Below are positions 1 to 44,597 of a DNA stretch of 44,597 bases, piece by piece. The notes beneath the pieces were generated by a model, which made no database searches, was not told the origin of the DNA, and saw only the letters and a list, made by a program, of their open reading frames with translations. Origin of the DNA: a virus; the IMG/VR virus record IMGVR_UViG_3300010396_000059, positions 1 to 44,597 of that record, one strand, 5' to 3'. A program made the position numbers and the translations under genes. Every line of letters starts with the position of its first letter. The stretch's first letter is position 1.

Positions 1-120
1 CACAACGTCCAGAACGCTGAAGGGCGCCTGCGCATGCTTCGGGAGAACGCTCAGCGGCTAGTAGACGACCTCGCTAGGCACCTACCCGACGAGCCCGCGT
101 CTTTGGAGCGTATGGCATGA
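1..120 (+). CDS. 3' end of an unknown protein (partial)
   Basis: The first 39 codons of the window are open and end in TGA at 118-120. The visible tail is charged and helical-looking (RMLRENAQRLVDDL), which could be the end of a coiled coil. The start lies outside the window and no family can be named. The stop overlaps the next start as ATGA, so it belongs to the same rightward operon of small early genes. Confidence 0.55.
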   Translation, partial: HNVQNAEGRLRMLRENAQRLVDDLARHLPDEPASLERMA

Positions 121-299
121 CACCCATCCCTGTAGACCCGGCGTCGAATGGTCATTTGAGGACGACTGATCGTGTTGGTCCTGCTCCGTCTGAGCCTCTG
201 GCGTTGCGTCGGATGAGGGAAGCGTTGGCTCTCCATAAACGATTGGAGCACGAACGAGCGGTTGAGCGTGCTGGTGGACCGAAAGCGAGCCGCTGGTGA
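117..299 (+). CDS. Hypothetical small protein (60 aa)
   Basis: Starts at the ATG of an ATGA overlap with the preceding gene and ends in a GTGA overlap with the next, the spacing pattern shared by the real genes of this block. The N-terminal half is Pro/Gly rich and the C-terminal half is a basic helix (MREALALHKRLEHERAVERA). No signal peptide, membrane segment or known domain is visible. Similar short basic proteins are common in phage early operons, but I cannot assign a function. Confidence 0.55.
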   Translation: MTPIPVDPASNGHLRTTDRVGPAPSEPLALRRMREALALHKRLEHERAVERAGGPKASRW

Positions 300-469
300 A
301 GCCGGTCGAGAAGCCCGATCGTGCTGCTGTCTACCAGCGCTATCTAGCGAACCTGGAGAGAGGGATCGTTGGTGATGACGCATGGGTATTGGCTGAAGAG
401 GACGAGATGGCTGCCTGGTTGGCAGCGTTCATTGAGTCGCAGCCGGTGAGCAACGGGGGTAAGGCGTGA
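296..469 (+). CDS. Hypothetical small protein (57 aa)
   Basis: GTG start inside a GTGA overlap with the 117-299 gene, and its own stop forms a GTGA overlap with the RusA-like gene, so translation is probably coupled through all three. The product is short, acidic in the middle (DDAWVLAEEDEMAAWLAAF) and helical. No recognisable motif. It is supported mainly by the exact head-to-tail packing and by coding-like composition. Function unknown. Confidence 0.5.
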   Translation: MKPVEKPDRAAVYQRYLANLERGIVGDDAWVLAEEDEMAAWLAAFIESQPVSNGGKA

Positions 470-846
470 CCTCGACCGTGTTGAAGCAGACTCGGGTCTC
501 GCTCACGATCCCTGGCAAGCCTGTACCGTTGCAGCGCTCTCGCACTAGGAGCGGCAGGCACTATCTACCGAAGCGTAGCCGGGAGTACAGGGAACTGGTG
601 CAAGCCGAGTGGATGAGGGCAGGCAGGCCGACATTGGGCGACGCGAACCTGTTGGTCTCGATGCGTTTCTATGGTGCGCGAGCGAACGCCGACTTGGACA
701 ATCTCTGCAAGGCCCTAGCGGATGCTCTCCAGGGTTTGGCGTTCTCGAACGACCGGCAGATCACGCATTACGACCATTGCTCAAAGCTCCCAGCGGGCGA
801 TAAGGGGCCTCGTGCGGAGATCGACTTGTGGGCGATGGCGACATGA
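466..846 (+). CDS. rusA: RusA-like Holliday junction resolvase
   Basis: 126 aa, the usual length for the RusA family, whose members are dimeric endonucleases that cut Holliday junctions during phage recombination and before packaging. The N-terminal strand (VSLTIPGKPVPLQRSR) and the central signature ADLDNLCKALADAL followed by FSNDRQI match the family's conserved acidic metal-binding residues and the Lys in D-x-DN-x2-K. A basic patch (KRSREYRELV) would contact DNA. GTG start in a GTGA overlap. It sits in the early operon just upstream of an HNH gene, a common pairing. The assignment rests on motif recognition, not on an alignment. Confidence 0.85.
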   Translation: MTSTVLKQTRVSLTIPGKPVPLQRSRTRSGRHYLPKRSREYRELVQAEWMRAGRPTLGDANLLVSMRFYGARANADLDNLCKALADALQGLAFSNDRQITHYDHCSKLPAGDKGPRAEIDLWAMAT

Positions 847-1046
847 GGCTCTGCGCATGTGGTTGTGGCGCTTCCTTGGAGGGCATGAGCCCCGACGCGA
901 GATACGCGACTGACGCCTGCCGTGCCCGTCACTGGAAGGAACGCACGGGCTATGTACATCCGCGTAGCGAGAACGCTCGGAACGGTGATTTCTGGGCACG
1001 GATAGCGACGGTCAAGCGCCGTCAGATGATGAGGAGGGTGGCATGA
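843..1046 (+). CDS. CxCGC zinc-binding mini-protein (67 aa)
   Basis: Starts at the ATG of an ATGA overlap with rusA; an in-frame ATG 15 bases upstream is less likely. It opens with MRLCACGCGASLEG, a CxCGC knuckle that probably binds zinc with the later Cys (TDACRARHW). The C-terminus is basic (KRRQMMRRVA), which suggests nucleic acid binding. The next gene begins with almost the same 14 residues, so the two share an N-terminal module, probably by tandem duplication. The exact role is unknown; an accessory DNA-binding protein is one possibility. Confidence 0.6.
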   Translation: MRLCACGCGASLEGMSPDARYATDACRARHWKERTGYVHPRSENARNGDFWARIATVKRRQMMRRVA

Positions 1047-1747
1047 GGGTTTGTGCATGTGGGTGTGGTGCTTCGCTGGAGGGACAGAAGCCGACGGTCC
1101 TCTATGCGTCGCGCTCATGCGCGGAGGGCAAGACCTCGAAGGCTCGCAGCCGAGGTGATTACACGCCGAGCGAGCGCGAGATGATCCCCATTCTTCGCAA
1201 CGACCCTTGTTCTTACTGCGGGGGTCCGGCAGGCACCATCGACCATATCGACCCGGTGCATTACGACGGTGGCCGCGTGTGGGAGAACTTGACGGCAGCC
1301 TGCCAGCCTTGCAATTCCTCTAAGCACACGCGCCCACTTCTAACCTTCCTGCTCGGTGCCGGGCAGCGTATTTCGGTGCCCTCGCGATCTGGGCAGATGC
1401 CTCCGGAGACGCCGTTGCCAGTCCCTGTGGTTGTCGCGCCCGAATTCGGCCCCGCCGGTGATCCGCGCGAGTGGACAATCTCACTGCGCGATGCGATTAG
1501 CGTGGCTTTCGAGATCTGCGAAGACCTGGGTCTGCCTATGTCCAGTGCAAAGGAGATCGTCGACGGGATGGTTAAGGCTGCGGAAGATGAGGATGAGGAG
1601 TGCCCCGATTCAGATGATCCCCTCGATGACCCACATACTGCGATAGGGCGGCTTTTTGCGGTGAGGCTTAGCCGCCACGTATCGGAGGAGGCGTGGGAAG
1701 CGGTCAGCGAACGAGTCGTGGACGAAATGCTTGCCGAGGCAGCGTGA
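1043..1747 (+). CDS. HNH endonuclease with N-terminal CxCGC module
   Basis: 234 aa. Residues 1-14 (MRVCACGCGASLEG) repeat the module of the preceding gene. Around residues 50-95 there is a standard HNH core: CSYCGG, then TIDHIDP with the catalytic His, ENLTAAC with the Asn, and CQPCNSSK closing the second zinc pair. The remaining 130 residues are acidic (DEDEECPDSDDPLDD) with no family I recognise. HNH proteins near packaging genes often assist terminase cleavage, but this one lies 2 kb upstream of the small terminase, so a homing or recombination role is also possible. ATGA overlap at the start. Confidence 0.8.
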   Translation: MRVCACGCGASLEGQKPTVLYASRSCAEGKTSKARSRGDYTPSEREMIPILRNDPCSYCGGPAGTIDHIDPVHYDGGRVWENLTAACQPCNSSKHTRPLLTFLLGAGQRISVPSRSGQMPPETPLPVPVVVAPEFGPAGDPREWTISLRDAISVAFEICEDLGLPMSSAKEIVDGMVKAAEDEDEECPDSDDPLDDPHTAIGRLFAVRLSRHVSEEAWEAVSERVVDEMLAEAA

Positions 1748-1787
1748 ACTACTTGCTCAACGATCCACCGAAAGGAAGGCGGCCTGA

Positions 1788-2021
1788 ATGCCGTTCGTCG
1801 ACAAAGACTTAGATAGCTTGGACAGGTTGATAGCTGATCGGGATACGTGGCGCGAGCGTGCTGAACAAGCCGAGGCCGAGCTTTCTATCGCACGAGAAGC
1901 CCTAGAGATGATCGAAAGGGCGCGCTGTTGCGAGATGGATAGTGGGTGTCAGGCCGAACACCTCGCGGATATCGCAAGGGCTGCTCTGGCTCGTCTACAA
2001 GCTAAAGAGGAGGGAACGTGA
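1788..2021 (+). CDS. Hypothetical coiled-coil protein (77 aa)
   Basis: Preceded by a good ribosome binding site (GAAAGGAAGG) about 10 bases before ATG. Most of the chain forms a heptad-like helix (LIADRDTWRERAEQAEAELS), followed by a Cys-containing segment (ARCCEMDSGCQAEH). The stop overlaps the next gene as GTGA. Proteins of this size and shape are frequent in actinophage early regions. No function can be deduced. Confidence 0.6.
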   Translation: MPFVDKDLDSLDRLIADRDTWRERAEQAEAELSIAREALEMIERARCCEMDSGCQAEHLADIARAALARLQAKEEGT

Positions 2022-2353
2022 GGGACTTCATCGCGCGAGATGTCCGCGAACTCTGCGACGCCTTGGAGCGCGCCTGTGGGTACTTGACGCCTAGAACCCT
2101 CCACAGCGCTCCCGGCGAAGACAAGGTTTACGACGAAGCGGTTGCGCTTTTGGAGCGCTACAGGGCCGCCTGGTACGAAACTAGCCATGAGGATGAGGCT
2201 CGCAGATCAATGCGCCCTTGTACTTGGCTCGAAGACGATTGGCCGCGCGGGGGTTTCCGTGCTCGCCTCTCCTGCATCTTGCGCGGACATGACTTGCGGC
2301 TAGTCTGGCCACCGTTGTGCATGTGTACTCGTTGTGGAAAGTCCGTCGCATGA
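2018..2353 (+). CDS. Hypothetical protein with C-terminal Cys cluster (111 aa)
   Basis: GTG start in a GTGA overlap and an ATGA overlap with the next gene, so it is translationally coupled on both sides. The N-terminal half is helical (DVRELCDALERACGYL) and the C-terminus ends in CMCTRCGKSVA, a CxCxxC zinc-knuckle-like motif preceded by LRGHDLRLVWPP. No catalytic motif is seen. It may bind zinc or nucleic acid; function unknown. Confidence 0.55.
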   Translation: MRDFIARDVRELCDALERACGYLTPRTLHSAPGEDKVYDEAVALLERYRAAWYETSHEDEARRSMRPCTWLEDDWPRGGFRARLSCILRGHDLRLVWPPLCMCTRCGKSVA

Positions 2354-2997
2354 TCGTCCCCGAACACGAGATCGAACTCGTCAACGACGGCAAGCGGACC
2401 TTGATGCTGCTCCCCGTAGGGCGCGGCAACGGCGGTGAGAAGCTCCCTTGTCCGATCAGGGCGAAGGCTTGCATCAGTCTCCAACCGCGTCCTTTCGTCA
2501 AAGGCACGAAGATAACGGTCACGACCGTAGAGGAATGGCATTCCGGGGACCTGACCGACACGGACGGTCGTCGCTTGGGCTATCCGGATCTCCCAAGAGC
2601 ACTCGCAGCCTTCCAGCATCAGCATGGAATCCAAGAGAACGTGTGGAGAGTCATGTTCGTGCTCGGCGACAGGACTAACTTCTACTTTCGCCACAGCGAG
2701 CGCTACCTGAAGAGAAAGGGCACCGGCCTCACATACGACCCCGACCTAGCTGTGCATGGTGAGCCAGCGGTCACCGAGGAAGAGTCGCTCACGATCGCTC
2801 GCAAGGCCCACAATGCGCGCATCCTGGCTGATCGCGAGCGAGCTAAGGAGCAGCGCGTAATCATCAAGATCGCCCTTGGGGAGTTGCGAGGACTACAGTT
2901 GAGCAGAGAGGTAGCAGCAGAGATACGACGCGCTGAATGGCGCCTAAAGAAGCTCGACAAGCTCTTGGAGGACAACGTCCAACAGGCCGCCGCATAG
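2350..2997 (+). CDS. ASCH/PUA-like domain protein (215 aa)
   Basis: The start is taken at the ATG of the ATGA overlap; an in-frame ATG 33 bases upstream lies inside the previous gene. Residues 15-100 have the layout of phage ASCH domains, a PUA-like RNA-binding fold: a beta strand, a PCP motif, a basic strand (KGTKITVTTVEEWHSGDLTD) and then DGRRLGYPD and a VWRVMFVLGD strand. The last 80 residues are a long charged helix rich in Lys and Arg. It ends the coupled early cluster. Role probably nucleic acid related; the ASCH call is by pattern only and of moderate strength. Confidence 0.55.
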   Translation: MIVPEHEIELVNDGKRTLMLLPVGRGNGGEKLPCPIRAKACISLQPRPFVKGTKITVTTVEEWHSGDLTDTDGRRLGYPDLPRALAAFQHQHGIQENVWRVMFVLGDRTNFYFRHSERYLKRKGTGLTYDPDLAVHGEPAVTEEESLTIARKAHNARILADRERAKEQRVIIKIALGELRGLQLSREVAAEIRRAEWRLKKLDKLLEDNVQQAAA

Positions 2998-3010
2998 ATC
3001 TGTCCGCAGC

Positions 3011-3340
3011 ATGCTTATACTGGGTCGGCCCGAGTGGACAGGGGCCCAGCCGAACGAGATGCTGAGCCTACCCAAGCGCATATGTCTTGCGCTGCCACGA
3101 ACCGGGCGCCCCTCTCCCATGAACACCAGTCCGGCAGACAGCCGAGCGCACCTGCGCATAGTCACCCGCGACAAGCAACCATCAGAGGAAGCCATCAGGC
3201 TCCCCGATCCCAAGCCCTGCTCAGGCACCTACACGTGCGAATGCGAACATCACACGCTCGAGCGCGCCGAAGCCGTCCGTCAAGGTGTACGCCCACTCAA
3301 GGGCAACCCGCTGCAACCACGCCGTCGTATCGCAGCCTAA
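3011..3340 (+). CDS. Small Cys-rich phage protein (up to 109 aa)
   Basis: The C-terminal half carries CSGTYTCECEHHTLERAEAV, which I recognise as a short zinc-finger-like protein common in actinophages just before the terminase genes. Codon pattern supports this frame through 3330. The start is uncertain: ATGs at 3011, 3059 and 3121 are all in frame and none has a clear ribosome binding site; the last would give 73 aa starting shortly before the conserved part. A different frame opening at 3034 is Ser/His/Arg rich and is a shadow. Confidence 0.5.
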   Translation: MLILGRPEWTGAQPNEMLSLPKRICLALPRTGRPSPMNTSPADSRAHLRIVTRDKQPSEEAIRLPDPKPCSGTYTCECEHHTLERAEAVRQGVRPLKGNPLQPRRRIAA

Positions 3341-3537
3341 ACCCGATCTTTGTCGGCCACCCCGCTCAAGCGGGATAACGCGATGGCCCCGCGCAACTTC
3401 GCTGCGGGACAAGCTCATTGCCGCCGACTTGGCCGCGAGCCTGACCGTTGCTCCCCTCCGGTCGAACGCTCGCGGCGAAACCTTCAAGGAGAAGATATGC
3501 GCTCCACCATATGTGACGGGCTCGGCACGTAGACCCC

Positions 3538-4182
3538 ATGGCCCTAACGCACCCCATGGAGTGGTACTGCCTCGCTACGACCCGCAAGGGCACCCCGTGC
3601 GAGCAACGCGCCGGAGCTGGTACTAGCCACAAGGGCGTCGGCCGGTGTAGCAAACACGGGGGTGCTTCTCCCCAGGCGGAAGTGTCTGGTCAGGTGGAGT
3701 TGGCGCACCGCGAGGCAGTTGTCATGGGTACACCGATGCCGATGGAGCCTCACGCAGCGATTCTGTGGTGTATTGAAGTGGCTGGTGCTGAGGTGCGGTA
3801 CGCGTCGGACCGGATCGCCGAACTCGCACCGGAGGAGGCGGTGGGCCCTGTCGTAATGACTTTGCGTCGCCCGATGAAGGAAGAAAAGGGTGGGGAGGAT
3901 CCCGAACATGAGGTTGAGGAGGTTCGATACGAGGCTCCTGCTCTTCATATTTGGGTGCAGGCGCGCCATCAGGCGATGGATCGTCTAGTCCAATATTCGG
4001 CGGCTGCTTTGCGTGCGGGTATCCAGAAGCGTTTGGTTGAGCTCGCGGAGGGCCAAGCGCAAATGTTGGCTGAGGCGATGAAGCGGCTCGCTGTGGCTTT
4101 GGGACATCAACCGTCTGACCCGAAGGTGCGTGAGGCGATGCGGGGGAGCCTTACTTTGATCGCCGGGGGACAGGTGGCCTGA
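3538..4182 (+). CDS. terS: Terminase small subunit
   Basis: 214 aa. The N-terminus has the zinc-ribbon-like layout of actinophage small terminases: WYCLATTRKGTPCEQRAG followed by GVGRCSKHGGASP, where the CxxHGG block is diagnostic. The rest is largely alpha-helical with an acidic middle and a helical C-terminal oligomerisation region (QKRLVELAEGQAQMLAEAMK). Small terminases bind pac or cos DNA and hand it to the large subunit. The large subunit follows only after a leftward cassette, an unusual separation. A second in-frame ATG at 3556 is an alternative start; neither has a strong ribosome binding site. Confidence 0.85.
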   Translation: MALTHPMEWYCLATTRKGTPCEQRAGAGTSHKGVGRCSKHGGASPQAEVSGQVELAHREAVVMGTPMPMEPHAAILWCIEVAGAEVRYASDRIAELAPEEAVGPVVMTLRRPMKEEKGGEDPEHEVEEVRYEAPALHIWVQARHQAMDRLVQYSAAALRAGIQKRLVELAEGQAQMLAEAMKRLAVALGHQPSDPKVREAMRGSLTLIAGGQVA

Positions 4183-4339
4183 CGAGGGGCCTTGGGGACC
4201 CGATTGCCGAGCCATCCTGTCGTGTTGCCCAATTGGGCGCATGCGAACAAGCGGCGCATTGACTTGTGCAACGCTCCACTTTGCAAAGAATTCGGTGTTT
4301 CTCGTACATGCTGCAGTAGAACGCGCGCGCGTCGCTCAT
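4151..4339 (-). CDS. Small Cys-rich protein, last gene of leftward cassette
   Basis: 62 aa. The start is supported by the leader AAAGGAAGAAGCG directly before ATG; the 16 bases around this start are identical to those around the start of the gene at 4383-4631. The chain holds CKVERCTSQCAAC, a run of Cys pairs that could bind a metal. Its 3' end overlaps the last 32 bases of the small terminase in the convergent direction. The C-terminal part (PRPLVRPPVPRRSK) may be poorly constrained. Function unknown. Confidence 0.4.
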   Translation of the reverse strand: MSDARAFYCSMYEKHRILCKVERCTSQCAACSHAPNWATRQDGSAIGSPRPLVRPPVPRRSK

Positions 4340-4382
4340 CGCTTCTTTCCTTTATCGCCCGACGTTCGCTGCGCGGGCTCCA

Positions 4383-4631
4383 TCACGCCTCGTCGCCCAA
4401 AGGCACGATTTCACCCGGATCGATCCCCATCTCGTACAGTTCCCGGTCGGTTGTCCAGCCATGAGCGACCGTTTGGCAGAGCGCGCACCACATCCATTGC
4501 TTATGCCGGAGCCGAAACAGCAGGTGCTCGCAGTGTGTGCAGCGAGGACGATGGTCGCCTGCGGCTTCACGGGCCGCTTCCCGTTCGGCGCGCTGCCGGG
4601 CTGAGGTTTCTTGTTCGCGCTTGCTCCTCAT
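4383..4631 (-). CDS. Zinc-ribbon hypothetical protein (82 aa)
   Basis: Starts in an ATGA overlap with the ribbon-helix-helix gene. The N-terminus is a basic helix (ARQRAEREAAREAA) and the middle has CTHCEHLLFRLRHKQWMWCA followed by LCQTV, a two-knuckle zinc ribbon. The C-terminus is acidic with TDRELYEMGIDPGEIVPLGD. It probably binds nucleic acid or a protein partner. It lies in the leftward cassette between the terminase subunits, so it is likely expressed independently of the structural genes. Confidence 0.6.
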   Translation of the reverse strand: MRSKREQETSARQRAEREAAREAAGDHRPRCTHCEHLLFRLRHKQWMWCALCQTVAHGWTTDRELYEMGIDPGEIVPLGDEA

Positions 4632-4828
4632 CGCTTCTTTCCCTTTTGCGTAGCTCGGCGGAAGGTCTCAGCGCGAGACGCGGTGGCTGGTAGCGCTTCT
4701 TGAGTGATGCGGTCTTCGATAGCACGCCGCACGTACCGCGACACAGGCACGTCGCCGGCAGCGGCCTTGACTTGGGCGATGAACTCCTCGTCCCATCTGA
4801 AGCTGACGCCTTTGGTCACGTAAAGCAT
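4628..4828 (-). CDS. Ribbon-helix-helix (CopG-like) regulator
   Basis: 66 aa. KGVSFRWDEEFIAQVKAAAG gives the N-terminal beta strand and first helix, and VPVSRYVRRAIEDRI the second helix of a ribbon-helix-helix DNA-binding fold; a basic tail follows. Such proteins bind short tandem repeats as dimers of dimers and usually autoregulate. The start ATG lies inside a GTAAAGCAT element that is also present as a perfect tandem pair upstream of the cassette's first gene (5263-5282), which suggests this protein controls the cassette. Stop overlaps the next gene as ATGA. No strong ribosome binding site; it starts 7 bases after the previous stop, so reinitiation is likely. Confidence 0.65.
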   Translation of the reverse strand: MLYVTKGVSFRWDEEFIAQVKAAAGDVPVSRYVRRAIEDRITQEALPATASRAETFRRATQKGKKR

Positions 4829-4838
4829 TGTACTGCTA
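4820..4838 (-). promoter_or_regulatory. Degenerate second copy of the GTAAAGCAT element
   Basis: On the plus strand CGTAAAGCAT is followed at once by TGTACTGCTA, matching the tandem pair at 5263-5282 in 9 of 10 and 6 of 10 positions. It spans the start codon of the ribbon-helix-helix gene. It may be an internal operator; because part of it is coding sequence, chance is not excluded. Confidence 0.35.
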
Positions 4839-5057
4839 ACGCTCTGTTTGTGTGGTCTGAGCGATCTTCGCCAGCACGGCTGCCGCGACCAGCTCGTCTA
4901 CTGGCCCTGGGATCGGTAGAGCGCACAACGCGAGCACGATCTTGTACCGGCGCGGCACCTTGTCGTGCCGGATGGCCCGGATGATCGCGACTGGGCCCCC
5001 TGCCTTGATCGAGTAGATGAGGGCGACGATCCAGCCAGCGAGGGTGAGGGTCGTCAT
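4836..5057 (-). CDS. Small membrane protein (73 aa)
   Basis: Starts in an ATGA overlap with the 60-aa gene upstream. The first 27 residues (TLAGWIVALIYSIKAGGPVA) form one membrane segment, and a second hydrophobic stretch (YKIVLALCALPIPGPVDELV) follows a basic linker (RHDKVPRRYK). The basic linker between two segments suggests a hairpin. Role unknown; a membrane-acting accessory protein such as an exclusion factor is conceivable but unproven. It belongs to the leftward cassette. Confidence 0.55.
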   Translation of the reverse strand: MTTLTLAGWIVALIYSIKAGGPVAIIRAIRHDKVPRRYKIVLALCALPIPGPVDELVAAAVLAKIAQTTQTER

Positions 5058-5236
5058 GCGGCGATCATCCCCTCGTCCTCGGCACGCATCAGGGCCTCGA
5101 AGTCTTCGGCTGCTGCTATGAGCCGGTCTGCTGCCTCCATGACGCTGCTGGCGTCGTTGACGGACTCGACGGGGAACACGCGCTGCTCGGCGTAGTTCTC
5201 CATCGCGGCGGTGATCTGTTGCTCTTGGGTGGCCAT
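5054..5236 (-). CDS. First gene of leftward cassette, acidic helical protein (60 aa)
   Basis: Strong ribosome binding site (AAGGAGG) five bases before ATG, the best in this cassette. The product is acidic and helical (SVMEAADRLIAAAEDFEALM) with no recognised family. It is followed by an ATGA overlap to a membrane protein. Directly upstream lies a tandem 10-bp repeat that probably overlaps its promoter. Leading position plus strong initiation suggests this is the most highly made protein of the cassette. Confidence 0.6.
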   Translation of the reverse strand: MATQEQQITAAMENYAEQRVFPVESVNDASSVMEAADRLIAAAEDFEALMRAEDEGMIAA

Positions 5237-5262
5237 CGCTTCCTCCTTGGATAGTGGTGCAA

Positions 5263-5282
5263 TGTAAAGCATTGTAAAGCAT
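5263..5282 (-). promoter_or_regulatory. Tandem TGTAAAGCAT operator candidate
   Basis: Two perfect, abutting copies of TGTAAAGCAT upstream of the leftward cassette. On the minus strand this reads as TTTACA, a 16-base spacer and CACTAT, a plausible promoter, so a protein bound here would block it. Head-to-tail 10-bp spacing fits ribbon-helix-helix binding. The large terminase frame opens at the rightward edge of this element. Confidence 0.5.
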
Positions 5283-6135
5283 ACGGAGGATAGCTGAGGG
5301 GGTCCAGACGAACACACAACCCGACCCATTCCTTCTCGCCGCAGACATCCTCGACCCACCTCAACCCGACAGCCAATGGGTCTGCGACAGGCCGGACTGC
5401 GACGGGCAACCTCACGACAAATGGCTCCATAGGCATGCCAGAGCAGCCCAACGCTCACCCGACGGCGACTGGTTCGTATGGCTCATCATGGCCGGACGAG
5501 GCTGGGGCAAGACGAGGACCGGAGCCGAGTGGCTAGCCCACGAAGCACGCGCCCACCCCGGCTACCACTACGGGGTCGTAGCGCGCTCAACCCAGGACTG
5601 TCGAGAGACCTGCATCGAGGGCTTGTCCGGTCTACTCAAGGCGCTCGACTTGCGCATCGACAGTCCCGAGTACAACCGCGCCACAGGCGAGATACGACTC
5701 CCCAACAGTGCGATCATCCATGCCTACAGCGCAGAGAAGCCCGATCGCATTCGCGGCCCCAACCTATCCGGTGCCTGGTGCGACGAGCTCTGCACATGGC
5801 GGTATCCACAAACATGGACCGAGGGTCTGATCCCCGCACTGCGTATCGGTGAGCCCCGCGTAGTAGTCACAACCACACCACGCACCACAGCCCTCATCCG
5901 AGAACTAGCCAGCCGCGAAGACGGCTCCGTAGTCCTCACTCGCGGTTCGACGTTCGACAATGAAGCGAACCTCAGTCCCGAAGCGATTACCGAACTGCGC
6001 CGACGCTACGAGGGCACACGACTCGGGCGCCAAGAACTCCTAGGCGAGCTAATCGAGGACATCGAGGGCGCACTCTGGAACCGCTCAATGCTCGAACACC
6101 GGGCACGCTGGGCAAAGGGACACCCCGGATGCTAG
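5281..6135 (+). CDS. terL: Terminase large subunit, ATPase half
   Basis: Packaging motor ATPase. Walker A is AGRGWGKTRTG at about 5488-5520, Walker B is SGAWCDEL near 5770-5793, and the coupling motif TTTPRTT lies near 5870. Coding-like sequence continues upstream of Walker A to about 5281 (ending in DWFVWLI), as expected for the adenine-binding N-terminal part, but there is no ATG, GTG or TTG in that stretch; the first canonical start, 5488, is inside Walker A. ACG at 5308 after AGGGGG, or ATA at 5290, would have to serve. The frame ends at TAG right after GALWNRSMLEHRARWAKG, where a normal terminase continues into its nuclease. The nuclease follows in the -1 frame with a 7-base ATGCTAG overlap. 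Confidence 0.8.
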   Translation: MRRIAEGVQTNTQPDPFLLAADILDPPQPDSQWVCDRPDCDGQPHDKWLHRHARAAQRSPDGDWFVWLIMAGRGWGKTRTGAEWLAHEARAHPGYHYGVVARSTQDCRETCIEGLSGLLKALDLRIDSPEYNRATGEIRLPNSAIIHAYSAEKPDRIRGPNLSGAWCDELCTWRYPQTWTEGLIPALRIGEPRVVVTTTPRTTALIRELASREDGSVVLTRGSTFDNEANLSPEAITELRRRYEGTRLGRQELLGELIEDIEGALWNRSMLEHRARWAKGHPGC

Positions 6136-6698
6136 ACCCACTGGAGAAGAACGCGCTGACCCGCATCGTCGTCGCAGTAGACCCGGCGGTCACAGCCGGT
6201 GAAGACTCAGACGACACAGGCATCATCGTCGCCGGTCTCGGCAAGGACGGTGAGGGTTACATTCTTGATGACCTCACGTGCCACCTTTCCCCCGACGGGT
6301 GGGCAAAGCGCGCTGTCTACGCATACGAAAAGTGGACCGCCGACCGGATCGTCGCCGAGGCAAATAATGGCGGGGAGCTAGTCAGTACGGTCCTGAAGAC
6401 CGTCAATACGGCACTACCAGTCAAGCTTGTCCACGCTGCGCGAGGCAAGCTCACACGAGCTGAGCCTGTCGCCGCCCTTTACGAGCAGGGACGCATACAC
6501 CACGTGGGCGGGTTCCCTGAGCTAGAGGACGAGCTTTGCACATGGGTACCTGGAGAGTCCGGCTCGCCGGATCGGCTCGACGCACTCGTGTGGGCGATCA
6601 CGGAGTTGATGGTCGATTCAGGACACGCATCGATGCCAGTGTTCGGGACAGGCCAGTCGACCTGGGCGCCGATGCGACAGAAAGCAGGCATCTCCTAA
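6129..6698 (+). CDS. terL: Terminase large subunit, nuclease half
   Basis: 189 aa with the RNase H-like nuclease fold of large terminases, which cuts concatemeric DNA: VAVDPAVT with the first metal Asp, SDDTGIIVAG, then EANNGGELV with the second acidic residue and DRLDALVWA with the third. In most actinophages this is the C-terminal half of one protein. Here it starts at an ATG overlapping the ATPase stop (ATGCTAG) and is in the -1 frame. Either the two halves assemble as separate subunits, or a frameshift or sequence error splits one gene. All three catalytic acids are present, so the domain looks functional. Confidence 0.8.
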   Translation: MLDPLEKNALTRIVVAVDPAVTAGEDSDDTGIIVAGLGKDGEGYILDDLTCHLSPDGWAKRAVYAYEKWTADRIVAEANNGGELVSTVLKTVNTALPVKLVHAARGKLTRAEPVAALYEQGRIHHVGGFPELEDELCTWVPGESGSPDRLDALVWAITELMVDSGHASMPVFGTGQSTWAPMRQKAGIS

Positions 6699-6728
6699 AG
6701 CTGACAGGACCGACACCGGAGGGCAGTC

Positions 6729-8924
6729 TTGGCTTCAAGCACTAGCAACGCCACAGACACGACTCCGGCCCCAATGCTCGCCAACCGGGACCCGCGTCTA
6801 CGCAAACAGACTGCACAAGGCATCTTTGGGGAGATCGGCACAACCGGCCTCAAGCAGTACGGCGGGTTTGTTTTTGAGGAGTGGTTGAACCAACTCTCGG
6901 GACGCAAGGCGGCGTGGGCGTACAGGGAGATGGCGGACAACAGCAGTGTTGTCGGGTCGATCCTGTTCGCGATCGAGATGTTGGCCCGCAAGGCGGAATG
7001 GCGCGTCGAATGCGAAAACGACCAGCAAATCCCTCGTGCAGGAATGACGGGCAGCGAGTTCGTCGAGTCGTGCATGAACGACATGAGCCACACGTGGGGC
7101 GATTTCCTCTCCGAAGCCTTGTCGATGCTGCCGTACGGGTGGGCGCTACACGAGGAAGTATTCAAGCGGCGCCAAGGCGAGCAGCCATCATCCACATCTT
7201 CCGCGGGCGAGACCGAAGAAGACACTAGCCCCGCCGGCTCCAAGTATGAAGACGGTCTGGTCGGGTGGCGCAAGCTCCCGATCCGCGCACAAGAAACACT
7301 TCTCAGATGGCACTTCAAGGGGTATGCAGGCGTGTCCGCGATGGAACAAGTGGACTGGCACGGCGGAAGGCACATCATCTCCATCGAGAAGGCTCTCCTG
7401 TTCCGCACCAAGTCCGCGAGAGGCAACCCTGAGGGCAAGAGCATCCTTCGAAACGCCTACGAATCCTGGTACTACCTGAAGAACATTCAGAGCACGGAGG
7501 CTATCGGTATCGCCCGCGACCTCGCCGGGTTGCCAATGGCTACGGGGCCAGAGAACGTAGACCTCTTCGCTCCACAGTACAAAGATAGCCTCGAACGAGT
7601 ACAGGAACTCGTCACCAGCATCGAACGCGACGAGCAAGAGGGCATCGTCCTGCCGTATGGGTGGAAGTTGGAGCTTCTCAAATCGGCGGGTGCGCGCCAA
7701 GTCAACACAGACGATGTGATCCGCCGCTACAGGCAAGAGATCGCCTCATCGGTCCTCGCTGACTTCATCCTTGTCGGACTAGACGGGATCGGCTCGTACG
7801 CGATGGTGGATGTGAAGGCCGAGCTGTTCGGTCTCGCCGTAGATGCCGTGCTCGACATGATCTGCGAGACGATGAACAGGTACGCGATCCCGCGCCTGTT
7901 CAGAATCAACGGGCTACAGGTCGAGGAGCTGCCACGCATCACCCATTCCAGTGCTGGCAGGCTCGACATGGTGAAGGTCGGCGAACTCTTCCGCGACCTC
8001 GCACTAGCAGGCGCACCGATCCCGTGGTCAGAGCAGTTGATCGAACAGATATTCGGCGAGATGGGGTTGCCAGCGAACTTCAAGGGCGAAACGACCGAGG
8101 AGGTCCACAAGGCCGAGGAGCTCGCACCTGACGGGCATCGCGTCATCTCAGTCGCCCCAAAGTTGAAGCAGCGCGCCGACCTGCTCTCTACCCAACTGGA
8201 GCGCGAGATCGAAAGCGCCCTCGGTCATCTCGGCGAGGATGCCGCCACTGCGTACATGACGGTCGCTCAAAAGGCTTCTGTTCCAGAGATCGCAAATCTC
8301 GTCAAGCAGGTGCTAGCCAAGCTCGACATCACCAAATGGGTCCAAGCCCGACTCATGCCACTCCTGCGCAATCACGCGGGCCGAGTAGCGGCCGACACTC
8401 AGCGCGTCCTTCAAGGCGAGATTGGTCAAGAGACCAAGGTGGGCTCGGACATCGTCGCCCAAATGACCCAGAACGCAGGACGCCATCTCCGCGCTGTGGA
8501 CATTGAACCGCAAGTGAGGAGCGGGATCGAACAAGCCATCCAACAGGGTTTGGCTGCTGGGGACAATCCAACCAAGACCGCGCGCCGTATCCGCGACATG
8601 GTGCCTGCTGGCCGGTTCGTCAACGCTGGACCGAAGTATCGGGCCGAACTGATCGCCCGCAACGAGACGGCTGGACTCCAACGTCAAGCGATCCTGGGTG
8701 GTTACGAATCCAATCCGCACGTGACCGCCATCAGAGTCCGTGACGGTATCTACGGGCCACCCCGTTCAGACGAGACGTGCATGGCCAGGGACGGCGACAC
8801 GGTGCCGATCGGCGAGGCCTCGAGCGTGCTGCCAGATCATCCGTTGTGCTCGCTCTCTTACGACCCTGTTGTGTCGCTCGCGATGCCGCAGTACGCAGAG
8901 CAGCCCGCGCTTCTCGCCGCCTAA
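6729..8924 (+). CDS. Portal-MuF fusion protein
   Basis: 731 aa. TTG start 5 bases after GGAGGG. Residues 1-470 are a portal of the DUF935/Mu gp29 type: KQYGGFVFEEWLNQL, the helical core with RYRQEIASSVLADFILVG, and the conserved block near residue 370. Portals form the dodecameric DNA channel. Residues 480-731 are a MuF-like head morphogenesis domain with AELIARNETAGLQRQAIL and the Cys-containing DETCMARDGDTVP followed by LPDHPLCSL. The two are usually separate neighbouring genes; here they are fused without a stop, so MuF is delivered at portal stoichiometry. An extended charged linker (KAEELAPDGHRV) joins the halves. Confidence 0.85.
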   Translation: MASSTSNATDTTPAPMLANRDPRLRKQTAQGIFGEIGTTGLKQYGGFVFEEWLNQLSGRKAAWAYREMADNSSVVGSILFAIEMLARKAEWRVECENDQQIPRAGMTGSEFVESCMNDMSHTWGDFLSEALSMLPYGWALHEEVFKRRQGEQPSSTSSAGETEEDTSPAGSKYEDGLVGWRKLPIRAQETLLRWHFKGYAGVSAMEQVDWHGGRHIISIEKALLFRTKSARGNPEGKSILRNAYESWYYLKNIQSTEAIGIARDLAGLPMATGPENVDLFAPQYKDSLERVQELVTSIERDEQEGIVLPYGWKLELLKSAGARQVNTDDVIRRYRQEIASSVLADFILVGLDGIGSYAMVDVKAELFGLAVDAVLDMICETMNRYAIPRLFRINGLQVEELPRITHSSAGRLDMVKVGELFRDLALAGAPIPWSEQLIEQIFGEMGLPANFKGETTEEVHKAEELAPDGHRVISVAPKLKQRADLLSTQLEREIESALGHLGEDAATAYMTVAQKASVPEIANLVKQVLAKLDITKWVQARLMPLLRNHAGRVAADTQRVLQGEIGQETKVGSDIVAQMTQNAGRHLRAVDIEPQVRSGIEQAIQQGLAAGDNPTKTARRIRDMVPAGRFVNAGPKYRAELIARNETAGLQRQAILGGYESNPHVTAIRVRDGIYGPPRSDETCMARDGDTVPIGEASSVLPDHPLCSLSYDPVVSLAMPQYAEQPALLAA

Positions 8925-8936
8925 AAGGAGGCCCAC

Positions 8937-9560
8937 ATGGCCAAGTACAACAGCCATCAGCTCGAGGATCTCAAGACGAAGGGACACACGCTCCCCGGCA
9001 CCACGAGCTACCCGATCAACGACGCGGAAGACCTCGCCAACGCGATCAAAGCCGTCGGCCGAGGTGGAGCTGACCATGATGCGATCCGCAAATACATCAT
9101 GGGCCGAGCTAAGGCGATGGGCCGCACTCAAGATATCCCCGACGACTGGTCAAGCGACGGCAGCCTAAAGGTCTCAAAGACCGAGCTCGTCGTAGACGTT
9201 TGGAAGGCCGACACACAAAACATCGTGTACGGCGTCGTGCTTGAGCCCGATCTCCCAGACTCGCAGGGCGACATTGTGAGCCCGGAGGAAATCCAGAAGG
9301 CTGCGCACAGGTATCTCGTCGAATCGCGCAAGAGCGATACGCAGCACAACGAGCAGCCGAACAAAGTCGAGATTGTCGAGTCCTATGTGGCTCCGCACGA
9401 CATGATCCTGCACGGCAAACTCGTCAAGAAGGGTGCCTGGGTCATGGGCGCGCACGTCCCAGATCCGGAACTATGGGACCGCATCTCGAACCCTGCCCAT
9501 CCGGAACCGTTGACCGGCTTCTCTATCGGTGGCAGTGCGATACGAGCTGAGGCCGCGTGA
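8937..9560 (+). CDS. XkdF-like prohead serine protease with DUF6582-like N-terminus
   Basis: 207 aa with a strong AAAAGGAGG ribosome binding site. Residues 20-65 (PINDAEDLANAIKAVGRGG and RKYIMGRAKAMG) resemble the DUF6582 module found on phage proteases. The rest matches XkdF-type proteases: VLEPDLPDSQGDIVSPEEI, the His in SDTQHNEQ, and the catalytic Ser in LTGFSIGGSA. This enzyme trims scaffold and capsid during head maturation. It sits between portal-MuF and the head genes, as expected, apart from the sugar-transferase insert that follows. Confidence 0.8.
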   Translation: MAKYNSHQLEDLKTKGHTLPGTTSYPINDAEDLANAIKAVGRGGADHDAIRKYIMGRAKAMGRTQDIPDDWSSDGSLKVSKTELVVDVWKADTQNIVYGVVLEPDLPDSQGDIVSPEEIQKAAHRYLVESRKSDTQHNEQPNKVEIVESYVAPHDMILHGKLVKKGAWVMGAHVPDPELWDRISNPAHPEPLTGFSIGGSAIRAEAA

Positions 9561-9706
9561 TGAAGGCTGCTCGCGGGATCACATTCACTTTTGGTAAGCC
9601 CTACCACCTGAGTGATGGTCTCTGCATCGTGGACGTTGGGATCAAGGTCGCGCGCTGGAAGAAGCTGCTGCTCCTCCTCAAAGGCATCCGCATATCACTC
9701 TCGTGA
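9560..9706 (+). CDS. Small basic hydrophobic protein (48 aa)
   Basis: ATG at 9560 overlaps the protease stop by one base (TGATG) and the stop overlaps the next GTG start as GTGA, so it is sandwiched in a coupled run. The first half is strand-like (GITFTFGKPYHLSDGLCIVD) and the end is a basic hydrophobic helix (ARWKKLLLLLKGIRISLS) that could touch membrane. Function unknown. It is supported by the exact packing and wobble-position GC. Confidence 0.5.
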   Translation: MKAARGITFTFGKPYHLSDGLCIVDVGIKVARWKKLLLLLKGIRISLS

Positions 9707-10821
9707 AGGTTCGCCTACTGCCCGCAGACAGGGCCGGTTGCAGTTTTTACCGGCACGAGGAGCCAGCACGCATCGCCGCCACTGAAGGCTGCGAAGTCAC
9801 GATCGACCGGAACGACTTCACGATCTACCAGGCCCCGTTCGGCAAGGTCGTGTGCTCTACCGAACCAGAGGGTGACGGTACCCGCATCACCGAGTGGCAA
9901 GAGGACGTCGTAGTCCTACAACGCCCCGCGAAGCGCTCCACCGCCGACATGATCCCCGTCCTACAGAAGCGCGGGATCGCAGTCGTGGTGGATGTCGATG
10001 ACGACTTCTCGTGTCTGCATCCGCAACACCCGGCGCGCGACCATTTCAATCCGTCGCTCAGTCCCGATGTGAACTTCGCTCATCTCGCACGGGCCTGCCG
10101 TCAGGCGGATCTCGTGACCGTCACGACGACAGCGCTAGCCGAACGCTACGGATCGCACGGACGCGTCGCGATCCTGCCGAACTGTGTTCCTGCCAGCATC
10201 CTCGATCTGCCGCGTTCGAGCGATGGGCACACGGTTGGCTGGAGTGGCGCGCTACACATGCACCCGGGCGATCTACAAGTCACGCATGGGGGTGTAGCGG
10301 GTGCTCTCCGCGACTCGGACTGGCGGTTCAAGGTGATCGGCAACCATGAGCGTGTCGGGGCCGCACTCGGTCTCGACACTGATCCTGACGGGACCGGGTT
10401 CCTTGACATAGACGAGTGGCACCGCGAACTCGGCTCGCTTGACATCGGGGTCGTCCCTTTGTGCGACACGAAGTTCAACGAGGCCAAGTCATGGTTGAAG
10501 GGCATCGAGTACGCGGCACGAGGCGTTCCGTTCGTCGCCTCTCCAACCATCGAGTATCAAAAGCTCGCAGCCGAGGGCGTCGGCGTACTGGCCGCTGACC
10601 GCGGGCGTACGTGGCGCAAAGAGCTACGCCAATTCATGGATGACGAGTCGCTACGTCATGAGATGACAGAGATGGGGCTCCAGGTGATATCTGAACGTCA
10701 CACGTATGAGACTGAGGGGTGGCGTTGGGTCGAGGCGTGGGAGACGGCGCTCGCACGTCATCGACGACCAGCGCCGCCACGGCCAAAGCCGGACAAGCTC
10801 TCCAGGATGCCATGGGGGTAA
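9703..10821 (+). CDS. Glycosyltransferase, GT-B fold (GT4-like)
   Basis: 372 aa. The N-terminal Rossmann half includes VVLQRPAKRSTADMIPVLQK and VVVDVDDDFSCLHP; the C-terminal half has HTVGWSGALHMHPGDL, then DIGVVPLCDTKFNEAKS with the nucleotide-sugar binding acidic residue and KGIEYAARGVPFVAS, the usual GT4 end motif. It would move a sugar from a nucleotide-sugar donor. GTG start in a GTGA overlap. It begins a cassette with a GT2-like enzyme and a methyltransferase inside the head operon, so virion protein glycosylation is the most likely job; DNA or host-envelope modification are alternatives. Confidence 0.8.
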   Translation: MKVRLLPADRAGCSFYRHEEPARIAATEGCEVTIDRNDFTIYQAPFGKVVCSTEPEGDGTRITEWQEDVVVLQRPAKRSTADMIPVLQKRGIAVVVDVDDDFSCLHPQHPARDHFNPSLSPDVNFAHLARACRQADLVTVTTTALAERYGSHGRVAILPNCVPASILDLPRSSDGHTVGWSGALHMHPGDLQVTHGGVAGALRDSDWRFKVIGNHERVGAALGLDTDPDGTGFLDIDEWHRELGSLDIGVVPLCDTKFNEAKSWLKGIEYAARGVPFVASPTIEYQKLAAEGVGVLAADRGRTWRKELRQFMDDESLRHEMTEMGLQVISERHTYETEGWRWVEAWETALARHRRPAPPRPKPDKLSRMPWG

Positions 10822-11303
10822 GGCTGTCGATCATCGTCGCGTCCTCGGGACGTTCGACGCTTCCACGCACAGTCGAGAGCATCGTCACGCAGATGCTTCC
10901 CGGCGACGAGCTGCTAGTCGATGTGAACGACGACGCGCCATGGGGCCACACGGCACGTAACCGGCTCATGCCAAGGGCCGAAGGCGACTTCTTGCTGTTC
11001 ATCGACGACGACGATATCTACCTACCCGGTGCGTTCGAGATCGTCCGAGCAGCCGTAGCTGACGAGCCGGACCGTGTGCACATGTTCAAGATGCGCTACG
11101 CGGACGGGCAAGAATTGTGGCGGACGCAGACGGTCGAATGTGGGAACGTCTCCACTCAGATGGTCGTAGCTCCCAACCCACCCGGACAGCTCGGGCATTG
11201 GGGGGATCGGTATGAAGGCGACTTCGACTTCATCGAGTCGAGCTGTCGCCAGCAAGGAGAACCCCTCTGGCACGAAGATGTGATTGCGCTGGTGCGCCCG
11301 TGA
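10812..11303 (+). CDS. Glycosyltransferase family 2-like (GT-A fold)
   Basis: 163 aa. Begins with VRLSIIVASSGRSTLPRTVE, the nucleotide-binding strand and loop of GT2 enzymes, and has the metal-binding acidic motif FIDDDDIYLPGAFE. It is shorter than typical GT2 proteins and ends soon after EPLWHEDVIALVRP. The ATG at 10812 overlaps the previous gene by 10 bases and the stop forms GTGA with the methyltransferase, so all three are coupled. It probably extends or starts the glycan built by the neighbouring GT4-like enzyme. Confidence 0.75.
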   Translation: MGVRLSIIVASSGRSTLPRTVESIVTQMLPGDELLVDVNDDAPWGHTARNRLMPRAEGDFLLFIDDDDIYLPGAFEIVRAAVADEPDRVHMFKMRYADGQELWRTQTVECGNVSTQMVVAPNPPGQLGHWGDRYEGDFDFIESSCRQQGEPLWHEDVIALVRP

Positions 11304-11935
11304 AACCAGCCAACGCGCCGAGACCACTCGCGAACGCTCCCATTCCGCTCCTTGCTGACGAGCGCTGTCAAATGAGCTTCGGTGAGCGCGCCTCACTACA
11401 GGGCGTCCTCTCCGAATTGAAACCGCTAGTCTCGATCGAGATTGGTAGCGCACAGGGCGGCAGTCTCCAATGGGTCGCACGGCACAGTGAGAGCGTCCAT
11501 TCGATAGACCTCACGCCTCCAGTCAAGGTCCTCCCGAACGTGAGCTATCACACGGGCAACAGCCGACGCGTGCTCCCTCCACTACTCGATCTCCCCCTTA
11601 TCCGCAAGGGTGGCGTGGACTTCGTCCTGATCGACGGCGATCACACCTCTGAAGGGGTGTGCGCAGACCTACGAACCATACTCAACTCGCCAGCCTGCAA
11701 ACGGGCGCTGATCCTGTTGCACGACACCGCCAATCACGAGGTGCGCGACGGAATCCTCCTCGCACTTCACGAGCATCCGGCCGTCGTCTACTGCGACCTC
11801 GACTTTACTCGCGGCTACACGTTCGCTGAAGGACCGTTCACGGACCAGCGGTGGGGCGGTCTCGGACTCGTCGTAACCGGCGATCCCACCACAGACGGTT
11901 ATGGGCACGAGCCCACACAAACCCTGTACCGCTAA
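11300..11935 (+). CDS. SAM-dependent methyltransferase (class I)
   Basis: 211 aa. The SAM-binding motif I is VSIEIGSAQGGSL and the later acidic strand is DFVLIDGDHTSEGV, the pattern of the Methyltransf_24 type often found with sugar-modifying enzymes. GTG start in GTGA overlap with the GT2-like gene. In this setting the likely substrate is the sugar added by the two transferases, capping the glycan. A protein or nucleic acid target cannot be excluded. Ends before a short unrelated head gene. Confidence 0.75.
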   Translation: MKPANAPRPLANAPIPLLADERCQMSFGERASLQGVLSELKPLVSIEIGSAQGGSLQWVARHSESVHSIDLTPPVKVLPNVSYHTGNSRRVLPPLLDLPLIRKGGVDFVLIDGDHTSEGVCADLRTILNSPACKRALILLHDTANHEVRDGILLALHEHPAVVYCDLDFTRGYTFAEGPFTDQRWGGLGLVVTGDPTTDGYGHEPTQTLYR

Positions 11936-11970
11936 ACCATCCACAGCGCCTTGGGCGCAAAGGAGACATC

Positions 11971-12210
11971 ATGGCCGAACACGTCATTCGTGGCGAACTG
12001 CAAGTCGTGCCACGCGAGGAGGGCGGACGCCACCTTGCGATAGCGGACAGTCCATACGACTTCTATCGCATACCCCTCCCGCCCGAGCAACACGAGCGTA
12101 TCGCGAGAGAACTCGCGATGAGCGATGACGAATTGCGATCCGAGCTTTCGCGTCGACAGGCCGCACAGAGCTTGATCGTCCCACCGAACGGGTCCATACC
12201 CGTCACCTGA
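11971..12210 (+). CDS. Hypothetical head-region protein (79 aa)
   Basis: AAAGGAG ribosome binding site 6 bases before ATG. The chain is mixed alpha/beta with no membrane segment: an N-terminal strand region (VIRGELQVVPREEGGRHLAI) and a helix (EQHERIARELAMSDDELRSE). It lies between the sugar-transfer cassette and the scaffold, so it may be a minor head protein. I do not recognise the family. Confidence 0.6.
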   Translation: MAEHVIRGELQVVPREEGGRHLAIADSPYDFYRIPLPPEQHERIARELAMSDDELRSELSRRQAAQSLIVPPNGSIPVT

Positions 12211-12249
12211 GTTTCACAGCGAACACCACCCCAACGGAGGGGATGCCCT

Positions 12250-13083
12250 ATGTCGCATTTGCAGGACCTCACCGTTGACTGGGTGAGCTTGGTCGATCGC
12301 GCCGCCGTGCGCGACCCGCAAAACAAGAGCGAGCCGAGGCGATTCCTGTTGTGGAAGCGCGAGGGCACCACACCCCCGACCGCCCGTGAAGGAGGCGATC
12401 ACATGCAGAAGACAGAGGATGAGCTCCGCGCGGCTGTCGAGAAGGCAGAGAAAGACGCTCAGGAGGCTCGCATAGCACAGGAGAAGGCCGAGAAGGAGCG
12501 CGATGACGCACTCGCCAAGGCCACGGAAGCAGAAGAAAAAGACAAGGACGATGACCGTGACGGTGGCGCCGAAGCCGAAGTGAACAAGGCTGATCTGCCG
12601 CCTGCTGTTCGCGCTGCACTCGAGAAGGCGGAGGAGCGTGAAAAGGAGGCGACTCGCAAGGCTGACGAGGCCATGGCGAAGGCCGAGGCCGCCGACAAGA
12701 TCGCCAAGGAAGAGCGCGACACTCGCGTCACACAGGAGTTCATCACCAAGGCTGAAGGGTACAAAGCCCTCCCGGTCAAGGCGACGGACTTCGGTCCCGT
12801 TCTGAAGCGCGCCGCAGAGAAGCTGGAGAAGGCCGACTTCGACGTCATCGAGGAACTGCTCAAGGCCGCTGACGAGCAGATCGCCAGGGGCTCCTTGTTC
12901 AAGGAGATGGGCGCCAATGTCGGCGGCTCAGTACTCCCGTCAGATGCGCTGGGAGAGTTGCAGCGCAAGGCTGAGGAGTTGCGCAAGAGCGACAGCAACC
13001 TTTCCAAGGCCGACGCAGAGATGCGTGTCATGAAGGAAGACCCCGACCTACAGGCCCGCTACCTCGCCGAGCAGCGCGGCTGA
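12250..13083 (+). CDS. Capsid scaffold-like protein with XkdF-like N-terminus
   Basis: 277 aa with ribosome binding site GGAGGGG. The first 36 residues (LTVDWVSLVDRAAVRDPQNK) look like the conserved start of XkdF-type proteases (VxxVSLVDRxAN), but the rest is a highly charged Lys/Glu/Ala coiled coil (residues 50-160) followed by a C-terminal helical domain. Scaffolds of this build guide capsid assembly and are cleaved by the prohead protease. Position just before the decoration and major capsid genes fits. The shared N-terminus may be the docking or cleavage element linking it to the protease. Confidence 0.7.
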   Translation: MSHLQDLTVDWVSLVDRAAVRDPQNKSEPRRFLLWKREGTTPPTAREGGDHMQKTEDELRAAVEKAEKDAQEARIAQEKAEKERDDALAKATEAEEKDKDDDRDGGAEAEVNKADLPPAVRAALEKAEEREKEATRKADEAMAKAEAADKIAKEERDTRVTQEFITKAEGYKALPVKATDFGPVLKRAAEKLEKADFDVIEELLKAADEQIARGSLFKEMGANVGGSVLPSDALGELQRKAEELRKSDSNLSKADAEMRVMKEDPDLQARYLAEQRG

Positions 13084-13099
13084 AAAGGAGAAGAGAACA

Positions 13100-13462
13100 A
13101 TGGCTACAGACAAGGTCATCCTTCGAGAGACGAAGAAGGCCGGTGAAGAACTCTTCACCAAGCAGTACACGCTCGTCAAGATCACCAGCTCCAACACAAT
13201 CGTGTCGGCCGCTTCGGGTGATCGCGCATTTTCCCTAGAGGACACGCCAAAGGAAGGCGAATACGGCACCATCGCCCTCCAGGGGATCGTCAAGGTCAAG
13301 CTCGGCGGCACCGTGAAAATCGGCGAACTCGTCGTCCCGAACAACGCCGGTCTCGGTGTTGCCGCTTCTGCCAAAAGCCAGCCTGTAGTGGGTGAGGCCC
13401 TCGCAGAAGGCGAATCCGGCCAGATCATCCCTGTCCTCGTACCAGTCGGAGCCACGGCGTAA
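13100..13462 (+). CDS. Capsid decoration protein (DUF2190/gpD-like)
   Basis: 120 aa, beta-rich and glycine-rich, with the small repeating pattern of head stabilising proteins: EYGTIALQGIVKVKLGGTVK, then GELVVPNNAGLGVAAS and a C-terminal GESGQIIPVLVPVGATA. AAAAGGAGAAG ribosome binding site. Gene order scaffold, decoration, major capsid is standard for this phage type. It would sit on the outside of the mature capsid, and it is one candidate acceptor for the upstream glycosyltransferases. Confidence 0.75.
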   Translation: MATDKVILRETKKAGEELFTKQYTLVKITSSNTIVSAASGDRAFSLEDTPKEGEYGTIALQGIVKVKLGGTVKIGELVVPNNAGLGVAASAKSQPVVGEALAEGESGQIIPVLVPVGATA

Positions 13463-13495
13463 GCGCAGGCTTAACCGAGAAAGGAGAAGCACACC

Positions 13496-14500
13496 ATGCC
13501 GCAGCCTACGCCTAACCAGGTACATATTGATACGTACCTGACCAACGTGTCTATCAAGTACGCACAGGAAGCCGAAGTTTTCATCGCCGGAAGGGTGTTC
13601 CCGCAATGCCCTGTCGCGAAGAAGTCTGACTACTACCTCAAGTTCGAAAAGGGCTATTTCATGAGGGACGAGATGGAGGTTCGTCCCCTCGGAGGCCGTC
13701 CGAAAAGGACCGGCTACGGTTTGACGAAGGGCCACTACAACTGTGAAGAGTGGTCTCTAGAGCACCCGATCGATGATCGGGAGCGCGAGAATGCCGATCA
13801 GCCCCTAAACCCGGACTTGAGCGGAACGGAACTCCTGTCCGAAAAGGCGCTGATCCACCGCGACAAGGAATGGGCAGCCCGCTTCTTCAAAACCGGGATA
13901 TGGGCAACCAACTGGACCGGCGTCGCATCATCCGGGGAAGCCAAAGAAAACGAAAACAAGTTCCTCCAGTTCGACCAGTCGGGTAGCGAACCGATCAAAT
14001 TCTTCGACAATCGGGCGACCGAAATGCGCGAAAAGACGGGTCGTAGGCCAAACCGGCTCGTCCTCGGCGCGAAGGCGTACGTGACGTTGAAGAACAACCC
14101 GGCGGTCGTGGAACGCATCAAGTACATCGCCAAGGACGCGCCTGCGGTTGTGACGCCGAGCATCCTCGCGGCCCTGTTCGACGTCGAAGAGGTATTGATC
14201 GCGGAGTCCGTGGAAAACACGGCACCAGAGGGCGCGGCCGACGAAATCAAATTCATTGTCGATCCGAAGTCCGCACTGCTGTGCTACGCAGCACCGTCAC
14301 CATCGATCCAGACCCCGTCTGCTGGCTACACATTCGCATGGACGGGTCTCCTACCGGGCGTCTCGAACGCGTGGGGCGGTGTTCTGTACCGTGGCCGTGA
14401 AGAGTTGGCGCACACGGACATTCTCCAGATCCGTGCGACCTACGACATGGAGGTCACCGCGTCGGATCTCGGAATGTTCTTCTCCGGGACAGACGCCTGA
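13496..14500 (+). CDS. Major capsid protein
   Basis: 334 aa, preceded by GAAAGGAGAAG, a strong initiation site as expected for the most abundant virion protein. The sequence has the HK97-fold layout: an N-terminal arm, EVFIAGRVFPQCPVAKKSD, an extended loop, a spine helix with DKEWAARFF, and a C-terminal axial domain with TGRRPNRLVLGAKAYVTLKN. The C-terminus has IRATYDMEVTASDLG. The layout resembles actinophage coat proteins of the gpE-like class. No frameshift or truncation. Confidence 0.85.
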   Translation: MPQPTPNQVHIDTYLTNVSIKYAQEAEVFIAGRVFPQCPVAKKSDYYLKFEKGYFMRDEMEVRPLGGRPKRTGYGLTKGHYNCEEWSLEHPIDDRERENADQPLNPDLSGTELLSEKALIHRDKEWAARFFKTGIWATNWTGVASSGEAKENENKFLQFDQSGSEPIKFFDNRATEMREKTGRRPNRLVLGAKAYVTLKNNPAVVERIKYIAKDAPAVVTPSILAALFDVEEVLIAESVENTAPEGAADEIKFIVDPKSALLCYAAPSPSIQTPSAGYTFAWTGLLPGVSNAWGGVLYRGREELAHTDILQIRATYDMEVTASDLGMFFSGTDA

Positions 14501-14697
14501 TGCCGTTCATCGCGTTGAAGCCTCTCAAGGTCGGGGATGACACAATCCTCCCTGGCGAGGAGATCCCTGTCGAACCGGGCAGGGACTATGACGTGATGAT
14601 TCGTGTCGGCGATGCTGTTTGGGCTGCCGAGGCGCCAGCCTCCAAGCCCGCATCTCGGAGGACGAAGGCGCCAGCCTCCAAGCCCGAGACCGAGTAG
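14500..14697 (+). CDS. Small head protein with APASKP repeats (65 aa)
   Basis: Overlaps the major capsid stop by one base (TGATG). The N-terminal part (LKPLKVGDDTILPGEEIPVE) is a small beta module; the C-terminal tail holds two copies of APASKP made by a 20-bp direct DNA repeat. Short proteins with such a tail directly after the capsid gene are common and may be head-tail or capsid-binding peptides. Function unknown. Confidence 0.55.
   Translation: MPFIALKPLKVGDDTILPGEEIPVEPGRDYDVMIRVGDAVWAAEAPASKPASRRTKAPASKPETE
14631..14686 (+). repeat. 20-bp direct repeat in the post-capsid gene
   Basis: Identical 20-bp copies at 14631-14650 and 14667-14686, separated by 16 bp, each encoding the APASKP tail unit. 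This in-frame repeat can expand or contract by slippage, changing tail length without breaking the gene. Confidence 0.7.
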
Positions 14698-14700
14698 CAC

Positions 14701-15180
14701 ATGCCGTTCTCGTATTCTGGCAACCCGGCCAGCAGCGTCAAGGACGCTGTCAGGTTCGAGATCCAGGACACGAACAGCACCGCACCCCTGTTGCAGGACG
14801 CGGAGATCGAATACGCAATCGCACAAGAGGCCCCGAACACGCCTCCGAGCGAAGGCGAAGTGCTCTCCGCGTCCGCAAGGTGCATGGAAGCACTGCAACG
14901 CCTATTCGCAGCACAAGCAGACACTGAGATCGGTTCGCTCAAGGTTACCTACACCAAGCAAGCCGAAGGCTACGCAAAGCGAGCCACGGAGCTACGCGCA
15001 CGCGCGCTGGGAATGCACGCCCCGTGGGCTGGCGGTTTGAGCGAATCCGAAAAGCAAGCCCGAGAAGAAAACACGGATCGGGTACCGCCCATGTTCAAGA
15101 AGAACCAGTTCTCGAGCCCGTACACGGGTAACCAGTCCGGTGCGCCGCTGCGACGGAGTGAAGGGGAAGGTTCAGGGTGA
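14701..15180 (+). CDS. Head-tail connector (adaptor) protein
   Basis: 159 aa. The N-terminus SSVKDAVRFEIQDTNSTAPL then LQDAEIEYAI is the classic start of gp6/Ad1-type connectors, which form the first ring under the portal. The rest is helical with a Pro/Ser-rich tail. Weak ribosome binding site; starts 3 bases after the previous stop. The stop overlaps the next gene as GTGA. Position after capsid and before the closure protein fits. Confidence 0.75.
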   Translation: MPFSYSGNPASSVKDAVRFEIQDTNSTAPLLQDAEIEYAIAQEAPNTPPSEGEVLSASARCMEALQRLFAAQADTEIGSLKVTYTKQAEGYAKRATELRARALGMHAPWAGGLSESEKQAREENTDRVPPMFKKNQFSSPYTGNQSGAPLRRSEGEGSG

Positions 15181-15548
15181 CGCTCGCCTACACGCTGAAC
15201 CGTCTACTCACCCAACAGGCTCCAATAGAACGCGACACAGCGACCACAGATGCGTTCGGGGGCGAGACGAAAGCCAAACGCGAAGTCGTTGAGACAGTGC
15301 GCTGCCGGTTTTGGTGGTGGCGCGAGTCGGGTTCCCGTTCACCATCAAGAGAATATGCCACACCCGAGCGCACCATCAACTTTACAGGCGGCGGCATACT
15401 CTTGGAACTCGATGCCAATGTCAAGGATGGCGACCATGTCGCAAATATTCAAGATCCCGACGGTAATGTGCTTGTCGATGGTCCCTTCCGAGTGATTGCT
15501 GTCCAACTCCTCGAAGATCATCGTGAGGCGGCACTCATGCGCCCGTAG
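15177..15548 (+). CDS. Head closure (head-tail joining) protein
   Basis: 123 aa, GTG start in GTGA overlap. Beta-rich with VRCRFWWWRESGSRSP, GDHVANIQDPDGNVLVDGPF and RVIAVQLLEDHREAALMRP, the pattern of Hc1/SPP1 gp16-like stoppers that form the second connector ring and hold DNA in. Assigned from both motif shape and its place between the adaptor and the gp10-like protein. Confidence 0.7.
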   Translation: MTLAYTLNRLLTQQAPIERDTATTDAFGGETKAKREVVETVRCRFWWWRESGSRSPSREYATPERTINFTGGGILLELDANVKDGDHVANIQDPDGNVLVDGPFRVIAVQLLEDHREAALMRP

Positions 15549-15557
15549 GAGGTACTG

Positions 15558-16022
15558 ATGGCAACGCTGAAGTGGTACGGGGGCGCAATCGTTGACAAGA
15601 TGCGCGACTCCGCCGCAGTAGCGATCGACCGGACCATGGCAGAGTGTGTCGGTCACGCCAAGGACGATCATCCGTCCTTCCCGCCGGCCTCACAGCCGAA
15701 CACCCGTTTTCACTCTCGTACAGGCTTTGAGGTCGGGTCGATCCAGGTCCTTGACGGTGCTTCTATGCGCGACGGGACTACCGTTGGTGGTTCGTGGGGG
15801 TCTGACTCTAACTATTCGCTATTCCTTGAGATTGGGACGAGCGTCGATGGGCCAACGGCTCAGCAGCGGGCCATTGCGGCGGGGGGCGACATGTCGATGA
15901 TCGCTCCCGCAGTCGGTCCGCTCATGGCACCACGGCCGACCTTGCGCCCGGCAACCGACATTGAGTACCCGCTGCTAGCCCCGCGAATCGGCCAAGGGTT
16001 TCGGGGCGAGACGCTGGTCTAA
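15558..16022 (+). CDS. HK97 gp10-like neck/tail-completion protein
   Basis: 154 aa with TAGGAGG ribosome binding site. N-terminal helix (IVDKMRDSAAVAIDRTMAEC) and the typical core SLFLEIGTSVDG, ending in APRPTLRPATD, the conserved motif of HK97 gp10-like proteins. These act at the head-tail interface. It is the last canonical connector before the fiber insertion. Confidence 0.75.
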   Translation: MATLKWYGGAIVDKMRDSAAVAIDRTMAECVGHAKDDHPSFPPASQPNTRFHSRTGFEVGSIQVLDGASMRDGTTVGGSWGSDSNYSLFLEIGTSVDGPTAQQRAIAAGGDMSMIAPAVGPLMAPRPTLRPATDIEYPLLAPRIGQGFRGETLV

Positions 16023-16065
16023 ATGGATGATTCCCTCGCACACCTATTGATGGAAGGAGAACAAC

Positions 16066-16272
16066 ATGGCGCTAGAGATTGAATGGCTCTGCGGTAATCT
16101 CGCCGATTGCGTAGATGCAGCTGGTCGGGTGCGAGGCACCTATGGGTTCGGTATTACGGCAGCCGGTCGTCCATTCTGGGACCCGGAGGACGATGCAGTC
16201 TTCCCGGATAAACCAGCATCCCTACATCTAGATATGACCACTGGCAAACTGCTACTGGTGGGTAGAACATGA
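16066..16272 (+). CDS. Hypothetical small beta protein (68 aa)
   Basis: GGAAGGAG ribosome binding site before ATG. Compact, acidic, with WLCGNLADCVDAAGRVRGTY and FWDPEDDAVFPDKPASLHLD. The stop overlaps the start of the fiber gene as ATGA, so it is coupled to it and could be a chaperone or adaptor for the fiber. No known family. Confidence 0.55.
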   Translation: MALEIEWLCGNLADCVDAAGRVRGTYGFGITAAGRPFWDPEDDAVFPDKPASLHLDMTTGKLLLVGRT

Positions 16273-18386
16273 GCGGTCAACGTGTGAATTTGGCCGTGGA
16301 AGGAGAAGGAGGCGGCGGCGCGATTTCCTCTGTTTTTGGGCGCACGGGTGTCGTCGTCGCGAAACCGGGTGACTACACGGCCGCCCAGGTAGGCGCCGAC
16401 GCTAGCGGTGCGGCAGCGACCGCCCAAGCGAATGCTGAAGCCGCAGTCAATCTCGCCAAGCTCGCAGCAATCCAACCTTTCCCAGTTGATATACCCGATA
16501 ACCACGGTGCCCATCATGACGGAAAACTCATTACCGATGCTGAAATCACTGAAGCGACGAAGATCCTCAAATCTGCTAGCACCACGTTTACGGCAGGTGA
16601 CGTTGGCAAGTACGTAGCGATATGTAGCGCCGGGGCTCAGGCCAAGGTTGAAAATAAAGTGCCAGCGAGCAAAATTCAGAACAATACGTTGTGCTCGCGT
16701 ATAGCTGCATTTATTGGTGCGAAAGAAGTCGAACTAGAAGTGAATGCTTCACATACAGTCACCGGCGCGCTTGCACTGTACGCGACGGACGATACGGTCG
16801 CCATTCAGGCCGCGATCAACAATGCGGTGGGACTCGCGCAAAGCACTGGGATTGGCTATTGCGAGGTGTGGTTCTCTCACGCCATTTATGGAGTGGCAGG
16901 AGAACTCAAGACGGGTGGCATCACAGAAGGTAATGCACAGATCACGCTCCCAGTCATATCTAGCACGAGCGCCGGTACGGTTGCTCAAGGGCAAAAGATC
17001 ACGATTATGCTGAAGGGGAGTAGCGAATCTGCATCGCTACCTCAGTGGTATCAGAAGGTTCCGCAGCAGGCGGGCGCGATGCTGTTCAGTTTCGGGCCAA
17101 GGGAAGCTGCAAGTGTAAAACTAGCATCCGTCCACGCACAGCCGGAATTCAGTGCTGCGAACGGATGCCCATCCACTATCGGGGGACCTACTTTCGAGAA
17201 AGGCTTCACGGGACTGAACTTCAGCAACATGAATTTGGTCGTAAACGGGATCACCCTGAGCGCACCGTCCAACGGGACTATGACGGGCATAGACGCTGAA
17301 GGCATCAGCGAGTATGTGGAGTTGAGCTTGGGCAGCTATGCGTTGGGCATACCCAGTCTGGTAGGCGAAGCGTACAGCGAAGGAGTAAACGAATTTGTTC
17401 TACCGTGGGCCGGGTTTGAAGGCGAATTCAGCGCGCATAAAAAGCCAGCAGCCGCAGTAGCCGAGCCCGGACAGGGCAACAACGACAACACGATGGTAAT
17501 CCAACACAGTGTTGAGGGACATACATGCGGTCATCGCGTCGGCGAACACTCTATACACCTGAACATCCACACCATCTATTGCCTCATGGGAGCCGTCCCA
17601 ACGTCGGGACATTTTCTACACAACGCCATGTTCGAGTACTGGTCGGTCGAGGCATGCACATTCGGGATATACTCCCCAGGCGGCGGCGAAGCATACTTTA
17701 TTATCAAGGACTACGATTCAGAGAACCAGAGTGGTCGCTGGGGCAAGTCCTTCGACATCTACGACCCGGAAAACAAGCTTTCCGGCGAAGTAAACATGTT
17801 CATCGTGGCCCCCCCGCCGAAGGTAGCCGGAGCGGCACGCATGAAGATCACCTGCAACGCGGGCTCCGGGTTCAACAACTATTACAACAAGGGCAGCGTC
17901 AAAAAGCAAGGCATAGCCTTGCCAGCGGTGCCCGCTACGAAGGTGTTTGCCCAAAACACGTTCTGGCGGGATGCATGGGTGCCGATCAAGGCAGCATCTG
18001 GTTCTCCCGTGAAGGTTACGGTGGACTTGCTGAGCGAATTCAAGGGCAGCCCTGTCGAAGGGACCAAAGAAGTAAAAGCGGTCGCGCTTCCCTCGCCCAA
18101 TACGGTGACGTTCAATAACTTGGGAGCGCTTGTAGCTGGAGCGATCCTGAAGGGGGCCGGTGTCGAAGGACTAGAAGTCGAATCTTACAACAGTGGGACG
18201 AAAGTCCTGACACTGAAAACTAATTGCACTGCTACCGGGGCCAATATTGCCCTGGCGGCGATTGGTCCGACGACCATTGAAGTGCCGGAAAACACTACTG
18301 AATGGGTGCCGATTCCCGCAGGGTCCTGGTATGCACTCCAGTATGCGGGCACGGCGCCTACGATCAGCGATTGGATACTCGCGTAA
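16269..18386 (+). CDS. Pectate-lyase-like fiber/spike protein
   Basis: 705 aa. Residues 18-45 hold SSVFGRTGVVVAKPGDYTAA, the anchor motif repeated in many phage fibers, followed by an Ala-rich coiled segment. From residue 70 the block HHDGKLITDAEITEATKILK, FTAGDVGKYVAI and TDDTVAIQAAINNA matches the start of Pectate_lyase_3 right-handed beta helices. The C-terminal third is beta-rich and probably binds a ligand. Such proteins recognise or degrade surface polysaccharide. It lies between the gp10-like neck gene and the tail terminator, not after the tape measure, so it may decorate the capsid or neck. No catalytic residues can be assigned. Confidence 0.75.
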   Translation: MSGQRVNLAVEGEGGGGAISSVFGRTGVVVAKPGDYTAAQVGADASGAAATAQANAEAAVNLAKLAAIQPFPVDIPDNHGAHHDGKLITDAEITEATKILKSASTTFTAGDVGKYVAICSAGAQAKVENKVPASKIQNNTLCSRIAAFIGAKEVELEVNASHTVTGALALYATDDTVAIQAAINNAVGLAQSTGIGYCEVWFSHAIYGVAGELKTGGITEGNAQITLPVISSTSAGTVAQGQKITIMLKGSSESASLPQWYQKVPQQAGAMLFSFGPREAASVKLASVHAQPEFSAANGCPSTIGGPTFEKGFTGLNFSNMNLVVNGITLSAPSNGTMTGIDAEGISEYVELSLGSYALGIPSLVGEAYSEGVNEFVLPWAGFEGEFSAHKKPAAAVAEPGQGNNDNTMVIQHSVEGHTCGHRVGEHSIHLNIHTIYCLMGAVPTSGHFLHNAMFEYWSVEACTFGIYSPGGGEAYFIIKDYDSENQSGRWGKSFDIYDPENKLSGEVNMFIVAPPPKVAGAARMKITCNAGSGFNNYYNKGSVKKQGIALPAVPATKVFAQNTFWRDAWVPIKAASGSPVKVTVDLLSEFKGSPVEGTKEVKAVALPSPNTVTFNNLGALVAGAILKGAGVEGLEVESYNSGTKVLTLKTNCTATGANIALAAIGPTTIEVPENTTEWVPIPAGSWYALQYAGTAPTISDWILA

Positions 18387-18414
18387 CCACCGCCGTTTGC
18401 GTGAAAGGTAAATC

Positions 18415-18840
18415 GTGAGTGCTGCTGACCCAACGCTAGCGATCGCCGCCTACCTAAAGGCACAAACCGTGATCAACGAAGCTACCGAAGGTCGTGTATT
18501 CCGCCCGGACCTACCCGAAAGCGAAGATGCTCACATGCCACGCGGCTGCCTGCTCGTACGCCCGGCTGGTGGTGGCCAGTTCTTTGGCCGTGACTACCTG
18601 CCGGTCATTGACAGCCGCCTGGACATTGTGTGCTACGGCTCGACACGGTTGGAGGCGGAGAACATTGGTCGCGAGGTGGCCCTCGCACTCAAGAAACTAC
18701 ATCACAGCACATGGGAACACATCATTTTGTACTGGTGTCGGATCTCCGGTGGACCCCAATCCGCGATCGATCCCAACACAAACTGGAGTCTCTGCCTCGT
18801 CACAGGCCAAGTGATGCACGGCAGCGAGACCACTAGCTGA
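18415..18840 (+). CDS. Tail terminator/completion protein
   Basis: 141 aa, GTG start after GAAAGG. The sequence DPTLAIAAYLKAQTVINEAT, LPVIDSRLDIVCYGSTRLEA and the helix NIGREVALALKKLHHS follow the DUF3168/gpU-like tail completion layout, which caps the tail tube and joins it to the head. The position just before the tail tube gene supports this, though the fiber insert displaces it from the connectors. Confidence 0.7.
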   Translation: MSAADPTLAIAAYLKAQTVINEATEGRVFRPDLPESEDAHMPRGCLLVRPAGGGQFFGRDYLPVIDSRLDIVCYGSTRLEAENIGREVALALKKLHHSTWEHIILYWCRISGGPQSAIDPNTNWSLCLVTGQVMHGSETTS

Positions 18841-18851
18841 AGGAGGCTCAC

Positions 18852-19109
18852 ATGATTCTGCTCGAATGGTTCCCGCAACAGCCACACCACCTACTTGAGG
18901 CTGACGGTCGCACACTTACGGCAGGTGACACTTTCGAGGTATCCGAGGAGGATGCCCAGGTACTACTGGGCAACCCGGACATCAGGGCGTCCCGGCGCGC
19001 ACTTGAAGCGCCGGTAGCTTCGGAAGAAGCGTTGGGCAAACAGGAGCCATCACAGACGCACAGCCCCGGTCGGGCAGAGCGCACAACTACTACCGATCGG
19101 AGACCATAA
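18852..19109 (+). CDS. Hypothetical small tail-region protein (85 aa)
   Basis: Strong AAGGAGG ribosome binding site. N-terminal half LEADGRTLTAGDTFEVSEED resembles the small beta module of the 14500 gene (both describe a short protein with a polar extended tail). The C-terminal half is Ser/Pro/Thr rich and probably disordered. It ends one base before the tail tube start and may be a tail tube accessory. Function unknown. Confidence 0.55.
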   Translation: MILLEWFPQQPHHLLEADGRTLTAGDTFEVSEEDAQVLLGNPDIRASRRALEAPVASEEALGKQEPSQTHSPGRAERTTTTDRRP

Positions 19110-19110
19110 A

Positions 19111-19692
19111 ATGGCCGTAGGACAGCTCGCAGAAGTAATCGCTGCACCATATACCGCATGGGTAGCGGCTCCCGGAACCGCGTTCCCAACTCTCGCGGCC
19201 GAAGAAGGATCGTTCGCGTCCGGCTGGACGAAGCTCGGCACGAGCGGGACAAAGAACTATTCCGAAGCCGGCGTAACCATAACTCACACTCAAACCCAAG
19301 GGCAGTTCGTGTCAGCTGGTGGTATCACGCCGCGCAAGAAGTGGCGCACGGACGAGGGTATGCAGGTCGCCTTCGACCTGGTGGACCTCTCACCGAAGCA
19401 GTACGCCCTCATCATGGACAGCGCGACCGTGACTACGGTCACTGGTGCCGCAGGCGAACAGAGCTTCCAGCTCAAGCGCGGCATCAAGGTCCACGTTTAC
19501 GCGTTGTTGTTGCGTGGAGTCTCGACCCTCAACGAAGAAAAGAACGGGCAGTACGAGATCAGCACGTGCGTACAGATGGCCAACCCGGCGCCAAAGTTCG
19601 CTCTGAAGGGTGGTCCCGCGATGCTCTCTACACAGTGGGACGTTTTGGAATTGGAAGAAGAAAAGTGGGCTGTCTTTAGGCAGGCTAGCTGA
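19111..19692 (+). CDS. Major tail (tube) protein
   Basis: 193 aa. Typical tube layout: an N-terminal arm, then GWTKLGTSGTKNYSEAGVTI, where the GxxxxxG-EAGVT block is common to actinophage tube subunits, and alternating strands to EISTCVQMANPAPKFALKGG. Weak GGAGA ribosome binding site. Located between terminator and chaperones as expected. It polymerises into the tail tube around the tape measure. Confidence 0.8.
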   Translation: MAVGQLAEVIAAPYTAWVAAPGTAFPTLAAEEGSFASGWTKLGTSGTKNYSEAGVTITHTQTQGQFVSAGGITPRKKWRTDEGMQVAFDLVDLSPKQYALIMDSATVTTVTGAAGEQSFQLKRGIKVHVYALLLRGVSTLNEEKNGQYEISTCVQMANPAPKFALKGGPAMLSTQWDVLELEEEKWAVFRQAS

Positions 19693-19695
19693 GCT

Positions 19696-19956
19696 ATGGA
19701 CACGGCCAAAGCGACAGCACAGGCCACGCAGTTGCGGGAGTCTGCGCGAGAGCACAAGCGTCTCTCTAATTCACATCGTCGGCAGGCGAGAGAAGACATG
19801 AAGCGACTCGCGGATTTCAGGGCAATGTGTCATGAGCATGGCATTGAGGTGATTATTGAAGATGGAGGCGAAGCCCCGTCTGAGGACGAAGCGTCGCTCG
19901 CAGAAGAGCAAGCAACTATTCAGGGCGAAGAACAGGCCCGTTGCTTGCGTGAATAA
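19696..19956 (+). CDS. Small coiled-coil protein (86 aa)
   Basis: Starts 3 bases after the tube gene with no clear ribosome binding site. Basic N-terminal helix (QLRESAREHKRLSNSHRRQA) and acidic C-terminus (EDGGEAPSEDEASLAEEQAT). It may be an assembly factor acting with the tail chaperones that follow. No family is recognised. Confidence 0.5.
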   Translation: MDTAKATAQATQLRESAREHKRLSNSHRRQAREDMKRLADFRAMCHEHGIEVIIEDGGEAPSEDEASLAEEQATIQGEEQARCLRE

Positions 19957-19997
19957 ATGCCTGTTGGCATTGTAATTCCTACGATAAGGAGTCAAAG

Positions 19998-20459
19998 GTG
20001 CCTGCACCAAAGACTAAAGGAACATCAGAGTTGAATGACAAGCAGGTCGAGGACGCCCAAGACATGGAGCCCGTCCTAGATCTCTCGACGCTTGCACCCG
20101 TAAGATCGCGTATAAACATTCGGACCAAGGAGCATCCTGACGGCAAGCTCTATGAGTTGCGGTCGATGGATGACTTCGGCATCGAAGAACAGCAACAGTT
20201 GACACGCCACGGTGCGGAGTTTGATCAGCTTTGGAATACGGACAAACTGAATAGCGCACAACGGAAACGTCTGAAAATGCTGTTGGATGGAATGTTTGAG
20301 CGCGTCCTAGACGCTCCACCGGAGGTCATGGCCGCATTGACCGATGGGCAGCGCTCACAGGTGGTGTTGAGTTTTACTTTGGCGCCACTGGCCCAGGCAG
20401 CGGCGCGACAGGAAACACAGGAGAAGGCGCGAGAGTTGGACTCGACTATGGCGAGCTAG
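19998..20459 (+). CDS. Tail assembly chaperone, upstream product (gpG-like)
   Basis: 153 aa, GTG start after AAGGAG. Contains MDDFGIEEQQQLTRHGAEFD and a helical C-terminal half (SQVVLSFTLAPLAQAAARQE), the standard layout of gpG-like chaperones that wrap the tape measure. It lies between tube and tape measure. An overlapping frame displaced by -1 follows without its own good start, as in lambda G/GT. No classic X-XXY-YYZ slippery heptamer was found, so the slip site is not located. Confidence 0.7.
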   Translation: MPAPKTKGTSELNDKQVEDAQDMEPVLDLSTLAPVRSRINIRTKEHPDGKLYELRSMDDFGIEEQQQLTRHGAEFDQLWNTDKLNSAQRKRLKMLLDGMFERVLDAPPEVMAALTDGQRSQVVLSFTLAPLAQAAARQETQEKARELDSTMAS

Positions 20460-20755
20460 CTCCGCGCCTTTCGCATTTCTACGGGCCCGCACCGGGCGTA
20501 CACGATGGTGACTGGTTGAAAGCAAAGCCACACATCCTTGGGATGTACGCGACGATGCTCCCTCGGATCGAAGCCGAGGAGACGTTGAACCTCGTTAGCG
20601 CTCTCGTAGCTGCTGGTGGGCGCATGCTGGAGGACAATGATCGGGCTCGGTATATCAACCAGCTTGAGCGGCGTACGGTCGGCCAACGCAGACCAAAGCG
20701 TGCTACTGCACACGAAATGACTCAGATGGGTATTCAGGTCGTAGAAGAAGGCTAG
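20456..20755 (+). CDS. Tail assembly chaperone, frameshift extension (GT-like)
   Basis: Open in the -1 frame relative to the upstream chaperone, reading GELAPRLSHFYGPAPGVHDG and LGMYATMLPRIEAEETLNLV. The first usable start is TTG at 20516, inside coding-looking sequence, so the extension is most simply made by a -1 frameshift before the TAG at 20457. The frame is open upstream into the first product. The GT-type fusion would bind both tape measure and tail tube. Confidence 0.6.
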   Translation, partial: LAPRLSHFYGPAPGVHDGDWLKAKPHILGMYATMLPRIEAEETLNLVSALVAAGGRMLEDNDRARYINQLERRTVGQRRPKRATAHEMTQMGIQVVEEG

Positions 20756-21523
20756 GCGGCTGCGGTTGTCGGCCAACCGCCTGGGCTAAAGCTGAATACC
20801 CCCTTCCCTTCTGGGGTGAGAGTGTCCACGCAATACAGTTCTCCGTGTTCCGAGATGATATCGCGGTGTTCGCGTTGATAGGTTCATCGTAAACGCGCCG
20901 CCGTTCGATGGCCGTCATTGCGGACTGTGCGATTATTCCAGATGGTCCAGACACGGCATAAAAAAATGGGACTTTCGCTGCGGCGACGTTTTCACCTGCC
21001 ACGAGTTCTTCTGGTTCGTTTACTTCGACCCTGAATCCCACCTGTGGAGATATCCCCTCTTTAACGTCTTCGATGCCGAAGTCAAGTTGTCGGCCGCTTT
21101 GCCTGCTTTCGCCCCAAAGTGCTGCCCGGCAAGATGCAAACGGTTCGAGAGACACGGACATAGACCCGGATGGGTCGGAGAATGTCACCGTGACGGGCGC
21201 GATCCGACCGTGTGAGCACCAGACGCGATGGGAAATCCCGACGGTGAGGGAGGAAGGGGAGGGGCTGGTCTTTGTTCTAACCGTCACCCCCCCCCGGTGG
21301 TGATCACAGGTGGTTCGTGGCCCGAGTCCCATGGTCCACCAAACGGCTGGGGCTGATAGACGCATTGCACCTTCAGGGGATGAGCCCTCTCTACGTCAGC
21401 TATGTAGTGCGCTCGACAGTGTTCGTGCCTGGGTTGTTTGAGCACGTACTGGTTTGGCTTGGCCGCCGTCGTAGCCGGAAACGCGAGTGCCAGTAGTACG
21501 AACGCGGCGACGACCTTAAGCAT
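20752..21523 (-). pseudogene. Secreted accessory protein, two apparent frameshifts
   Basis: Starts with a signal peptide (MLKVVAAFVLLALAFPATTA) and the block QYVLKQPRHEHCRAHY, shared with the gene at 32557-33720. The frame stops after VITTGGG at a run of nine G (minus strand). Adding one G joins it to a long coding-like frame (APVTVTFSDPSGSMSVSLEP; SPQVGFRVEVNEPEELVAGE). A second one-base deletion near 20865-20885 joins that to SEHGELYCVDTLTPEGKGVF, ending at TAG 20752-20754. Both corrections together give 257 aa with one clean reading. It runs against the structural genes. It may be a decayed or phase-variable gene, or carry sequencing errors. Confidence 0.6.
21287..21295 (-). repeat. Homopolymer tract of nine C (nine G on the coding strand)
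   Basis: A nine-base mononucleotide run exactly where the secreted gene changes frame. With 9 G the product stops after about 79 aa; 7 or 10 G would restore the long frame. Such tracts are classic slippage sites and also classic sequencing-error sites. Confidence 0.7.
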
Positions 21524-21587
21524 TGATGGATCTCCGTTCCAATGGCCGATATTTGACGGTTGAGAGTATCACGGATCGAGAAAGGAG

Positions 21588-24500
21588 GTGGTTCAAATCG
21601 GTGAGATCCTTGGTAGCGCGACGCTCGATTTGAATGCCGATCTTGGACCTCTCGACCGCGATCTAGCGACCGCTGAGCGTCGTGTTGCGTTGAGTGTCGC
21701 GACGATGCAGACCCTGTTGGATCGCAGTGGCGTCCAGATGGGTCAGCGGTTCGGTGCCATCGGCACGGAATATGACCGGCACCTAACACCCCCGCTCGCA
21801 AGGTTTGGGACGGCGACGGCCACGATGGCTCAACAGGTGGATGGGTCGCTTGGTCAAATGCGGATTGAGACCGCTGCGACAGCCCGCGAGCTTGAGCGCA
21901 CGGCCGCTATCGCACAAGCTGTGGCGGCAGTTGAGAGTGCGGCAGCTGAGAAGGCTTCGCGTGCGTATGCGGGGCAGGCCGCTGCGGCGAAGCTGAGCGC
22001 TAGCGAGCAAGAGACAGCAGCATTGAAGATCCGAGCCGCACAGCTCGCCCAGGCGCACTACGGCAGTTTCTACACGAGCGGCCGTCCGAGCACTCAACGT
22101 GTCCTTGAGCGCACGGTCATCGAACACGAGACTGGTGGTTCGCCCATCATGGGCGTTCGGGGCCCCGGTGGCGGTTCGATAGCCAACCCCGTTGTCGTCG
22201 TTATGGAGGCCGGGAGCCGCACGGGGTTGGGGAGCATGGCTGCGGCTGTGGGACAGTCGGCGGCTTCTGGCGATGCGCGCAGTACGACCGTGGCATCAGG
22301 TGGGACAGATGGCGGCGGTACGGCCATCGTCAGTTCGGGCGGTGCTGGAGGAGGGGGAGGCGGCACAACGGTCGTGCCTGTACCAGCTGGCGGCGGCAGT
22401 GGTGGCGGAGACGGGCGTGGGATACTAAGCAAGCTGCTGTGGGGTGGTGGTAGCGCCATCCCGTTCCTTGGCGCTGCTGCGGGCATGGGCAGCATCGGAT
22501 CGTTCGCTGGTCTCGGACCCGAGCACGTGCTCATGACGATCCTCGGTCTGGCTGGGTCTGCGACTGGAGGTCTTGCAGGAGGAGGACTACTCGCTGCTGG
22601 GGCTGCTGGACAGCTAGCGGTAGGTGGTGGTTCGGATTTCGCGGTAGTGAAGTCCACTATCGCCGATACGCAGCAGCTTGGACAGGCGTATCAGAAGGTG
22701 CAGGAAGCCGTTGGAAAGTACGGCGCTGAATCCAAGCAAGCAGCGATGGCCCAGCATGAATTGAACATGCTAATGCTCGAATTGGGCAATACGGCTGGGG
22801 TCAAGGCTGAGGTTGGGCTCGCTAAGCAGGGCGAAGCGCTAAATACTTTCTGGGACAAGGCGACATCTGGTGCTCGCGTTCAGGCGGTCAACATTCTCTC
22901 GCAAGTCCTGAAACTCGGCACTGATTATGTTCCAAGGGTCGCACAAGCTGCGGAAATGAACCTGGCGATCATCAACAAGGGACTCAAGCCCATGTTCTCC
23001 TGGCTTGAGGGTCCGGAAGGCATCGGCATTTTCAACGATCTGGAGCGCCGCTTCGAGCAGAATCTTCCGACAGCAATGCACGGGTTCTCTCAAGACCTTG
23101 AGCTTATCCTGAAGACAATTGACACAGCTTCGCAATACACGGGAGGTTTCACGGCGACGCTGGATCGTTTCTTTACTAAGTGGAACTCTCCCGCGTTCTT
23201 CGCGAAGTGGCACGATGAGATCGGACGACTGGTGGCCGACTTCCACCTGTGGCAGACCTTTCTAAAGGTACTCGGCGAAGATATCTTTGGCTTCTTTCAT
23301 GCCGATGTCGAAACAGGTCGGGGCATCGTAGAAACGATCACCCAAATGCTGGAAAAGCTGCGTGAATGGGAGAGGTCGACGGTTGGGCAAGAACGACTGC
23401 ACACTGTCTTTCAGGTGCATAAGGAAGAGGTATTGGCCCTACTGGGGCTCCTCCCACCCTTGCTCCATATCTTCAGCTCAATATATCTGACGATCTCACC
23501 CCCTTTGGTCCAAGCATTCACGGGAATCGCTGAATCGATCACATGGGTGCTCAATGGTCTTCTCAAGCTAGGCCCGGCAATGCGCGATCTGCTAGGCGTC
23601 TCCTTGGTCTTGGCCAAGCTGGGCATCCTCGTACCTACCGTTCAGGCGTTGGGTACTGCCCTTGGTGTCACGGGAGCGGCTGGGGCAGAGGCTGCCGCTG
23701 GTGCGACTGCCGCAGGGGCGGCAAACGCAAGCCTGGTAGCACCCACGATTGCCGCGACGGATGCACTGGTTGCTGAGGATGTGGCGTTTGCGGGAGGAGC
23801 CGGAGCTGGCGCTCTAGGTTCGGCGGGGTTGGCCAGTAAGGCAGCAACGGCAGACCGGGTGCTAGGGCAGTCACCCCTTCCTTCACAGATGTTTGCTGGT
23901 GCGAACGCTGCTCAAGGATTGGGGTCTAGACTAATTCGTGGGGCCGTATATGGTGGTGGGGCAGCGCTTGTTACCAATTCCGTTCTTAACGTCGCCGGGG
24001 TCAAAGGACCGGGCAATACGATCTTGTCAATGGCGGCGGCCGGCGCGGGCCTAGGTCTTGAGTTCGGGGGTCCGTGGGGTGCGGCGGCCGGTGGCCTTGC
24101 GGCTGCTGGTATTGGTGCGGCTATCACGCTGTTTAATCATAAAGCCACCGACTATGGCAAGAAGTTCGCCGACGGTTTTGTCGCTCCATTGGCTCCCATG
24201 CTCACACAGCGCACCGCCCAACAGCTAGAAACGACACTTCATAAGCAGGCCAACGCCGTCGAACAAGCTAAGAGGCCGCAGAGCGGGAAGCAGTCCCTCG
24301 AAGAAGTACTCGATCCCTTCGGGCTCGAATCCCATCACGGGAAGGCGGATCTCAACAAGGTATTTTTGGCTGAACTGCGTCAGGGCCTTGGTGCTGCTGA
24401 AGCCATGAAGTCAGCCTTTTCCGGCGTAGTCCAAAAGACTGTTCACCAATTCGTTACGGACACTGCCCAGGGCTTGAGACAACTACCGCCAGAGGCTCAA

Positions 24501-27500
24501 AAGGCGGCTGCGGAAGCAATGGTTAAGTATGCGGGGTCCTTGGAATCCGAAGGGAAGCTACCCAAGCATGCCGTGGGCAAGGTTATTACGGGCCTGGAGC
24601 AGCAGTTCCCTGAACTAGTGGCTTACTTCAGGGAACATTCATTGGTGGCGTCGGCCCAGGTTGCAGCGGCTATGAAGATGCACCAAGCAGAAACGAACCT
24701 GGCCTCATCACTGAATAATCTGCGCGCGGAATGGGGACTATTTAACCTCGACCCGGTGGTTAACGGGAAGAACTGGGTTCACAACACTAGCTTGGCGATG
24801 CAAGATTTGAGGGCGATCATCGCGACCTCCACCGGCACCGCGAAGCAGGACGCCATAAACCATCTGGAAGAGTTGGAACGCAAGAACCATGAAGTGTTCG
24901 GCAACATGGCGGCGAGCACTAAGACGAACATGGCGAAGTGGGGCCAGTTCGTAAGGGGTGGCCTTGAAGGCGCCGCTCCAGCCGCGCAGCAGGAACTCGG
25001 CAAGTTCGTTGCGCGAGTCGAAGAAGCTGAGCATCAAGGAGCGATCAGTGCGCAATTCGGCGCAAAGCTAATCGCGGAAGCAACGAACGCTGAGCTGAAG
25101 GCACTCGGCGCGAAAGAGATCCCGATCCCTTCGCTCGTACAGGGCAAGCCAAAGTCAGGTACCGTGGGCGCCCAGGGAGCAGCGTTTGGTCCCGGCTTCG
25201 CTGGTGGTGGCCTAATGCAGATCGGGAATCATGGCGAAGCGGGCTATGACACGGTTCCGATGAACATTGGTGGCCAGAATGTTGTCGTCGCGCCGGGTGA
25301 GCAGGTCGCTGTTTTCAACCGGCACCAGCTACCGATCGTGAATGCTGCACTAGGTCCTATAGGCGGTCTCGAGGGATTGTTCTCCCACGTGGACACGCCT
25401 CACTATATGGCGCAAGGTGGTCTCGTCGGAAAGATGGTCGCCGAGGCTAACAAGATCAATTCCTTGCACTACCCGTATGTATGGGGTGGCGGTCACGGTA
25501 ACTTTGACGGGCCGTACGACTGTTCTGGCGCGGTCAGTGCTGTACTGCATGCAGCAGGATTGATCGCGCAGCCCGAGGTCTCCGGTGAACTCGCGAGCTT
25601 TGGTGCGCCTGGCCCCGGTGAGGTTACGATCTATGCCAACCCTATCCACACGTTTATGAGTATCATGGGTCGCTTCTTTGGCACACATGGGTCGGAAGGC
25701 GCGGGCTGGTACGCGGGTAGCTCACTGCCAGGTTATGCAGTACGTCATGTGCCGGTCAACGCTGGTGAAGGATTGGGTGCTATCAGGACACCACAGGTGA
25801 AGGGGCCTGGGGCGATAGCGGCTCTCGCACGTGCCGGACTCGGGAAGGCTGCTGCTGCGGCTAACCGGTATCTGGAAACGCACGCTTTCGGTGCTAGCGC
25901 ACTTGGGCGCTCGGAAGCAAATATGGGCCACATGGTGCCGGGCATCATGTCGATCGAGCAACGGGCTGCTGGTATCGCTGGCTTGGCGTGGAACCCTGGG
26001 ATCGTTGCTGCGTTGCTGTCTCACGAGTCCTCTGGTGGTATCAACGAGCCGCCTACGGGCCCGTTGAGCGCGACGGGTCCCAACCAGGTGATCCCGTCAA
26101 CGTTCGCTTCTTATGCACTGGCTGGCCATAAGCAGATCTCTAATCCTTTGGATAACGCGATCGCTTCTATGCGCTATATCAAGGCTCGTTACGGGTCGCT
26201 CTCGAAGATGGCTAGCACCACGGGCTTGCTGGACGGTCATTATGTCGGTTATGCCCGAGGCGGATTGTTCTCCGGTGGCGGCCATGTTGCGCACACCGCC
26301 ACATCGAAAACGCCTAAGACGGGCAAGCCGAAGGGTGCTCGGCACGTCAAGAAGCCAGCGAAACCGAAAGCAATGTCGTTGAAGCACCTGACCTCGACGC
26401 TCGGCGCCATCCCCGGCATGACTCATATTGGTGCTGAACTCGGCCCCCAAGAAGGCACTTACAACCTGTTGGGTGACGAGGAGACACTGCTAGGCAGCAT
26501 GACATCGAACCCAGCATCGATCCTAGCGGCCGACATGCCATATCTGACCCCGACGCTCGTCGCTGGCGAGAGCATTGGTCCTGGAATGCTCGTGCCCCAC
26601 GCTGAACGCGAACTCCAGCGCGCACTACAGGCCCACGGGGAATCGCCCGGGCTGACTTTGCAAGGGTCTCTGTTGCAATGGATCGGCGGTCTCGACGATC
26701 ACCGTTTGCTCTCCGGACCCGATATCGGAGTATTGAAAAAGGATTTCGCTGGCACTGCGGGTCATACGAAGATTCAGGGGGTGCCGTTCAATGCTGGTTA
26801 TCCGGTGTTCAGGGCTCAGCAGTCCGTCCTCGAAGCCCAGAAGCGCGCCCAGGAAGCACTCGTGCATATTCAGCGCTTGGAGAAGACCCGTGCTGTCCAT
26901 TTCATCCAGCAACGCCAGTTGCGCCGTAAGTGCCTTGAAGCCCTGCTAAAGGCTGTCTATCAGCGTTACCGAAGCATTCAGAGGCGCCTAGCGCTATCGA
27001 GGACAGCTGGATTGCATCGGAGGCTGAACCAGGCAGAGGCACGTCACGCCCAGCAAGAAGCTCACCAGCGGGAAATTAGAGACGCGCAGGCTCACCGTGC
27101 GGCTTTGCGCGATGCGATCTCCTCCGAGAAGGAACTGAACCCGTGGGAACAGAACCACGCTCTACTAAGCGCGTGGCAAGCCGAAGAGCGTCATCTCGGG
27201 ACCGTCATCTCTTGGTCCCCGCCGAGCACGGCCGCGATCTCCAGCGCCCAGGAAGCACTCGAGCGCAACACGCTCCAAAACGAGCTCAAACCGCTCGGCG
27301 AACAGTTGCACCTACTCGGCGGATCGTCAACCAGTATCGGCAGTGGTGGCGAATTCGGGGTGGAGACGAAGCAGATCTCGGGGCTCAAGGTTGGGGCTAC
27401 CGAACTCGATAGCAAGATCCGTGAATCCGTGCAGAGCACGATCCCGCAACTAGAATTGAGCATTGCCGGTATCCGCGAATCGCTCGCCGAAGAGGCGGAA

Positions 27501-27899
27501 TCGGTGGCGCCCGCAATAATCCCCAGTGCTGTTGGCGAAAAGCCTGGCGAATCCGAACTCTCCTCTCTGCTGAAAACGCAGAACGAACAGCTTTCGCAGC
27601 AGCTCGCGGTCTCTCAAGCGCAATACAAAGTGCTATCGCAACTGCCTCCGTTCGCTGGCAAGTTCCATGACGGTGGTGTAGTCCCAGGGCCCATCGGTGC
27701 GGAGATGATGGCACTCGTACAAGGGGGGGAGGTCATCTCCCAGCCGGGCAGCGGGAGCTATGAGGCGCATGTGCATGTCGCTGATGGTATGGGGTGGCTG
27801 AAGGACCTGATCCGCGTTGAGGTCAAGCAAGGCACGCGCACCATGGCGCGTGCGGCCGGACGACCGTTGCCGAGCCGAGGAGGAGGACTATTCTCATGA
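21588..27899 (+). CDS. Tape measure protein with cell-wall-active domains
   Basis: 2103 aa, the longest gene, without frameshift. The N-terminus is helical (NADLGPLDRDLATAERRVAL), residues 195-290 are a Gly/Ser-rich linker, then long hydrophobic and helical regions typical of tape measures. Near residue 1290 YPYVWGGGHGNFDGPYDCSG carries the catalytic Cys layout of NlpC/P60 peptidases, with IHTFM as a possible His. Residues 1465-1550 (IVAALLSHESSGGINEPPT) resemble a lytic transglycosylase with Glu. Near the C-terminus KFHDGGVVPGPIGAEM is a common tape-measure end motif. At 0.15 nm per residue the tail would be about 315 nm. The GTG overlaps its own GGAGG, so the start may be a nearby non-standard codon. 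Confidence 0.9.
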   Translation: MVQIGEILGSATLDLNADLGPLDRDLATAERRVALSVATMQTLLDRSGVQMGQRFGAIGTEYDRHLTPPLARFGTATATMAQQVDGSLGQMRIETAATARELERTAAIAQAVAAVESAAAEKASRAYAGQAAAAKLSASEQETAALKIRAAQLAQAHYGSFYTSGRPSTQRVLERTVIEHETGGSPIMGVRGPGGGSIANPVVVVMEAGSRTGLGSMAAAVGQSAASGDARSTTVASGGTDGGGTAIVSSGGAGGGGGGTTVVPVPAGGGSGGGDGRGILSKLLWGGGSAIPFLGAAAGMGSIGSFAGLGPEHVLMTILGLAGSATGGLAGGGLLAAGAAGQLAVGGGSDFAVVKSTIADTQQLGQAYQKVQEAVGKYGAESKQAAMAQHELNMLMLELGNTAGVKAEVGLAKQGEALNTFWDKATSGARVQAVNILSQVLKLGTDYVPRVAQAAEMNLAIINKGLKPMFSWLEGPEGIGIFNDLERRFEQNLPTAMHGFSQDLELILKTIDTASQYTGGFTATLDRFFTKWNSPAFFAKWHDEIGRLVADFHLWQTFLKVLGEDIFGFFHADVETGRGIVETITQMLEKLREWERSTVGQERLHTVFQVHKEEVLALLGLLPPLLHIFSSIYLTISPPLVQAFTGIAESITWVLNGLLKLGPAMRDLLGVSLVLAKLGILVPTVQALGTALGVTGAAGAEAAAGATAAGAANASLVAPTIAATDALVAEDVAFAGGAGAGALGSAGLASKAATADRVLGQSPLPSQMFAGANAAQGLGSRLIRGAVYGGGAALVTNSVLNVAGVKGPGNTILSMAAAGAGLGLEFGGPWGAAAGGLAAAGIGAAITLFNHKATDYGKKFADGFVAPLAPMLTQRTAQQLETTLHKQANAVEQAKRPQSGKQSLEEVLDPFGLESHHGKADLNKVFLAELRQGLGAAEAMKSAFSGVVQKTVHQFVTDTAQGLRQLPPEAQKAAAEAMVKYAGSLESEGKLPKHAVGKVITGLEQQFPELVAYFREHSLVASAQVAAAMKMHQAETNLASSLNNLRAEWGLFNLDPVVNGKNWVHNTSLAMQDLRAIIATSTGTAKQDAINHLEELERKNHEVFGNMAASTKTNMAKWGQFVRGGLEGAAPAAQQELGKFVARVEEAEHQGAISAQFGAKLIAEATNAELKALGAKEIPIPSLVQGKPKSGTVGAQGAAFGPGFAGGGLMQIGNHGEAGYDTVPMNIGGQNVVVAPGEQVAVFNRHQLPIVNAALGPIGGLEGLFSHVDTPHYMAQGGLVGKMVAEANKINSLHYPYVWGGGHGNFDGPYDCSGAVSAVLHAAGLIAQPEVSGELASFGAPGPGEVTIYANPIHTFMSIMGRFFGTHGSEGAGWYAGSSLPGYAVRHVPVNAGEGLGAIRTPQVKGPGAIAALARAGLGKAAAAANRYLETHAFGASALGRSEANMGHMVPGIMSIEQRAAGIAGLAWNPGIVAALLSHESSGGINEPPTGPLSATGPNQVIPSTFASYALAGHKQISNPLDNAIASMRYIKARYGSLSKMASTTGLLDGHYVGYARGGLFSGGGHVAHTATSKTPKTGKPKGARHVKKPAKPKAMSLKHLTSTLGAIPGMTHIGAELGPQEGTYNLLGDEETLLGSMTSNPASILAADMPYLTPTLVAGESIGPGMLVPHAERELQRALQAHGESPGLTLQGSLLQWIGGLDDHRLLSGPDIGVLKKDFAGTAGHTKIQGVPFNAGYPVFRAQQSVLEAQKRAQEALVHIQRLEKTRAVHFIQQRQLRRKCLEALLKAVYQRYRSIQRRLALSRTAGLHRRLNQAEARHAQQEAHQREIRDAQAHRAALRDAISSEKELNPWEQNHALLSAWQAEERHLGTVISWSPPSTAAISSAQEALERNTLQNELKPLGEQLHLLGGSSTSIGSGGEFGVETKQISGLKVGATELDSKIRESVQSTIPQLELSIAGIRESLAEEAESVAPAIIPSAVGEKPGESELSSLLKTQNEQLSQQLAVSQAQYKVLSQLPPFAGKFHDGGVVPGPIGAEMMALVQGGEVISQPGSGSYEAHVHVADGMGWLKDLIRVEVKQGTRTMARAAGRPLPSRGGGLFS

Positions 27900-29794
27900 G
27901 TAGTTTTGCCCTGGCGATCGATCCGCCGACAGTCATCAGCGGCCGAACAGAATTGAAGCTCAACAGCGGCGCTATCCAAACCACAAACGCTGGCGTGGAC
28001 TTCGGTGAAGCCGCCGTTGCTCAATACATGTCCGAACAGCGTTATGGTCAGACCCCGGTGTCATACCGGGTTCCCAACAGGACTATCACGATCCCTCTTG
28101 TTGTCGGTGCCAAGGCTAATGGCACTGTGGCGGAAGAGGAGGACGCGCGTCGAGAACTCAACGAAAAGGTCGCGCTCTTGCAACGCCAGGGCGGCGTACT
28201 ATTGCGTCAGCGCGAAGGCGCAGAACCCTTGTATGCAGACATCGTGGACGCAATACTGACATTGCCTGATGTTTACGGAGAGACTGGGGGCGTGGAGCCT
28301 AACGTCTCCCTGAAGCTTGAATGTCTACCCGACTTTTATGGTGAAGAGATCACCCTCGACACTGTCGAACAGACCGGTCAAATCGTGCAAGTACTACAGC
28401 AGGCCGCCAAACAGGCTGTTATTGCGGGCGACTATCCGGCACGTACTCGGATTGTCCTGACGGAGAAGGCGAAACACGACCAGCTTGGGATGTTGTGGGG
28501 ATTCCGCTCAAGTCACTACGACTCTGCGTCTACGGCTGCACTGTTCTTCGACGCAAAGAATCTCACACCGATTAATGGGGCGGAAACTGAATTGATCGCG
28601 GAAGGAGAAGAAGGCACTTACAGTGGTCATTGGCTGGTACTGGAAAAACCGGAACCGGAACTTTGGCACCCATTCATGACTACCGATATCCTCACCGGCA
28701 CTAAACCATTGACGCACATCGGCTCCTTCCGGATGTGGGGGCGTGTATGGGCTGCGGAAGTTGGAATGAAGCTCAGGCTTGCGTGGTCGCTTGACGATGC
28801 AATCGTACCAACGTACAACGCGGCGGTCACGCTGGATACGAGAGAAAAATTTCAGTTCGTGGATCTGGGCGAAGTCAGAATCCCCCAGCCGCCTGTCGGT
28901 GAACATTGGTGGCGCGGGCTGTTGCAGGTGAACACTGGGTCGGTCTCACACTTAGTGGCTGTAGACCGCCTCTGGTTGCAGCCTGTGGATGATGGAGCGG
29001 GAAGGCTGCGGGCAATCTCAACTCCTTCTTCCACGTTGCTTGGGCCATCGAGGCTACCGAGTGAACCGGCTAATGTCGGAGAAGGCACCTCTTGGAATAC
29101 TCCGGCGGGAGTAATCGAAATCGGCGGTAGAAGCGTGGTAGGCAACCCATTTGGTTCCAGTTTTACCAAAACTAAGGTTCTGCGACTATTGAAATCCAGC
29201 TTCGGTATTCCGGAAGCGGCGACGATCACGGGCGTCGAAGTATTGTCCCCACGTATAATAACCTATCGAGCCAGCCTTACTGCACAACTATATAAGGCAT
29301 CGACGCTTGTAGGCAGTACGCATACTATAGAAGGCAAAGAAGTCAAAGAAGTCAAAGTAGGCAGTTCATCGGACCTATGGGGCACCACTTGGACGCCAGC
29401 GCAGATTAACTCGGCTGGTTTCGGTGTGGGCTTCGTCGCCAGTGGACCCGGCAGTGTCTGTCTGGTGGAAATCTTTGGACTAGTAACAGTCAGAGTCTAT
29501 TATTCATATAGCTCGGGCGCCCTCACTGAGGATGCCGTCCTATACTCTGAACGCCAAAGCGAGGTGCGCTTCGACGGAGCCTACCGTGAGGACACGGCGA
29601 CCGGAGCGTACGTAGGGGTATCCCAGGTAACGGGAGACCTGCCGCGTATGCCGCCATCGGGTCTGGAGGGTCGTGCAGTCGAGCTGTTCGTAAAGAACAC
29701 GCGCGGCGATCTCACTCCCGAAAAGGCGGATGCTGGAATCGACAAACTCAGCGCACAGGTCAAGTACCGGCCCTGCTATCTCGGCCGCATATAA
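27896..29794 (+). CDS. Distal tail/minor tail protein
   Basis: 632 aa, ATGA overlap with the tape measure. The N-terminal 140 residues (YRVPNRTITIPLVVGAKANG then EEEDARRELNEKVALLQRQG) follow the actinophage distal tail layout that caps the tube tip. The central and C-terminal parts are beta-rich (LWLQPVDDGAGRLRAISTPS) and may form galectin- or lectin-like modules. The position directly after the tape measure supports the call. Confidence 0.7.
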   Translation: MSSFALAIDPPTVISGRTELKLNSGAIQTTNAGVDFGEAAVAQYMSEQRYGQTPVSYRVPNRTITIPLVVGAKANGTVAEEEDARRELNEKVALLQRQGGVLLRQREGAEPLYADIVDAILTLPDVYGETGGVEPNVSLKLECLPDFYGEEITLDTVEQTGQIVQVLQQAAKQAVIAGDYPARTRIVLTEKAKHDQLGMLWGFRSSHYDSASTAALFFDAKNLTPINGAETELIAEGEEGTYSGHWLVLEKPEPELWHPFMTTDILTGTKPLTHIGSFRMWGRVWAAEVGMKLRLAWSLDDAIVPTYNAAVTLDTREKFQFVDLGEVRIPQPPVGEHWWRGLLQVNTGSVSHLVAVDRLWLQPVDDGAGRLRAISTPSSTLLGPSRLPSEPANVGEGTSWNTPAGVIEIGGRSVVGNPFGSSFTKTKVLRLLKSSFGIPEAATITGVEVLSPRIITYRASLTAQLYKASTLVGSTHTIEGKEVKEVKVGSSSDLWGTTWTPAQINSAGFGVGFVASGPGSVCLVEIFGLVTVRVYYSYSSGALTEDAVLYSERQSEVRFDGAYREDTATGAYVGVSQVTGDLPRMPPSGLEGRAVELFVKNTRGDLTPEKADAGIDKLSAQVKYRPCYLGRI

Positions 29795-29813
29795 TTAAGA
29801 GAAAGGGTTTAGG

Positions 29814-30527
29814 ATGGGATCACCAAGGACGCCTGGTACGGGCGAGACTATCGCTTCCGACGTACAGCCTTCTGGTTATCATAAAGAAGGTGAGAAAGCC
29901 CAGGGTGTCGGAGGAATGGTCTGGGATGGCACAGGATGGATTCCCGCTGCCCAGGCTGTAGGTGCGAATAGTCCCCAGTCACACCTGGGAATGGCCGCCG
30001 TCGTCCCGCAATTGATGAACACCGAAGGCAAGCTCGTTCCCATGGAGAATGCCCAAACGCTGCCAGATAACTCCACTGGTCAAAATATACCTGAGACTGC
30101 GATCGGTCTTTGTAATGAAGAAGGGAATTTTGATCAGCAACGCAATAATCAGGGTCCTGTACAAATCTTCAATCCCGAAGCGAGAACCAAAGCTATACTA
30201 TCGGCTCCGCTGGTAAATTATAATGCTCGCGGCATACAGATTGACCTAGGGATCACGGCGGCAGGCAGTGGCCATTTGATTCTTTCTGTACTGGGGATAC
30301 ATGGTAACACCGCCATGCCATCCATCTCTCCGATCACGGGCATACTTAATCACATATTCACCATCTATCCCGGTATCGCTCAAATCCCCGAACCCGTAGG
30401 AGGAGTAGTGGCGGGCACTTCATGGGCGACCATAAGCGGGGTTATCGGTAGGCAGTTCTATATTGAGGTTGTTCCTTCGGAAGAAGTCTCTTGGACATAC
30501 TCATTGGCCTATCAGCTAATTCTCTAG
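29814..30527 (+). CDS. Minor tail protein, function unknown
   Basis: 237 aa with AGAAAGGG ribosome binding site. Starts with a flexible Gly/Thr segment, then GGMVWDGTGWIPAAQAVGAN, a pattern seen in tail tip proteins, and ends in beta strands (RQFYIEVVPSEEVSWTYSLA). It is placed between the distal tail and the baseplate hub-like gene, so it is probably a virion component at the tail tip. No enzymatic motif is visible. Confidence 0.6.
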   Translation: MGSPRTPGTGETIASDVQPSGYHKEGEKAQGVGGMVWDGTGWIPAAQAVGANSPQSHLGMAAVVPQLMNTEGKLVPMENAQTLPDNSTGQNIPETAIGLCNEEGNFDQQRNNQGPVQIFNPEARTKAILSAPLVNYNARGIQIDLGITAAGSGHLILSVLGIHGNTAMPSISPITGILNHIFTIYPGIAQIPEPVGGVVAGTSWATISGVIGRQFYIEVVPSEEVSWTYSLAYQLIL

Positions 30528-30536
30528 GGGCCCGCA

Positions 30537-32261
30537 ATGACGCTCCTACTGCTGCTAGACGAACCGCCTGATCCTGCGCCAACAGGGGCATCCTATATCG
30601 AGGGTATCCGCGAGCGTCCACCGCTTCGACTCAATATAGACGTGGAGTCTCCCGACGGCAGACATTCTCGTTGGGCGTGGGATGACCCGAACCCAGCGAA
30701 TGTACCGATGAGCTTGTCTTTCAGTTCAACGATGCCCGGCGGCTTTGAGCGCATGACGTGTTCGCTGGAGCGTGACCCGCGATTGAACTATCCCGATCTC
30801 GCGGAGCTCTCCACCATCACGGTCCAGGGTGCAGGTGGGGATATTGCTTGGCAGGGACGATTGGAGAAGACCCCGGACACGGGTGGCTTCCAGGCACAAG
30901 TCTCGCCTGAAGCGGTCGGTTGGCAAGCACATCTCGAAGACGATAATTCGGCACGAGAAATTTATGTCGACCGGGAACTGTCGCGCTGGGAAGACATGAG
31001 TCTCACGCGGAAGATCGAAATGACCGAAGCGAGAGCACTATTCTCACCATCCACGGTAGGCGGCACGGGGGCCGTGGAGACTGGCCTAACGGGCTCATGG
31101 ACGACGGCCAGCGCACTATGCGATGCCTGGTATGACGCGCGTGGGATTAGCATCGGCGAAGTTTATGCCTGGTGGGAACGCATGGGTAACGCCATCGATC
31201 CCAAAAGCGAAGCGTGGGAATTGTGGGACTGGGAGGTATCGCTCTCATCCGTTGACCATACGAACGGTAGTATCCGCAGCGGAAATTTGCGTGCGGCAGG
31301 TCCGAGCTCCGTATCCGTTTCTGGATCGGCCGGTATGACGCACGCGATCCTCAGCCTCTTTTACGGTAACACTGGCGGTGAAGAAGGCTTGCTGTACGCG
31401 ATCAACTGGCCAGTGGTCGCCGTATATGGCATGCATGGACTACAGCTCGTTGGTGTTAACAGCAATACAGAAGCGAAGGGCGTCCTAGCGTCCGATGTTC
31501 TCGCTCATGCGCTCAGTCGTTGGGCACCAAAGCTTGCGTTCACGACCGGCCCGGAAGGCTCTATCAAGCCCTCATCGTTCGTGATCCCACAACTCGCGTT
31601 TCTTGAACCGACCACGGTCGCTGAAATCCTTAAGCAATCCATCCGTTTTGAGCTTCAGGACTGGGCTGTGTGGGAGGGTCCGAGGTTCTATATGAATCCG
31701 CGTGGGGAAGGCGGCAAAGAATGGCGAGCGCGCGTCGGTCCGGCTCAGCTACAGGAGGCTGGACCGCAGGTTGCGCGATTGTGGAACGGGGTCGTGGTCA
31801 CTTACACCGATACAACTGGCGTGACGCGCACTGCGGGTCCCCTCAATTCGGGAATGAACACGACATCCTCGCTACTCGAAGACACTAACCCTGAAAACCC
31901 GTTGAACGAAGCAGGGATCAAACGGTGGGCGGCACTCACGATGGGCACTAGCACCGCAGCCGGTGCCGAACAGGTGGGTGCCATCTTCCTACGTGAATCG
32001 AAAGCGCTCGAAACATCGGGTCAAGCTACCCTCGTGGGTCATGTCGAAGATGAAGCTGGGGTGCTATGTCCCGCATGGAAAGTCAAGGCCGGGGATACAG
32101 TCTCGTTCGTTGATGCCTCCGACTCGTCGCCGCGCAGAATCGTCAACGCCTCCTACGACGATCCGACTAAGACCACTACGGTCCAGCTAGACCAGCCGCC
32201 CGACAGTCTTCAAGCACTGCTGGAACGCTTGTCGGTCGTGCTGGCGCCCCTGGGTCTCTAG
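30537..32261 (+). CDS. Tail tip/hub-like minor tail protein
   Basis: 574 aa. The N-terminal part (RWAWDDPNPANVPMSLSFSS then TMPGGFERMTCSLERD) and AWQGRLEKTPDTGGFQAQVS are typical of actinophage minor tail proteins that build the tail tip after the distal tail protein. The C-terminal part (CPAWKVKAGDTVSFVDASDS) is a small beta module. It is the last rightward structural gene; convergent leftward genes begin 3 bases later, and no terminator is visible between them. Confidence 0.7.
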   Translation: MTLLLLLDEPPDPAPTGASYIEGIRERPPLRLNIDVESPDGRHSRWAWDDPNPANVPMSLSFSSTMPGGFERMTCSLERDPRLNYPDLAELSTITVQGAGGDIAWQGRLEKTPDTGGFQAQVSPEAVGWQAHLEDDNSAREIYVDRELSRWEDMSLTRKIEMTEARALFSPSTVGGTGAVETGLTGSWTTASALCDAWYDARGISIGEVYAWWERMGNAIDPKSEAWELWDWEVSLSSVDHTNGSIRSGNLRAAGPSSVSVSGSAGMTHAILSLFYGNTGGEEGLLYAINWPVVAVYGMHGLQLVGVNSNTEAKGVLASDVLAHALSRWAPKLAFTTGPEGSIKPSSFVIPQLAFLEPTTVAEILKQSIRFELQDWAVWEGPRFYMNPRGEGGKEWRARVGPAQLQEAGPQVARLWNGVVVTYTDTTGVTRTAGPLNSGMNTTSSLLEDTNPENPLNEAGIKRWAALTMGTSTAAGAEQVGAIFLRESKALETSGQATLVGHVEDEAGVLCPAWKVKAGDTVSFVDASDSSPRRIVNASYDDPTKTTTVQLDQPPDSLQALLERLSVVLAPLGL

Positions 32262-32263
32262 GG

Positions 32264-32557
32264 TCAGGATTGCCGCTTCCTGCCGTAGATCACGACCCCA
32301 TCGACAGCTGCGCCGATGCCCCATAGCGCTGTCATTAGCAGCGCATAGGCACCAATCGCCACCATCACGAAAATCCAGATCAACAATGGCAATAGGAAGG
32401 ACACGAAGCCCAATACGAGGAACGCGAGACATCCGGTCCCAGTGCGCTCGCCAACCGAGCGCCCCTGGTTACGTTTGCTCCACCAGTCCGCGAACGAACC
32501 CATCTTTTTCCAGCCGCCGAGAGCTTGGTCACGGACTGCTTCGGTGAACTCGCTCAT
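32264..32557 (-). CDS. Two-segment membrane protein (97 aa)
   Basis: Starts in a TAATG overlap with the secreted protein gene, so the pair is co-translated. Residues 44-90 hold two adjacent membrane segments (CLAFLVLGFVSFLLPLLIWI and FVMVAIGAYALLMTALWGIG) with a basic C-terminus. The N-terminal 40 residues are soluble and basic. It could anchor or export the neighbour, or be a moron-type membrane factor. No named family. Confidence 0.6.
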   Translation of the reverse strand: MSEFTEAVRDQALGGWKKMGSFADWWSKRNQGRSVGERTGTGCLAFLVLGFVSFLLPLLIWIFVMVAIGAYALLMTALWGIGAAVDGVVIYGRKRQS

Positions 32558-33720
32558 TACCGTATTTCCGGAATGAAACTGATCGGTGCCTTCGCTTCGG
32601 CGACGGAATAGCCGGCCGCGTTATAGCCGGACATCGCGCTATAGTCGCTGCCTTCGAGCGACGCAATGCTCAGGTGCCCTTGCTGGACCTCGTCCCAAAT
32701 GCAGCCCGTGTTGTTGCAGCGACCACCTTGGGTCGTCGTGGGCAGCTTCTCAATTCCACTGAGCAGTCCGACTTCAGCGATGCGTTCCCCGTGTTCTTCG
32801 CAAACGCTTTCTTCGCACCATTCTGCCTTGGTGGTCGTGGCCCATACAGTGAACTCTGTATTACTGCCGCCGTTGCCGCAGCCATAGGAGTTCGCGGTCC
32901 AGCTACATGACGGCGCATTGATGGTGAGCCAGGGTACTCCGAGCGATGCCCCGGCTTCGTCGTTCAGCGTTCCGTGAACTTCGATATAGCCGAGTACCCA
33001 ACGCTTGCAGCCGATAGTTGAGCCGCCACTACCACCGTGTGCCCATTCTTCCCAAGAGCAGCCCGATTCCCCTTCTTCGCGTGTTGAATGCGCCAACGGC
33101 ACATAAGCGACGTTCAGCGTGATGTTCCCTTTGAGTGTTTCGATGTTCTCCACGCTCGTTTCGGTCGCGCTTGTCGCCCCCGAGCTGTAGATCGTCGTGA
33201 CCGTGTGTTCGCCGAGCTTTGAGTATGCGACGGGGCATTCTCCGCCCGTAGCGGAGCCGCCGACATTGATGGAGCAGGCTAGAAGCCCATCGTTGTAAAG
33301 GCTCAAGACGCCTTCTGGGAGGGGTGTAGATTCCGTTATCGCAGCAGTAGCGAGTGCAGCGGTTTCGACCGTGGCGCTCGCGCTGTAGGCGTAAGTGACC
33401 TTGAATGGGTCGGACGGGTCGCGCGTGAAGGATGGGTCCAAGTGGGCTTTCAGGTGGAGCGCGCGGGCGGGCGGAAGGGCTGCCAGCGGGGGCGTAGGCG
33501 CCACCTTGACGGACGGCTTCGGCGCCGCGTAGACGCACACGGTCTCCTTGACCTTCACGAGCCTGCCGTGCTCACGCTTCTTGACATGCTCGACCTTCCG
33601 CACGTAATGGGCCTTGCAGTGCTCTCGCTTTGGATGCTTGAGAACGTACTGCTTGGCTTGGGCGATCCCGCTCGAAGCTAGCGAGAGGGCTATTGCGATG
33701 AGGGCGATACGCTTGAGCAT
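32557..33720 (-). CDS. Secreted Ig-like protein of host type (387 aa)
   Basis: AAGGAGG ribosome binding site 8 bases before ATG. Signal peptide (MLKRIALIAIALSLASSGIA), then KQYVLKHPKREHCKAHYVRK and a basic segment KVEHVKKREHGRLVKVKETV, followed by beta-rich Ig-like regions (STPLPEGVLSLYNDGLLACS) and a Cys-rich C-terminal domain with several CxxxxC pairs. I recognise this build from secreted proteins of Thermoleophilia. It shares its N-terminal block with the broken gene at 20752-21523. It is encoded against the structural genes, so it is probably a moron or lysogenic conversion gene that alters the host surface. Confidence 0.7.
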   Translation of the reverse strand: MLKRIALIAIALSLASSGIAQAKQYVLKHPKREHCKAHYVRKVEHVKKREHGRLVKVKETVCVYAAPKPSVKVAPTPPLAALPPARALHLKAHLDPSFTRDPSDPFKVTYAYSASATVETAALATAAITESTPLPEGVLSLYNDGLLACSINVGGSATGGECPVAYSKLGEHTVTTIYSSGATSATETSVENIETLKGNITLNVAYVPLAHSTREEGESGCSWEEWAHGGSGGSTIGCKRWVLGYIEVHGTLNDEAGASLGVPWLTINAPSCSWTANSYGCGNGGSNTEFTVWATTTKAEWCEESVCEEHGERIAEVGLLSGIEKLPTTTQGGRCNNTGCIWDEVQQGHLSIASLEGSDYSAMSGYNAAGYSVAEAKAPISFIPEIR

Positions 33721-33809
33721 GTCAGAGCCTCCTTGGGGTTCTGGCCAGCCCCCGGCGATCCCTAGTCGCGCGGGGGCACCTTTCTGAATGTGCGAATAGT
33801 AGCATACTG

Positions 33810-34378
33810 TCAGCGATGCTTGGCCTTCTGGATATCGCTCGTTAGTTCTGCGATGAGTTGATTCAGGCGAGCGTGGGTGGGGTGCGGCACGGTTGCTGCG
33901 ACAGCCTGCCCAGCACCAGCACATTGAACGCTAGCGTGAATTTGGAGAGTTATCCCCGTTTCGTTACTAACGATAATGAACCAGCTTTGGTGTGTGGTTT
34001 CCATCTCGCTCGCAGCTATGCCTGCGATGCTGCCAAAGCCTCCCCCGCTGACGGCGTGGGAGCCGAATGGGCATACGGCTTCTGCGCCGGTCACTTTCCC
34101 GGGGGGCGCCCCAACTGTGGGACCCGTCACGGTTGTGAGGCCGCTTAGGTTGCTAGGCCCGGCGGGGCCAACAGGTCCTTGGGGCCCGACGCGCCAGTAG
34201 GTCCTGCGGGTCCAGTCACTCCGGCCCTGCCGTGGAGCTGCCGTAGGACGCTCGGCTTGATCTGTTTGCTGGATGTAATGACGTAACGACTGACCGCAAG
34301 GCCCGTCCCCGTCAGTGAGAAGAATACGGCGACGATGGCCACAGCCATCGAGGGTTTACGCAGGGCGCGTCTCAGCAT
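33810..34378 (-). pseudogene. Collagen-like surface protein, one-base deletion
   Basis: Starts at ATG 34376-34378 after AAGGGAGG. The N-terminal anchor (MLRRALRKPSMAVAIVAVFF) is followed by SRYVITSSKQIKPSVLRQLH and Gly-Pro repeats (TGPAGPTGASGP). The frame then ends at TAA after LAPPGLAT. Inserting one base in the GGGGCCC run at 34181-34187 gives GPVGPAGPSNLSGLTTVTGP and continues into AEAVCPFGSHAVSGGGFGSI and the end at 33810, 189 aa in all. Without the insertion two fragments remain (ending at 34145 and starting near 34130). The protein type is familiar from Solirubrobacterales. It may be decayed, phase-variable, or a sequencing error. Confidence 0.6.
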
Positions 34379-34442
34379 GGGGCCTCCCTTGGCCTTCGAT
34401 TTGGTGCCGCACCCTACCAAAGAGTCCGAATCAATAGAACGT

Positions 34443-34802
34443 TTAGGCATCATGGTCCGGCTGCTCTTGGGTTCTGGGGCCGCCTGGCATGACTACGGGC
34501 TGGGCGCCGGGGATACGCGTGTAGAGCGCCTTTACGGGGGTCAGTATGTAGAGACGGTCGGCGTCTCCCTTCAGCATGTAGTTGTAGTGCCCGTCAACCA
34601 TCTTGGTCCAGTTGATCGCCACGGTGACGATGCCGCAGCTACAGAGGTACTCGGTCTCGTCGCCCTCCACCTTGATCGTCATTGCCGGTAGTCCTATCTC
34701 TCGGTTGCATCCGGGGCAATCCGCGCTCAACCATGCCTCGCGAATACGTCCACCGTCCCCAGAATGGAGACCGACCTCTGCCATGAGTTCTTCAACCTTC
34801 AT
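34443..34802 (-). CDS. Zinc-ribbon hypothetical protein (119 aa)
   Basis: GGAGGGACAAAG leader before ATG. Two Cys pairs (CPGCNREIGLPAMTI and YLCSCGIVTVAIN) form a probable zinc ribbon; the C-terminal half is a beta/alpha domain (MVDGHYNYMLKGDADRLYIL) and the tail is Pro-rich. It is the first gene of the leftward accessory group that continues to 32264. Function unknown. Confidence 0.6.
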   Translation of the reverse strand: MKVEELMAEVGLHSGDGGRIREAWLSADCPGCNREIGLPAMTIKVEGDETEYLCSCGIVTVAINWTKMVDGHYNYMLKGDADRLYILTPVKALYTRIPGAQPVVMPGGPRTQEQPDHDA

Positions 34803-35037
34803 CTTTGTCCCTCCTCCGAGTGGTCACGATGATGTTCGGGCCATCCAGACGGCAATCAATGCGGCTGTACCGACAGTCAAAGATGTGTCGGACGGTGAGC
34901 GAGCACAGCAACGATCTTTGATTAGGCGCGGCGCTTCGTATGGTTGAACAACTCGTAGCAACCTATGGAACTTGCGTAGCGAATCAACAGAACGGTGGGG
35001 GTTCCCGGATGGCGATATCTAACGGATGCGCTGATGG
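34803..35037 (+). other. Intergenic region between divergent gene groups
   Basis: 235 bases between the leftward accessory group and the rightward lysis group, so it should hold promoters for both. A plus-strand stretch to about 34947 reads like protein (DDVRAIQTAINAAVPTVKDV) but has no start codon and could be a gene remnant. I could not assign confident promoter boxes. Confidence 0.4.
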
Positions 35038-35241
35038 ATGAGGCGCAGTCGATCAGTATGGCGGCGAGTAGCCCGGGATTGGCCTCGGTGGGCGCAGGTG
35101 GCAGGTTTGCTGCTGGGCACGGAGCAGATCCTCGCGTGGTGGCTCGCAGGCCACGAACCGAACCTTGGAGCGATCACGTTCGCGGGAGCTCTCCTGATGT
35201 TCCAGCGTATCGCCCGCCCCCCGGCAAAGGACAGCGAGTGA
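35038..35241 (+). CDS. Small membrane protein, holin-like (67 aa)
   Basis: ATG at 35038. Basic N-terminus (MRRSRSVWRRVARDWPRWAQ), then a membrane stretch (VAGLLLGTEQILAWWLAG) and a second hydrophobic piece (AITFAGALLMFQ). The stop overlaps the next start as GTGA. Position at the head of the lysis region suggests a holin or membrane partner. No named family. Confidence 0.5.
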   Translation: MRRSRSVWRRVARDWPRWAQVAGLLLGTEQILAWWLAGHEPNLGAITFAGALLMFQRIARPPAKDSE

Positions 35242-35330
35242 GCTGGCTTCGTCATGGACATATTTGCTTGCTGCTCGCGGGGAGCGGTGTGGTGGCGATC
35301 GCGCAATGGGTGGGTCTCTTCCATGTTTAG
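35238..35330 (+). CDS. 30-aa membrane peptide
   Basis: GTG start in a GTGA overlap, stop overlapping the next ATG (ATGTTTAG). The sequence MSWLRHGHICLLLAGSGVVA followed by IAQWVGLF is one hydrophobic segment. Tight coupling on both sides supports translation. It may be a small lysis peptide. Function unknown. Confidence 0.45.
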   Translation: MSWLRHGHICLLLAGSGVVAIAQWVGLFHV

Positions 35331-36111
35331 GCGGATCGGACGGGTGCTTGACCGGGTGGGCTGGCTCATCGCGATCGTTTTCTTGGGTGTCGGGTTCGTT
35401 GTTTTGCACGATCAGAGCGTCAAGCTGGGCAACGACTCGAAACGCATCGGCGAGCAGACTATGAGCCTCGAAGCGCTGTCTGCCCAGAATGGGACGTTGA
35501 TTGTGACGTTGGAAGCCGAGGTCGCACGGGAGCGCTCACGAGCGATCCAGGCCGCCGATGCGTACTGTCGATTGAAGCATTACGAGACATTGTCGGGTGG
35601 TGCGGTATTGCGGATCGCAGCAGGTTTTCATCTACTCTCCTCTCGCGCGCAGGCTCGCTGGAGGGTCGCACTTGAGCGGGTCGCACAGATCCCTGCCGCA
35701 TCCTCGTGTTCGGGCACACCAGTGGGTCTCAGGAGACCACCTAGCCGTCCGGAAGATCGGAGTCTCGTCTCGCAGGGGGAAGCGCTCGTAGCACCATCCG
35801 TCGGCGCTCCGATCATCCACCGGCCGCCCGCACATCACCCGCACGTCACCCCTCCGTCACGTCACACGACACCACAGCCTGCACCCCGGGCGCCCTCAAT
35901 TGCTCCTCCACCATTGCCGCCTGCTGCGCCTAGCCCTCCGAGTCCACCGCCGCATAGCCCACCGATCCCGCCTGCTCCTCCACCTGTTCCTGTTGCGCCT
36001 CCAGTCGAACCGCCTGCTCACAAGAAAGGTCCCCTCGGGTTGCCTTGCATTGAAGTGGCCCATATCGAAGTGGCGTGTCATTCATCTCGCGTAGCCCGGG
36101 GGCATCCGTGA
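35323..36111 (+). CDS. Spanin-like membrane-anchored Pro-rich protein (262 aa)
   Basis: ATG at 35323 overlaps the previous stop; an in-frame ATG upstream is inside that gene. Residues 12-32 are one membrane segment (LIAIVFLGVGFVVLHDQ), residues 35-95 a coiled coil (QTMSLEALSAQNGTLIVTLE), and residues 150-235 a long Pro/His-rich spacer (PPPLPPAAPSPPSPPPHSPP). This resembles an envelope-spanning protein such as a Pro-rich spanin or a cell wall-spanning factor. Stop overlaps the next gene as GTGA. Assignment is structural analogy only. Confidence 0.5.
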   Translation: MFRRIGRVLDRVGWLIAIVFLGVGFVVLHDQSVKLGNDSKRIGEQTMSLEALSAQNGTLIVTLEAEVARERSRAIQAADAYCRLKHYETLSGGAVLRIAAGFHLLSSRAQARWRVALERVAQIPAASSCSGTPVGLRRPPSRPEDRSLVSQGEALVAPSVGAPIIHRPPAHHPHVTPPSRHTTPQPAPRAPSIAPPPLPPAAPSPPSPPPHSPPIPPAPPPVPVAPPVEPPAHKKGPLGLPCIEVAHIEVACHSSRVARGHP

Positions 36112-36410
36112 TCGCTGTCGAGTGGATCAGCCACCCTGTAGTGATCGTGACGAGCGAGGGGGAAGCACTCACTTTTCTGAGCATCGCTGTCCTTCTGGCT
36201 TCGGTGATCACGAGTGCATGGCGCTACTGGAAAGTCACCGAGTGCCATATAGCTCGGTGTCGCAAACATCAGTGGAAGAAGGTGCCCGGGACCGACCATG
36301 TGGTCTGCAAGCCGCACTTGAAGTCGATCACCGGCAAGGGCGAGCCCTCGCACGCCGAGGTCCTCGAGGACCACAAGGCCGCTCGCCACGACGCTGCCCG
36401 CAAGCTCTAA
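36108..36410 (+). CDS. Membrane protein with basic Cys/His tail (100 aa)
   Basis: GTG start in a GTGA overlap. Residues 20-40 (ALTFLSIAVLLASVITSAWR) are one membrane segment; the rest is basic and soluble (CHIARCRKHQWKKVPGTDHV) with Cys/His spacing that could bind zinc. Helical C-terminus (SHAEVLEDHKAARHDAARKL). It may be a small holin or a partner of the spanin-like protein. Function uncertain. Confidence 0.55.
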   Translation: MIAVEWISHPVVIVTSEGEALTFLSIAVLLASVITSAWRYWKVTECHIARCRKHQWKKVPGTDHVVCKPHLKSITGKGEPSHAEVLEDHKAARHDAARKL

Positions 36411-36431
36411 CCCACCTCTAGGGAGGTCTCC

Positions 36432-37259
36432 ATGAAGTCTCGTTGTCTCGCGGCACTCGCCGTGCTGCTCGTGTTCGCTGGGTGTGGAGGAACGGTCACG
36501 CACACGGTCACTCAGCTCACGCCCGCACCACAGGTGACGTACATCCCACCGGAGAGCTCTGTGACGCCGGAAGGCGCGGTCACGGCTTCGCCTCCTGTCT
36601 CGATCTCACCGACGGTCAAGCACCAGTTGACGATCGACACGGCGGGCCTGCATCTCATCGAGCAGTTCGAGGGGTATCAGCGTTGTGCGTATTGGGATCC
36701 CTTTGGTCGTGTCTACACGGCTGGGTTCGGCCAGACGAAAGGCGTCTATCGAGGGTTCTGTTTCGCGGGCCGGGCTGCTGCCGAGGCGAACCTCAAGCGG
36801 TCGGTGCAGATCGAATACGAGTGGGCCGTCCATGCCATCGGCTACCCGTTCAACCAGCATGAGGTCGACGCGCTCGACAGCTTCAGTTACAACCTCGGCA
36901 GTGGAATATTTGTAGGCGCGCTCCGGTCCGATCTCGAGCGCGGCCAGGTCTACGCAGCGTCGCGGATCATGCTCGCCTACGATCACGCCGGGGGAGTCGT
37001 CCTCCCCGGGTTGAAGACCCGTCGTGAACTCGAGGTCCGGCTCCTCCTGTTGCCTGTCGCCAAACCGGCTAAGCGCAACCGGGCCGCTGAACACGCTCAC
37101 TTGAAACGGCTCGATCTCGAACGGGCCAAGATCCGCCGGCACCTGTTGAACGCGGGTTGCCGAGTCAAGCATCCACGGCCTGCATGTACACCGCTGCGTA
37201 AGCGCGGGGCGGCCGTCAACGAGGAGATTCGTCTACTCAAGTCGAGAGGAGTGAAGTAA
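36432..37259 (+). CDS. GH24 lysozyme (endolysin) with lipoprotein signal
   Basis: 275 aa, strong GGGAGG ribosome binding site. The N-terminus has a signal peptide ending in LVFAGC with the lipobox Cys at residue 18, then a Pro/Thr linker. Residues 70-190 are a T4-type lysozyme: IEQFEGYQRCAYWDPFGRVY with catalytic Glu80, then TAGFGQTKGVY. SFSYNLGSGIFVGALRSDLE is the conserved helical core. A basic Arg/Lys-rich C-terminus with Cys pairs may bind wall. Export by its own signal would make it independent of a pore-forming holin, with lipid anchoring holding it at the membrane. Confidence 0.8.
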   Translation: MKSRCLAALAVLLVFAGCGGTVTHTVTQLTPAPQVTYIPPESSVTPEGAVTASPPVSISPTVKHQLTIDTAGLHLIEQFEGYQRCAYWDPFGRVYTAGFGQTKGVYRGFCFAGRAAAEANLKRSVQIEYEWAVHAIGYPFNQHEVDALDSFSYNLGSGIFVGALRSDLERGQVYAASRIMLAYDHAGGVVLPGLKTRRELEVRLLLLPVAKPAKRNRAAEHAHLKRLDLERAKIRRHLLNAGCRVKHPRPACTPLRKRGAAVNEEIRLLKSRGVK

Positions 37260-37447
37260 TGCGCTGTCCTCATTGTGGTCGCTGCTCTGAGTGTGGAGCA
37301 CGCGAAGACGTTCGACCCGTTCCCGTTTGGCCTCCTCCGGGAGAACCGCTTCGCACGATCCCGATTCGCTTTGACGAGCCGTATTGGCCGGGCTATGGAG
37401 AAACAGCTACTTCGCTGCCCAATCGGCCTTTCATCGTCACCTGCTGA
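37259..37447 (+). CDS. Small zinc-ribbon protein (62 aa)
   Basis: Overlaps the lysozyme stop by one base (TAATG). The N-terminus is MRCPHCGRCSECGARE, a compact three-pair Cys motif, followed by a Pro-rich part. It is likely coupled to the lysozyme. Function unknown. Confidence 0.5.
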   Translation: MRCPHCGRCSECGAREDVRPVPVWPPPGEPLRTIPIRFDEPYWPGYGETATSLPNRPFIVTC

Positions 37448-37478
37448 ATCCCTAACCCGATAACTCAAAGGAGACACC

Positions 37479-37850
37479 ATGAAACTTCAGCTCCCGTCGT
37501 GGGCGACCACTGTGGGTGGTCTCGTCACGGGCATCCTCGCCGTGCTCAACCAGACCACGTTCACCTTCGCTGCCCAGTGGCAGGTGTACATCACGATCGC
37601 GTTGTTCTTCTTGTCCGGTATCGGGATCAGTCCGCTGGTGGGTCCTGCGTTCAGGGCTGCTTTGCACATCACTACCAAGGTGAGCCTGGTCATCTCCTCT
37701 GCTCTGGGAGCGTTGGCGTTGGCTGCTACGACCCTGTCGATCTCCAGTGATGCTAAGGGCGCGATCCTTGGTGTCCTGACGTTCCTGGCGGCTCTGGGGT
37801 TTGCTCCTACGGCTCCTGTGGTGGTTGGTCAGATTCGGGGTGGACGATGA
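37479..37850 (+). CDS. Holin candidate (123 aa, three membrane segments)
   Basis: AAAGGAGA ribosome binding site. Three hydrophobic stretches (TVGGLVTGILAVLN; WQVYITIALFFLSGIGIS; KVSLVISSALGALALAATTL and a final LGVLTFLAALGFAPTAPVVV) with a short basic C-terminus (GQIRGGR), the arrangement of actinophage holins beside a lysin. The stop overlaps the protease gene as ATGA. It would form the membrane lesion in lysis timing. Confidence 0.6.
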   Translation: MKLQLPSWATTVGGLVTGILAVLNQTTFTFAAQWQVYITIALFFLSGIGISPLVGPAFRAALHITTKVSLVISSALGALALAATTLSISSDAKGAILGVLTFLAALGFAPTAPVVVGQIRGGR

Positions 37851-38686
37851 CCCGCGCCGCTACGAGCTACGGCCGCTACCAGGTCGCAGAGCCCCCCTCG
37901 GCTCTCCTGAGCGTGCACCAGCACGACGGGACGAGCACTCTCAAAGAGGTCGATCACGAGCCGAAGGTGGCCGTTCTCGACCAGGAGGACCTGTTCGCTC
38001 AGGGCATCCGTGTCTCGACGTTCATTCCGGGCGCGAAGGATGTGGATGCTCTCGGGTCGTGTACGGCGAACGCGACGACTTCAGCGCTGTCGAACATGCT
38101 GAGCGAGGCCGCATTCGCGGCATGGGTTGGCGAGCAGGTGCTCGTCGGCGGTGGCACGACCTACTCCGACACGGTCGCGGCGGAGAAGGCAGCGATCCGC
38201 TTCTACCACGGATGCACCGACCAGACCGGGAGCACGGCCGAAGAGTGGCCGCCCACCGATTGCGGCTCTTCAGGTCCATACATCGTCAGCGAGCTGGAAC
38301 GCCTCAAACTCGTCAAAGGGGCAAAGATCGCATCGGGCGCCCAGAACATCGTCTCCCTGTTGCAGACCAACGGGATCTTGCAGGGCACGCCTTGGTTCTA
38401 CGCGGCAGAGGAACCGGATGTTCACGGGTTCGTGGACGGGGACGGGTCTGTTAGCGCTATCGAAGCCCTCATCAACTCGGGAGTCGCGGGCGGTCATGAG
38501 ACCTACCAGTCGGCTATCGAGAAGCTGGTGGTTCTCCCGAGCGGCCACGTGGACCCGTTCAACACGGTCATCCGGGTCAGGAACTCGTGGGGGCCGAGCT
38601 GGGGCGATCACGGGTCGTGCCGGTTTCACCTCTCGACGCTCGTAGCGATCCAGAGCGCCTGCGACTTCAGGCAGCTGGTCGCGTGA
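37847..38686 (+). CDS. Papain-like (C1) cysteine peptidase (279 aa)
   Basis: ATGA overlap with the holin candidate. The catalytic triad is visible: GSCTANATTSALSNMLSE with Cys72, GGHETYQ with His217 and VRNSWGPSWGDHG with Asn246; the NSWG-x-x-WG block is diagnostic. There is no signal peptide and no obvious inhibitory propeptide, and the first 40 residues are extended. It is followed by a phospholipase D-like gene in GTGA overlap. The target could be a host or phage protein in the cytoplasm, or a wall peptide if released at lysis. Confidence 0.8.
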   Translation: MTRAATSYGRYQVAEPPSALLSVHQHDGTSTLKEVDHEPKVAVLDQEDLFAQGIRVSTFIPGAKDVDALGSCTANATTSALSNMLSEAAFAAWVGEQVLVGGGTTYSDTVAAEKAAIRFYHGCTDQTGSTAEEWPPTDCGSSGPYIVSELERLKLVKGAKIASGAQNIVSLLQTNGILQGTPWFYAAEEPDVHGFVDGDGSVSAIEALINSGVAGGHETYQSAIEKLVVLPSGHVDPFNTVIRVRNSWGPSWGDHGSCRFHLSTLVAIQSACDFRQLVA

Positions 38687-39240
38687 CACTCCGTGAAGCC
38701 TTCGGTCGGCTTGACACGTTTCGTGCTCAGCCGGCCGCTCACGGCTACCCCGAAAACCTCCGGCACCTGTTCGCTCCTATCGACCAGGTGCATGAAGCAC
38801 TCGTGTCGCTGTGTCAGGCATCCAGCCTGTCTATCGCGGCGGCAATATACGGGTGGGACGACGACGAGATCGATGCCCTGTTCCGCTCGAAGCTCGAAGA
38901 AGAACACGTTCCGGTCGTCCTCGCGCTCGATAAGAGCCAAGCGGGGGGTGTCCATGAGCGCAAGATCTTGGCTGAGTGGAAGCCCGACCAGATCGGTAAC
39001 GCGATCGTCATCGGTCACAGCTCGAAGGGAGCGATCAGTCACGACAAGATGATCGTCCTTGATGGTCAGGTCACGGTCTGTGGTTCGACCAACCTCTCCG
39101 AATCCGGAGAGAGCAAGCAGAACAATGAGGCGGTCATCGTCTGGGATCCAGTGTTCGCTGCTGAGGCCCGGGCACGCATCGACTGCATCCATAACGAGAT
39201 GCACGGTCAAATGGTCGCGAAAGGGGAACTGACCTCATGA
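38683..39240 (+). CDS. Phospholipase D-like (single HKD) protein (185 aa)
   Basis: GTG start in a GTGA overlap with the peptidase. One HKD motif, SHDKMIVLDGQVTVCGSTNL, with His120, Lys122 and Asp127, followed by the GSTNLS strand typical of Nuc/PLDc_2 proteins; these act as homodimers so that two motifs form one active site. Substrates in the family are DNA or phospholipid. N-terminal helix and DKSQAGGVHERKI complete the fold. No signal peptide. The stop overlaps the next membrane gene as ATGA, indicating coordinated expression. Confidence 0.8.
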   Translation: MTLREAFGRLDTFRAQPAAHGYPENLRHLFAPIDQVHEALVSLCQASSLSIAAAIYGWDDDEIDALFRSKLEEEHVPVVLALDKSQAGGVHERKILAEWKPDQIGNAIVIGHSSKGAISHDKMIVLDGQVTVCGSTNLSESGESKQNNEAVIVWDPVFAAEARARIDCIHNEMHGQMVAKGELTS

Positions 39241-39374
39241 GCCTCAACTCGGAGGGCGGCAAGCGTTCTGCGCAACTCCTCGTCTTGCTCCTCATTGTCG
39301 TCTTGATCGGAGCTCTGGTCTATGGCGTCTATGAGTTCTTGCACTGGGCTCGTATCCTGGGTCAGCTCGACTAG
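39237..39374 (+). CDS. 45-aa single-span membrane protein
   Basis: ATG in an ATGA overlap with the PLD-like gene. Short polar N-terminus then one clear membrane segment (QLLVLLLIVVLIGALVYGVY) and a short tail ending ILGQLD. It is likely co-expressed with the peptidase and PLD-like protein and could localise or act with them. Function unknown. Confidence 0.6.
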   Translation: MSLNSEGGKRSAQLLVLLLIVVLIGALVYGVYEFLHWARILGQLD

Positions 39375-39376
39375 GG

Positions 39377-39850
39377 ATGGCTGCGGTCCCGGGTCACCCG
39401 TTCACTCGACGGCAATGGGAGATCGTTTTACGCCTAGCTGACGGTGCGATGTGCGCGGAGATCGCCCGACAGGAGAGCAAAGATCCGGCCGCGATCCGCC
39501 ATCTCGCTGCTTTTGCCCGACAACGGATCGGTGCCAAAAGCAACGATGAGTTGTTGCACGTGTGCTACCGGGAAGGGTGGCTCGGCGAACACACGGGTCT
39601 CCTCGAACGGGAGGCCGCGGTCGCTATTCGTGAACGCGAGCTCGACGAATGGCCCGAGGTCACTCCCGCTCAACGCGCCTACCTCGACAGGTTCGACCGG
39701 ATGCTCAAGACCCCGTACGGCTCCGAAGCTGAGCGTCGAGCACGACTAGAGATGCGGTACATGCTCGGCGCCATGTGCATCGAGAAGGGCATCCCCGTGC
39801 CTGGGGCTCGTCGTGAGCTCGAGCAGCCTGTGCTCGCTCTCGCTGCTTAG
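39377..39850 (+). CDS. LuxR-type (GerE) helix-turn-helix protein (157 aa)
   Basis: Starts 2 bases after the previous stop. Residues 7-60 match a GerE-type helix-turn-helix: FTRRQWEIVLRLADGAMCAE then IARQESKDPAAIRHLAAFAR and RIGAKSNDELL. The C-terminal part is helical (PAQRAYLDRFDRMLKTPYGS) without a receiver or ligand domain, so this is a stand-alone regulator. At the end of the lysis-region operon it could time late genes. Target unknown. Confidence 0.65.
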   Translation: MAAVPGHPFTRRQWEIVLRLADGAMCAEIARQESKDPAAIRHLAAFARQRIGAKSNDELLHVCYREGWLGEHTGLLEREAAVAIRERELDEWPEVTPAQRAYLDRFDRMLKTPYGSEAERRARLEMRYMLGAMCIEKGIPVPGARRELEQPVLALAA

Positions 39851-39855
39851 TCCGC

Positions 39856-40002
39856 TCAGGTGAAGAGACGTGCGAATCCGCGCTCGATAGATCCCTGGAC
39901 TTCGCCGAACACTTCGGCAAGGAAGTCGAGGAACGTGTAGCGCGGCCACACGGTGCTTGGATGACGCGTGGCTCGGTAGCCGTTGCGGTAGTGCTCAAGC
40001 AT
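39856..40002 (-). CDS. Small helical protein (48 aa)
   Basis: Leftward frame with an in-frame TAA just before the ATG. The product (YRNGYRATRHPSTVWPRYTF then LDFLAEVFGEVQGSIERGFA) has a clean, high-GC wobble pattern and reads as an amphipathic protein. It converges on the LuxR-type gene. Ribosome binding site is weak. No family recognised. Confidence 0.45.
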   Translation of the reverse strand: MLEHYRNGYRATRHPSTVWPRYTFLDFLAEVFGEVQGSIERGFARLFT

Positions 40003-40103
40003 TCGTGCAGCTTACCCCGTCGAGGTGACGGGAAGACGCCGCGAGCCCCGGGCGTGATCCGGCCTCGAGCATTGCGCTGGGGCTCAACGAAGAGGAGGTT
40101 GCT

Positions 40104-40265
40104 TTGGCATCTTCGCACTCGTCCCCCTCATCGCCGTGCTCGTATTCGGGCCGGCTCATACACAGCACCGTCCCCAGGCCCTGCACGGTCAAGATCGGGG
40201 TCCACAGCGTCACGCTCACGGGCATCGCGGCCGAAGCGGTCGGCGAGATCGTCGCCCCGCGCTAG
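40104..40265 (+). CDS. Small protein (53 aa), TTG start
   Basis: TTG start five bases after GAGGAGG. The second half (CTVKIGVHSVTLTGIAAEAV) has wobble GC of nearly 100 percent, clearly coding. In another frame the first part reads as a signal-peptide-like stretch (FALVPLIAVLVFGPAHT), which has no start codon. The gene ends 44 bases before the transglycosylase-like gene. Function unknown. Confidence 0.4.
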   Translation: MASSHSSPSSPCSYSGRLIHSTVPRPCTVKIGVHSVTLTGIAAEAVGEIVAPR

Positions 40266-40309
40266 CTGGTGGGTGCTCGAATGCGAACCCAAGGGCTTGC
40301 GTCTGGCAT

Positions 40310-40582
40310 GTGATCTACAAGAAGGGCATCGGCGAACCCGAGCGAGCATGGCTCTTGCGGATCCCCGGCTGCGAGTCGGGCTGGGATCCGTTGAACACGA
40401 ACGGGACGAGCGACGGGCTCTACCAGTTCCAGCCCCCTACGTGGGCTGAGACGCCAGAGGGGCGCGGCCATCCCGAACGTATCTGGTCCGCGTACTGGCA
40501 AGCATTCGCCGCCCACTGGGGATATCACCACCTCCCAGCCGGGCCTGGGGAATGGGAATGCACACGAATCCTGGGCCTGTAA
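40310..40582 (+). CDS. Transglycosylase-like (GEWL-type) protein, start uncertain
   Basis: The sequence WLLRIPGCESGWDPLNTNGT then SDGLYQFQPPTWAETPEG has the Glu-Ser pair and GLYQFxPxTW motif of lytic transglycosylase-like domains that cleave the glycan backbone, and it ends in YHHLPAGPGEWECTRILGL. GTG at 40310 is the nearest usable start; coding-like sequence (NPRACVWHVIYKKGIGEP) begins slightly before it, so the true start or an upstream exon-like part may be missing. It is a second wall enzyme in the lysis region besides the GH24 lysozyme. Confidence 0.55.
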   Translation: MIYKKGIGEPERAWLLRIPGCESGWDPLNTNGTSDGLYQFQPPTWAETPEGRGHPERIWSAYWQAFAAHWGYHHLPAGPGEWECTRILGL

Positions 40583-40613
40583 GCAGGTCCACGTCATCAG
40601 ATAGGAGCTCGCG

Positions 40614-40931
40614 ATGAGCGGAGGTGTCCTCTATGAGGAGTGCTACGCATCGAGCGTCGAGGAGCACGGCGACGCGGTGCATGTCCTCAACTTCGACTGC
40701 TACTACGTCGAGCAGTTCCGCGAGGACGGCGCGCTGCGCGGCATTGATTTCTTCCATCGAGAGCCAAACGGCGAGGCGTGCGGCGGCTACTGCAACATCC
40801 TCGGTGCCGGTTCGCCGCAGTGGACGGTCGAGCAGCGTGAGCCGTTGACGCTCGCGCCGTCCGTGTGGTGCAAGGGGCCTGGACACGACTTCCACGGGTG
40901 GATACGGAACGGCAAGTGGGAGGGCGTCTGA
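40614..40931 (+). CDS. DUF6527-like protein (105 aa)
   Basis: AGGAG ribosome binding site. The C-terminus (PLTLAPSVWCKGPGHDFHGW then IRNGKWEGV) matches the ending I recognise from the DUF6527 family of phage-associated proteins (LSPSI-C-HGFIRDGKW). N-terminal residues are acidic with CYYVEQFREDGALRG. Two Cys/His sets might bind zinc. Function of the family is unknown. A strong terminator follows. Confidence 0.6.
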   Translation: MSGGVLYEECYASSVEEHGDAVHVLNFDCYYVEQFREDGALRGIDFFHREPNGEACGGYCNILGAGSPQWTVEQREPLTLAPSVWCKGPGHDFHGWIRNGKWEGV

Positions 40932-40973
40932 GCGCGTCCAGGTCGTGAGGTAGACTCGCCCTGCTCATGCCTG

Positions 40974-41009
40974 ACGCCCCTGACCCACCTTGGGTTGGGG
41001 GCGTTTGTC
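40974..41009 (+). terminator. Rho-independent terminator
   Basis: ACGCCCC, a loop with its own ACCCA/TGGGT stem, then GGGGGCGT and a T-rich tail (TTTGTCGTTGTT). It ends the lysis/DUF6527 transcript. Confidence 0.75.
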
Positions 41010-41068
41010 GTTGTTCTTCCTAGAATCTGGAATCGAGATCCTAATAGTTAGCATGGTAGTATGTACTC

Positions 41069-41091
41069 GGATCACTTCTGTATAGTGGTCC
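41069..41091 (+). promoter_or_regulatory. Operator candidate upstream of the toxin-antitoxin pair
   Basis: GGATCAC, a 9-base spacer and GTGGTCC: a 7-bp inverted repeat with one mismatch, about 70 bases before the antitoxin start. Antitoxins commonly bind such repeats to repress their own operon. Confidence 0.4.
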
Positions 41092-41158
41092 ACGGGCCCT
41101 GGCGGGGCCTTGAGGAGGCGCGGATAGCTGCCGATGCCGACCCCTAATGGAGGAACCC

Positions 41159-41404
41159 GTGCAAAAGCAGTACTACAGCGCAGAGTCGCTAGATCTCGGC
41201 ATCCGTGAGCTCGAGCGCGAGCATGGAATGAGCACCGAGGAGTTCTACGAGCGCTACTCCGCGGGTGAGGATCTTCCCATCCCGAGGTTCAACCAGCACA
41301 TCTGGGTTGCGTTTCACGAGGACATTCTTCGCCTGACCGACGGCGCCGGTGTCGAGCGTGCGCCGGTCATGGAGCGTGTAGGCCAAGCACTCGCCTGCTC
41401 GTAG
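41159..41404 (+). CDS. Antitoxin candidate of a TumE-like pair (81 aa)
   Basis: GTG start with GGAGG five bases upstream; an ATG at 41147 lies over that site and is less likely. Helical acidic protein (LDLGIRELEREHGMSTEEFY then RYSAGEDLPIPRFNQHIWVA), the type of small antitoxin in front of TumE toxins, where a helix plus a conserved Trp/Asp tail wraps the toxin. It ends 5 bases before the toxin candidate. No DNA-binding motif is seen, so any autoregulation would need the complex. Confidence 0.55.
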   Translation: MQKQYYSAESLDLGIRELEREHGMSTEEFYERYSAGEDLPIPRFNQHIWVAFHEDILRLTDGAGVERAPVMERVGQALACS

Positions 41405-41409
41405 CCACC

Positions 41410-41823
41410 GTGGATGTCTGGGAGTACTTCCAGACGCGCGAGCGGGAGTTGCGGGAATGCTCATTGCACGTTGCGGAGGACATGTCGTTGTTCTCTGCGG
41501 AGGAGGGCAACGCTCAGCGCGGCAGGATCTACGGTGTCCTTTACTTCAACGGATATCCATCCACCGTCTACTTAACGGTGCATGAGGAGATCGTGGTCAG
41601 GGGGAGCGGGATCACTCGTCCACGCTACGCCTATTTCCTCGTCATCGACGGACGCGAGATCGGCGGTTATGAGCGTCACGCGACCCACAAACCCCCAGTC
41701 CATCGCCACTGCTCGGGACAGAAAGAGCACGAAAGCTCCCCGTCGCGGGCGATCTCGTTCAAGGACGCTGCACAGGAGGCTTGGCGATACGTGAGCGAGT
41801 TCGCGACGCCCGTAGACAAATAG
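41410..41823 (+). CDS. TumE-like toxin candidate (137 aa)
   Basis: GTG start immediately after the antitoxin. The C-terminal region (YAYFLVIDGREIGGYERHAT then HKPPVHRHCSGQKEHE) has the Tyr-rich strands and His-rich loop (HxHxxH-like) of DUF6516/TumE toxins, which act on RNA or metabolism in other systems. The N-terminus is a helical cap (WEYFQTRERELRECSLHVAE). Read together with the 81-aa gene it forms a toxin-antitoxin module, probably for plasmid-like maintenance or superinfection exclusion. The assignment is by pattern and gene order. Confidence 0.5.
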   Translation: MDVWEYFQTRERELRECSLHVAEDMSLFSAEEGNAQRGRIYGVLYFNGYPSTVYLTVHEEIVVRGSGITRPRYAYFLVIDGREIGGYERHATHKPPVHRHCSGQKEHESSPSRAISFKDAAQEAWRYVSEFATPVDK

Positions 41824-41890
41824 ACTTTCGTGGGCAGCCTCAGGCGGCTCACTCCAGACATCCCCACCGTACGCTTCGGCCGGTGATACA

Positions 41891-41923
41891 AAGCCCCCTT
41901 CGCTTTCATGGTGGAGGGGGCTT
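41891..41923 (+). terminator. Bidirectional hairpin terminator
   Basis: AAGCCCCCT and AGGGGGCTT form a 9-bp GC-rich stem separated by a short loop, between two convergent genes (toxin candidate rightward, 74-aa gene leftward). Both sides have T/A-rich flanks, so it can stop both transcripts. Confidence 0.75.
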
Positions 41924-41931
41924 CCGTCGTT

Positions 41932-42156
41932 CTAAGGGGCGTTCCCTGGGAGGATGAGCCTGCCGAGAACATCGCCTCCTTCGCTCCCAAAGACCTTCAG
42001 TCGAGCGCCGTCGTTGAACACGATGTACTGCTCTCCTAGATCGTTTGCGACTACATCGGTGATCGTTCTGCCAACCAGAGCCGCTGAGAGACAATTGTCG
42101 GTGATATTGAACGGCTCAACTGTCGGGTCCTGTTCGGTGCTCATCCCCAAGATCAT
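41932..42156 (-). CDS. Hypothetical leftward protein (74 aa)
   Basis: Ends close to the terminator. The sequence ITDVVANDLGEQYIVFNDGA looks like a small beta domain, perhaps a single-domain binding module, and the tail is Gly-rich. ATG at 42156 or 42144 may be the start; neither has a strong ribosome binding site. A Pro-rich GC run upstream could hold its promoter. Function unknown. Confidence 0.4.
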   Translation of the reverse strand: MILGMSTEQDPTVEPFNITDNCLSAALVGRTITDVVANDLGEQYIVFNDGARLKVFGSEGGDVLGRLILPGNAP

Positions 42157-42285
42157 ATAAGGGGCGGGCGGCGTTCTAGTCCGGAGGCCCGCAGTGTTGA
42201 GCGCGAGCCTCCGGTGCGCCTCGCGAGAGCTGTCATGCGGACACGAGACACGAAGATCACTCTACGACGCTTGTTTGTCAACCAG

Positions 42286-42332
42286 AAGGGGCCACCGCAC
42301 ATTCAGGGGTTGAGTGGACGGTGGCCCCTTTC
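42286..42332 (+). terminator. Strong hairpin terminator
   Basis: AAGGGGCCACCG and CGGTGGCCCCTT form a perfect 12-bp stem with a 21-base loop and a T tail. It lies in the 42157-42462 region, which has no supported gene and otherwise holds only the operator candidate at 42398. Confidence 0.75.
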
Positions 42333-42397
42333 CAGGACCGAATGGGCGTCCGGTCTGACAACCAACGCGCAGGAGCATACACGGGTTTGCGCCTTGC

Positions 42398-42419
42398 GGT
42401 AAACCACGGATCGTTTACC
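42398..42419 (+). promoter_or_regulatory. GGTAAAC inverted-repeat operator candidate
   Basis: GGTAAAC, 8 bases, GTTTACC: perfect 7-bp arms, 44 bases before the Xre gene at 42463. The geometry fits one Xre dimer and suggests autoregulation of that gene. Confidence 0.5.
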
Positions 42420-42462
42420 CCATGGACTAGACCACCCATGGCATGCGAGTGTTTCCGACTCG

Positions 42463-42702
42463 ATGCCCGCTCAATCCAAAGACGCCGATCCCGCTCTCGG
42501 GGCTGTTCTGCGACGCTTGCGCGAAGAACACGGGGAGTCCCAGGAAGGGTTGGGGTACAAGGCGCGCATAACAGCTGGATCGCTCAGCAGGATCGAGCAA
42601 GCGCAGGCCGACCCGGGGTGGGGGAAGGTCCAGAGGATCATCGACGGGCTCGGCGTCACGCTCGTAGAGCTCGCGGAAGCCGTCGAACGGGAGCGCGGAT
42701 AA
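42463..42702 (+). CDS. Xre-type helix-turn-helix regulator (79 aa)
   Basis: The whole protein is one HTH_3 domain: LRRLREEHGESQEGLGYKAR then ITAGSLSRIEQAQADPGWGK and VQRIIDGLGVTLVELAEAV. No C-terminal ligand or protease domain. A perfect inverted repeat lies upstream and a hairpin terminator downstream, so it is transcribed as its own unit. It may control the phage switch or be autoregulated. ATG at 42463 has no obvious ribosome binding site. Confidence 0.7.
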   Translation: MPAQSKDADPALGAVLRRLREEHGESQEGLGYKARITAGSLSRIEQAQADPGWGKVQRIIDGLGVTLVELAEAVERERG

Positions 42703-42705
42703 AGC

Positions 42706-42731
42706 GGAGACCCCGCCGAAGCGGGGCCTCC
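42706..42731 (+). terminator. Hairpin after the Xre gene
   Basis: GGAGACCCCGC, a short CGAA loop region and GCGGGGCCTCC form a GC-rich stem just after the Xre stop. The tail is weakly T-rich. It starts the 42703-43042 interval, which otherwise holds the tRNA and its partial copy. Confidence 0.6.
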
Positions 42732-42794
42732 TAAGTGCATACGAACCCGTCAGCACTTGATTCGTCCTGGCAGCCCCGGAGGGCCGTTGGGACT

Positions 42795-42808
42795 CTGGTC
42801 TTTCCAAC
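42795..42808 (+). repeat. Inverted copy of the tRNA anticodon arm
   Basis: CTGGTCTTTCCAAC here is identical to the minus-strand tRNA anticodon arm (plus coordinates 42880-42893); matching GGAC extends upstream with one mismatch in 19. It is not a full tRNA: no acceptor or T arm is seen. Confidence 0.7.
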
Positions 42809-42847
42809 AGGCAGTATATCGGTCGGCATTGGAGATGTCTAGAGAGC

Positions 42848-42919
42848 TGGGGGGCTGGGATTCGAACCCAGATCTCATGGTTGGAAAGACCAGCGTCCTG
42901 CCTTTTGGACGACCCCCCA
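42848..42919 (-). tRNA. tRNA with UUC anticodon (Glu by anticodon, Gln-like acceptor)
   Basis: On the minus strand: acceptor TGGGGGG with CCCCCCA (U1-A72), D arm GTCC/GGAC with an 8-base loop AAAAGGCA, anticodon stem CTGGT/ACCAT (4 pairs, C27-U43 mismatch), 7-base loop CTTTCCA giving anticodon UUC, variable GAGAT, T arm CTGGG-TTCGAAT-CCCAG. Discriminator is G and no CCA is encoded. Position 37 is C, unusual since it is normally a purine. By anticodon it reads GAA (Glu), but U1-A72 with G73 is what bacterial tRNA-Gln carries. No promoter boxes could be assigned. Confidence 0.75.
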
Positions 42920-43042
42920 GTGCTACGCCCGAAGGCGCGCGCCGGCAATAATACCTAGCGGGATACGAACTTCTAGAAACATGCAAGCATCGGATGATCC
43001 CAGCATGTAAGATCGCGACCAGTCGATCTACGGGAGATAGGC

Positions 43043-43621
43043 ATGGATGCTGAGACGGATGCTGCCGAGGACTTAGAACTACGGCAGGCGAGGGGGAGGG
43101 CGCGGTTCAACTACGCCGCTGGGTGCCTGCTCGCGTCGAGGGAGAAGGGTCTACTGCCGCACGAACGCGCGGCCTATTTGTCGTCGTGGCGCCGGGCGCG
43201 AGAGGAAGCGGGGGAACCTGGCGGCCCAGCCCTCTTGTGTACAATAAGCCACAGTGCTTGGATCGCCTCAACGGAACACGTGTTCCCATCCGACGGCTCG
43301 CATACGGTGCCACCTTCGGCGTCGAACGGTCGCCCGCGCCGAGGTCTCCCAAGGGGAGGGGATAGTGCGGCTGGAGTACGGGAGGGACCGATGCAGCAGC
43401 TTCCGATCATGCGTGGTCTAGAGGGCGGTCGCGGCGAGCGAGACGAGAACACTGGCGAGGCGCTACTGAACGATATCTTCGACCTCATCAGCAAACGACT
43501 ACCGAGGCTCCCTCTCACTGATCCTGCGCGTCCGGCTTTGGCAGCTCTTTCCCCGATGCTTGCTCAAGCGCTCGGGCGACCTCTAGTAGCTGAGGTGCCA
43601 TCAGCTCAGCAGCCCGCCTGA
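43043..43621 (+). CDS. Open frame possibly holding two short genes (192 aa)
   Basis: The first 65 residues (LRQARGRARFNYAAGCLLAS) read as real coding. The middle (SDGSHTVPPSASNGRPRRGL) reads like non-coding, and a different frame around 43237-43365 (VYNKPQCLDRLNGTRVPIRR) looks more protein-like. From ATG 43391, after GGAGGG, MQQLPIMRGLEGGRGERDEN is a second coding-like part in the same frame, ending within the convergent regulator gene. It may be two genes with a frameshift between, or one gene. Function unknown. Confidence 0.4.
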   Translation: MDAETDAAEDLELRQARGRARFNYAAGCLLASREKGLLPHERAAYLSSWRRAREEAGEPGGPALLCTISHSAWIASTEHVFPSDGSHTVPPSASNGRPRRGLPRGGDSAAGVREGPMQQLPIMRGLEGGRGERDENTGEALLNDIFDLISKRLPRLPLTDPARPALAALSPMLAQALGRPLVAEVPSAQQPA

Positions 43622-43937
43622 TCTGGGCATCCGGCAGTCCCTGAGCTGGCCATCGAATGAGTGGGTCGATCGACTCATCCTCGAACCACTCCACGGGAAG
43701 CTTAAGCAGGCGCGCGAAGACTTCCTTGCGCACGCGGGTGAGATCCAGCTCTCCCCGCTCCGTCCTACTCAACTCCTGCTTGCCTAGCCCATCGGCGGCA
43801 CCCAGTTTGTCTAGCTCATCCTGGGTTAGCCCGCGCAGGATGCGAGCTGCCTCGATGCGGCGCTTTGCCTCGTCGTCGGAGAGCACCCGAACATGTCTAC
43901 AGCTTCGGCGCTGAACAGTCTTTGCCGACCATGCCAA
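43515..43937 (-). CDS. Xre-type repressor candidate (140 aa)
   Basis: Divergent from the small Xre gene at 44020. Residues 20-80 are an HTH_3 domain: EAKRRIEAARILRGLTQDEL then DKLGAADGLGKQELSRTERG. The C-terminal part is helical (QIRRAAELMAPQLLEVARAL) and probably dimerises. In phages a longer repressor facing a short cro-like gene across a common operator is the lysogeny switch. The exact start is uncertain (ATG at 43937, or a GTG within the first 20 codons). Overlaps the plus-strand frame at 43515-43621. Confidence 0.65.
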   Translation of the reverse strand: MAWSAKTVQRRSCRHVRVLSDDEAKRRIEAARILRGLTQDELDKLGAADGLGKQELSRTERGELDLTRVRKEVFARLLKLPVEWFEDESIDPLIRWPAQGLPDAQIRRAAELMAPQLLEVARALEQASGKELPKPDAQDQ

Positions 43938-43978
43938 CGTGACCTAGGAGTTGCCAAGCAAATCTAAAGTTTCAACAT

Positions 43979-44010
43979 GACTTGACAAGTCTGCCAATCT
44001 CTTCTAAGCT
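43979..44010 (+). promoter_or_regulatory. Divergent promoter with GACTTG-A-CAAGTC operator
   Basis: TTGACA (43982-43987), 17 bases and TAAGCT (44005-44010) form a good rightward promoter 10 bases before ATG 44020, giving a near-leaderless message. A 13-bp palindrome GACTTG-A-CAAGTC at 43979-43991 covers the -35 box, and TGCCA/TGGCA arms lie around the -10. Leftward, TTGTCA, 16 bases and TAGATT may drive the repressor. Confidence 0.6.
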
Positions 44011-44019
44011 GCTGGCACG

Positions 44020-44259
44020 ATGTCTAATCGACTGGCAGCAGCTCGCATCCACACCCACCGTGTGAGGTTGGGTCTGAGTCCCGAGCAATACGGCATACGC
44101 ATCGGCACGTCGGGCATGACCGTCCGCCGGGTCGAGGAGGGCTACACGCCGTTCCGCTCGACGCAAGTCAAGTTCGCCAAGGACCTCGACGTCGAGGTTG
44201 ACGAGCTGTTCCCATTGACGCTCGATCGTCGTCGTCGCCAATCGCGGGTGATGGCATGA
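44020..44259 (+). CDS. Cro-like Xre regulator (79 aa)
   Basis: HTH_3 pattern: IHTHRVRLGLSPEQYGIRIG then TSGMTVRRVEEGYTPFRSTQ, with VKFAKDLDVEVDELFPL closing the domain. Transcribed rightward from the promoter at 43982-44010, opposite the repressor candidate, and coupled by ATGA to a second Xre gene. The layout of divergent repressor and two short HTH genes is typical of the start of an early rightward operon. Confidence 0.7.
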   Translation: MSNRLAAARIHTHRVRLGLSPEQYGIRIGTSGMTVRRVEEGYTPFRSTQVKFAKDLDVEVDELFPLTLDRRRRQSRVMA

Positions 44260-44471
44260 ACGTCTTCGAGCGGTTGCGCTACGAGAAGGACCTCACGCAA
44301 CAGGAGGTGGCCGACGGTGCTGGGATCTCCCGGGGCACCGTCATCAAACTTGAGCAGCTTCGGGACCCGAAGCCGAGCGCACCCGTTGCAAAAGCGCTGG
44401 CCTCCTTCTACGGCGTTCCCCTGGCAGAGCTGATGCCTTCCGACCGCGACTCGAAGGCCAAGGCGGCATGA
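44256..44471 (+). CDS. Second Xre-type regulator (71 aa)
   Basis: ATGA overlap with the previous gene. A complete HTH_3 unit: RLRYEKDLTQQEVADGAGIS then RGTVIKLEQLRDPKPSAPVA and KALASFYGVPLAELMPSD. Basic tail. Being co-transcribed with the cro-like gene, it could act as an activator or anti-repressor of early genes. No ligand domain. Beyond it the plus strand is open to the window end, but the minus strand is better supported there. Confidence 0.7.
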   Translation: MNVFERLRYEKDLTQQEVADGAGISRGTVIKLEQLRDPKPSAPVAKALASFYGVPLAELMPSDRDSKAKAA

Positions 44472-44476
44472 GCACT

Positions 44477-44587
44477 CTACTCGTCGGCCGAGATGATCTC
44501 TCCGTCGCGGATGACGGTTCCCGTGATCCCGTTGGATGGCCACGTGAGCGTGACGAGATCGTCGGTTTGGCTCAACTCGACGGGCAT
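44477..44587 (-). CDS. Small leftward protein at the window edge (36 aa, may extend)
   Basis: Leftward frame MPVELSQTDDLVTLTWPSNG then ITGTVIRDGEIISADE, with 31 of 36 codons ending in G or C, against about 23 of 42 for the competing plus-strand frame. The frame stays open to the edge (preceded by APK), so the true start may lie outside. It looks like a small beta protein. It would converge on the Xre gene. Confidence 0.45.
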   Translation of the reverse strand: MPVELSQTDDLVTLTWPSNGITGTVIRDGEIISADE

Positions 44588-44597
44588 CTTGGGCGCA

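What the first reader, a model, noticed from the sequence alone, without database searches (positions are those of the whole stretch)
37847..39374. Papain-like protease, PLD-like protein and membrane peptide in one coupled unit
Three overlapping genes (GTGA then ATGA) encode a complete C1 peptidase (Cys72, His217, Asn246), an HKD protein (H120-x-K-x4-D) and a 45-aa membrane protein. Neither enzyme has a signal peptide, so both should act in the cytoplasm or be released at lysis. A protease that could activate a nuclease or lipase effector is a logic seen in defense systems, but I know of no named system with this set. It may instead be a lysis aid.
Basis: inference. Interest (0 to 1): 0.75.

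Follow-up and report, generated by a model that had tools for sequence, protein, structure and literature searches.

The report
Mobile nuclease behind phage lysis protease
The three overlapping phage genes are real, but comparison with hundreds of related phage loci shows the protease to be a long-standing neighbour of the phage's lysis genes, while the 'phospholipase-like' protein is a nuclease gene that hops between positions in phage genomes and trades places with a different nuclease, so the pair is probably not a two-part weapon.

Summary
Observation confirmed: a C1 (papain-type) peptidase, an HKD protein and a 45-aa membrane protein overlap (GTGA, ATGA), and the upstream 3-TM holin-like gene also overlaps the peptidase (ATGA, missed). 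The unit is the 3' end of a lysis cassette. The peptidase is xylellain-like with an invariant Q46/C72/H217 set and recurs in lysis cassettes of Gordonia, Arthrobacter and Streptomyces phages. The HKD protein is Nuc/NucT-type, i.e. a nuclease by fold and motif. The two do not evolve together: their pairwise identities are uncorrelated; 41/68 HKD loci lack any papain-fold gene; 39/57 peptidase loci lack a nuclease; relatives of the same cassette acquired distant HKD genes independently (AU p 3e-67) or an HNH gene (L001). The HKD family (73 uncultured viral loci, one copy per contig) occurs behind the peptidase, at tail/lysis borders, between capsid genes and inside a split terminase gene. In homologous slots it is exchanged with one HNH family, once on one contig with flanks 72-82% identical. 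That is the behaviour of a free-standing mobile, homing-endonuclease-like gene; no known homing family uses HKD. Site-specific homing itself is not shown. The protease-activates-effector (defence) reading is not supported.

The parts
36432..37259 (+). endolysin, phage lysozyme domain, N-terminus looks like a lipoprotein/secretion signal (LVFAGC)
   Evidence: PF00959 E 4e-19; PHROG endolysin families; N-terminus read from the sequence
37259..37447 (+). 62-aa CxxC protein, also present upstream of the holin-like gene in L001
   Evidence: blastp E 6e-6 to the L001 protein
37479..37850 (+). 123-aa three-TM holin-like protein, stop overlaps the peptidase start
   Evidence: hydropathy count; overlap ATGA 37847-37850
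37847..38686 (+). C1 (papain/xylellain-type) cysteine peptidase; Q46 (37982-37984), C72 (38060-38062), H217 (38495-38497), N246 (38582-38584); 20-residue insert between Q46 and C72
38683..38686 (+). GTGA stop/start overlap, peptidase to HKD gene
38683..39240 (+). single-HKD nuclease of the Nuc/NucT type; H120 (39040-39042), K122 (39046-39048), D127 (39061-39063)
   Evidence: PF13091 E 5e-9; PDB profile hits Nuc E 5e-14 and NucT E 4e-11; Foldseek top hits Nuc and NucT
39237..39240 (+). ATGA stop/start overlap, HKD gene to TM peptide
39237..39374 (+). 45-aa single-TM peptide, no homologue found
   Evidence: no family above cut-off
5488..6698 (+). large terminase split into two genes (5488-6135 and 6129-6698) at the ATPase/nuclease border; in L091 the same junction holds an HKD gene 65% identical to this one

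Best explanation
Two functionally separate genes sit side by side. (1) The peptidase is a cytoplasmic C1A enzyme of the xylellain type that is a long-standing accessory member of actinophage lysis cassettes; it is made with the holin and most likely reaches wall or envelope substrates once the holin opens the membrane (inferred). (2) The HKD protein is a single-domain, presumably dimeric nuclease (Nuc/NucT fold; activity inferred) belonging to a mobile, one-copy-per-phage gene family of uncultured, largely actinobacterial phages. It behaves like a free-standing homing-endonuclease-type gene: it occupies several unrelated slots of the late operon, can sit inside a split gene, arrives repeatedly and independently in the same slot behind the peptidase, and is exchanged there and elsewhere for an unrelated HNH nuclease. 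Its 4-bp overlap with the peptidase is how a newcomer gets translated, not a sign of partnership. Shown: fold, conserved residues, slots, exchange, independent arrival. Inferred: nuclease activity, DNA cutting as the engine of spread, lysis role of the peptidase.
For: HKD = nuclease: profile hits Nuc E 5e-14, NucT E 4e-11; Foldseek Nuc TM 0.69/0.83. Exchange with HNH in homologous slots: L038/L033 on one contig, flanks 72-82% identical, no similarity between the two nucleases; L100/L217, L093/L236, L120/L172, L102/L172; L001 has HNH behind its 72% identical peptidase. Many slots: inside split TerL (L091), TerL-portal (L141), portal-head protease (L093), MCP-connector (L120), lysis 28 and head/packaging 7 of 69 loci. 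Independence from the peptidase: rho 0.17, p 0.21, e.g. L026/L154 C1 25% but HKD 74%; L026 and window HKD not one clade, AU p 3e-67; 41/68 HKD loci without papain-fold genes, 39/57 C1 loci without nuclease. Window + L072 + L091 HKD form a 96* clade although one sits in TerL and two behind C1. Peptidase in lysis cassettes. Literature: HEG class swaps at one locus (PMC10448857), mobE coupled to nrdA and split genes (PMC2988022).
Against: No extra DNA-binding domain is visible in the 185 aa; Nuc and NucT are not site-specific (PMC5714352), so homing specificity has no visible basis. One copy per contig and near-exclusion with the HNH family (1/49 contigs) would also fit a real phage function served by either enzyme. 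Catalytic residues hardly ever decay. Immediate neighbourhood of papain-fold genes and HKD genes recurs in about seven lineages with three papain-fold families, which leaves some room for a functional link. The TerL insertion rests on one contig. The HNH loci were collected by searching for that HNH, so the number of exchanges is not an unbiased rate.
Confidence: 0.6

Rival explanations
1. One dedicated late nuclease per phage: HKD and HNH proteins do the same job for the phage, such as shredding host DNA at the end of infection or at lysis, and replace each other by non-orthologous displacement; gene position does not matter as long as it is late.
For: One copy per contig in 49/49 HKD contigs apart from one short fragment match; HNH of the exchange family in only 1/49 of these contigs but 16/37 peptidase contigs; strong purifying selection and invariant catalytic residues; 28 of 35 placed HKD loci lie near an endolysin.
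Against: Many peptidase-bearing phages have neither nuclease; an intracellular nuclease would endanger unpackaged phage DNA; insertion inside terminase and repeated independent arrival in one slot are typical of mobile genes.
Confidence: 0.25
2. Protease-activated effector unit: the peptidase cleaves or releases the HKD enzyme, perhaps as defence against other phages.
For: Translational coupling; full trio with 4-bp overlaps also in L026/L027; papain-fold and HKD genes directly adjacent in about seven lineages.
Against: Uncorrelated divergence, separate occurrence, replacement of HKD by HNH behind the same peptidase, no defence neighbours, only weak DrmC hits, no prodomain-like extension on the HKD model (high confidence throughout).
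Confidence: 0.05
3. The HKD enzyme is a membrane phospholipase that helps lysis.
For: PLD superfamily; lies beside holin-like and TM genes; profile also hits MitoPLD/Zucchini.
Against: Best matches are nucleases; exchanged for an HNH nuclease in the same slots.
Confidence: 0.04
4. The HKD protein is a DNA-packaging helper like the HNH protein gp74 of HK97.
For: Some copies lie next to terminase or portal (L091, L093, L141); gp74 promotes cos cleavage (PMC9410871).
Against: Most copies lie far from terminase; the window already has a canonical HNH gene upstream of terminase (1208-1333); canonical HNH genes are as common in HKD contigs (14/46) as in the comparison set (18/47).
Confidence: 0.06

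Closest known systems
Nuc (pKM101, PDB 1BYR) and NucT (Helicobacter pylori, PDB 6EHI) nucleases
   Same: Single HKD/GSxN domain of similar size, same fold, best sequence-profile and structure match
   Different: 14-19% identity; phage-encoded in late operons, no secretion signal seen, substrate unknown
Xylellain (PDB 3OIS) and Lpg2622 (PDB 6A0N), short bacterial C1A peptidases
   Same: Papain fold, Cys-His-Asn plus Gln; xylellain-type C1A genes are reported in Siphoviridae and Myoviridae (PMC10380794)
   Different: 20-residue insert between oxyanion Gln and catalytic Cys in 54 of 60 members; no signal or long proregion; moderate TM-scores (0.44-0.48)
'Cysteine protease' genes of Gordonia and other actinophages (e.g. 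Morgana gp30, Mareelih gp109; phrog_16701)
   Same: Homologous, next to endolysin and holin genes
   Different: 24-35% identity; no HKD gene beside them
Free-standing phage homing endonucleases (seg/mob genes of T4; interchangeable HEGs of ICP1-like phages)
   Same: Slot hopping, exchange between nuclease classes at one slot, gene splitting, translational overlap (PMC2988022, PMC10448857)
   Different: HKD fold is not among the six families listed in PMC6083498; no DNA-recognition module seen; one copy per phage
DISARM DrmC
   Same: HKD domain, weak profile hits (E 2.5e-5 and 4e-5)
   Different: Far below the family cut-off (23 vs 133 bits); no DISARM neighbours

Membership tests
C1A papain-type peptidases (xylellain group) | Catalytic Cys-His-Asn and oxyanion Gln | tested here: met
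   Q46, C72, H217 in 60/60 and N246 in 58/60 relatives
C1A papain-type peptidases (xylellain group) | Papain fold and profile similarity | tested here: met
   hmmsearch to 3OIS E 2e-8; Foldseek Lpg2622 E 1.7e-7, prob 1.0, modest TM 0.44; single-sequence Pfam score below cut-off
C1A papain-type peptidases (xylellain group) | Proteolytic activity | not testable with these tools
   needs purified protein
PLD-superfamily nucleases (Nuc/NucT) | HxK(x)4D(x)6GSxN in a single small domain | tested here: met
   H120, K122, D127, G134, S135, N137; H, K, G, S, N invariant in 64/64
PLD-superfamily nucleases (Nuc/NucT) | Nuc fold | tested here: met
   top Foldseek hits 1BYR and 6EHI
PLD-superfamily nucleases (Nuc/NucT) | Homodimer and nuclease activity | not testable with these tools
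   no complex prediction or assay; exchange with HNH genes is indirect support
Free-standing homing endonucleases | Mobile gene in varied intergenic slots, exchange with other nuclease classes | tested here: met
[quoted passage not shown] PMC6083498) | tested here: not met
   HKD fold; so it is not filed as a member, only as working like one
Free-standing homing endonucleases | Clean empty allele at the insertion site | tested here: inconclusive
   TerL junction is split but empty in window and L261, filled in L091; peptidase slot lacks a nuclease in L008, L024, L025; sequences too diverged for base-level comparison
Free-standing homing endonucleases | Site-specific cleavage of the empty allele | not testable with these tools
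   needs biochemistry or co-infection
Phage lysis cassette | Next to endolysin and holin genes in one operon | tested here: met
   window 36432-37850; homologous cassettes in Gordonia phages
HK97 gp74-like packaging nucleases | HNH fold, next to terminase/cos | tested here: not met
   HKD fold; most copies far from terminase; a separate HNH gene exists at 1208-1333
DISARM or other PADLOC defence systems | Companion genes and curated score | tested here: not met
   only DrmC-like HKD similarity, 23 bits vs cut-off 133

The most novel reading that the evidence does not exclude
HKD (phospholipase-D-fold) nucleases form a new catalytic class of free-standing homing endonucleases in actinophages, able to split genes such as the large terminase and to displace HNH homing genes from their slots.
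Probability: 0.25. Interest if true: 0.85.

Novelty: new variant of a known kind. Interest (0 to 1): 0.6.

Why it matters
HKD nucleases are known as salvage, transformation and piRNA-type enzymes and as one DISARM part, not as mobile phage genes. A one-per-phage HKD family that trades places with an HNH family, essentially absent from 50,697 cultured phage records, points either to a new homing-endonuclease class or to an unrecognised late nuclease function that two unrelated enzymes can serve. Both are directly testable with small proteins. It is also a caution: overlapping start and stop codons in phages do not prove that two products work together.

Tried and rejected
Close-relative scan with the single HKD sequence found nothing; only the alignment reached the family. 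HKD in phage records: one weak hit to a faecal contig and none with another member; HNH partner none. Rfam for an intron around the HKD gene in L091 and other loci: only tRNAs, so the split terminase is not explained by a known intron family. HKD in a bacterial class (198 genomes related to the L072 host): only L072's genome has the full-length family, other hits are short partial matches in larger proteins, so it is not a common chromosomal defence gene. I first read the unit as a lysis-cassette enzyme pair; the head and terminase slots and the independent arrivals made me drop that for the HKD gene. Packaging-helper reading tested by counting canonical HNH genes: no difference. Literature search for nucleases that thin phage lysates found nothing usable.

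Full report
CHECK. The three ORFs, their residues and their overlaps are exactly as described. One coupling was missed: the peptidase ATG overlaps the stop of a 3-TM holin-like gene (ATGA 37847-37850). Upstream lie a lysozyme endolysin and a 62-aa CxxC protein; the window is a siphophage late region (terminase 5.5 kb, tape measure 21.6-27.9 kb, lysis 35-39 kb). The genes are under purifying selection (HKD dN/dS 0.13; peptidase 0.21-0.36).

PEPTIDASE. Profile and fold both say short bacterial C1A peptidase (xylellain, Lpg2622), a type already reported in tailed phages (PMC10380794). Q46, C72, D138 and H217 are invariant in 60 relatives and N246 in 58; 54 of the 60 carry about 20 extra residues between the oxyanion Gln and the catalytic Cys. 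Homologues occur in Gordonia, Streptomyces, Mycobacterium and Arthrobacter phages and in Streptomyces plasmid records with phage genes. They mostly sit among lysin, holin and tail-end genes, with exceptions in tRNA arrays and in a right arm. BetterKatz gp29, a cysteine-protease-like protein, was called an endolysin by its authors (PMC4982276).

HKD PROTEIN. The family profile hits Nuc (E 5e-14) and NucT (E 4e-11) first; the model (pLDDT 95.6) matches Nuc best. NucT is an endonuclease that prefers single strands, and Nuc-type enzymes act as dimers (PMC5714352). Activity here is inferred, not shown.

DO THE TWO BELONG TOGETHER? The full trio recurs in L026/L027 with 4-bp overlaps; peptidase and HKD gene are adjacent in L072 and one gene apart in L029. 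But of 57 unique peptidase loci 39 have neither nuclease within the fetched flanks, 14 have the HNH family and 4 the HKD family; of 68 HKD loci 41 have no papain-fold gene of three types. Identities of the two proteins across loci are uncorrelated (rho 0.17): L026 and L154 share 74% in HKD but 25% in the peptidase. In the HKD tree window, L072 and L091 group together; L026, whose cassette is otherwise like the window's (endolysin 49%, peptidase 55% identical), is far off and cannot be joined to window and L072 (AU p 3e-67). L001, with the closest viral peptidase (72%), has an HNH gene there instead. So the slot behind the peptidase was filled at least three times. Against full independence: papain-fold genes (C1, a second C1-like group, a YiiX-like group; the last two names are mine from the sequences, Pfam gave no hit) lie directly beside HKD genes in about seven lineages.

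EXCHANGE AND MOBILITY. HKD and HNH genes replace each other in slots with homologous genes on both sides. The clearest case lies on one contig: L033 (HNH) and L038 (HKD), flanking genes 72-82% identical. HKD genes also lie between portal and head protease (L093; HNH in L236), between major capsid protein and connector (L120; HNH in L172), between terminase and portal (L141), and between the two halves of the large terminase in L091, where no coding residues appear lost. Window and L261 have the terminase split at the same border with nothing in between; 79 of the 86 terminase loci examined are intact. The window's nearest viral HKD relative is this terminase-inserted one (65%, against 50-56% for the terminase pieces themselves). 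Each HKD contig has one copy and only 1 of 49 also has the HNH family, whereas canonical PF01844 HNH genes coexist freely and the window has one at 1208-1333.

READING. Slot hopping, class exchange, gene splitting and start/stop overlap are the marks of free-standing homing endonucleases (PMC2988022, PMC10448857). The listed homing families do not include HKD (PMC6083498), so I do not file it as a member: it works like one, specificity untested. Single copy and near-exclusion with the HNH family keep alive the rival that both serve one late phage function. The protease-effector model is the least supported.

LIMITS. Records are mostly metagenomic fragments, hosts are largely inferred, gene calls are my own script's, the HNH loci were collected by searching for that HNH, and the terminase insertion rests on one contig.

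Noticed in passing
window 5488-6698; L261; L091 1986-4184: Large terminase split into two genes at the ATPase/nuclease domain border, empty in window and L261, with an HKD gene and two small zinc-ribbon-like ORFs inside in L091.
   Followed up: partly
window 1043-1747: ORF with a canonical HNH domain (PF01844 match 1208-1333) upstream of the terminase, possibly a gp74-like packaging protein.
   Followed up: no
window 32557-33924 (-) and 21284-21523 (-): Minus-strand ORFs inside the plus-strand late region: a protein with a signal-like N-terminus and a short peptide with a similar motif (YVLKHPKREHCKAHYV / YVLKQPRHEHCRAHYI), possibly lysogeny-expressed cargo.
   Followed up: no
window 34145-34453 (-): Short protein with a TM-like N-terminus and collagen-like GxP repeats on the minus strand between tail and lysis genes.
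   Followed up: no
window 35254-36111: 285-aa ORF with TM and proline-rich tail, weak Rz-like spanin match (E 0.016), odd for a phage of a presumed Gram-positive host.
   Followed up: no
contig IMGVR_UViG_3300044977_000094 (L033, L038): Two lysis cassettes of the same type about 100 kb apart on one 175-kb record, one with HNH and one with HKD; probably two prophages on one host contig.
   Followed up: partly
L033, L038, L100, L217, L002: DUF1003/iron-permease-like and VIT1-like small membrane proteins recur beside the nuclease slot in lysis regions.
   Followed up: no
window 42846-42919 (-): tRNA-Glu(ttc) near the right end beside HTH regulator genes; could be phage tRNA cargo or an attachment site.
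   Followed up: no
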